The notes below the pieces were generated by a model. The model did no database searches. It was given only the letters and a program-made list of their open reading frames with translations, and had not been told where the DNA came from. Below are positions 1 through 39,054 of a stretch of 39,054 nt of DNA, one piece after another. The position numbers and the translations under genes are program-made. The DNA lies in NCBI GenBank assembly GCA_016873255.1, contig VGXR01000022.1:1-39054 (forward strand). The letters run 5' to 3'. This DNA is from Planctomycetota bacterium. Lineage in GTDB: Bacteria; Planctomycetota; Phycisphaerae; Phycisphaerales; SM1A02. Numbering within the stretch: position 1 is the stretch's first letter; the number at the start of each line of letters is the position of its first letter.

Positions 1-1
1 G

Positions 2-1027
2 GTCCGCGCAGGGCGCCAGTTCATCTTCTGGGCCAACGGCCTCTCGCTCGCCAACTACATGTACGCGGCCACCGCCGACGCCACCGCGGACATCTGGGGA
101 TTCAGCGGCATGGTCGGCATCACGGCTGGCCACGACACCGTCGACTGGGACACGTCGCGGCCCGGGTACAGCACGGACACCGACCGCCTCTATGTCGGCG
201 GCAAGGTCGACTGCCGGCTCGGCGCGCACACGCCGTTCCTCTATGCGCTCGCGCAGTGGGACCAGAACGCCGGCCAGACCGCGCAGCTGCCCGAGGGCGT
301 GCCGGCGGCCTTCCAGGTGAACACCGAGTTCAACTACGAGAGCCAGTACTGGGGCGGCGGCGTCAACGGCACGCTGGGGTCGGACTGGGTCTACCGGCTC
401 GAGTTCGCGGTGGAGACGGGCACCACGCTCACCGATCCCATCAAGCACGACTCGTCGCTGCCGCCGGACCAGCTCGGCCGCAAGCAGTTCACGACCGACA
501 TCCTGGCGGCCGCGGGCCTCGCCGGAGCATCGTGGCTCGCCCGCGACGCCACGGACTCGCGCGTCGACCTGCAGTTCCTCGCGGGCAGCGGGTCGACCTA
601 CCGGCTCGACTCCGGCAACACCTACGGAGGCATCGAGCCGGGCCACACCGACACCGCCTTCAACTCGCTCGGCTACGTCAACACGGGACTGGTGTTCGCG
701 CCCGACGCGTCCAACATGCTGATCCCCTCGGTGGCCTACTCGCTGAGCCCGTTCCGCGGCAACGCGTACTTCGGCGACACCCGCTTCAGCGTGAACGCGT
801 TCCTCTACGTACGGCAGGACTCGAACGCGCCGATCTCGGTGCCCGTGAACTTCGGCGGCTCCAACCTGGTGGGCAGCGAGTACGACTTCAACATCGACTG
901 GCGCCTGATGAGCGACCTCAACATGAGCTTCCGCTACGGCGTCTTCGTGCCGAACACCTCCATCTTCGCGGACGTCGAGAGCGAGCCGAGGCAGTTCTTC
1001 TACGTGGGGGTGACCTATGGCTTCTGA
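2..1027 (+). CDS. Outer-membrane beta-barrel protein, 3' part (5' end outside window)
   Basis: The reading frame is open from base 2, so the gene begins before the window; 341 residues are visible. The protein alternates short polar and aromatic strands (for example YESQYWGGGVNG, RLEFAVETG, SVNAFLYVRQ) and ends in YVGVTYGF, an aromatic C-terminus like the beta-signal recognised by the BAM complex. The overall look recalls alginate-export/AlgE-type porins, but I cannot fix the family or substrate without the N-terminus. Its last 11 bases overlap the next gene, so the two are probably co-transcribed and translationally coupled. Outer-membrane location is inferred from the barrel pattern and the terminal Phe. 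Confidence 0.7.
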   Translation, partial: VRAGRQFIFWANGLSLANYMYAATADATADIWGFSGMVGITAGHDTVDWDTSRPGYSTDTDRLYVGGKVDCRLGAHTPFLYALAQWDQNAGQTAQLPEGVPAAFQVNTEFNYESQYWGGGVNGTLGSDWVYRLEFAVETGTTLTDPIKHDSSLPPDQLGRKQFTTDILAAAGLAGASWLARDATDSRVDLQFLAGSGSTYRLDSGNTYGGIEPGHTDTAFNSLGYVNTGLVFAPDASNMLIPSVAYSLSPFRGNAYFGDTRFSVNAFLYVRQDSNAPISVPVNFGGSNLVGSEYDFNIDWRLMSDLNMSFRYGVFVPNTSIFADVESEPRQFFYVGVTYGF

Positions 1028-1697
1028 CCTGCGCCGGGCGATCGCCGCCGCGCTGGCGTGCGCTGCGCTGGGATGCGCCGCGTGCGAGCGCTCGCGGGTG
1101 GAGGACAGCGCCGTCGACAGGTTCCCGGCGTCCAAGGACGAGCTCGACTTCCTGGATGCCCTCGGCAACCAGGTGGTCGTCACCAACGACGACGCGCTGC
1201 ACGGGCTCCTGATGTTCGCCGACGGCACCGACCTCTCGACGAGCTTCGAGGGCAGGGTGGCGGTGGCCAAGCGCAAGGAGTGGATCCCCTCCTCGTGGGA
1301 CCGGCCCGCCGACGAGAGCGCGCAGGTGGGCTGGATGTCGGTGGCCGCGTGCCGAGTCCTGAACATCAAGGGCGGGCTGACCATGCGCCTCACCGGGCCC
1401 ACGCCGCGCTACGCCACCAAGGAACTGGTGTTCATGCAGGTGCTGCCGCTGCGCACGGAGAACCAGTCGCTGAGCGGCCGCGAGTACGTCGACTTCCTCA
1501 ACCGTCTCAACCGATTCCAGCGGGACGGCAAGGCGCTGGCACTGGCCGAGCGCCAGGAGACCCAGTCGGGGGCCGGGGTGATCCCCGCCGGTGCCCCGAA
1601 CCAGCTTCTTGACCAGAGCTCGGTCGAGTTTGGCCTCCCGAACAACGCGTTCAGCCTGCCCCAGCCGCCCGCGCCGGAGCCTGCGGAGGAGCCTTGA
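1017..1697 (+). CDS. Putative lipoprotein of unknown function
   Basis: A 226-residue protein whose ATG lies inside the end of the barrel gene (11-nt overlap), with a G-rich stretch (GGGGGTGA, 1006-1013) just upstream as a possible ribosome site. The N-terminus is a short basic stretch, a hydrophobic helix and AALGCAAC, a slightly atypical lipobox with Cys20 as the likely lipidated residue; Cys23 follows. The mature part has no family I recognise. The C-terminus is rich in Pro, Ala and Glu. Its position between an outer-membrane barrel and a FecR-domain protein suggests an envelope role. Function is not assigned. Confidence 0.7.
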   Translation: MASDLRRAIAAALACAALGCAACERSRVEDSAVDRFPASKDELDFLDALGNQVVVTNDDALHGLLMFADGTDLSTSFEGRVAVAKRKEWIPSSWDRPADESAQVGWMSVAACRVLNIKGGLTMRLTGPTPRYATKELVFMQVLPLRTENQSLSGREYVDFLNRLNRFQRDGKALALAERQETQSGAGVIPAGAPNQLLDQSSVEFGLPNNAFSLPQPPAPEPAEEP

Positions 1698-1721
1698 GTT
1701 CGTAACTATGTTCCCTACAAT
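1694..1721 (+). promoter_or_regulatory. Promoter of the FecR-domain gene
   Basis: TTGAGT at 1694-1699 and TACAAT at 1716-1721 are separated by 16 bp and closely match the sigma-70 -35/-10 consensus, which stands out in such GC-rich DNA. The -35 overlaps the stop codon of the lipoprotein gene. Transcription would start near 1728, giving a leader of about 150 nt before the ATG at 1879. Confidence 0.6.
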
Positions 1722-1814
1722 GACTTGCAGTGGCGCTGAGGCCGCGGATGACCGAAAAATCCGTAGTTCTCGGCCTTGACCAGACGGACCGCGGAATCGA
1801 AAGTCGTTGGAGTT

Positions 1815-1860
1815 GGGTGGCGCACCCGGTCGCCGTGGGCGGCGTAGCGGGTGCGGACCC
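1815..1860 (+). promoter_or_regulatory. Stem-loop in the 5' leader of the FecR-domain gene
   Basis: GGGT (1815-1818) can pair with ACCC (1857-1860), GCACCCG (1822-1828) with CGGGTGC (1848-1854), and CGCC (1831-1834) with GGCG (1838-1841). The structure ends three bases before the AAAGG Shine-Dalgarno (1864-1868) of the gene starting at 1879. It could gate ribosome access or be a protein or ligand site. I do not recognise it as a known riboswitch class. The 1698-1814 stretch holds only the promoter and leader. Confidence 0.4.
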
Positions 1861-1878
1861 AAGAAAGGCAATCGAGAC

Positions 1879-4800
1879 ATGAACCACTACCTCGCCCGGC
1901 CCGTGATTGCGCAGAGCACCGTCCTGGTGCTGCACCGCGCCAGCCTCGCGGCGACCCTCGCCGCGGCCGTCGTCGCCGCCGGTGCACGCGCCCAGGATGC
2001 CGGTGCCGCGCCCGCCGCGGGTGCCGCGGCCGCGCCGACCGCGCCCGCCGCGGAGCCGATGCGCTCGATCTTCATCGATGTCTCGGGCAAGGTGCAATGG
2101 CGCGCCAATGCCGACGACGCGTGGCACGATGCCAAGGTCAACGACGAGGTCCAGCCCGGCGTCGAGGTTCGCACGGGGCTTCGCTCGCGCGCCACGCTGC
2201 GCGTGGGCCGCAACGCGACCGTGCTCGTCGATGCGGGAACGCTCTTCCAGCTCCCCACCGTGGCCCAGGAAGGCGAGGTGCTCCGCACCACCGCCGCGGT
2301 CAAGCACGGCCGCGCCGACTTCAAGGTCGACAAGGTCGGCCTCTCCAACGACTTCAAGGTGGTGACCCCCAGCACCACGCTCGCCGTGCGCGGCACGGAG
2401 TTCGCCATCGCCACCGGCGCCCTGAAGCAGGTCGAGGTGGTCGGTGCGCGCCGCAACTCCATCGCGGCCATCGAGCTCAAGTACGCGCTCACCAACAGCA
2501 CCGTGCAGATGTCGGGCGCCTCGAGCAGCTCCTCGGGCATGCACCAGCCCGCGCACTCGGCCGCGGAAGGCGCCAGCGCGCCCGCCGCCACCGGGTCCGG
2601 CGCGCCCGCCACCACGCAGGCCGAGCGCGTCCAGGAGGCGGCGCTCGGCGCATCGCCCGTGCGCCCCGGCAGCGCGGCGGAAGCCACCACCGGCAACCGC
2701 GCCTCCGCCCGCAACGAGAAGGCGTCCGGCCGCACCAGCGGCGTCGTCGGCCGCACCCGCGACCGCGCGCAGCAGGCGTCCGACCAAGTGGACCAGGCGA
2801 TCGCGTACCTGCTGCAGGCCGAGAACTCTTTGGACGGCGTCGAGGCGAGCCGCGACACGCTGGCCTCGCTGCGGCAGCTCGCCGTGGCCCGGCGCGACGA
2901 GGCCCGCGATGCGCTCGCCGCGCACGAGGCCGCCTACCTTTCGTCGCAGGAGCTCGGCAGTGCGGCCAACGCCGCCGTCAAGTCGTTCGACGAGCGCTCC
3001 GCGGCGCTGCACGCCGACTTCACGACGTTCGACGCCCGCCTCGCGGATGCCACCGATGCCCTGGAGGCGATCCGCCTCATCGTGGGCGAGGGCGGCGGCG
3101 AGGGCGGCGGGCCCGACCAGGGCGAAGGCTCGTCCTCGCTCGTCAGCCGCTTCGGCTCCACGGAGGGCGGCGGCGAGGACCTGTCGGAGCTCATCGAGGC
3201 TGCGCGCGACGCGCTGCTGGCCATGGGAGACGCGCATGACTCGGCCACCGAGGGCCTGGGGCTGATGGCGGGCGACCGCAACTCGCTCGTGTCGCTCGTG
3301 GCCGAGTTCCGCAACTCGGTGCGCGGCGATGCACGGGTCGCGGCCGACGCCTACCAGCTTGCGGTCACTCGCCTTGCCGCGCTCGTGCAGACCGGTGCCC
3401 AGGAGTCCGCGGTGGCGTCGGCGGCGCGCGCCACGGTGCTGCGCCTCCAGGGCCTGATCGCGGCGATCGCCGTGCGCGAGCCCAACTCGCAGACGCTGGC
3501 CGCGGCGCAAACCGCGCTGGCGCGGCTCGAGGCCGCTTCGACCGCGCTGTCGCGGGCAAGCGGGTACCTGAGCGCCATCCAGGCGGCGCGCACCTCGGCC
3601 GTCAACGACAGCCGCGCCGCACTGCTCGGGCAGGTCGAGGCGCTCTATCGCCAGCTCCTCGCTGCACGCCTGCGCATCGTGGCCGAGTGGGTCGAGGCCA
3701 GCGCCGGCGTCGACCAGCGCGGATCCCAGCTGGCCGCGGCGCTCGCCGAGGCCGAGGATCTCTACGGCGGAGTGGCGGCGCGCTTCGTTTCGCAGGGCTT
3801 CGAGGGTGACCTCGAGGCGTCGTTCCATGCGGACCTTGCCGAGTCGATCGCCGCCGACGCATCCGCGGCCGGCGCCGACGAGGCGCAGGCGCTCGCGGAC
3901 GCCGAGTTGCTCGAGGGCATCGCCGACGAGGGGCGCGCCGCGGTTGTCGCGGCGGACGCGCTCCTCGCAACGGAACTCGGTGCCTTCAACGACGCCGCCT
4001 CCGGCAGCCAGTCGCTCCTGGCGGCGCTCGAGGCCGCGTCGATCGCGGACCGGCGCCTGCAGGCCGACGGCGCCCTCGAGGCGCTCGATGCCATGGACGC
4101 GGCGCTCGTCGGCATCCTTGCGCGCGCAGCGGACCTCGACGGCGCCATCGCGGGCGCGGTCGACCTCGAGGCGTTCGACGACATCGCGGGACGTGCCGCC
4201 GCGGCGGTCGAGGCCATCCTGCAGTCGGAGCTCGACGTCGCGGGCGCGACGGCGGGCGCCGCCGGGGGCTCGGACTCCGCGGCCGATGCCGCAAGCCGCG
4301 CGGCGCGCCTGTTCGCCGTGGCGCAGGAGCTGCAGGAGCGATTCGGGTTCTCGCCGGAGATCACCGGCGCAGCCGTCCGTGCGACGGCGGCACTTGCCGC
4401 GAGCGCAGGCAGCGCCGCGGACCGCGCCGTCGCCGCGCAGCGGATCGTGGCCGGGCTTGTGGCCATCGCGCAGAGCGACCGGGTCGGCACCGTGCTCTCG
4501 CGCATCGAGGCCGTGCTTGCGGCCAACGACCGAACCGGCTCCGCGGCCGCGGCGCTCATCGCGCGGGCCGAGGCGTCCTATGTCTCGGTCAACGAATCGG
4601 GCGCGTCCACGTTCAGGCTGTTGACCGTCGACAGCCGCGATGCGGCGGACGCGCAGCGCGTGGGCGCGCAGGCGCAGCTCGACGGTCTGGCCTCGATGTC
4701 GGTGCTCAGCGGGCAGGTGGTGGCGGCGCTCGACGGCGCCGAGCTCGCCGCCGGCAACGCGGAGCGGTCGCTGGCAAGCGCGCTCCTGATGCGCACCTCC

Positions 4801-5475
4801 GCCGAGACGAACGAGGGCAGCGCTGCCAATGGGCTGTTCCGCACGCAGTTGGCGCTCGAGGCAGGGAACCTGGCGGGCGCCTCCGCCGAGAGCGCGCTGA
4901 CGACCGGCTTCGCCGTGGCCGCGCGCAGCGACGCCACCGCCGCCACCGGGCACGCCAACGAGGCCAAGGGCCACTCCGACCTCGCCGTGGCCTTCGCGGC
5001 GGACGTCAACCGGCTCACGCCCGACGTGACGGCGTTCGGCGCGGACCGTCCCGCGTTCGAGTCCGCGGCTGCCGCGCGCCAGGCGGCGGTCGACGCGGCC
5101 AAGGCCAACGGCGACGAACTTGCCGCGGACGCCGCCTTCTACGACAGCATCGTGGTGGCGCTTGCCGACCGCGCCGGGACCGATGCGGCAGCGGGCAGTG
5201 CCGCGGCCAGCGGTGCCGCCAGCACGCAGGCGGCCGCCATCGCCCGCCAGCTCGCCACCATGGCCTCGCAGGCCGCGGTGCTCGCGGAATCCGCAAGCAC
5301 CAACGCAGGACGGCTCTTCGGCCGCAGCGTCGCCCAGTACGTCGGCCGTGCCCAGGCCGCGGCCGCCGGCGCGGAAGTCCACGCGATCGCGGCGAACGCC
5401 GCCGCCACCCGCGCGGAAGGAAGCGCAAGCGCCGCCGCCGCGCTGGTCGGCGGCGGGCAGGGCGGGACCAACTGA
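1879..5475 (+). CDS. FecR-domain protein with very long alanine-rich helical region
   Basis: The ATG at 1879 is chosen because AAAGG (1864-1868) sits 10 nt upstream and a signal peptide follows (hydrophobic LAATLAAAVVAAGARA, cut after ARA); 1198 residues. Residues about 67-175 are a FecR domain (SGKVQWR, GVEVRTGLRSRATLRVG, VVTPSTTLAVRGTEFAI). From about 295 to the end the chain is Ala/Glu/Asp/Arg-rich with heptad-like spacing, broken by a GGGEGGGPDQGEG linker near 404-416; I saw no cysteine and no second membrane helix. FecR domains act in periplasmic sensing; here no sigma factor or TonB receptor is nearby. The following gene is a CHASE2 adenylate cyclase, so a periplasmic sensor or scaffold role is inferred. 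Confidence 0.85.
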   Translation: MNHYLARPVIAQSTVLVLHRASLAATLAAAVVAAGARAQDAGAAPAAGAAAAPTAPAAEPMRSIFIDVSGKVQWRANADDAWHDAKVNDEVQPGVEVRTGLRSRATLRVGRNATVLVDAGTLFQLPTVAQEGEVLRTTAAVKHGRADFKVDKVGLSNDFKVVTPSTTLAVRGTEFAIATGALKQVEVVGARRNSIAAIELKYALTNSTVQMSGASSSSSGMHQPAHSAAEGASAPAATGSGAPATTQAERVQEAALGASPVRPGSAAEATTGNRASARNEKASGRTSGVVGRTRDRAQQASDQVDQAIAYLLQAENSLDGVEASRDTLASLRQLAVARRDEARDALAAHEAAYLSSQELGSAANAAVKSFDERSAALHADFTTFDARLADATDALEAIRLIVGEGGGEGGGPDQGEGSSSLVSRFGSTEGGGEDLSELIEAARDALLAMGDAHDSATEGLGLMAGDRNSLVSLVAEFRNSVRGDARVAADAYQLAVTRLAALVQTGAQESAVASAARATVLRLQGLIAAIAVREPNSQTLAAAQTALARLEAASTALSRASGYLSAIQAARTSAVNDSRAALLGQVEALYRQLLAARLRIVAEWVEASAGVDQRGSQLAAALAEAEDLYGGVAARFVSQGFEGDLEASFHADLAESIAADASAAGADEAQALADAELLEGIADEGRAAVVAADALLATELGAFNDAASGSQSLLAALEAASIADRRLQADGALEALDAMDAALVGILARAADLDGAIAGAVDLEAFDDIAGRAAAAVEAILQSELDVAGATAGAAGGSDSAADAASRAARLFAVAQELQERFGFSPEITGAAVRATAALAASAGSAADRAVAAQRIVAGLVAIAQSDRVGTVLSRIEAVLAANDRTGSAAAALIARAEASYVSVNESGASTFRLLTVDSRDAADAQRVGAQAQLDGLASMSVLSGQVVAALDGAELAAGNAERSLASALLMRTSAETNEGSAANGLFRTQLALEAGNLAGASAESALTTGFAVAARSDATAATGHANEAKGHSDLAVAFAADVNRLTPDVTAFGADRPAFESAAAARQAAVDAAKANGDELAADAAFYDSIVVALADRAGTDAAAGSAAASGAASTQAAAIARQLATMASQAAVLAESASTNAGRLFGRSVAQYVGRAQAAAAGAEVHAIAANAAATRAEGSASAAAALVGGGQGGTN

Positions 5476-5510
5476 CCGGGCGCGGTCGGTGACCGGCCCC
5501 GCGGCGGGAC

Positions 5511-5516
5511 TACACT
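5511..5516 (+). promoter_or_regulatory. -10 hexamer for leaderless start of the CHASE2 cyclase
   Basis: TACACT ends 6 nt before the GTG at 5523, so the predicted transcription start falls at or next to the start codon; no Shine-Dalgarno is visible. GTGACC at 5489-5494 (16-bp spacer) is a weak -35 candidate. Confidence 0.5.
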
Positions 5517-5522
5517 CGCCGC

Positions 5523-8222
5523 GTGAAGGTGTCCAGCCGCATCGTGCTGTTCGCCGGCCTCGGCGCCACCGCGGTGGTGCTCGTGCTGGGCGCGCTCGGT
5601 GCGCTCCAGCGCATCGAATGGTGGTCGCAGGACCAGCGCTTCCTCAACGCCCGGCAGCGGGCCGACCCCATCGGCGACGCCGTTCGCCTCGTGGCCATCG
5701 ACGATCGCGCGCTCGACACCATCGGACGGTGGCCGTGGTCGCGTGACCTGGTGGCGATGGCGCTCGACGAGGTGCACCGGGCGGGTGCCAAGGCAGTGGC
5801 GACCGACGTGCTTTTCACGGATGTCCAGAAGTTCCCCGCGGAGGATGGCCGCGAGGCCGACCCGCTGCTGGCCGACGCGATCGGCCGCACGCCCACGGTG
5901 CTTGCCGTGAACATGGACGAGGGGCGGCTGGATGCGTCGCTATGGAAGACCCCCGAGGGCAGCGATGCGCTGCGTCGGCTGGTGCGGGCCGCGGCCGAGG
6001 ACATCACGCGCGACGCCGACGACATCGCGGGGCGCGCCGCGCTGCAGGGCGACCGGCGCAGCCGGTTCCTCGAGCGCGCCATGCAGTTCAAGAAGCTCGC
6101 GGCATGGGACACGCTGGTGCACCTGCGCGAGGACGGGCATTCCCCGAGGGACGCCGACGCGTTCTTGCTTTCGCTGACGTCCGGCAACGCGTCGCTCGGG
6201 GAGTTCCCGGAGAAGAACCTGCTGGTCGAGGCCTACGAGCGTGACCGCTCGTTCGGCTGGCTGGCGCGATTCATGGCGCCGGGCAAGGGCGAGGGGTCTG
6301 CGCTCGACGCCCCGCCGATCGCCGCGTTCGCGGAGCGTGCGGCCGGAGTTGGCTTCGTCAACTCGCTTCCCGACCGGGACGGGCAGCACCGGCGCGTGCG
6401 GCCGTTCTGGCCGACGCCCTATGGCGCGCTGCCGCAGTTCGGGATGGCCGCGGGACTGCTGCAGCTCGGGCTGTCGCCGGCCGAGGTGCGGGTGGAGGAC
6501 GGCGAGCTGCGGTTCCCCGACGGCCGGGTGATGCCGCTCGAGCGCGGGGAGATCCGCATCGACTGGCCGACGGCCGTGTTCGAGAACGACGTCGACGGCG
6601 TGCGGGCCGGGGAGACGGGCGTGGTTGCCATCGGTGCGCTGGTCGACCTTGCGCGGCAGCGGGGCGCGCTGGCGAGGCAGGAACGCCAGTACCGCGACCT
6701 GCTTGCGGACATCGCCGCGCTGCAGGGGCTGCCGCCGGAGGCGATCGCCAAGGCCCCGGTCGACGACCGCACGCGCGCGGCGATCAAGGACCAGGGCGAG
6801 TTCCTCGCCGGGGACCTGCAGGTGGCCGGCACCGACGACCTCAAGGACCTTCCCGAGGAGGATCGGCGCAAGGCCGGCCTGTACCGGGAGTGGTGGAAGG
6901 TCGACCGCGAGCTGCCGCAGTCGCAGCGGCGCATCGAGGAGGCCTCGGCGAAGGTGCGGTCGGCGCTCGAGGGGCGCCTGGTGTTCGTGGGCTGGATCGC
7001 GACCGGCGCTGCGGCCGACATGATCAACACGGTGTTCGGCCCCCGGACGCCCGGCGTGTACGTGCACGCGGCCATCGCGGACATGGTCATTGCGTGGCAC
7101 TACGTGGTGGTGTGGCCGCCGTGGACGGCGTATCCCGCGGGCGCGCTGCTCGGCGCGGTGTGCGCGCTGGCCGCGTGGCGGCGGGGTGCAGGCGCGAGCA
7201 CGGCGGTCTGCCTGCTGCTTGCGGGCGGGTGGACGATCCTCGCGGGTGGCGTGGCGTTCGCGGCCGCGGACACCATGATCCCGGTCGCCATCCCGGTGCT
7301 GTGCGCCGTCGGCGCGCAGGCCGTGGGCGTCTCGACGGCGGCGGTCGTGCACCAGCGCGAGAAGGCGCGCATCACGCGGCAGTTCCGCGCGCGCGTCAGC
7401 CCGCAGCTCGTGGACCTGCTCTCGTCGGACCCGGACGCGGTGTCCATGCGAGGCAAGCAGCGCGAGGCGACGATCCTCTTCGGGGACCTCGCGGGCTTCA
7501 CCACCATCAGCGAGAAGCTCGGGTCCGAGGCGGTGGTCGGCACGCTGAACCTGTACATGTCGGCGATGGCCACGGAGCTGACCAACCGGCGCGCGTACGT
7601 GAACAAGTTCCTCGGCGACGGGTTGCTCGCGTTCTGGAGCGCGTTCGGCCCCGAGGCGGAGCAGGGGCAGCTGGCCGCCGAGGCGTGCCGGGCGTGCCAG
7701 CGCGTGGTGACCGAGATCGGGCGGCGGCCCGATCGGCAGGGGCTGCCGAAGGTCTCGCTGCGCCTCGGCGTGGCCACGGGCGTCGTGACCATCGGCGACT
7801 GCGGCGCGCCGCCCGACCTCAACGACTACACGGTGATCGGCGACAGCGCGAACCTCGCCGCGCGCCTCGAGAGCGCCAACAAGCAGTTCGGCACGGCGAT
7901 CCTGTTCGACGGCCGCACGCGCGAGCTGATCCGCGATGCCGGCGGGCTGCCGATCGTGCCGCTCGGGCAGGTGGTGGTGGTGGGCCAGAGCGTGCCGATC
8001 GAGCTGCTCACGATGCTCGTCGAGGACCCGCCGGCCGGGTGGATCGAGGGCATCGGGCGCGCGGTCGAGGCGTTCCGCCGCGCCGACTTCGCCGCGTGCG
8101 CCGAGGCCTGGGACGCGTTCGAGCGCCAGTTCGGCGCGACCAAGATCGCGGTGCCGTTCCGCGAGGCGCTGTCGGACCCAAACGACCGCCGCGACGGCGT
8201 GCTGCGCCTGCGCGCGAAGTGA
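5523..8222 (+). CDS. CHASE2-domain class III adenylate cyclase
   Basis: An 899-residue membrane protein starting at GTG. An N-terminal membrane helix (about 5-27) leads into a large extracytoplasmic CHASE2 sensor (VRLVAIDDRAL near 55; closing GRLVFVGW and PGVYVHAAIADMV). Three membrane helices follow at about 523-605, then a class III cyclase domain from about 643. Metal-binding aspartates lie in LFGDLAGFT and KFLGDGLLAFW; the Lys of VNKFLGD and the Asp of DYTVIGD favour ATP over GTP, and NLAARLE carries the transition-state Asn and Arg. It should make cAMP in response to an envelope signal. The 47-bp gap and own promoter separate it from the FecR gene, but the pair looks functionally linked. 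The stop codon touches a repeat element. Confidence 0.9.
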   Translation: MKVSSRIVLFAGLGATAVVLVLGALGALQRIEWWSQDQRFLNARQRADPIGDAVRLVAIDDRALDTIGRWPWSRDLVAMALDEVHRAGAKAVATDVLFTDVQKFPAEDGREADPLLADAIGRTPTVLAVNMDEGRLDASLWKTPEGSDALRRLVRAAAEDITRDADDIAGRAALQGDRRSRFLERAMQFKKLAAWDTLVHLREDGHSPRDADAFLLSLTSGNASLGEFPEKNLLVEAYERDRSFGWLARFMAPGKGEGSALDAPPIAAFAERAAGVGFVNSLPDRDGQHRRVRPFWPTPYGALPQFGMAAGLLQLGLSPAEVRVEDGELRFPDGRVMPLERGEIRIDWPTAVFENDVDGVRAGETGVVAIGALVDLARQRGALARQERQYRDLLADIAALQGLPPEAIAKAPVDDRTRAAIKDQGEFLAGDLQVAGTDDLKDLPEEDRRKAGLYREWWKVDRELPQSQRRIEEASAKVRSALEGRLVFVGWIATGAAADMINTVFGPRTPGVYVHAAIADMVIAWHYVVVWPPWTAYPAGALLGAVCALAAWRRGAGASTAVCLLLAGGWTILAGGVAFAAADTMIPVAIPVLCAVGAQAVGVSTAAVVHQREKARITRQFRARVSPQLVDLLSSDPDAVSMRGKQREATILFGDLAGFTTISEKLGSEAVVGTLNLYMSAMATELTNRRAYVNKFLGDGLLAFWSAFGPEAEQGQLAAEACRACQRVVTEIGRRPDRQGLPKVSLRLGVATGVVTIGDCGAPPDLNDYTVIGDSANLAARLESANKQFGTAILFDGRTRELIRDAGGLPIVPLGQVVVVGQSVPIELLTMLVEDPPAGWIEGIGRAVEAFRRADFAACAEAWDAFERQFGATKIAVPFREALSDPNDRRDGVLRLRAK

Positions 8223-8699
8223 GAAATCCGCTCCTGGTTCGTTTGGCACCAATTGTTCTCTCCAGAGAAGTCGGATGGGTGGGTCGGTTGCGTGGTGGGG
8301 GTGGCCGCGTGGTTCGCGGCGGGCTTGGACGCCTCGGCGACCGGCGGTGGCCTCAGTCGCTCGGACAAGTTGCACGCAACGGGCGCATCTGCGGCGAGGC
8401 GCGCACGGCCGGGGCGTGCAACAACTCGCTTGATGAGGCCACCACCGTTCGCTGTCGGCTCGGGGCGCCGAACGTCGGGAGGCGGTCGGGCACTGGCTGT
8501 CGTTCATCGGTATGCGGCCGAATCCGGGGAACGCAACCCGTAGTTCGGCGAGCGCCCCGCAGTGAGCAGGGGGTCCCGGCGCAACGAAGGGGCGCGGCCA
8601 CCGCCGGAACCACCACGACCCGTCAACCGCCCGACTTCAAAGCCCCCGCGGCGACTTCCCTAGAGAAAACAATTGGTGCCAAAGGAACCAGGAGCGGAT
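8223..8699. repeat. Gene-free spacer bounded by 49-bp inverted repeats, between convergent genes
   Basis: 477 bp with no credible gene lie between the stop codons of the cyclase (+) and the phosphatase (-). Both edges carry the same 49-bp repeat in opposite orientation, the outer tip of each touching a stop codon. The interior is GC-rich and has a small hairpin (CCCCGC 8555-8560 with GC and GGGG at 8566-8572). I see no transposase fragment and no target-site duplication, so a small mobile element is possible but not shown; a bidirectional transcription barrier is another option. Short stretches (TGGACGCCTCGG, CGGCGGTGG) also occur in the spacer at 29545-29817. Confidence 0.6.
8224..8272 (+). 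repeat. 49-bp interspersed repeat, copy 1
   Basis: Begins AAATCCGCTCCTGG one base after the TGA of the cyclase gene and ends GAGAAGTC. It matches copy 2 (8653-8701, inverted) at 45 of 49 positions and copy 3 (29781-29829, inverted) at 46 of 49. It contains two small palindromes: TTGGCACCAA (8243-8252) and TTCTC/GAGAA (8256-8260 with 8265-8269). Confidence 0.85.
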
Positions 8700-8701
8700 T
8701 T
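8653..8701 (-). repeat. 49-bp interspersed repeat, copy 2 (inverted)
   Basis: Reverse complement of copy 1 with four mismatches. Read on the minus strand, the tip forms TAAATCCGCTCC, whose TAA is the stop codon of the phosphatase gene (8700-8702), so repeat and gene end share bases. Confidence 0.85.
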
Positions 8702-10010
8702 AGGTGCGCTTGACGATCAGACCCGTCTGGTCGTCCTCGAGCGGCGCGTGGGCGCTGAAGTCGTGCACCGCGCGCTGGATCTCGTGGAAGATCTCGGCGG
8801 CGGGCAGGTCGCGCGCGGCGCGCACCACCTGCTTCATGCGCTCGATCTCGAAGCGCTCGCGGTCCGGGCCGGGCGCGGGCGCCTCGTAGAAGCCGTCGGT
8901 GATGGCCACCACGATGTCGCCGGACGCGAGGTCGAGGTGGCGCGAGTCCTCCTCGCCGTAGGGCAGGGCGAACACGCCCATCGGCGGTATGTCCGCCGCG
9001 TACTCCTCGAAGTCGTCGGTGGCCCGGCGGTACACGAGGATCGGTCCTTGCCCCGCGGACACCGTGTGCAGGTGCCCGGAGCGGCAGTCGAGCCGGGCGA
9101 TCCACGCCGTCACGAAGCGGCCGTCGGGCAGGTCCTCGGAGAGCTGCGCGTTCACCTCCTCGGCGATCTTCACGATCGGCTGCCGGAGCCGCAGGCCCAG
9201 GCGCAGCATGCCGCGCATCTGCACGCTGGAGAGCGCGCTCGCGACGCCGTGGCCCGTCGCGTCCGCGATCATCAGCACGAATCCGTCGGGATCGGTCCCG
9301 GGGCCGGCGATGGCGCCCTCGGACAGCGGGATCACGTCGTACGCATCGCCTCCGCAGAACTCGGCCGGCTCGCTCGCGCCCGCGATGTCCCAGCCGGCGA
9401 CGGGCGGCACCTCGTCGGGGAACGTCTCGGCCTGGATGCTCTTGGCGACGTCCATCTCGCGCTCGAGCCGCTCGCGCTCGATGCGGTCCTCGATGAGGCG
9501 GCCGCGCTTCATGGCCACCGCGGCGTTCGCCGCAAGGCCCTGCGCGAGCCGCTCGTCGGCGGCATCGAACGCGCCATCGCGGCGGTTGAGCACCTGTGCC
9601 ACGCCCACCAGCTGGCCGTCGTGGTCGAGCAGCGGGATGGCAAGGATCGTCCGCGTGCGGTACCCGGTCTTCTGGTCGACCGCCCGGTTGAAGCGGGGGT
9701 CCTCGTAGGCATCGGGGATGTTGACGAGCTGCCTCGACGTCGCCGCCGCCCCGGCGATGCCGGTGCCCTTGGGGATGCGGATGACCTTGGGCGCATCGCC
9801 CGCGCCGCCGATGCCGTGCGCCACCTGCGTGAAGAGCTCGTCGGTCTTCGCATCGAACTCGAACACCGTGGCGCGGTCGGCGTCGAGGAGGTCGCGCAGC
9901 GCGTCGATCACCAGCGTCAGGATGGACGGCAGGTCGCCGGTGGCGGCGAGCTCGCGGGACAGCCCGATGAGCCTCTCGGTGCGGCGGGACTCGTCGCGGG
10001 ATGCGGCCAC
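8700..10010 (-). CDS. GAF-domain PP2C (SpoIIE/RsbU-type) serine phosphatase
   Basis: A 436-residue soluble protein. Residues about 25-165 form a GAF sensor domain (RATVFEFDAKTDELF, GIAGAAATSRQLVNIPDAYEDPRFN, LAIPLLDHDGQLVGVAQVLNR). A helical linker leads to a PP2C domain with the metal-binding motifs GGDAYDV (near 218), ADATGHG, ITDGFYEA and DDQTGLIV. Such proteins dephosphorylate anti-anti-sigma (STAS) partners in partner-switching pathways; no such partner is in the window. The start is GTG at 10010, one base after the TGA of the upstream VCBS gene, so translation is coupled. The stop lies in an inverted repeat. The ligand of the GAF domain is unknown; cAMP from the convergent cyclase is only a conjecture. 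Confidence 0.9.
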   Translation of the reverse strand: MAASRDESRRTERLIGLSRELAATGDLPSILTLVIDALRDLLDADRATVFEFDAKTDELFTQVAHGIGGAGDAPKVIRIPKGTGIAGAAATSRQLVNIPDAYEDPRFNRAVDQKTGYRTRTILAIPLLDHDGQLVGVAQVLNRRDGAFDAADERLAQGLAANAAVAMKRGRLIEDRIERERLEREMDVAKSIQAETFPDEVPPVAGWDIAGASEPAEFCGGDAYDVIPLSEGAIAGPGTDPDGFVLMIADATGHGVASALSSVQMRGMLRLGLRLRQPIVKIAEEVNAQLSEDLPDGRFVTAWIARLDCRSGHLHTVSAGQGPILVYRRATDDFEEYAADIPPMGVFALPYGEEDSRHLDLASGDIVVAITDGFYEAPAPGPDRERFEIERMKQVVRAARDLPAAEIFHEIQRAVHDFSAHAPLEDDQTGLIVKRT

Positions 10011-10011
10011 C

Positions 10012-12399
10012 TCAGCCCTTCGGCTCCTTGGCGGGCGCGGCGCCCGAGCCCTCGCCGCCCTTCGCCTGCGGGTAGATCAGCATTCGGTCGTGCGCCAGCA
10101 GCACCAGGTCGTCGAGCCCGTCGCCGGTGACGTCCGCCACCTGGCCCATGCTCGGCTCGAACTCCTGCCGCTCGCCGCCGCTGAACATGCGGGTCTCGAA
10201 CACCCTGAAGCTGAGCGCGGGCAGGAGGCGGCCGGCCTGGCTGAAGGTCAGGATGTCGGCCATCTGCTCGCCGCCGTCGAGCACCGTCACGTCGGTGTAC
10301 CCGTCGCCGTTGAGGTCGCCGACCACCAGCTCGTGCGGCACCTGCCGTGGGTCATCGCTCGACCACGTGCCGGCCGGCTCCAGCACGATCCGCTCGCCCG
10401 CCAGGCGCACCAGCGCGAAGCTGTCGTCGCCCACGGCGAGCAGCCCGTCGAGGCCGTCGCCGGCGAACTTGCCGGCGGCCAGCTGCGAGAACTTGAAGCC
10501 CGGGATCTCGATCACCTCGGCCTGGTCCCACTTGCCGTCCGCGCCCTTGGCGAACAGGATGGCGCGCGCGCCCTCGCGGTCGCCGGCCACCACGCGGTCG
10601 CCGAGCCGCGCGAGCGTCACGAGCTTGGCGTCCGGGCTGCGTGCGTTCATCTGCGCGACCACCTGCCAGCCCGGGCTTGCGCCGGCGGCGGGCTTGGGCT
10701 CGTAGCGCAGCGCGCGGACGTAGTTGCGGTCGGCCACGAGCAGCTCGCCCTTGCCGTTGCCGTCGATGTCGGCGACGAGCGTGTTGTCGCCTGTCGCCGC
10801 CTGGACGAGGCCGAACTGGCCCATGTCCTTCGACTCGAGCACCTTGAACGCGCCCGCGTCGGGGCCGGGCGCGGTGACCTTGCCCTCGGCGCGCAGCATG
10901 ATCATCGGCTTCTCGGGGGTGAAGACCAGGAGGTCGGTGAACCCGTCCTGGTCGGCGTCGACCGCGCTCACCGCGTTCGGAGAGCGGCTCTGCGTGCCGA
11001 GGTTCACCGTCACGCGCTTGGCGGGGTCGCCGTCGGAGTCGACCGGCACCAGCTCCACCACGAAGTTCTTGCCGTCCTTGGCGACCACCGCGAGCATGCG
11101 CTCGCCGTCGAGGTCGACGAGGTTGATGGCCACCGGCGTGCGCCCGGCGCCGAGCTGCACGGCCTGCGGGAAGCTGATCGCCCCGTCCTTGCCGGCGGTG
11201 CTGCGGCCGACCACGCCCTCCTTCTCGGAGAGCGCGAACACGATCGCGCCGTCCTTGGTCGGCGCCACGGCGAGCGAGTCGAGGTCGGCGAACGAGGGGC
11301 TTGCCGCCGGCGCGCCCAGGCCCTTCGACTTCTCCTGGCGGTAGGTCATCACGGCGTTGGCGAGGGTGTTGGTGGCCACCACGTCGGCCATTCCGTCGGC
11401 ATCGATGTCGGCGAGCACGGTGCGGCGCTTGCGGTTCTGCGGGTCCTCGAAGCTCCACGTCACCAGGCTCGAGTCGCGCGTTCCCGCGCCCTCGATCCTG
11501 CCACGGCCCACGCGGTGGAACGCCACGCGCTTGGTGGGGCGCTCGACCACGCCGATCAGCGCGGCCTTCTCGCCCGGCACCCGCACCGCGGACACCTCGC
11601 GCACCGGAGGCATCTCGAAGCGCACCTGCGGGCCGAGCACCAGCCGGTCGCCCTGGCGCTCCGTGAACCACGCGCGCACCGGGGCGGGGTCCTCGGGGAC
11701 GACGCCCAGGATGTCGGTGGTCCCGTTGCCGTCGAAGTCCTCGAGGATGGTGGCGATGATGCGCGCGCCGCCGGCGCCGAGCTCCGTGGGGGCGCCGAGC
11801 GTGTCGCCGGCGAGCGGCCAGACGGACACCTTGCCGTCGACGATGCTCACGAGCTCCTTGCCGCCGTCGCCGAGCACGTTCGCCACTGACAGCGCGTCGC
11901 GGTTGGACCCGAGGTTGCGCACCGTCTGCTTGCGCGCGACCTTGAACGCGCCCGGTTCCGACTGCCGCACGAACACCACGCCAGCCGGCCCGTTGCCCGA
12001 GTAGATGAGGTCCATGCGCCCGTCGCCGTCCCAGTCGCAGGGCACGAGCGCCTCGACCTCGCGGTCCACGGTCACGCTCTCGCGCCGGTAGCGCCAGTGC
12101 TCCGGGAACTCGTTCACCCCGCGCGGCGCCTTCACCTCGTCGGTGGGCTTGGCTCCCTTGCGCTGGAAGTCGATGTCGATGCGGTTCTTGAAGTTGTCCG
12201 CCACGACGATGTCCATCAGCCCGTCGCCGTCCATGTCGGCCACCACGAACGGGCCGGCCTTGGGGTCGACCTTGAGGACATCGAGCGCCTGGAACCCGAA
12301 GTGGCGCGCCACGCCGTCGGGCAGGGGGGCCACGGCGAGCAGGGCGAGCGCAAGCGCAGGCACGGCGGCCCGGACGGCGGTTTGGGTCTTGATCTGCAT
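10012..12399 (-). CDS. Secreted VCBS/FG-GAP repeat (beta-propeller) protein
   Basis: A 795-residue protein from ATG 12399, chosen because it opens a good signal peptide (MQIKTQTAVRAAVPALALALLAVAPLPDGVA); the longer open frame upstream runs through the divergent protease gene. At least eight calcium-binding-like FG-GAP/VCBS motifs are spread along it, such as DMDGDGLMDIVV, DWDGDGRMDLIY, DFDGNGTTDILG, DIDADGMADVV, DADQDGFTDLLV, DIDGNGKGELLV, DLNGDGYTDVTV and DVTGDGLDDLVLL. This predicts an exported beta-propeller. Such proteins often bind ligands or surfaces; no enzymatic residues are evident. It shares a compact divergent promoter with the protease gene and is followed after one base by the phosphatase gene. 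Confidence 0.85.
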   Translation of the reverse strand: MQIKTQTAVRAAVPALALALLAVAPLPDGVARHFGFQALDVLKVDPKAGPFVVADMDGDGLMDIVVADNFKNRIDIDFQRKGAKPTDEVKAPRGVNEFPEHWRYRRESVTVDREVEALVPCDWDGDGRMDLIYSGNGPAGVVFVRQSEPGAFKVARKQTVRNLGSNRDALSVANVLGDGGKELVSIVDGKVSVWPLAGDTLGAPTELGAGGARIIATILEDFDGNGTTDILGVVPEDPAPVRAWFTERQGDRLVLGPQVRFEMPPVREVSAVRVPGEKAALIGVVERPTKRVAFHRVGRGRIEGAGTRDSSLVTWSFEDPQNRKRRTVLADIDADGMADVVATNTLANAVMTYRQEKSKGLGAPAASPSFADLDSLAVAPTKDGAIVFALSEKEGVVGRSTAGKDGAISFPQAVQLGAGRTPVAINLVDLDGERMLAVVAKDGKNFVVELVPVDSDGDPAKRVTVNLGTQSRSPNAVSAVDADQDGFTDLLVFTPEKPMIMLRAEGKVTAPGPDAGAFKVLESKDMGQFGLVQAATGDNTLVADIDGNGKGELLVADRNYVRALRYEPKPAAGASPGWQVVAQMNARSPDAKLVTLARLGDRVVAGDREGARAILFAKGADGKWDQAEVIEIPGFKFSQLAAGKFAGDGLDGLLAVGDDSFALVRLAGERIVLEPAGTWSSDDPRQVPHELVVGDLNGDGYTDVTVLDGGEQMADILTFSQAGRLLPALSFRVFETRMFSGGERQEFEPSMGQVADVTGDGLDDLVLLAHDRMLIYPQAKGGEGSGAAPAKEPKG

Positions 12400-12438
12400 G
12401 GGTCTCGCGTATGGTAAGTTCCCCGTGGAGAATCCGCG
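12400..12438. promoter_or_regulatory. 39-bp divergent promoter with overlapping -10 hexamers
   Basis: On the minus strand TACCAT (12416-12411) lies 11 nt before the VCBS ATG. On the plus strand TATGGT (12410-12415) or TAAGTT (12415-12420) precedes the protease gene, which also has a GGAG Shine-Dalgarno at 12427-12430. The two -10 elements overlap, so firing in one direction should hinder the other. Confidence 0.45.
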
Positions 12439-13422
12439 ATGCCCACCGCCTGCCGTGCCGCAGCTGTCCTCGTCCTTGCCGCAAGCCTGTCCGCGGGAGC
12501 CTCCGGCGACCTCGTGAAGCTGCGCAGCGGCGCCTCGATCGCCGGCACCATCCTGAAGCAGACCGACCGCTCGGTGTGGATCGACATCGGCCAGGACGTG
12601 GTGCAGCTCGACATGGAGCAGGTCGATGCCGTGGAGCGCGCCGACGCGGGCACCGCGCTCAAGGCCGATGCCTCGCAGCTCTTCTCCACGGCGAAGGACC
12701 TCCCCACGCTGCCGCCGAAGGAGCTCGCCAAGTCGCTCGGGCCGGCGGTGATCAAGGTGAGCTCCCCGGGCGGGCTCGGTTCGGGCGTCATCATCAGCCC
12801 CGATGGGTACGCCATCACCAACGCGCACGTCATCCAGGGCGAGCGTGCCCTGCGCGCCACCACCTGGGTGCGCCAGCCCGACGGCAGCCTCAAGCGCACC
12901 GACATCGACGACGTGGAGATCGAGGCCGTGAACAACGCGCTCGACCTCGCGCTCATCAAGCTGAAGAGCCCCGATGGCCGGCCCTTCCCGGTGGCGCCCG
13001 TCGAGGCCAACGATGCGCTCGACGCGGGCCAGCGCGTGTTCGCCATCGGCAACCCGCTCGGCCTCGAGCGCACCCTCACCGAGGGCGTGGTCAGCGTGCC
13101 CGCGATGCAGCTCGACGGACGCACCTACATCCAGACCGACACCCCCATCAACCCCGGCAACTCCGGCGGGCCGCTCTTCAACATGCGTGGCGAGGTGGTG
13201 GGAATCACCAACATGAAGATCACGCTTGGCGAGAACGTCGGCTTCGCCATCCCGGCCCGTCACGTGAAGGAGTTCGTGCGCCACCGCGAGGCCTTCGCCT
13301 TCGACCGCAACAACCCGAACTCCGGCCACTTCTACCACCAGGCGCCCCCGCGTGCCCAGCCCGGCGCGCCGGGCGAACTCGAGGACGGCTCGTCGCGTCC
13401 AGCACCCACTTCCGGAAAGTGA
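12439..13422 (+). CDS. Secreted trypsin-like (HtrA-type) serine protease without PDZ domain
   Basis: A 327-residue protein with GGAG 8 nt before the ATG and a signal peptide ending near SAGASG. Residues about 24-70 are a small beta domain (VKLRSGASIAGTILKQTDRSVWIDIG), a type common at the front of planctomycete exported proteins. The protease domain has the full triad: His130 (TNAHV), Asp169 (NNALDLALIK) and Ser242 (NPGNSGGPLF). After residue about 275 only a Pro-rich tail remains, so there is no PDZ domain as in DegP/HtrA. It should act in the periplasm or outside. The next gene starts 4 nt after its stop codon, so they form an operon. Confidence 0.9.
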   Translation: MPTACRAAAVLVLAASLSAGASGDLVKLRSGASIAGTILKQTDRSVWIDIGQDVVQLDMEQVDAVERADAGTALKADASQLFSTAKDLPTLPPKELAKSLGPAVIKVSSPGGLGSGVIISPDGYAITNAHVIQGERALRATTWVRQPDGSLKRTDIDDVEIEAVNNALDLALIKLKSPDGRPFPVAPVEANDALDAGQRVFAIGNPLGLERTLTEGVVSVPAMQLDGRTYIQTDTPINPGNSGGPLFNMRGEVVGITNMKITLGENVGFAIPARHVKEFVRHREAFAFDRNNPNSGHFYHQAPPRAQPGAPGELEDGSSRPAPTSGK

Positions 13423-13426
13423 ACCA

Positions 13427-15235
13427 ATGACCATGACGCCCCTCGCCCGAATGCCGCGGCTTGCCTCGGTGCTGCCTGCGTTCGCCCTCGCCGCCGCGTG
13501 CTTCGCCGGCGACGGCCCGATGCCGGTGCGCGCGATCGCGCCCGACTCCACCTACGTCCTCGTGTCGGCGGATGCCGTGCAGCGGATGATGGAGAAGTGG
13601 AACGCGACGCCGCTGCAGGCCTTCCTCGAGACGCCGCAGATGGCCAAGGTCCTCGGCCGCGACGGCGGCGCGCAGGAGTCGATGGAGAAGCGCCTCCGCG
13701 AGATGGGCGTTCCCGAGGGTGCCGTCGACTGGCCGGAGTCGTTCGGCCTCGCGAGCTTCACCATCCACGACGAGGAGCTGGACGTCGACAAGCCGCAGAC
13801 GCTGCTGTACGGCGACTGGGGCGCCAAGGCCGACGGCATGGCGAAGTTCTTCGATGCCCTCATCGCCGAGGCCGTGAAGAAGGACGGCGTCACCGTGGCG
13901 AGGGACGAGGTCGCCGGCCGCGAGGTGCAGTTGCTCACCCTTTCCAAGGGCGCGGGCGACGACGACGGCCCGGGGCGGATGCCCGGCATGGACCTCGACG
14001 TCTCCTTCGCCGGGGACCCGCGCAAGCTCTGGTACTGCCGCGACGGCTCCCGCTTCCTGCTCTCGACCGACTCGGGCGGCCTCGAGGACGCGCTCGAGGC
14101 CATCGACGGCAAGCGCAAGGCGAAGCTCCCCGACCAGGCGGACTTCCGCGGCGCGATGGACCAGCTCGGCGACGCGGACCTCTCGGTCTGCCTCCTCACG
14201 GGCCCGATGCAGAAGGGCATGGGCGGCGAGGGCGGCGGGATGATGGCGCTGCTGCAGCCCATCCTTGCGCCGCTCTTCGGCGACGTGCATGCGTACACCA
14301 TCGGCGTGTCGGTCGACTCGCCGCGCGGACAGGTGGAGCTGTCGTCGGGCATCTTCGTGCCGGGCGAGAAGGTCGGCCTCTGGTCGCTGCTCGGCCCCGC
14401 GGCCGCCATCGAGCCGCCGCCGCCGATGATCGGGCCCGATGCGCTCGGCTTCGGCCGCGTCAACGTGCGCTTCAAGGACCTGATGAACCTCCTCGACGCG
14501 GTGACCGCCTCCATGCCCGCCGAGCAGGCGGAGCAGATCGACGCGTACCTCGTGAACTTCGGCCCCGTGCTCTCCAAGGGCTTCGAGGCCATGGGCCCGG
14601 GCATATGGACCTACGAGACCGTCCGCCAGCCGGTGACGCCGGAGAGCCGAGTGACGTCCACGCTGGTCACGTGCTCCAACTCGAAGGCCGTGGTGCCGAT
14701 GATCACGCAGTTCGGCGGCACGCTCGGGCTCGAGCCGCGCGACTTCGACGGCAACACCATCTTCTCCGCCGAGTTCATGCCCATCTCCGTGGGCGTCGCC
14801 AACGGCTGGATGGCCACCGGCGACAGCAAGCTCGTGGAGCACGCCATGCGCTCGATGGGCCAGAAGGACCTCCCGAGCGTGGCGGAGAGCCCCGTCTACC
14901 GGCAGGCCGCGTCCGTGGTCGGCAGCGATCCGGTGGTCTCCTGGGGATGGATCGACCTTGCGGGCCGCTGGGGCTTCGAGCGCGAACTGCTCGCGCAGTT
15001 CGGCGACGACGACAGCCGCCTCGACAACGTGGTGGGCCGTTCCGACGACTCCGAGATCGCCGATCGCCTCGGCTTCAAGGTGCCGAAGGAGTCCTCGGAC
15101 GTCCTCAAGACGATCGATGCCGACATGGTGGCCAAGTACGTGGGACCGATGGTGTGGTCGATGCGGTCGGACGCCAAGGGCTTCGTGACGCGCGCCACCG
15201 TGCTCAAGCCGGTGGCCGCGCCGCCCGCCAAGTGA
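13427..15235 (+). CDS. Secreted protein of unknown function, DUF3352-like
   Basis: ATG 13427 follows the protease stop by 4 nt and opens a signal peptide ending FALAAACFAGDG; Cys near residue 25 could be lipidated. 602 residues in all. Near the N-terminus, IAPDSTYVLVSADAV, KWNATPLQAFLE and TPQMAKVLG resemble DUF3352-type proteins, which typically open with a statement of this kind; the match is from memory and tentative. The rest alternates beta and helical segments with no catalytic motif I recognise. Coupling to the protease suggests a substrate, inhibitor or partner. Its TGA is part of the first unit of the tandem array that follows. Confidence 0.75.
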   Translation: MTMTPLARMPRLASVLPAFALAAACFAGDGPMPVRAIAPDSTYVLVSADAVQRMMEKWNATPLQAFLETPQMAKVLGRDGGAQESMEKRLREMGVPEGAVDWPESFGLASFTIHDEELDVDKPQTLLYGDWGAKADGMAKFFDALIAEAVKKDGVTVARDEVAGREVQLLTLSKGAGDDDGPGRMPGMDLDVSFAGDPRKLWYCRDGSRFLLSTDSGGLEDALEAIDGKRKAKLPDQADFRGAMDQLGDADLSVCLLTGPMQKGMGGEGGGMMALLQPILAPLFGDVHAYTIGVSVDSPRGQVELSSGIFVPGEKVGLWSLLGPAAAIEPPPPMIGPDALGFGRVNVRFKDLMNLLDAVTASMPAEQAEQIDAYLVNFGPVLSKGFEAMGPGIWTYETVRQPVTPESRVTSTLVTCSNSKAVVPMITQFGGTLGLEPRDFDGNTIFSAEFMPISVGVANGWMATGDSKLVEHAMRSMGQKDLPSVAESPVYRQAASVVGSDPVVSWGWIDLAGRWGFERELLAQFGDDDSRLDNVVGRSDDSEIADRLGFKVPKESSDVLKTIDADMVAKYVGPMVWSMRSDAKGFVTRATVLKPVAAPPAK

Positions 15236-15440
15236 GTCCAAACCAAGTCAGTCCAAACCAAGTGAGTCCAAACCAAGGGAGTCCCAAACCAAGGGAGTCC
15301 CAAACCAAGGGAGTCCCAAACAAGGGAGTCCCAAACCAAGGGAGTCCCAAACAAGGGAGTCCCAAACAAGGGAGTCCCAAACAAGGGAGTCCCAGCCAAG
15401 TGAGTCCCAACCAAGTGAGTCCCAACCAGGTGATTCCTGG
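15230..15440. repeat. Tandem 15/16-bp repeat array between convergent genes
   Basis: Thirteen clear units and one decayed unit occupy 15230-15440. The outer units are 15-mers of the AAGTGAGTCCAAACC type and the central ones are 15- or 16-mers of the AAGGGAGTCCCAAACC type, in which GGGA and TCCC can pair across one base. The array starts inside the end of the DUF3352-like gene, whose stop TGA (15233-15235) is part of unit 1. About 40 bp of unremarkable sequence remain before the stop of the minus-strand hydrolase. There are no spacers, so it is not CRISPR. The mixture of unit lengths and a central homogenised block suggests slippage expansion. Confidence 0.9.
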
Positions 15441-15478
15441 CGCGCACGGGCGCGGTCGGGCCACGGCTGAACCAGGCC

Positions 15479-16333
15479 TCAGCTCGTGCCGAGGTCCGCG
15501 TGCGCGACGCCCGAGGTGACCTCGAGCCGGGCGCCCGGGCATGCGGCGCGGATCGCCTCGGCATCGGACGCGGGTGACACGCCGTCGGCCGCATCGGCCA
15601 TGACGCGCAGTTCCGTGCGGCCGAGGAGCGCCGCCGCCTCGTGCGTGGCGCGTTCGGGCCCGTCGGCCCGGTCGAGCAGCCAGAGCACGGCATCGCTGAA
15701 CGGGCGGACGGGCAGCCCGCGCAGCCGGAGCCTGGCCTCGAACGGCGTGCGCACGCGGTCGTAGGGTCCCCAGGCAACCACGGCGGCGACCGGTGCGCCG
15801 TCGGCCTCGCAGCGGGCGGCCGCGTGGATCGCCACCACCGCGCCGAGCGAGTGGCCCGCGAGCGTGATGCGTGCCTCGGGCCGCTCGCGCAGCGCCTCCG
15901 CCACGAGCATCGCCACGTCGCCGGCCTCCCGCCGCGCAAGCGACGAACGGCCCGGCGCCTCGCCGTGGCCGCGCAGGTCCGGCAGCACCACGAGCGACGC
16001 GCGCTCCGCCCAGGGCCCGATGCGCCGCAGCGAGTCCCACCGCGAGCGACCGTGGCCGTGGAGGAGGATCACCACCTCGCGCGGGTCGTCGCCGCGGCCC
16101 GTGACCCACCAGCAGGGCATGCGGGCATCCGGCAGCTCGACCGTGCGTTCCGCGAACGCAAGCCCCAGGTCCGAGGGGCTTGCCGCAAGCCCCTGGCCGA
16201 GCGCCCAGCCGAGCCCGCGCCGCGGCGGACGGGTGACGTCGTGCCAGAGTCCCGCCAGGTAGAGCGCGCAGGCCACCGCCGCGCCCGCACCGAGGAGCGC
16301 GGCGAGCCCGGCCACGGGCCCGAGGCCGCTCAC
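15479..16333 (-). CDS. Alpha/beta hydrolase with N-terminal membrane anchor
   Basis: A 284-residue protein starting at GTG, which overlaps the cyclodeaminase stop by 4 nt (GTGA). An N-terminal hydrophobic helix (about 5-29) is likely a membrane anchor. The fold motifs are LLHGHG (oxyanion region), LPDLRGHG, the nucleophile elbow GHSLG with Ser162, and a late His278 in GVAHADLG; an Asp near MADAADG may complete the triad. It probably hydrolyses an ester or similar bond, but the substrate cannot be told from sequence. It is last in the pheT operon, followed by a tandem repeat array. Confidence 0.8.
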   Translation of the reverse strand: MSGLGPVAGLAALLGAGAAVACALYLAGLWHDVTRPPRRGLGWALGQGLAASPSDLGLAFAERTVELPDARMPCWWVTGRGDDPREVVILLHGHGRSRWDSLRRIGPWAERASLVVLPDLRGHGEAPGRSSLARREAGDVAMLVAEALRERPEARITLAGHSLGAVVAIHAAARCEADGAPVAAVVAWGPYDRVRTPFEARLRLRGLPVRPFSDAVLWLLDRADGPERATHEAAALLGRTELRVMADAADGVSPASDAEAIRAACPGARLEVTSGVAHADLGTS

Positions 16334-16914
16334 GGGTGCGTGGCCCCGGCGGCGCCCAGCGCGCGCTGCATGCGCTCGCGGCGGGCGTTGCGCGTGTCCT
16401 CGTCGGCCACGGAAGGCAGGTTGACCTCCACGTTGTGCGCCGCGGCGCGCGCGGCGACGCGCGCCAGGTCGAGGGCGATGGCGAGGTCGCTCGCAAGGTT
16501 CGGGTTGGTCCGCGGCGCGAGCGCACCGCAGGCCGCGGCCACCTCCGCGGCCAGTTCAAGGATCGCCTGCGGCGCGTCGATCGCCTCGGCCACGGCGGCA
16601 TCCCAGCCGCGCACGCGGTCGGGCGCGTCCTTGGGGAGCTTCCACAGCGCATTGAGCGCGCCGTAGGAATCGGCGTCGCGGTCGGCAAGTTCCAGCGCGT
16701 CGCGGCGAAGGGCGCCGAGCCGTGCAAGCGCCTCGGCGTTGGAGGCCTCGTGCGCCGCGAACCTCGGCTTGCCGAGCGTGAACTCGACCACCATGGCCGC
16801 GAGCGCGGCCGCGTGCGCGGCGGTGACCGCGGCCACCGCGCCGCCGCCCGGGGCGGGGCTCTTCGCGGCCAGTCGATCGGCGAACTCGTCCACCGTCAGC
16901 GTTCGAAACGGCAT
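16330..16914 (-). CDS. Cyclodeaminase/cyclohydrolase family protein (FTCD C-terminal type)
   Basis: A 194-residue helical protein matching the formiminotransferase-cyclodeaminase C-terminal family (PF04961): VDEFADRLAAKSPAPGGGAVAA at the start, the Asn/Asp-rich NPNLASDL near 140, and HNVEVNL near the end. Members convert 5-formimino-THF to methenyl-THF or hydrolyse methenyl-THF; stand-alone forms such as FchA are mostly cyclohydrolases. AAGGAG (16927-16922) lies 7 nt before the ATG, and the gene is 17 nt downstream of pheT. One-carbon folate metabolism is therefore likely, but the exact reaction is not decided by the sequence. Confidence 0.85.
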   Translation of the reverse strand: MPFRTLTVDEFADRLAAKSPAPGGGAVAAVTAAHAAALAAMVVEFTLGKPRFAAHEASNAEALARLGALRRDALELADRDADSYGALNALWKLPKDAPDRVRGWDAAVAEAIDAPQAILELAAEVAAACGALAPRTNPNLASDLAIALDLARVAARAAAHNVEVNLPSVADEDTRNARRERMQRALGAAGATHP

Positions 16915-16931
16915 GGCGAGGCTCCTTGCGT

Positions 16932-18974
16932 TCAGGACCGGATCTCGGCGCCCATGCGCCCGCGCAGTGCGTCAGCCACCGAGGCCATCCACTGGTCGGC
17001 GTCCTCGCGGCGGAGCGTCCGGTCGCCGGCGCGGAAGACGAGCCGCATGGTGACGCTCTTGCGCCCGGCGCCCGTCTGCTTGCCGCGGTACGTGCCCACG
17101 AAGCCGAGCGACTCGAAGCAGGGCAGCCGCAGGCCGTGCACGAGCGCCTCCACCTCGGCCCAGGTGGCCTGCTCGGGGAGGATGGCGCTCAGGTCGCGCT
17201 CGATCCCCGGGAAGTCCGGCAGCTTCTCGGCGCGCGCGTCGGGCGGGTAGTTGGCGTAGAGCGGCCGCAGCGAGAGTTCGGCGGCGGCGAAGGTGCCCGC
17301 AAGCCCGAACGGCGCCAGCGCCGGGGGCGCGAGCAGCCCCCAGCCGCCGAGCGGGTTGCCGTCGACGGCGACGCGAGCCTCCGCGGAGTACCACGGCGCG
17401 CGCTCGGCGGCCGGCACGGCCTCGGCATGGATCGATGCGTGGTTCCCCGCGAGGAGCCGCAGCATGCGCTCGCACGCGCCGCGCATCCAGCGCATTGCGC
17501 CGTCAGGGTCCGCCGGGGCATCGGCAAGCAGGGTGACCAGCGCGCGCTCGTCGTGCGCGCCGCCCGGCTGCAGCGCGAACGCGCTGGCGAACTCGAAGAG
17601 CCGCAGTTCCGCGAGGCCGGCGTCCGCGTTGCGGCGGCGCACCTCGAGCAGGCTGGGGATGACCGAGGGCCGGAGCACCGGCGTGCCGCCCGCGCGCTCG
17701 TCGCCGACGCGCAGCGCGGCGCGCCCGGCCCGGAAGAAGGGCGCCGCGTGGCGCTCGGAGACCAGCGTGTGCGTGATCGACTCCACGAACCCGAGGCCAA
17801 CGAGCAGGCCCTTCACCGCGCGCGGGGCGGACACCTCGGGCTCCACCGGTGCCACGCGCACGGCGAGCGTCTCCTTCATCGGGATCCGGTCGAGCCCGTG
17901 GATGCGGCAGACCTCCTCGATGAGGTCGATCTCGCGCTCGATGTCGATGCGGCGCGCGGGCACGGAGCAGTCGATCGCGTCGCCGCGCACCACCGGTGAG
18001 AAGCCGAGCGTGTCGAGCGCGCGGACCACCTCCTCGAGGGGGATGTCGGTGCCGAGGATCGCGCGCACGCGCGAGGGACGCACGGCGACCCTGCGCGGCG
18101 CGGGGAGCGGGGCGCCCGCCTCCACGGTGCCTTCGCACAGCGTGCCGCCCGCGGTCTCGAGGATGAGCTGCACGAGCCGGTCGGCGGCGGCGTCGATCTC
18201 CGAGGGATGCACGCCGCGCTCGAACCGGTAGGAGCTGTCGCTTGCGATCCGCAGCCCGCGGCTTGCCGCCCGCACCGCGGCGGGGTGGAAGGTCGCGGCC
18301 TCGACGAGGACGTTCACGGTGCGGTCGGTGACCGCGGTGACCGCGCCGCCCTTGACGCCGGCGATCGCCACCGGACGCTCGCCGTCCGCGATCACCAGCT
18401 CGCCGCCGGCCAGCTCGGCCTCCTGCGCGGCCTCGCCGATCGGCAGGAAGCGCTCGCCCTTGCGCGCGCGGCGGACGTGGATGCGCGCCCCGCGCAGCGT
18501 TTCGAGGTCGAACACGTGGGTCGGCTGCCCCAGCTCGAAGAGCACGAAGTTGGTGCAGTCGACGAGGTTGTTGCGGGGGACCTGGCCGATCGCGCGCAGG
18601 CGACGCTGCAGCCACTCCGGGCTGGGACCGACCTTGACGCCGCGGATCACGCGCGCGGTGTAGCGCGGGCACGCCTCGTGGTCGTCGTTGCTCACCGCGA
18701 CGTGCCGCGAGGCAGGCTCGCCGGAGGCACGGGGCGCGGCCGCGGGCGCCTTGAGCCGGCGGCCGCTCATCGCGCAGATCTCGCGCGCCATCCCCAGGTG
18801 GGAGAGGCAGTCGCCGCGGTTCGAGGTGGTCTCGATCTCCTGCCAGCGCTCGCCGTTGTCGGCGTCGTCGCCGCCGTCGAAGTTGAGGCCCGCCGCGGTC
18901 AGCAGCTCGGCCTGCTCCTCCGCGGTGGCGGGGCGGTCGAGGTAGTCGTTGATCCACGTGACGCTGGTGCGCAT
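16932..18974 (-). CDS. pheT: Phenylalanine--tRNA ligase beta subunit, short form
   Basis: 680 residues from ATG 18974 (MRTSVTWINDYLDRP); the longer open frame upstream overlaps the divergent gene. It charges tRNA-Phe together with PheS. The order is: N-terminal segment, then at once ETTSNRGDCLSHLGMAREI (residues about 48-66), B3/B4 editing domain (NLVDCTNFVLFELGQPTHVFD), B5 (IDCSVPARRIDIEREIDLIEEV), catalytic-like core (VESITHTL, LRPSVIPSLLE) and FDX-ACB anticodon domain (FPGIERDLSAIL to the end). The EMAP/OB tRNA-binding domain that normally fills about residues 40-150 is absent, explaining the length compared with about 790 in E. coli. pheS is not next to it. First gene of an operon with the cyclodeaminase and hydrolase. 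Confidence 0.95.
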   Translation of the reverse strand: MRTSVTWINDYLDRPATAEEQAELLTAAGLNFDGGDDADNGERWQEIETTSNRGDCLSHLGMAREICAMSGRRLKAPAAAPRASGEPASRHVAVSNDDHEACPRYTARVIRGVKVGPSPEWLQRRLRAIGQVPRNNLVDCTNFVLFELGQPTHVFDLETLRGARIHVRRARKGERFLPIGEAAQEAELAGGELVIADGERPVAIAGVKGGAVTAVTDRTVNVLVEAATFHPAAVRAASRGLRIASDSSYRFERGVHPSEIDAAADRLVQLILETAGGTLCEGTVEAGAPLPAPRRVAVRPSRVRAILGTDIPLEEVVRALDTLGFSPVVRGDAIDCSVPARRIDIEREIDLIEEVCRIHGLDRIPMKETLAVRVAPVEPEVSAPRAVKGLLVGLGFVESITHTLVSERHAAPFFRAGRAALRVGDERAGGTPVLRPSVIPSLLEVRRRNADAGLAELRLFEFASAFALQPGGAHDERALVTLLADAPADPDGAMRWMRGACERMLRLLAGNHASIHAEAVPAAERAPWYSAEARVAVDGNPLGGWGLLAPPALAPFGLAGTFAAAELSLRPLYANYPPDARAEKLPDFPGIERDLSAILPEQATWAEVEALVHGLRLPCFESLGFVGTYRGKQTGAGRKSVTMRLVFRAGDRTLRREDADQWMASVADALRGRMGAEIRS

Positions 18975-19007
18975 GGCGAAGGGCCGAAGGGTAGCATTCC
19001 GGCCATC
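18975..19007. promoter_or_regulatory. 33-bp divergent promoter between pheT and a lipoprotein gene
   Basis: GAAGGGTAG (18986-18994) gives TACCCT on the minus strand (18993-18988), 13 nt before the pheT ATG, and TAGCAT on the plus strand (18992-18997), 10 nt before the GTG at 19008. The two -10 hexamers overlap by two bases. The same 9-mer core occurs in the divergent region at 33669-33694. Confidence 0.5.
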
Positions 19008-19715
19008 GTGACGACCGTGTCCCGAACGCGTCCCGTGCTTGCAGCCCTGTGCGTGGCCGCATGCGCGTGCGGGTGCGGATCGACCGGCACGCCCGACGGG
19101 CCCGCCGCCCAGCCGAACGATCGCGTGGCTTCCATGGATGCCGCCGAGCCTGCCGCCCTCGAGGCGCCCGCGCTCGCGGACGGCCGCTTTCCCGCGGACT
19201 TCACGCTCGACGTGACCGTGCTGCTCGGCCCCGGTGCCGCCGAGCGGCTCGGCGTGCAGGACCGGCAGGCCAAGTACGTCCTGTTCCCGGATGGCTCGCT
19301 CCACTCCGACGCCAGCCCGTTCATCGATGCCTCCACGCGCCCCGGGCGCGTTCGCTGGCTCTACGAGGACCAGGTGCAGTACCTCTGGGGCGTGTGCGCG
19401 CAGCTTGGCTTCACCGATGCCGATCGGGCCAACGGCCCTCCCAACCCGGACCTCGTGCGGGCCGTGCGCGGCGAGCGCGTGGCGCTCCTCACCCTGCGCG
19501 CCGACGGGCGCACGTGGACCTGGGTGCGTCGCGCGGTGGGTGACGAGGAGCTGGACGCCGCCGCGGTGCGCGTGATCCGGGCACTCGCCGTGCTGTCATG
19601 GCTCCCGGACTGGCGCGCCGACGACCTGCTGCCGGAGCGCTACGACTACGGCCCCGACCCGTACGCGGCGTACCGGCAGATCCGCGACAGGCAGGGCGTC
19701 GAGAAGGTGCGGTGA
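19008..19715 (+). CDS. Putative lipoprotein, first of a tandem pair
   Basis: Start GTG 19008 is chosen because it follows a -10 hexamer by 10 nt and opens a signal peptide (VLAALCVAACACGCGS); one of the closely spaced Cys residues would be lipidated. 235 residues. After an Ala/Pro linker, the mature domain has FTLDVTVLLGPG, KYVLFPDGSLHSD and EDQVQYLWGV, a layout resembling the next gene (a Tyr-x-x-Phe-x-x-Asp-Gly strand followed by an acidic segment and a helix). No known family recognised. Its TGA overlaps the next ATG by one base (TGATG), so the pair is translationally coupled. Confidence 0.75.
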   Translation: MTTVSRTRPVLAALCVAACACGCGSTGTPDGPAAQPNDRVASMDAAEPAALEAPALADGRFPADFTLDVTVLLGPGAAERLGVQDRQAKYVLFPDGSLHSDASPFIDASTRPGRVRWLYEDQVQYLWGVCAQLGFTDADRANGPPNPDLVRAVRGERVALLTLRADGRTWTWVRRAVGDEELDAAAVRVIRALAVLSWLPDWRADDLLPERYDYGPDPYAAYRQIRDRQGVEKVR

Positions 19716-20224
19716 TGGTCCGCGCCGCTGCCATCGCCGCGCTCGTGCTCCTTGCCTGCGGCCCGGCGCTCACCGGCTGCGACACCGGCCCGATCAAGGT
19801 GCCCCAGGATCCCGCGAGCGTGACCGGCGGACTGGGCCTGCGCCTCTGGTACGCGCGTCCCGCCACGCGCCAGTACGAGTACTTCACCGTGGACCCCGAC
19901 GGCATGCTCGGCTACGGCGGCGGGATGAGGGGCTTCGACCGCGCCGTGGACTGGCGCGGGCAGCTCACCTCGGACGAGGCGGCGCGCCTGCGCGCGATCA
20001 TCGACGCGGCGCACTGGCTTGATGCCCCAAGCCCGGGCCGCGAAGGCACGGAGTCCACCGTCGCGGAGATCAGCCTCCGCGCAGGCGGCAGCGAACGGTC
20101 CTTCACGATCAACGGGCCCGACGACGCCGTGACGCAGGCGGTGGCGCTCCTCTTCAAGGCCGCGGAACGGCGCTTCGACCGCTTCATGCAGCGGCTGCCC
20201 GAGGCGGGCGCGCAGCGCCGCTGA
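19715..20224 (+). CDS. Putative lipoprotein, second of a tandem pair
   Basis: 169 residues starting at the ATG that overlaps the preceding stop. The signal peptide ends in a clear lipobox, LTGC (Cys20). The domain reads LGLRLWYARPATRQYEYFTVDPDGMLGYGGG, then an acidic segment and LTSDEAARLRAII, followed by EISLRAGGSERSFTIN. It looks like a shorter paralogue of the first lipoprotein, implying duplication and possibly a heteromeric envelope complex. No function can be named. The Hsp70 gene follows 27 bp later with its own promoter-like hexamer. Confidence 0.75.
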   Translation: MVRAAAIAALVLLACGPALTGCDTGPIKVPQDPASVTGGLGLRLWYARPATRQYEYFTVDPDGMLGYGGGMRGFDRAVDWRGQLTSDEAARLRAIIDAAHWLDAPSPGREGTESTVAEISLRAGGSERSFTINGPDDAVTQAVALLFKAAERRFDRFMQRLPEAGAQRR

Positions 20225-20238
20225 CGGGCGGGGCCGCC

Positions 20239-20244
20239 TACGAT
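20239..20244 (+). promoter_or_regulatory. -10 hexamer for near-leaderless Hsp70 transcript
   Basis: TACGAT ends 7 nt before the ATG at 20252; no Shine-Dalgarno is present in the 27-bp gap. A matching -35 at normal spacing is not evident. Confidence 0.45.
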
Positions 20245-20251
20245 CACCGGA

Positions 20252-22126
20252 ATGCACCCGTCCCCGGAGGCCGGCCCGATCGTCGGCATCGACCTCGGCA
20301 CCACCAACTCGCTCGTCGCCGTGTGCGACGCGGCGGGTCCGCGCGTGCTCGCCGATGCCGAGGGGCGCCAGCTCCTTCCCTCGGTGGTGCGGTTCGTGCG
20401 GGGCGGGGCGCCCGTCGTTGGGCACGAAGCCCGCGCGCGCGCGGTCGAAAACCCGGTCGACACCGTGCACAGCGCCAAGCGGTTCATGGGGCGCGGGTTC
20501 GCGGAGTCGGCGCCCGCCGCCGGCGGCCTGCCGTACGCGCTGGTCGAGGGCCCGCGGGGGCTCGCGGCCTTCGGCGTGGGCGGCGCGGTGGTGACCCCGC
20601 AGGAGGTGGCGGCGCAGGTCCTCGGTGAACTCCGTCGCACGGCCGAGGCCTCGCTCGGCGTGCCGGTCCGGCGCGCGGTGATCACCGTGCCGGCCTACTT
20701 CGACGATGCGCAGCGGCAGGCGACCCGCGATGCGGCGCGCCTCGCCGGGCTGGAGGCCGTGCGGATCGTCAACGAGCCGACCGCGGCAGCCCTTGCCTAC
20801 GGCATCGGTGGCTCGCGCGAGCGGCGGATGCAGCCGGAGACGATCGCCGTGTACGACTTCGGCGGAGGCACCTTCGACGTGTCGGTGCTGCAGCTCGTGC
20901 CGGGCGGCCCCGACGACGGCGAGTTCTTCCAGGTGCTCTCGACGGCGGGTGACACGCGCCTCGGCGGAGATGACCTCGACGAGGCGATCATCGCGCTGGT
21001 CATGGGCGAGATCCGCGCGCAGTTCGGCACGGCGCTCGACTTCCCGCCCGCGGCGCGGCAGGCGCTGCGCACGTTCGCCGAGCGTGCGAAGGTCGCGCTC
21101 TCGGCGGCCGAGTCCACCACGCTCGAGGTGTCGCTCGGCGGCGACCGGACCTATCGCCGCACGCTCTCGCGGGCCGAGTTCGAGGCGCTCGCGGCGCCGT
21201 TCGTCGCCCGCACGATCGAGGCCTGCCGACGCGCCATGCGCGACGCGGGGAACCCCGAGATCGACCGCGTGGTGCTCGTCGGCGGCAGCACCAGGATCCC
21301 GGCCGTCCGTGCCGCGGTCGGGGCGTTCTTCGGGCGCGAGCCGTACGCGGCGCTTGACCCGGACCTCGTCGTGGCGCTCGGTGCCTCCTTGCAGGCCTCT
21401 GTGCTCGGGGGCGGGCGGCGCGACCTGCTGCTCGTCGACGTGGTGCCGCTGTCGCTCGGCATCGAGACGGTGGGCGGGGCGGTGGCGAAGCTGGTCATCC
21501 GCAACGCCAGCATCCCGACCCGCGCCACCGAGATGTTCTCGACCTCGGTGGACGGCCAGGTCAACGTGGGCATCCATGTCCTGCAGGGCGAGCGCGAGCT
21601 GGTGGCCGACTGCCGGTCGATCGCCCGGTTCGAGCTCCGGGGCATCCCGCCGATGCCCGCCGGCATCCCGCAGATCGAGGTCGAGTTCCTGGTCGACGAG
21701 AACGGGGTGCTCTCGGTCACCGCCGCCGAGCGCCGCAGCGGCCGCCGGGCGTCGGTGCAGGTGGTGCCCTCCTACGGGCTGACCGCCGAGGACGTGGACC
21801 GGATGGAGCGCGAGAGCTTCGCGCACGCCCGCGACGACATGCACCGCCACCGCGTGGTGGACCTCACCGCCAACGCCCGGCTGGACCTCAAGTGGATCGG
21901 CGACGCCCTCGGGCGGGTACGGGAGCAGCTCGAGCCGGCCTACGTGGAGGAGCTCGAGGCGGCCATGATGGGCCTGAAGGGGCACATCGCCGCCGCCGAG
22001 CACGACGCGCGCGCCGTCGACGCCAACGCGTTCCAGCAGGCCAAGGAGGCGCTCGACCGCCTGAGCATCCGGGTGCACGAGGTGGCGATCGCGGCGAGCC
22101 TGCGTTCGGCAGGCGCCGCGCGCTGA
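20252..22126 (+). CDS. Hsp70-family chaperone, DnaK/HscA-like
   Basis: 624 residues. The ATPase domain (about 1-385) has GIDLGTTNSLVAV, VITVPAYFDDAQRQATRDA, RIVNEPTAAALAYG, YDFGGGTFDVSV and VVLVGGSTRIPAV, all as in active Hsp70s. The substrate-binding domain (about 395-510) has FELRGIPPMPAGIPQIEV and VPSYGLTAEDVDRM; RGIPPMPAG and the PSYGLT turn are more like HscA than canonical DnaK. The lid is present but the acidic C-terminal tail of DnaK is missing; the protein ends AASLRSAGAAR. No grpE, dnaJ, hscB or isc gene is nearby, so the client is unknown. It is probably a secondary Hsp70 rather than the housekeeping dnaK. Confidence 0.9.
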   Translation: MHPSPEAGPIVGIDLGTTNSLVAVCDAAGPRVLADAEGRQLLPSVVRFVRGGAPVVGHEARARAVENPVDTVHSAKRFMGRGFAESAPAAGGLPYALVEGPRGLAAFGVGGAVVTPQEVAAQVLGELRRTAEASLGVPVRRAVITVPAYFDDAQRQATRDAARLAGLEAVRIVNEPTAAALAYGIGGSRERRMQPETIAVYDFGGGTFDVSVLQLVPGGPDDGEFFQVLSTAGDTRLGGDDLDEAIIALVMGEIRAQFGTALDFPPAARQALRTFAERAKVALSAAESTTLEVSLGGDRTYRRTLSRAEFEALAAPFVARTIEACRRAMRDAGNPEIDRVVLVGGSTRIPAVRAAVGAFFGREPYAALDPDLVVALGASLQASVLGGGRRDLLLVDVVPLSLGIETVGGAVAKLVIRNASIPTRATEMFSTSVDGQVNVGIHVLQGERELVADCRSIARFELRGIPPMPAGIPQIEVEFLVDENGVLSVTAAERRSGRRASVQVVPSYGLTAEDVDRMERESFAHARDDMHRHRVVDLTANARLDLKWIGDALGRVREQLEPAYVEELEAAMMGLKGHIAAAEHDARAVDANAFQQAKEALDRLSIRVHEVAIAASLRSAGAAR

Positions 22127-22199
22127 CGGTCGGCGGCGGGGCGCCTGGCGCGGCGCCGGTCGCGGGCGCGGCGGCGCGGCGAAAGCGCGGCGAATTTGC

Positions 22200-22227
22200 T
22201 TGTCCCCCCGGGCGGTCTCCCTATGAT
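22200..22227 (+). promoter_or_regulatory. Promoter of speA
   Basis: TTGTCC (22200-22205) and TATGAT (22222-22227) are spaced 16 bp apart in an otherwise GC-rich gap. Transcription would begin near 22234, leaving a leader of about 36 nt. A GGCGCC inverted repeat (22140-22145 with 22152-22157) upstream could end Hsp70 transcription but has no T-tract. Confidence 0.5.
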
Positions 22228-22269
22228 TATCGTCTCGACGCGGCGCTCCGACCCGCGCAGCATCCTTCG

Positions 22270-24297
<2,028 letters not shown>

Positions 24298-24377
24298 CCC
24301 GCGCCGGGAGTGCCTCGGGGCCGTTCGGGAGGTGATTACCGCGGCAACCGGCGGGGGTGCCCCCGGTATCAGGATCG

Positions 24378-27300
24378 ATGCACCACGGGCTCGCGTCCAC
24401 CGCAGCCTTGGCTGTCGGCGTCGGCGTCCTTGCCGCCGCCGCGGCGGTGGTGCTGCCGCAGCCGGCTGCCGGGGGCGCGGGGGGCGTGGCCGGCCCGGCG
24501 CGAATGGCTGCAGGCGAACCCATTCGATTCGGGCGTGACGTGCGGCCGATCCTCTCGGATCGCTGCTACCTCTGCCACGGCCCCGACCGTGCCAAGCAGC
24601 AGGCGGGGCTGCGGCTCGATTCGTTCGAGGCCGCGACCGCCCAGCGAAGGGACGGGGCGGCGATCGTGCCTGGCCGGCCCGAGGAGTCGCTCCTCCTGCG
24701 CCGGATCGTGGCCAGGGAGCACGACCGCGTGATGCCGCCGCCCGACAGCGGCAAGCACGCCATCTCCGCCGACGAGCGCGCGGTGCTCGCGCGCTGGATC
24801 GCCGAGGGCGCGCGGTACGAGGACCACTGGGCGTTCGCGGCACCGGCGGCGGCGGCCGAGCCCGACGTGAAGGACGCCGCGTGGCCGCGCGGCGCGATCG
24901 ACCGGTTCGTCCTCGCGGGCATCGAGCGCGCGGGGCTCGGGCCGTCGCCCGAGGCCGACCGCGCCACGCTCTGCCGGCGCGTGTTCATGGACCTCACGGG
25001 CCTGCCGCCCACGCCCGAGGAGAGCCGGGCCTTCGTGGACGACCGGTCGCCGGAGGCGTACGAGCGCCTGGTGGACCGGCTGCTCACCGAGGAGCCCTAC
25101 GCCACGCGGTACGCCGAGCGGATGGCGGTGCCCTGGCTCGACGTGGCCCGCTACGCGGATACCTCCGGCATCCACATGGATGCGGGACGGCAGATGTGGC
25201 ACTGGCGCGACTGGGTGCTCGAGGCGTTCCGCTCCAACATGCCCTACGACCGCTTCGTGGTGGAGCAGGTGGCGGGCGACCTGCTGCCGGAGGCCACCGT
25301 CGCGCAGCGCGTGGCGAGCGGCTTCAACCGCGCGCATGTCACGAGCGACGAGGGCGGGGCGATCAACGAGGAGTACCTGCTCGAGTACGCGGTGGACCGC
25401 ACCAGCACCGTGGGCGCGGCGTTCCTCGGGCTGACGCTCCAGTGCGCGCGCTGCCACGACCACAAGTTCGATCCCGTGACGCAGGAGGACTTCTACTCCC
25501 TGCTTGCGTTCTTCAACTCGAACGAGGAGCCCGGCATCTACAGCCAGGTGCCCGACGCCAACCGCGCGCTGGAGCCCTACGCGGACGTCGCGTCGCCCGA
25601 GCATGCGGCGCGTGCGGGCGTGCTCCGCGCCGCCGCCGAGGCGGCCCGCGCCGAGCGCGATCGCGTGGACGACGGCGAGCGCGCGGCCTTCGACGAGTTC
25701 GCGCGCTCGATGCGCGGCGGCATCGCATGGGTGCCGTCGAGCGTCGCCTCCGCCGCAAGCGAGGGCGGCGCCACGCTTGCGGCGCAGCCCGACGGCAGCG
25801 TGCTCGCCTCCGGCACGAACCCCGCCGACGACACGTGGACCGTCGTGCTGCGCACCGAGGCCACGGGCCTGCGCGCGGTGCTCCTGGAGGCGCTCGCGGA
25901 CCCGTCGCTCCCGGGCGGGCGCGTGGGCAGGGCGGGCAACGGCAACGCAGTGCTCGATGCCGTGGAGGTCGAGGCCGTGTCGGTCGTCGATCCGTCGCGG
26001 CGCGAGCCCGTGCGCCTGGCGTGGGCGTGGGCCGACGTCGAGCAGGCCAACGGCGACTTCCGCGTCACCAACGCGCTGCGCCCGGACGGGCGCGTCTGGG
26101 CCGTCGACGGCCACCAGCAGCCGGGCGGGCGGACGGCGCTCTTCATCGCGGAAGGCCCGTTCGGCTTCGAGGGCGGCACCGAGCTGCGGGTGCGGCTCGT
26201 CACCCGGTCGCCCTACGCGCAGCACGTGCTCGGCCGCGTCCGCCTGCGCGCGGGGACGATTCCCGAGGAGTTCGCGGCGCGCATGCCGCCGGCCCTGGGC
26301 AGCTGGTACATCTGCGGGCCGTTTCCCGTGGCCTCGGGCAAGGAAGGCTACGAGCGGTCGTTCGGGCCAGAGGTGCGACCCGCGCTCGACGTGACCGATC
26401 GCTTCGGCGGCCCGGCCGAAGGCACCTTCGACTGGCGCCACGCCCCCGGCGTGCTCGAGGCGCAGCCGGTGCGGCTTGCGGAGGGCATCGACGCCGAGTT
26501 CGTGGCGCGCGAGGTGTGGTCGCCCGCGGCCGGCGAGATGGAGGTCTCGCTCGGCTCCGACGACGGCATCCAGGTGTTCGTCAACGGGACAAAGGTCCAC
26601 GAGCGCCAGGTGGACCGCGCGGTGGCGCCCGACCAGGAGCGCGTGAAGGTGCCGCTTGCGGCCGGCATGAACTCGCTTGTCGTGAAGGTGGTGAACACCG
26701 GCGGGCAGGGCGGCTTCTACCACCGCGAGCTCGGCAGCCCGTCGGGCATCCCGCGCGCGGCGATGGCGCTCGCACTGCCGGGCGGCACGCTCGGGCCCGA
26801 GGCCGAGGTGCGCGCCCGCGATGCCTGGCGCGCGAGCCACTCGCCGACGTTCCAGGAGCGCGCCGACCGCGCGGCCAAGGCCGAGGCCGAGCTCGCAGCG
26901 CACTCGATGAACGTCCCGCGCGCGATGGTCATGAGCGAGATGCCCGCGCCCCGCGAGACGTTCGTCATGAAGCGGGGCGCCTACGACCAGCCCGACGCGG
27001 ACCGCCGCGTGGCGCGCGGCGTCCCGAAGGTGCTCGGCGCGATGCCCGAGGGCGCGCCGGCGAACCGGCTCGGCCTGGCACGCTGGCTCGTGTCGGACGC
27101 CAACCCGCTCACCGCGCGCGTCGTGGTCAACCGCTTCTGGGAGCAGTTCTTCGGCCGCGGCATGGTCCGCACCTCCGAGGACTTCGGCCTGCAGGGGAGC
27201 TGGCCGACGCACCCCGAGCTCCTCGACTGGCTCTCCGTGGACTTTCGCTCGCATGGCTGGGACGTGAAGCGGCTGGTGCGGCAGGTCGTGACGAGCGCCA

Positions 27301-28013
27301 CCTACCGGCAGTCGTCGCGCGTGCGGCCGGATGCCGCGGCGGTCGATCCCGAGGACCGGCTGCTCGCGTGGTTCCCGCGGCAGCGGCTCGGCGCGGAGCA
27401 GATCCGCGACCAGGCGCTCTACGTCTCCGGGCTGCTGCGCGAGCACGCGGGCGGGCCGAGCGTCAAGCCGTACCAGCCGACCGGGCTCTGGGAGGAGACC
27501 AGCATGCCGCAGAGCAACACGCGCAGCTACGCCCAGGGCTCCGGCGACGACCTGTGGCGGCGCAGCCTCTACACCTACTGGAAGCGCGCTTCGCCGCCGC
27601 CCTCGATGCTCGCGCTCGACGCTCCGACGCGCGAGTTCTGCACGGTGCGCCGGTTCACCACCAACACGCCGCTGCAGTCGCTCGTCCTGTGGAACGACCC
27701 GCAGTTCGTGGAGGCCGCGCGCGTGGCCGCCGAGCGCACGCTGCGCGAGCCGGGCGACGACCGCACGCGCCTCGGTCGCCTGTGGCAGCGGGTCACCGGG
27801 CAGCCGGCCGATGCGGGCACGGTGGACGCGCTGGCCGGGGCCCTGGCCGCCGAGCGCGCCCGCTGGGGCGGCGACGGAGCGGAGGATGCCCGCAAGCTGG
27901 TCGCGACCGGCGAGGCGCCCGTTCCCGCGGACCTTCCGGCCCCGGAACTTGCGTCCTGGACCATGATTTCGAACGCGGTGCTTGCGAGCGACGCGGCCAT
28001 CGTGAAGGATTGA
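24378..28013 (+). CDS. DUF1549/DUF1553 planctomycete cytochrome-c-type protein
   Basis: ATG 24378 opens a signal peptide; an upstream in-frame GTG (24357) is less likely. 1211 residues. An N-terminal planctomycete cytochrome c domain carries Cys63-x-x-Cys66-His67 (CYLCHG) with a later MPPPDS. DUF1549 follows, with [13 protein letters not shown] and a second haem motif, Cys356-x-x-Cys359-His360 ([11 protein letters not shown]). A beta-rich insert of roughly 300 residues includes [10 protein letters not shown] and [14 protein letters not shown], like a carbohydrate-binding or PA14 sandwich. DUF1553 ends the protein ([34 protein letters not shown]). It is exported and probably electron-transferring. 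The DUF1501 gene begins 7 nt after its stop. In planctomycetes such pairs are often linked to polysaccharide breakdown, but no sulfatase is present here. Confidence 0.9.
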
Positions 28014-28020
28014 GCTCCCC

Positions 28021-29544
28021 ATGACCGACCCCCAGCGAACGCATGCCGACCCGATGGAGGAGTACCTCCTCAACCTGACGCGACGGCGGTTCTTCGGGCG
28101 CGCGGCGGGAACGATCGGCGCGGGGCTCGGGGGACTGGCGCTCGCGGGGATCTCCGGGCGGGCGCACGCGGCGGCGGGCGCGGGGCCGGGCGTCGCGGGT
28201 GGGCCTGGCGTGGTGCCCGCGGCCGGCGCCCATGCGGCGGGGCCGCACTTCGCGCCCAAGGCCAAGCGCGTCATCTACCTGCACATGGAGGGGGCACCCA
28301 GCCAGCTCGACCTCTACGACCACAAGCCGCAGCTGCAGGAGCGCTTCGACCAGGACCTTCCCGACTCGATCCGCAACGGCCAGCGCATCACCACGATGAC
28401 GAGCGGCCAGACCCGGTTCCCGGTGGCGCCGTCGGTGTTCCGCTTCGACCGCCACGAGAACAACCAGGACGGCGTGTACCTGTCCGAGCTGCTGCCCTTC
28501 ACGGGCGGGGTGGCCAAGGACCTCTGCTTCGTGCACTCGATGCACACGCAGGCGATCAACCACGAGCCGGGGATCACCTTCTTCCAGACGGGCTCCGAGC
28601 AGCCGGGGCGCGCATCGTTCGGCAGCTGGATGAGCTACGGGCTCGGCAGCGCCAACAGCAACCTGCCGTCGTTCGTGGTGATGATCACGCAGGGGCCGGG
28701 CAACATGCAGGCCCTGAGCGCGCGCTTCTGGGGGAGCGGGTTCCTGCCGAGCGAGCACCAGGGCTGCCGCATCCGCGCCGGGCGCGATGCGGTGCTCCAC
28801 CTGCGCGACCCGGACGGCGTGTCGCGCACCGACCGGCGCCGCATGCTCGACCTCCTGATGCGCCTGAACGAGGAGGAGTTCTCGCAGAGCCTCGACCAGG
28901 AGACGCGCACGCGCATCGCGCAGCACGAGATGGCCTACCGCATGCAGATGTCGGTGCCGGAGCTCACCGACTTCTCCGACGAGAGCCCGGCGACGCTCGA
29001 GATGTACGGGCCGGACGTGCACAGGCCCGGGAGCTTCGCGGCCAACTGCCTGCTCGCACGGCGGCTCGCCGAGCGCGACGTGCGCTTCGTGCAGCTCTAC
29101 ATGCGCGGCTGGGACCAGCACGGCAACCTGCCGGGCGAGATCCGCGCGCAGTGCAGGGCGGTGGACCAGGCGCAGGCGGCGCTCGTGAAGGACCTGAAGC
29201 AGCGCGGTCTGCTCGATGACACGATCGTCCTGTGGAGCGGCGAGTTCGGCCGCACCGTCTACAGCCAGGGCCAGCTGACGCGCACGAGCTACGGCCGCGA
29301 CCACCATCCGCGCTGCTTCACTGCCTGGATGGCCGGCGGCGGAGTGAACCCGGGCACCACGTACGGCAAGACCGACGACTACTCGTACAACATCGCCGAG
29401 AACCCCGTCGAGGTGCACGACCTGCACGCGACGCTGTTGCACCTCCTCGGCTTCGACCACACCAGGCTGACCTATCGCCTGCAGGGCCGTGATTACCGGC
29501 TGACCGACGTCAAGGGCAACGTGGTGCGCCCGCTGATGGCGTGA
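28021..29544 (+). CDS. DUF1501 protein with Tat signal
   Basis: 507 residues. The N-terminus has a twin-arginine signal (LTRRRFFGRAAG, residues 19-30) followed by a hydrophobic stretch and ARA-type cleavage region, so it is exported folded. The body shows the DUF1501 layout, related to alkaline phosphatase/sulfatase folds: YLHMEGAPSQLDLYDHKP, HSMHTQAINHEPG, GSWMSYGLGS, LWSGEFGRTVYSQ and YGRDHHPRCFTAWMAGGG. The biochemical role of this family is unproven. It sits 7 nt after the DUF1549/DUF1553 gene, with AAGGA about 11 nt upstream of ATG, and is its usual partner. The stop codon is followed by fragments of the 49-bp repeat. Confidence 0.92.
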   Translation: MTDPQRTHADPMEEYLLNLTRRRFFGRAAGTIGAGLGGLALAGISGRAHAAAGAGPGVAGGPGVVPAAGAHAAGPHFAPKAKRVIYLHMEGAPSQLDLYDHKPQLQERFDQDLPDSIRNGQRITTMTSGQTRFPVAPSVFRFDRHENNQDGVYLSELLPFTGGVAKDLCFVHSMHTQAINHEPGITFFQTGSEQPGRASFGSWMSYGLGSANSNLPSFVVMITQGPGNMQALSARFWGSGFLPSEHQGCRIRAGRDAVLHLRDPDGVSRTDRRRMLDLLMRLNEEEFSQSLDQETRTRIAQHEMAYRMQMSVPELTDFSDESPATLEMYGPDVHRPGSFAANCLLARRLAERDVRFVQLYMRGWDQHGNLPGEIRAQCRAVDQAQAALVKDLKQRGLLDDTIVLWSGEFGRTVYSQGQLTRTSYGRDHHPRCFTAWMAGGGVNPGTTYGKTDDYSYNIAENPVEVHDLHATLLHLLGFDHTRLTYRLQGRDYRLTDVKGNVVRPLMA

Positions 29545-29817
29545 GAAGTCCGTTTCCCGGGCATTTCGGAGCGGATTCCGGACCGGCGGGTGGGCCTTTA
29601 GCCGTGCCTCGAGTTGATGAATTTGTCTCCTTTCGCTGACCCTCCCTCCGCGCATTCACGCCGGCTCCAGCCGGCGCCGCACTCCTCGCCGCGCCCCGAG
29701 CCGAGGCGTCCAGGTGCGCCCCCACCGCCGATCGCTGAGGCCGCGAAGCGCGCCGCGCCACGCGCCCGGTCCATCCACCCGACTTCTCTGGAGAAATCAA
29801 TTGGTGCCAAACTAACC
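29545..29817. repeat. Gene-free, repeat-bearing spacer between convergent genes
   Basis: With the tandem array this makes 344 bp between the stops at 29544 and 29889 with no credible gene. The left edge has repeat-like fragments (GAGAAGTC right after the DUF1501 stop; GGAGCGGATT near 29566). The interior shares TGGACGCCTCGG and CGGCGGTGG (minus-strand sense) with the spacer at 8223-8699, in a different order, so the two spacers appear to be rearranged relatives. Confidence 0.55.
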
Positions 29818-29829
29818 AGGAGCGGATTT
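29781..29829 (-). repeat. 49-bp interspersed repeat, copy 3 (inverted)
   Basis: Reverse complement matches copy 1 at 46 of 49 positions. It includes the TTGGCACCAA palindrome and a TTCTC-CA-GAGAA hairpin. Its tip merges into the 15-bp tandem array that runs to the stop codon of the minus-strand gene. Confidence 0.85.
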
Positions 29830-29892
29830 CAGAGGAGCGGATTTCAGAGGAGCGGATTTCAGAGGAGCGGATTTCAGGGGAGCGGATTTCAG
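29818..29892. repeat. Five-unit 15-bp tandem array ending in a stop codon
   Basis: Four identical units AGGAGCGGATTTCAG and a fifth beginning GGG occupy 29818-29892. The unit is the tip of the 49-bp repeat, so the array is a local amplification of it. The TCA of the last unit (29889-29891) is the TGA stop of the minus-strand gene; every unit carries the same stop in that frame, giving up to five in-frame stops. Confidence 0.9.
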
Positions 29893-32813
29893 CGCATGCG
29901 CATGCCGCCGCGGGGGCCGGTGCGGTAGCCGCCGTAGTACCCGCCGTAGTAGCCGCCGTAGGCATTGGGCGCGGTGGCGCCGTACATGCCGGGGAAGCCC
30001 ATCCACGTGTACTGCGGCACGCCGCCGCCGACCATGCCGTAGCCCCACAGGCTGTAGTTGAGCCCCGCGCCGCCGCCTGAGTAGCCGCTGCGCACGCCTG
30101 GGCTCATGCCGTTGCCCTCCAGCCCGCCGGAATAGCCGCTGCGCAGGCCGGTGGAGCCGTTGTTCTCGCCGAGGCCGCCCGCGTAGCCGCTCGTGAGGCC
30201 GGGGGCGTTGTTCACCTGGCCGATGCCGCCCGAGTATCCGCTCGAGATGCCGCCGCCCTCGAATGCCGAGTAGCCGTCGCCGCCGCCGCCGTACTGGGAG
30301 CGCACGACGCCGCGCGCGCCGGTGTAGCCGGACAGCTGGCCGTAGCCGCGCTGGCCGTTGCTCCAGGCGGGGTTGCCATAGCCGTATGCGCCGCTGCTCG
30401 GGCGCTGCTGCGGGGGCGCCGCCTGCTGCGGCTGCTGCTGCGGCGCCTCGCGCATCGCGTAGGCCGGGCGGTCGAACCCGCCGCCGTTCCAGTTGCCGCC
30501 GCGCGAGCGCTCGCCGGGCGCCCGCCCGCCGTGGCCGGGCTCGAGGCCCTCGCTGCGGTCGGCGTAGTTGGTCTCGCCGCGGGCGAACGCGCCCCGCGGG
30601 CTGCCGTCGAAGTTGTGGTTGGGATCGGGACGGAAGTCATCCGTCGGCTGCGACCGCGACGGCGCGTCGTTGCCGGCGCCGTCGTCGCGCCGCCAGCCGC
30701 CCGCGCCGCGCGCGTAGGCGTGGTCGTCGCGCTGCTGCACGACGGTGCCCGCCTTGCTCGCGCTCACGTCGTCGTCGATGCCCGCGGCGTGGCCCCACGA
30801 CTTGCTCGTGGCTGCGGGCGCAAGCGCGCGCGCCGCCGACAGGTCGCCGCCCATCGCCGCACGGTTGCCGGCGGTCATCGCGCCCGCCCAGCCGCGCCGG
30901 TACGCGGCGCCCCAGTGGTTCGTCCACCAGCCCGCGCCGTCGCGCGCGCCCCACGGGTGGTAGCCCCAGTGCCAGCTGCCCGCGTATCCCATGCCGAGCG
31001 CGTAGGACATGCCGAACGACTGGTCCGGCCCCCACCAGCCCGGCGAGCACCAGAGGGGACCGCACTGCAGCGCATCCTCGGCCCAGCCCGGCGCGGTCTC
31101 GAACATCCACCCCGCGTACCCGAAGCTCGGCTCCGGTCCGTAGGTCACCGGCCAGCCGACGTACTCGCCCCACATCGCACCGTCATCGGGCACGCTGCCG
31201 CCCCCCGGGCCCGTGTCAACGGCGGCGGACGTGCCGGTGGTCGCGTTCCCGGTGCCGTACACGGCGACGCCATCGAGCGCGAAGCCGTTCACGTAGCCGG
31301 CCGTGTAGCTGAACGTCACCGCGTCCGCCGTGGAGTTCACCACCTGCACGAACGTGGTCCCGAAGAGCGGGCTGGAGGCCGGGATGCCGTAGATCGCCGC
31401 GGGCACCGCATCGCAGAGCGACCACGGCCCGTTCGCCGAACCGGCGGTGAACCATGCCGCGTCCTGGCAGAGGTACCACGCGCCCTCGCAGCCGATCACG
31501 GGTCGCGTGGCGTTGGTGGCCCAGGTGAGCGAGGTACCCGCGATGGGTGCGGTCCTCGCAGGCGAGCCCGCCGGCACCGTCGCGACCGATGCCTTGGCGA
31601 GCGAGCGGCTGATCGTCGCCACGTGCGGCACGGCCTGCTGGTAGAGCGCGTCCTTCGCCGCCTCGGTGCCCGGCACCGCCGCAAGCACTCTGCCCCACGT
31701 GCCGCGCGGGTCGATCTGCGCGAACGCGGGGGGCAGGGTGCTCGGGGCCGCGTACGACCAGGGGCCGTCCATGAGGCGGCCCGTGGTGAACCAGCGTCCC
31801 GACGCAAGCAGCCACCATCGATCGCCCTGCGCCGTGGTGAAGAGGTCGGCGCTTGCGTTGCGCACCGCCATGAGCCCGTCGGCCACCTGCGCGAGGTCAG
31901 GCTGGCCGGCGATGCTCACGAGCACCGTGGGCCCGGTGACGACCACCACCTCGGGCAGGTCCTTCGGCACCGCGGGCGTCACCACGCCGGGGTGGCGCGC
32001 GGGGAGCGCGGACTCGATGGCCTTGCGCACGTCGTCGCCCGGGACCTTGCCTCCGATGAAGGGCCCCTTCCAGCGCGTCGAGTGCAGCCATGTGTCGGCG
32101 CCGAGGCGCGTGAACCACGTGCCGCTCGACGAGTCGAAGGCGAGGAGCGAGGGCGTGTTCTGCGCGATGCCCACGCCGGCGGCGGCCATGCGCAGCACCG
32201 GCGGTCCGTCGAGGAGCAGCAGCGTCGCCGCATGGTCCACCACGCGGACGCCGGGAACCGCGCTCGACACCGGCCCCGACTTCGCCTGCGCCGCGTTCAC
32301 CTGCACGTCCTCGAGCGCCACGCTGCGCGGGACGGTGAACGTCACGCCCATCAGCATCCGCTGCAGCGCCGCGGCCACGGGCGCCGGGTCGGAGCCGTCG
32401 CTCAGCATCGCCTTCTCGAGGAGGATGTCCGAGACCACCACCAGCCCGGAGGCGAGGTCGTTGTCCACGCCCGCGGTGAAGCGCGCGGAGCCGTAGCTTG
32501 CCTGCGCGCCCTGCGTCGAGCGCCGGAACGCCACGCGCGCCGTGGCCTTGCCTGCGTCGATCGACTCGAACTGCGGCGTGTAGAGCACGTAGGCCGTGCC
32601 GTCGAGCGTGGCCTCCTGCGGCCACAGCGTCTCGCCGTCGTCGTGCGCGGGCGCGGGCGGGGCGTTGTCCGGGTGCGTCGGCGCGGCCTGCCGGGCGGCC
32701 GCGGCCTGCGCAGGCTGCGTGCTGTCCCGGGCGGAGAGGCCGGCACCCGCGGCGGCGATGGCAAGCGTGGCGACGATCGACTGGACGTGCAAGGTTCGCG
32801 TGGGCGTGTTCAC
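29889..32813 (-). CDS. Large secreted Gly/Tyr-rich protein, 'carbohydrate-binding family V/XII' type, paralogue 1
   Basis: 974 residues starting at GTG 32813, with TAGCAT 7 nt upstream. A signal peptide (about 1-28) precedes an Ala/Pro linker. The conserved part begins GETLWPQEATLDGTAYVLYTP and includes WLLASGRWFTT, GAWYLCQDAAWFTAGSANGP, YGIPASSPLFGTTFVQV and FSYTAGYVNG. I recall this pattern from proteins labelled carbohydrate-binding family V/XII, whose true role is not established. The C-terminal third is Gly/Ser/Tyr/Trp/Asn-rich low complexity, with about four 17-residue repeats around SGYSGG (nt about 30065-30250) and a GGYYGGYYGGY tail. It is clearly homologous to the protein at 34814-37882. 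Probably exported or surface-exposed. Confidence 0.8.
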   Translation of the reverse strand: MNTPTRTLHVQSIVATLAIAAAGAGLSARDSTQPAQAAAARQAAPTHPDNAPPAPAHDDGETLWPQEATLDGTAYVLYTPQFESIDAGKATARVAFRRSTQGAQASYGSARFTAGVDNDLASGLVVVSDILLEKAMLSDGSDPAPVAAALQRMLMGVTFTVPRSVALEDVQVNAAQAKSGPVSSAVPGVRVVDHAATLLLLDGPPVLRMAAAGVGIAQNTPSLLAFDSSSGTWFTRLGADTWLHSTRWKGPFIGGKVPGDDVRKAIESALPARHPGVVTPAVPKDLPEVVVVTGPTVLVSIAGQPDLAQVADGLMAVRNASADLFTTAQGDRWWLLASGRWFTTGRLMDGPWSYAAPSTLPPAFAQIDPRGTWGRVLAAVPGTEAAKDALYQQAVPHVATISRSLAKASVATVPAGSPARTAPIAGTSLTWATNATRPVIGCEGAWYLCQDAAWFTAGSANGPWSLCDAVPAAIYGIPASSPLFGTTFVQVVNSTADAVTFSYTAGYVNGFALDGVAVYGTGNATTGTSAAVDTGPGGGSVPDDGAMWGEYVGWPVTYGPEPSFGYAGWMFETAPGWAEDALQCGPLWCSPGWWGPDQSFGMSYALGMGYAGSWHWGYHPWGARDGAGWWTNHWGAAYRRGWAGAMTAGNRAAMGGDLSAARALAPAATSKSWGHAAGIDDDVSASKAGTVVQQRDDHAYARGAGGWRRDDGAGNDAPSRSQPTDDFRPDPNHNFDGSPRGAFARGETNYADRSEGLEPGHGGRAPGERSRGGNWNGGGFDRPAYAMREAPQQQPQQAAPPQQRPSSGAYGYGNPAWSNGQRGYGQLSGYTGARGVVRSQYGGGGDGYSAFEGGGISSGYSGGIGQVNNAPGLTSGYAGGLGENNGSTGLRSGYSGGLEGNGMSPGVRSGYSGGGAGLNYSLWGYGMVGGGVPQYTWMGFPGMYGATAPNAYGGYYGGYYGGYRTGPRGGMRMR

Positions 32814-32820
32814 GCAGGAG

Positions 32821-32826
32821 ATGCTA
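32821..32826 (-). promoter_or_regulatory. -10 hexamer for near-leaderless start of paralogue 1
   Basis: TAGCAT on the minus strand ends 7 nt before the GTG at 32813, in the 27-bp gap after the methyltransferase stop. It allows expression independent of the methyltransferase. Confidence 0.45.
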
Positions 32827-32840
32827 CGCCCGCTCGCGCT

Positions 32841-33668
32841 TCATTTCACGAACCACAGGAGGTGCTGCCACGGCAGCCTGGCATCGGTCGACACCCAGCG
32901 GAGCCCCGCGGCCTCCAGTTCGAGCCGCGCCTGCGCCTCGGTCATCTTGTGCAGGGCCTTGATGGGGACGTCCGGATCCTCGGCGCGGAACTCGACGAGC
33001 GCCACGCGTCCGCCCGGCTTCAGCGCCCGCGCGATGGAGCGCGTCATCTCCCACGGGAACTCGAACTCGTGGTACGCATCGACGAGGAGCACCAGGTCGA
33101 CCGTTCCCTCCGGGAGCATCACGTCGAACGTGTCGCCGAGGATGCCCTTCAGGTTGGTGACGCCCTCTTCCCGGGCGCGTGCCTCGAGGAAGCGCAGCAT
33201 CTCGGGCTGGATGTCGGTGCCGTAGGCGATGCCGGGGGCCACGCGCCGCGCCATCGGCAGCGTCAGCCGGCCGCTGCCTGCGCCGACGTCGGCGACGCAC
33301 ATGCCGGGCTCGAGTTCGAGGGCGTCGATCAGCGCGCTGGTGCGCTCCTCGGACTCGCGCGAGTCGCGCTCGAGCCAGCCGATCCCCTGGTGCGACATGA
33401 AGTGCGCGATCTCGCGCCCGAAGTACCTCTTGCCGATTCCGTCGGGCGTCGCATCGCACGCGCCGTAGGCGCCGTCGGGCGGCGCGTCGCCGGCGGCGGC
33501 CCGCGCAGCGGGCGGGCCTGCGGTGGTGGACGCGCTCGGCGCGAGCGCCGGCACGGCGGGCGGTTCCGTCGGTCCGGCGGCCGGCGAGCGAAGCGCATGC
33601 AGCGCGACGGCCAGCGCGCAGCCGGCGGCGACGATGCCTGCGAGGAGCGCGATGCGAGCGTTGCCCAT
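32841..33668 (-). CDS. Exported or membrane-anchored class I SAM-dependent methyltransferase
   Basis: 275 residues. The N-terminus is a hydrophobic signal or anchor (IALLAGIVAAGCALAVALHAL) followed by a Pro/Ala linker, unusual for a SAM enzyme. RYFGREIAHFMSHQGIGWLER precedes the Rossmann core, with motif I VADVGAGSGRLTL, an acidic loop (YGTDIQPEML), VDLVLLVDAYHEFEFP and LKPGGRVALVEF. Related planctomycete and proteobacterial proteins are annotated simply as class I methyltransferases. The methyl acceptor is unknown, and SAM supply outside the cytoplasm would be a problem, so the catalytic domain more likely faces inward. It is upstream of, and same-strand with, paralogue 1, and divergent from the oxidase. 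Confidence 0.85.
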   Translation of the reverse strand: MGNARIALLAGIVAAGCALAVALHALRSPAAGPTEPPAVPALAPSASTTAGPPAARAAAGDAPPDGAYGACDATPDGIGKRYFGREIAHFMSHQGIGWLERDSRESEERTSALIDALELEPGMCVADVGAGSGRLTLPMARRVAPGIAYGTDIQPEMLRFLEARAREEGVTNLKGILGDTFDVMLPEGTVDLVLLVDAYHEFEFPWEMTRSIARALKPGGRVALVEFRAEDPDVPIKALHKMTEAQARLELEAAGLRWVSTDARLPWQHLLWFVK

Positions 33669-33694
33669 GCGGTGAAGGGTAGGATCATTCGCCC
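33669..33694. promoter_or_regulatory. 26-bp divergent promoter between methyltransferase and oxidase
   Basis: Only 26 bp separate the two ATG codons. The minus strand has TACCCT (33681-33676) 7 nt before the methyltransferase start; the plus strand has TAGGAT (33680-33685) 9 nt before the oxidase start. The hexamers overlap by two bases. Both mRNAs should have leaders of at most a few bases. Confidence 0.55.
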
Positions 33695-34789
33695 ATGTCC
33701 GTCGACCTGTCGCCCTTCACGAGCCTCGACGAGTTCGAGCGCCATGCCCTTGAGGTGCTGCCCGCCATGCCGCGCGACTACTACCGCAGCGGCGCGTGGG
33801 CCGAGGTGACGCTGCGCGAGAACCGTGCCGCATGGGAGCGCCTGCGCATCTGGTATCGCGTGATGCGCGACGTGTCCGACCGCTCGACGCGCGCCGAGGT
33901 GATGGGTCGCTCGGCCGCCATGCCCGTGTGCGTGGCGCCCACCGCGCTGCAGCGGATGGCGCACCCGGACGGCGAGCTGGCCACCGCGCGCGCCTCCGCG
34001 GCCGCCGGCGTCCCGATGATCCTCTCGAGCCTCTCGAGCACGTCCGTCGAGGACGTGCGCGCCGCGGCCACGGCGGTCGACCCGGCCGCGCGCACCTGGA
34101 TGCAGATGTACATCGGCCGCGACCGCGGCATGGTGCGCGCCCTTGCGCAGCGCGCGCACGCGGCCGGCTGCGATGCGCTGGTCCTGACCGTGGACACGCC
34201 CACCTGGGGCATCCGCGAGCGCGACATCCGCAACCACTTCCGCGTGCCCGAGGGCATGCGCATCGTGCACCTGGAGCGCCCGGGCGGGCCGACCGGCCAT
34301 GCCGGGAGCGGGATCCACGAGGCGCTCTCGTGGACCATCGACGCCAGCCTCACCTGGAGGGACTTCGAATGGCTGCGCGACTCGACGCCGCTGCCGGTCC
34401 TCCTGAAGGGCGTGTGCCGCGCCGAGGATGCCGCGCGCGGGGTGGAGCTCGGCGCGCAGGGCATCCTGGTGTCAAACCACGGCGGCCGGCAGCTTGACGG
34501 CGCGCCCGCAACGGTGGATGCGCTCCCGCACTGCGTGGACGCCGTCGCAGGCCGCGTGCCCGTGCTCGTCGATGGCGGCGTGCGCCGCGGCACCGACGTG
34601 CTCCGCGCGCTTGCGCTCGGGGCGCAGGCCGTGTGCGTGGGGCGCCCGATCCTCTGGGGCCTGGCGACCGCGGGCGAGCCGGGCGTTGCCAAGGTGCTTG
34701 CCTTGCTGCAGCACGAGTTCGACGTCACGCTGGCGCTCGCCGGGTGCAGCGGCGTGGACGACGCCACGGCGGACCTGCTGCGGCCGTGA
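33695..34789 (+). CDS. FMN-dependent alpha-hydroxy-acid oxidase/dehydrogenase
   Basis: 364 residues, the usual length for this TIM-barrel family (glycolate oxidase, LldD, lactate oxidase). Conserved features are YYRSGAW (active-site Tyr near 29), MPVCVAPTALQRMAHPDGE, WMQMYIGRDR (second Tyr), LTVDTPTWG, VLLKGV (Lys at the flavin) and SNHGGRQLDG with the catalytic base His262 and substrate Arg; the phosphate site is VLVDGGVRRGTDVLRALALGA. It oxidises a 2-hydroxy acid to the 2-oxo acid, using oxygen or an electron carrier. It lacks an obvious membrane-binding insert, so an oxidase is slightly more likely than a quinone-linked dehydrogenase. Substrate not decided. Confidence 0.92.
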   Translation: MSVDLSPFTSLDEFERHALEVLPAMPRDYYRSGAWAEVTLRENRAAWERLRIWYRVMRDVSDRSTRAEVMGRSAAMPVCVAPTALQRMAHPDGELATARASAAAGVPMILSSLSSTSVEDVRAAATAVDPAARTWMQMYIGRDRGMVRALAQRAHAAGCDALVLTVDTPTWGIRERDIRNHFRVPEGMRIVHLERPGGPTGHAGSGIHEALSWTIDASLTWRDFEWLRDSTPLPVLLKGVCRAEDAARGVELGAQGILVSNHGGRQLDGAPATVDALPHCVDAVAGRVPVLVDGGVRRGTDVLRALALGAQAVCVGRPILWGLATAGEPGVAKVLALLQHEFDVTLALAGCSGVDDATADLLRP

Positions 34790-34813
34790 CGGACGCGTGA
34801 GCGACATCGACGC

Positions 34814-37800
34814 TCAGCGCCGGCCGCCGCCTCCGCCCGCGCCGCCGCCCGTCGACCGCACGCCGCCCATGCGGGCGCCGCCCCAGTTGCTCCCGGCGCT
34901 GTAACCGCGGTAGCCGTTGGACCAGCCGCTGTAGCCGTAGCCGTACGGGTTGGCAGGCCGCGACGCCGTGCGGTCGTACCAGCCGGTGTCCTGGTTGAAG
35001 CCGCGCGTGCCACGGTCGTAGTCGTTGCCCCAGCGCTGCGCGTAGGTGCCGTGCTGGTCGCCCACGCCCCAGCCGCCGCCGTTCCAGCTTCCGCCGTTCC
35101 AGCTTCCTCCGCGCTGGTACGCCGACGGCGTGCGGCCGCCGTCGTTGGGGCCCCAGGCCTGCTGGCCGCGGTCGGCGTAGTTGGTCTCGCCGCGCGCAAA
35201 CGCTCCGCGCGGGCTGCCGTCGAAGTTGTGGTTCGGGTCAGGGCGGAATCCGTCCGCCGTGGCGCCGCGCGCGGCCTCGCCGGAGCCATCGCGTTCCTGG
35301 AAGCTGGAACCGCCCGCGCGCGCGTGCGCTGCGGCGGCGCCGTCGCGCCACGAACCGTCGTTGGCGCGGGCCGCGGCCGCGCCCGCCGCACCCGGCGCGG
35401 CGGCAGTGTCCGCCTGGGCGCGCTGCCACGATCCGTTGGCGCGCGCGTACGTCTGCCCGTTGCGCTGCTGCACCACCTGGCCCGACCGCGTGGCGGCAAC
35501 GTCGTTTGAGAGTGCAGCCGCGTGGCGCCACTGCCCGCTGCCGGACCGCCAGCCGGGCACGCCACCGCCGACGCCCGCCGTCTCGCCGGGCACGCGCGTC
35601 TCGCCGGTGCCGGCGGTCAGCCCAGAGGTCCGCGTCTCGCCGGTGCCGGCCGTCAGGCCTGGCACGCGCGTCTCGCCGGTGCCGGCCGTGAGCCCTGGCA
35701 CGTGGCCGGAGGCCGTCTGCGCGGCGGCCATGCCGCCGCCCGCGCCGCGCGCATAGGCGTTCATGTCGGCCGCGGCGCCCGCGCGGTTGTAGCCGCGCGC
35801 TGCGTTGTCCCAGCCGCGGCGATACGCGCCGCCCCAGTGGTTGTTCCACCATCCGTTGCCATCGCGCCAGCCCCACGGGTGGTAGCCCCAGTTCCAGCTG
35901 TTGGCGTAGCCCATCCCCAGCGCGAAGCCCGTGCCGAAGCCGCGACCGCAGCCCCACCATCCTGCGCCGCCCCAGGCCGGGCCGCACCACAGCCCGTAGC
36001 CCGCCCAGCCCGGGTAGCCGTAGAGGCCCCATCCGCCGTAGTAGCCGCCGTACGTGGGCCAGTAGCCGTAGGTGTTCGGCCAGCCGCCGTAGCTGTCCCA
36101 GGTGTCGTCGTCGGTGATGTCGCTGTTGTCGCCGAGCACCACGTCGCCCTGGCCGGTCGAGCCCGGGTACGCGTAGCCGGTGCCGTAGGCCACGGTGCCG
36201 TCGTTCTCGTAGCTGTTCATGTAGCCGGCCGTGTAGCCGGTGGTCACGGTGTCGGCGGTCGAGTTGTAGACCTGCACGTACGTGGCGCCGTAGACGGGGC
36301 AGCTCGGCGGGATGGTGTAGATCTCCTCCGGCACGCCGTCGCAGAGGGCCCACGGGCCGTTTGCCGCGGCGCCCTTGAACCAGGCCGCGTTCTCGCAGAG
36401 GTAGTACGAGCCCTTGCACAGGATGAGCGGGCTGCTTGCGTTCGTGGCGTACTGCATGTCGGTGCCGTCGATCGCCTTGAAGCGCGCGGGGCCGCCGAAG
36501 GTCGTGAGCTTCGGCTGCGCGAGCGCGCGGTCGAGCGTGGCCACGTGCGGCACGGACTGCTGGTAGAGCGCGTCGTTGGCCTGCGGCGAGCCGGGCACGC
36601 TCGCGAGCACGTTGCCCCACGTGCCGTGCGGGTCGATCTGCGCGAAGCCGGCGGGCAGGGTGCCCGGCATGGCGTAGGTCCACGGGCCGAGCGAGAGGTT
36701 GGTGGTGGTGAACCAGCGTCCCGAGGCCAGCAGCCACCACGCGCCGTCGGCGGACCGGAAGAGGTCGCAGTTGGCGTTGGTGACGGCGGAGAGGCCGGTG
36801 GCGACGCCGGTGAGCGCGGGATCGCCGTCGGTGCTCACCAGGCACATCGGCGTGGTGCTGACGAACACCTCCGGCACCTTGCCCGCTGGCACCGCGGGCG
36901 AGGCGGGCGCGTCGGGGTGGCGCTTGGGCAGCGCGCGGTCGATCGCCTGCAGCGAGTCGGCGTTGGGCGACTTGCCCGCGATGAACGGTCCCTGCCAGCG
37001 GGACGAGTGGAGCCACGTGTCGGTGCCGACGCGCGTGAACCAGGTGCGCGTGGCCTTCTCGAAGGCAAGGAGCGAGGCCGTGTTCTGCGCCATGCCCACG
37101 TTGCCGCCGATGTCGCGCAGGACCGGCTTGCCGTCAAGCAGGAGGAGCACCGCGGGGCGGCTCACCACCTTGATCCTCGGCGGCGCGTTGCTGAGCGAGG
37201 CGCGCGAGGCCGCCTGGTCCTTCGCTGCCTGCAGGTTGGCGAGGGCCACCGCGCGGTCGACGGTGAAGCGGACGCCGGCGAGCATCTTCTGCAGCGCGGC
37301 CGCGGTGGCCGTGCCGTCGCCGCCGTCGGCAAGCTGCACGCGCGTGACCTGCATCCCGGACAGCTCGATCAGCCCCGCGGCGGTGTCGTTGTCGAGGTCC
37401 GACTCGAAGAACGCGGCACCGAAGACCGGCTGCGCGGTGTCGGCGCCCGTGTGCGTGCTGAAGGCCATGCGGCCGGTGGCGCGCGTGCCGGTGATGGACG
37501 CGAACTGCGGCGTGTAGATCACGTAGGCGTTGCCGTCGAGGGTGGCTTCCTGCGGCCAGAGCGTCTCGCCGTTGTCGTGCTCCGGCGCGGGCGCGGGCGC
37601 ATCGGTCGCCACGGGCGGTGCGGCGAAGCCCGAGGGCGCGGGTTGTGCCGGGGCGGGGGGAGCGCCCACGGCGGGCGCGGGTTGCGCGGGTTGCGCAGGT
37701 TGCGCGTCGGTGGGCGCGGGTGCGGCCGCAGGTGCTTCGGGTGCCGGCGGCGGCGGCGGCGCGGGCGTGCTCGGGCCCTTGGTGGCGTCCGGCTGCGTGG

Positions 37801-37882
37801 CCGGCGCCGGGCGCGACGACTGGATCGCCGCGGCGGGCAGGGTCAGGGCGAGGGCAAGCGCAGCGGGGAGGAGATGGCGCAT
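34814..37882 (-). CDS. Large secreted Gly/Tyr-rich protein, 'carbohydrate-binding family V/XII' type, paralogue 2
   Basis: 1022 residues from ATG 37882, which opens a signal peptide (MRHLLPAALALALTLPAAA); the open frame extends upstream without support. A Pro/Ala-rich linker leads to GETLWPQEATLDGNAYVIYTP, then WLLASGRWFTTTNLSLGPW, GSYYLCENAAWFKGAAANGP, YTIPPSCPVYGATYVQVYNS and TTGYTAGYMNS, aligning throughout with paralogue 1. A Trp/Tyr/Gly-rich region follows, then four 12-residue repeats of the PGLTAGTGETR type (nt about 35570-35705), different from the repeats in paralogue 1. A block starting RPDPNHNFDGSPRGAF is almost identical in the two. Probably exported. The role is unknown; binding of surface polymer or cell-cell contact is a guess. 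Confidence 0.8.
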   Translation of the reverse strand: MRHLLPAALALALTLPAAAIQSSRPAPATQPDATKGPSTPAPPPPPAPEAPAAAPAPTDAQPAQPAQPAPAVGAPPAPAQPAPSGFAAPPVATDAPAPAPEHDNGETLWPQEATLDGNAYVIYTPQFASITGTRATGRMAFSTHTGADTAQPVFGAAFFESDLDNDTAAGLIELSGMQVTRVQLADGGDGTATAAALQKMLAGVRFTVDRAVALANLQAAKDQAASRASLSNAPPRIKVVSRPAVLLLLDGKPVLRDIGGNVGMAQNTASLLAFEKATRTWFTRVGTDTWLHSSRWQGPFIAGKSPNADSLQAIDRALPKRHPDAPASPAVPAGKVPEVFVSTTPMCLVSTDGDPALTGVATGLSAVTNANCDLFRSADGAWWLLASGRWFTTTNLSLGPWTYAMPGTLPAGFAQIDPHGTWGNVLASVPGSPQANDALYQQSVPHVATLDRALAQPKLTTFGGPARFKAIDGTDMQYATNASSPLILCKGSYYLCENAAWFKGAAANGPWALCDGVPEEIYTIPPSCPVYGATYVQVYNSTADTVTTGYTAGYMNSYENDGTVAYGTGYAYPGSTGQGDVVLGDNSDITDDDTWDSYGGWPNTYGYWPTYGGYYGGWGLYGYPGWAGYGLWCGPAWGGAGWWGCGRGFGTGFALGMGYANSWNWGYHPWGWRDGNGWWNNHWGGAYRRGWDNAARGYNRAGAAADMNAYARGAGGGMAAAQTASGHVPGLTAGTGETRVPGLTAGTGETRTSGLTAGTGETRVPGETAGVGGGVPGWRSGSGQWRHAAALSNDVAATRSGQVVQQRNGQTYARANGSWQRAQADTAAAPGAAGAAAARANDGSWRDGAAAAHARAGGSSFQERDGSGEAARGATADGFRPDPNHNFDGSPRGAFARGETNYADRGQQAWGPNDGGRTPSAYQRGGSWNGGSWNGGGWGVGDQHGTYAQRWGNDYDRGTRGFNQDTGWYDRTASRPANPYGYGYSGWSNGYRGYSAGSNWGGARMGGVRSTGGGAGGGGGRR

Positions 37883-37976
37883 GGGGATGGAGTGAAGGTA
37901 CCCCTTGGCCGGAATTGGCTTGCGGGGACGGTGCTTGGTGTGTACCCTAACAAATACCAAACTACACCACGAGATC
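37883..37976. promoter_or_regulatory. Divergent promoter/operator region between paralogue 2 and imuA
   Basis: The minus strand has TACCTT (37900-37895) 12 nt before the paralogue 2 start. The plus strand has TACACC (37963-37968) 8 nt before the imuA ATG. An imperfect palindrome, TTGGTGTGT (37935-37943) and AAATACCAA (37952-37960) with 7 of 9 paired positions across 8 bp, lies upstream of the imuA hexamer. Because imuA genes are usually LexA-controlled it is a candidate SOS operator, but I do not recall a matching LexA consensus for this phylum. Confidence 0.35.
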
Positions 37977-39054
37977 ATGGGCTACTCCCTTCCCGAAGAC
38001 GCTTCTGACCGCCTGCGTGCCTTGCGCGCGGCGGTGGCGGCGCGGATGGGTGACGGCGAGGCGCCGTGTGCCGCCGTGACAGTGCCGCGCGTGGCGACCG
38101 GCTGGGCGTCCGTCGACGGTGCCCTCGGCGGCGGCCTGCCGTGCGCGGGGCTGCACGAGTGGTGGGGTGATCCTGCGGACGCGCGCGCGGTGTGCGCGCA
38201 ACTGGCGTGGAACGCGCTGCTCGCCGACGAGCGCGCGCGGCCGGGTGCGCACCGGCACGTGGCGTGGGTGGGCCGCGCGGCGTGGCCTGCGCCCGAGGAC
38301 CTGGTGCGCGGGCTGCGCTCGGCGCTCGGCGGCATGTTCGGTGCGCCGCGCGTGCGCTGCTGGCCCGACGCGCGGCTGCATGACCGCTCGATCCTGGTGG
38401 ACGTGCCCGCGCATGACGCAGGTGCGCGCCTGTGGGCCATCGAGCAGGCGGCGCGATGCGCGGGCGTGTGCGCGGTGGTGGCCGATGGCCACGGCTTCGA
38501 TCTTGCGGCCACGCGCCGGCTGCAGCTTGCGGCGACGGACGTGCTGCTGCTTTCGTTGCGCGGGCCTGCGCGGCGAGGCGCAGGCATGCCTGCGGGCGCC
38601 GGCGCGGTGCCGCCGAGCGCGTGCTCCACGCGGTGGCGCGTGGAGCGGTTGCCTGCATCGCAGCCGGGCGCGGTGCCCGGCGCCACGCCGCCCGCCGAGC
38701 GCGCGCCGTGGATTGCCGCATGGCTGCGGGACGGCGCCGTGCCGCCGCGGATTGCGGCGCGACTGCCGGCCGAGCCTGCCTGGCGCGTCACCTTGGAGCG
38801 TGCCAAGGGCCAGGCCATGCAGCTGGAGGCCGCATGCACCGTGCATGCGGTGCGCAGCCTCGAGTGGGAAGGCGCGGCCGCGCCGCCGGCGCCGGTGGCC
38901 GCGGCGGAGCGGCGCCGTGCCGAGCGCAGCGAACGCCTGCGCGGCGAGCGGGCCGCGGCACGCCTCGCGCGGCGCCGTGCCGACGAGCTGGCGCTCGATG
39001 CGGAGCATGCCGCGGGTGGAGATGAAAAGCGCTCCGGCTCCGGCACCGGCACCG
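37977..39054 (+). CDS. ImuA-like RecA-fold protein (3' end outside window)
   Basis: Open from ATG 37977 to the window end; 359 codons visible without a stop. Residues about 42-66 read RVATGWASVDGALGGGLPCAG followed by LHEWWG, the signature start of ImuA/RecA-like proteins, where the Walker A loop is degenerate. HVAWVGRAAWPAPEDL, ILVDVPAHDAGARLWAIEQAARC and VCAVVADGHGFD continue the fold, and the C-terminal part is Arg/Ala-rich. In known SOS mutagenesis cassettes ImuA supports the translesion polymerases ImuB and DnaE2, whose genes normally follow and would lie beyond the window. A Planctomycetota-specific divergent RecA paralogue is the alternative. An ATG at 39022 in another frame may or may not begin the next gene. 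Confidence 0.65.
   Translation, partial: MGYSLPEDASDRLRALRAAVAARMGDGEAPCAAVTVPRVATGWASVDGALGGGLPCAGLHEWWGDPADARAVCAQLAWNALLADERARPGAHRHVAWVGRAAWPAPEDLVRGLRSALGGMFGAPRVRCWPDARLHDRSILVDVPAHDAGARLWAIEQAARCAGVCAVVADGHGFDLAATRRLQLAATDVLLLSLRGPARRGAGMPAGAGAVPPSACSTRWRVERLPASQPGAVPGATPPAERAPWIAAWLRDGAVPPRIAARLPAEPAWRVTLERAKGQAMQLEAACTVHAVRSLEWEGAAAPPAPVAAAERRRAERSERLRGERAAARLARRRADELALDAEHAAGGDEKRSGSGTGT

Follow-up and report, generated by a model that had tools for sequence, protein, structure and literature searches.

A palindromic repeat with a nested conserved-loop hairpin fills gene junctions from stop codon to stop codon in a freshwater planctomycete

In a freshwater planctomycete, the spacer between two convergent genes is filled from stop codon to stop codon by a palindromic repeat of 478 nt (8224-8701 of the window, i.e. 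the whole stretch of 39,054 nucleotides analyzed here, corresponding to contig C22 in a draft genome of 2.78 Mb). The palindrome is multi-copy and shows this stop-to-stop placement repeatedly, the C-termini of the adjoining proteins are conserved, the corresponding junctions of congeners differ, and an internal loop in its center is kept while the surrounding stems change. It is probably one copy of a species-specific, non-coding, REP/MITE-like and non-autonomous mobile palindrome that occupies spacers from stop to stop, carries a nested conserved-loop hairpin, and provides a hairpin shared by the 3' ends of both mRNAs.

The repeat is bordered by terminal inverted repeats, the left one (AAATCCGCTCCTGGTTCGTTTGGCACCAATTG...GTCG) at 8224-8273 on the plus strand and the right one at 8652-8701 on the minus strand. 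These arms are complementary at 46/50 positions in inverted orientation (92%), in agreement with the original prediction of 45/49 for 8224-8272 and 8653-8701. The palindromes TTTGGCACCAA and TTCTC..GAGAA named there are present, and the tips indeed lie at the stop codons of two convergent genes. On the left, the TGA stop (8220-8222, plus strand) of a CHASE2/adenylate cyclase-like gene (5523-8222) is separated from the tip by a single G (TGA+G, 8220-8223). On the right, two bases of the TAA stop (8700-8702, minus strand, read as TTA on the plus strand) of a GAF-SpoIIE gene (8700-10010) are themselves the repeat tip. Both genes, like the others called in this analysis, were predicted with a home-made codon-model caller, not a standard annotator. 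Between the arms lie the sub-module TGGACGCCTCGGCGACCGGC (8326-8345), found with one to four tandem duplications in other copies, and a core hairpin (8346-8443; covariance model match 8314-8476), both on the plus strand. The hairpin consists of a P2 stem (GGTGGCCTCA/TGAGGCCACC), a conserved internal loop with the 5' strand CAGTCGCTCGGACA (8354-8367, plus strand) and the 3' strand CTCGCTTGATG (8425-8435, plus strand), a P3 stem (GTTGCACGC/GCGTGCAAC), and a variable apical loop. Folded as a single RNA strand, the 478-nt copy reaches z = -9.4 against dinucleotide shuffles.

About 25 loci of the repeat were found in the host genome, a lower bound since draft contigs end at several copies. They span 80-730 bp, possess 50-bp inverted ends, are non-coding, and sit between genes. 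Around 16 of them are long copies (260-733 bp, some cut at contig ends), accompanied by shorter palindromes of 80-180 bp, and the inner modules vary (TGGACGCCTCGGCGACCGGCGGTGG one to four times, then the hairpin core, then the right part). A whole-element query yielded 102 BLAST matches, and the 32-nt tip occurs 32 times with <=3 mismatches versus 0 times for the reversed control pattern; thus, the repeat is not a product of chance. Among the tips facing a gene 3' end, 29/39 are located within -4 to +1 nt of a stop codon and 23/39 overlap the stop by one or two bases (T/AA in 19 cases and TG/A in 4, the slash marking the border of the tip). The T/AA frame is used by 19/29 genes touching or entering a tip (P = 4e-4 against 1/3), and the junctions are convergent in 15/21 cases, tandem in 6, and divergent in 0 (P = 1e-5 against 0.25), both P values being indicative only, since the copies are related. 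The association with stop codons and convergent junctions that had been proposed from the window therefore holds genome-wide: further copies exist and they are not scattered without relation to gene ends. Stop codons supplied by repeat termini have already been described for GTAG REPs (PMC3733652).

The window harbors a second, degraded copy in opposite orientation (29546-29829, minus strand), also at a convergent junction. Its left tip AAGTCCG follows TGA+G (29542-29545), its right arm spans 29780-29829, and its core is decayed. What had been listed as a third copy at 29781-29829 is real (29780-29829, 90%), but is only the right arm of this degraded full copy. A 15-mer (AGGAGCGGATTTCAG, the repeat tip plus CAG) is present in five tandem copies at 29818-29892, the last of which holds the TGA stop of a minus-strand gene (29889-32813). 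The window comprises 4 convergent, 4 divergent, and 12 tandem junctions; at the convergent ones, the repeat is found in 2/4, a 15-bp tandem array occupies the third, and the fourth is bare (24 nt).

With the flanks of five junctions as queries, the same gene pairs were recovered in up to 13 congeners, which are too distant to serve as exact empty sites. Here, the two genes are adjacent with 1-47 nt between them (in one case 110 nt), or are separated by an unrelated palindrome of the same stop-to-stop geometry. At the window junction, congener G012 has 40 nt and no repeat, and the C-terminal residues of its upstream protein are identical (..LRAK before the stop). The gaps amount to 1, 12, 32, and 47 nt at the C9 junction, to 16-25 nt (one of 110) at the C37 junction, and to 10-43 nt at the C21 junction. 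At the C29 junction, G007 has 11 nt, G013 a 27-nt palindrome (AAATTCGTCCCG..CGGGACGAATTT), and G004 a 66-nt palindrome (AAATAGGTGCC..GGCACCTATTT), the tips of both palindromes forming stops. Three congeners (loci L295, L303, and L278/L279) thus carry differing palindromes that reach exactly from one stop to the other at junctions occupied by the repeat in the host. G004 maintains a 32-nt palindrome family of its own (AAATAGGTGCC..) in inverted pairs, several tips of which touch stops, and a copy in G001 shows yet another terminal repeat, abutting stops on both sides. C-terminal lengths are equal within a codon between the host and its congeners (judged by eye), so the genes are not truncated by the repeat. 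Only 0-4 nt of the original spacer are left in the host genome, versus 10-40 nt in the orthologs, which means that the repeat replaces the spacer. This replacement is the finding that is hardest to account for: plain insertion gives no reason for the near-total loss of the original spacer, which counts against a mobile element.

The inner hairpin, which had been overlooked in the original prediction, is more unusual than the stop-codon fusion. Its internal loop (CAGTCGCTCRGACA / CTCGCTTKRTG) hardly varies, whereas the stems P2 and P3 change wholly between species. In 19 dissimilar examples, P2 pairing amounts to 78% with the own arms versus 40% with swapped arms (0/5000 permutations), and P3 pairing likewise exceeds all permutations. 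Compensatory changes were read by eye at a single P3 position in one Lachnospiraceae genome (CGGC/GCCG, CGGG/CCCG, and CGGT/ACCG), and Eggerthellaceae copies have locus-specific but perfectly paired arms. In a covariance model search of 101 genomes, the core was detected in 7 of the 14 that belong to the genus and in no others. The loop-only pattern gave at least 114 matches in genome contigs of other taxa, at a chance expectation estimated at about 0.1 to a few matches; the matches listed include Eggerthellaceae, Woeseiaceae, Pelistega suis, Lachnospiraceae, an actinomycete, and Planctomycetes. Exact loop copies number 1-31 per genome examined, and the reversed pattern occurs 0 times in 13 genomes. 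No viral contig matched the exact-loop pattern, and one Eggerthellaceae-type consensus query, which distant variants could escape, found nothing in phages, plasmids, and E. coli. Neither the element nor the core matches any family among the Rfam 15 covariance models. A search of open-access papers by sequence 12-mers and by topic retrieved nothing describing the repeat or the loop, which may have been described elsewhere. Unlike the stop-supplying termini, neither the two-sided loop nor its distribution across phyla appeared in the sources searched.

Outside the host, core copies are mostly intergenic and often located soon past a stop, with gene calls being noisy in GC-rich loci; their orientation relative to genes is mixed. 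Several observations are signs of mobility. One core copy is nested inside another, copies reside within coding regions of Eggerthellaceae, and the orientation of the core differs between orthologous sites. In two Adlercreutzia genomes, the spacer between pheS and pheT is bare and 18 nt long, whereas in their relatives it contains the element or a variant of the loop (GATTCGCTC../..CTCGGTC); a core is also found between rpsG and fusA. No recurrent neighbor gene was seen that could act as an autonomous partner, single-copy genomes having housekeeping neighbors. An insertion of the core into pre-existing terminators is unsupported, the sole site without a core (L131) showing a separate terminator-like hairpin and not a split one.

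The search for a mobilizing enzyme covered the Y1 transposase (PF01797) and DDE_3 (PF13358) domains. The former is absent from the host genome; in genomes elsewhere that bear PF01797, the transposase has no motif copy within roughly 1.5 kb, and no RAYT adjoins any motif copy, which rules out a RAYT-mobilized REP. DDE_3 was found in 0 of the 14 genomes of the genus, which thus show no IS630/DDE_3 parent, and no pair of terminal inverted repeats encloses a gene in the repeat loci examined. The suggestion that the element targets gene ends gained no support, as neither a consistent target-site duplication nor one of these two candidate transposases was detected; both absences also count against a mobile element. 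A bidirectional terminator, another role proposed at the outset, fared no better. A scan for intrinsic terminators (GC stem plus U-tract) finds none at 8224-8701, and relatives of the core lie inside the pheS-pheT and rpsG-fusA pairs and inside genes. The core is therefore not a mere terminator, since a strong one would do harm at such places. In low-GC relatives, U/A tracts are found outside P2 (L113, L147). Counts of G.U versus A.C did not reveal the transcribed strand: an apparent reverse-strand signal traced back to a tandem A.C mismatch that is conserved, and the full count is inconsistent.

The MITE-like Correia/NEMIS, ERIC, RUP, and BOX elements of bacteria are non-coding, intergenic, and probably co-transcribed repeats with terminal inverted repeats and a palindromic fold. 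The repeat shares these features, but shows no consistent TA duplication, ends from stop to stop, and carries a nested conserved-loop core. Rickettsia palindromic elements (RPE), some 100-150 bp in length, are also inserted inside genes. The core element of Eggerthellaceae resembles them in this respect, whereas the copies in the host genome are located between genes; we know of no internal-loop signature common to several phyla in RPEs. With MITEs, the repeat has in common terminal inverted repeats, multiple copies, and the lack of coding capacity. The REP/REPIN/BIME palindromes, defined by their GTAG or CGTC tags (Di Nocera et al., 2013; PMC3733652), are intergenic and many-copy, lie mostly 3' of genes where ORFs converge or run in one direction, frequently form inverted pairs, and sometimes occur inside ORFs, and the repeat is likewise multi-copy and extragenic with a preference for convergent or unidirectional 3' ends. 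It differs in unit size (80-730 bp versus 20-40) and in the lack of a GTAG or CGTC tag at the hairpin base, its conserved sequence being an internal loop on both strands. REPs moreover have a cognate Y1 transposase flanked by the repeat, whereas the host genome is devoid of RAYT.

These features suggest how the repeat might have arisen. It occupies the whole spacer between two, mostly convergent, genes, and its AAAT.. and ..ATTT tips re-create the stop codon as T/AA or TG/A, so that neither protein is shortened. The center would be a second, nested, and older element, a hairpin whose almost invariant internal loop also marks palindromic repeats in other phyla; this loop is probably what the mobilizing or binding machinery recognizes. 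The repeat presumably spread by transposition. Its 50-bp stem may end both mRNAs in a common, very stable hairpin, which could confer 3'-end protection and possibly bidirectional termination, and would be either used or tolerated by the host.

Several other origins have to be weighed. An ordinary MITE of an IS630/Tc1-type, TA-targeting transposon would fuse its tips to stops and regenerate TAA, because TA in a GC-rich genome lies mainly in stop codons. The modal tip geometry (T/AAATCC..GGATTT/A) fits, as do the T..A flanks of most G004 family copies found with a search pattern that itself required the T. However, T and A stand beside both tips in few copies only and G or C adjoins the tip in many, no DDE_3 domain occurs in any of the 14 genomes of the genus, and the remaining spacer that a single-TA insertion should leave on one side is not seen, which renders this origin quite improbable. 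Untargeted random insertion, with purifying selection keeping only the copies in short 3' spacers of a compact genome, is unlikely as well. The convergent spacers of congeners are so short that any tolerated copy would lie near two stops, and divergent (promoter) gaps are avoided, but neither the vanished spacer bases nor the biased stop frame is accounted for. Alternatively, two convergent stops, being a small inverted repeat, might have grown in place by template switching and been homogenized between loci by gene conversion. The differing stop-to-stop palindromes of the three congeners, the tandem arrays of tip-derived 15-mers, and the locus-specific yet perfectly paired arms in Eggerthellaceae are in line with such growth. 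Repeat-free convergent spacers of the genus, however, are mostly not more palindromic than shuffled spacers (2/18 at p<0.05), and the close similarity of the 50-bp tips at many loci would still call for copying between loci; we consider this origin distinctly unlikely.

The core could also be a structured non-coding RNA, a binding site or ribozyme with a function of its own, for which the palindromes are carriers. A two-sided internal loop that is nearly invariant among changing stems across phyla argues for it, and tandem G.A pairs are possible if the complementary strand is read. The lack of an Rfam match, the mixed orientation to genes, and the inconsistent wobble asymmetry speak against it, so that this appears rather doubtful. 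A mobile palindrome with a nested conserved-loop hairpin is preferred. More tentatively, the loop may denote an undescribed cross-phylum class of mobile hairpins, in RNA or single-stranded DNA, which a conserved protein of the host or the element recognizes via the loop and which spread into palindromic spacers at the ends of genes.

Should the loop serve as a recognition signal, a single protein or process would act on the palindromic repeats of Planctomycetes, Actinobacteria, Proteobacteria, and Firmicutes. The stop-to-stop placement indicates that a repeat can take over an entire intergenic spacer and leave both proteins unchanged. The repeat thereby provides a ready-made case in which to study whether the transcripts of convergent genes in compact genomes end at a hairpin they have in common.

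Contigs C12, C14, C29, C32, C50 and C110 of the source genome start or stop within copies of the repeat, which thus breaks the assembly and is undercounted. The tip of the repeat, extended by 3-4 nt, is also found amplified in tandem, with five units of AGGAGCGGATTTCAG at window positions 29818-29892 and a GCAGAAGCGGATTTCG array at about 16 kb on contig C5 of genome G000 (locus L008), so that a stop codon together with the tip shows a behavior reminiscent of minisatellites. Another convergent junction of the window (15214-15455) is filled by about 15 head-to-tail copies of a CAAGTGAGTCCCAAA-like 15-mer, the first unit of which encompasses the TGA stop of the gene at 13427-15235. The congener G004 (loci L307-L318) harbors a species-specific family of 32-nt hairpins, AAATAGGTGCCGTGTTAATGCGGCACCTATTT, unrelated to the window repeat; these are arranged as inverted pairs, and the tips of several are located at stop codons.

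For the nested core hairpin, loci L249, L252 and L253 carry a loop variant, GATTCGCTCRGACA / CTCGCTCGGTC, in which both sides are changed in a coordinated fashion. Since this variant escapes the exact internal-loop pattern used for counting, the core family is larger than its counted size. In Eggerthellaceae genes, core-type elements reside in linkers within reading frames (L130 662-1035 and 1776-2064; L121; L216; L176), one copy being nested within another and one of these elements being followed downstream by a TsaD-like ILAIESSCD segment. Core-type elements also occupy the gaps between rpsG and fusA (L161 2571-2624) and between pheS and pheT (L125, L247-L255), a placement that makes them internal to core operons.
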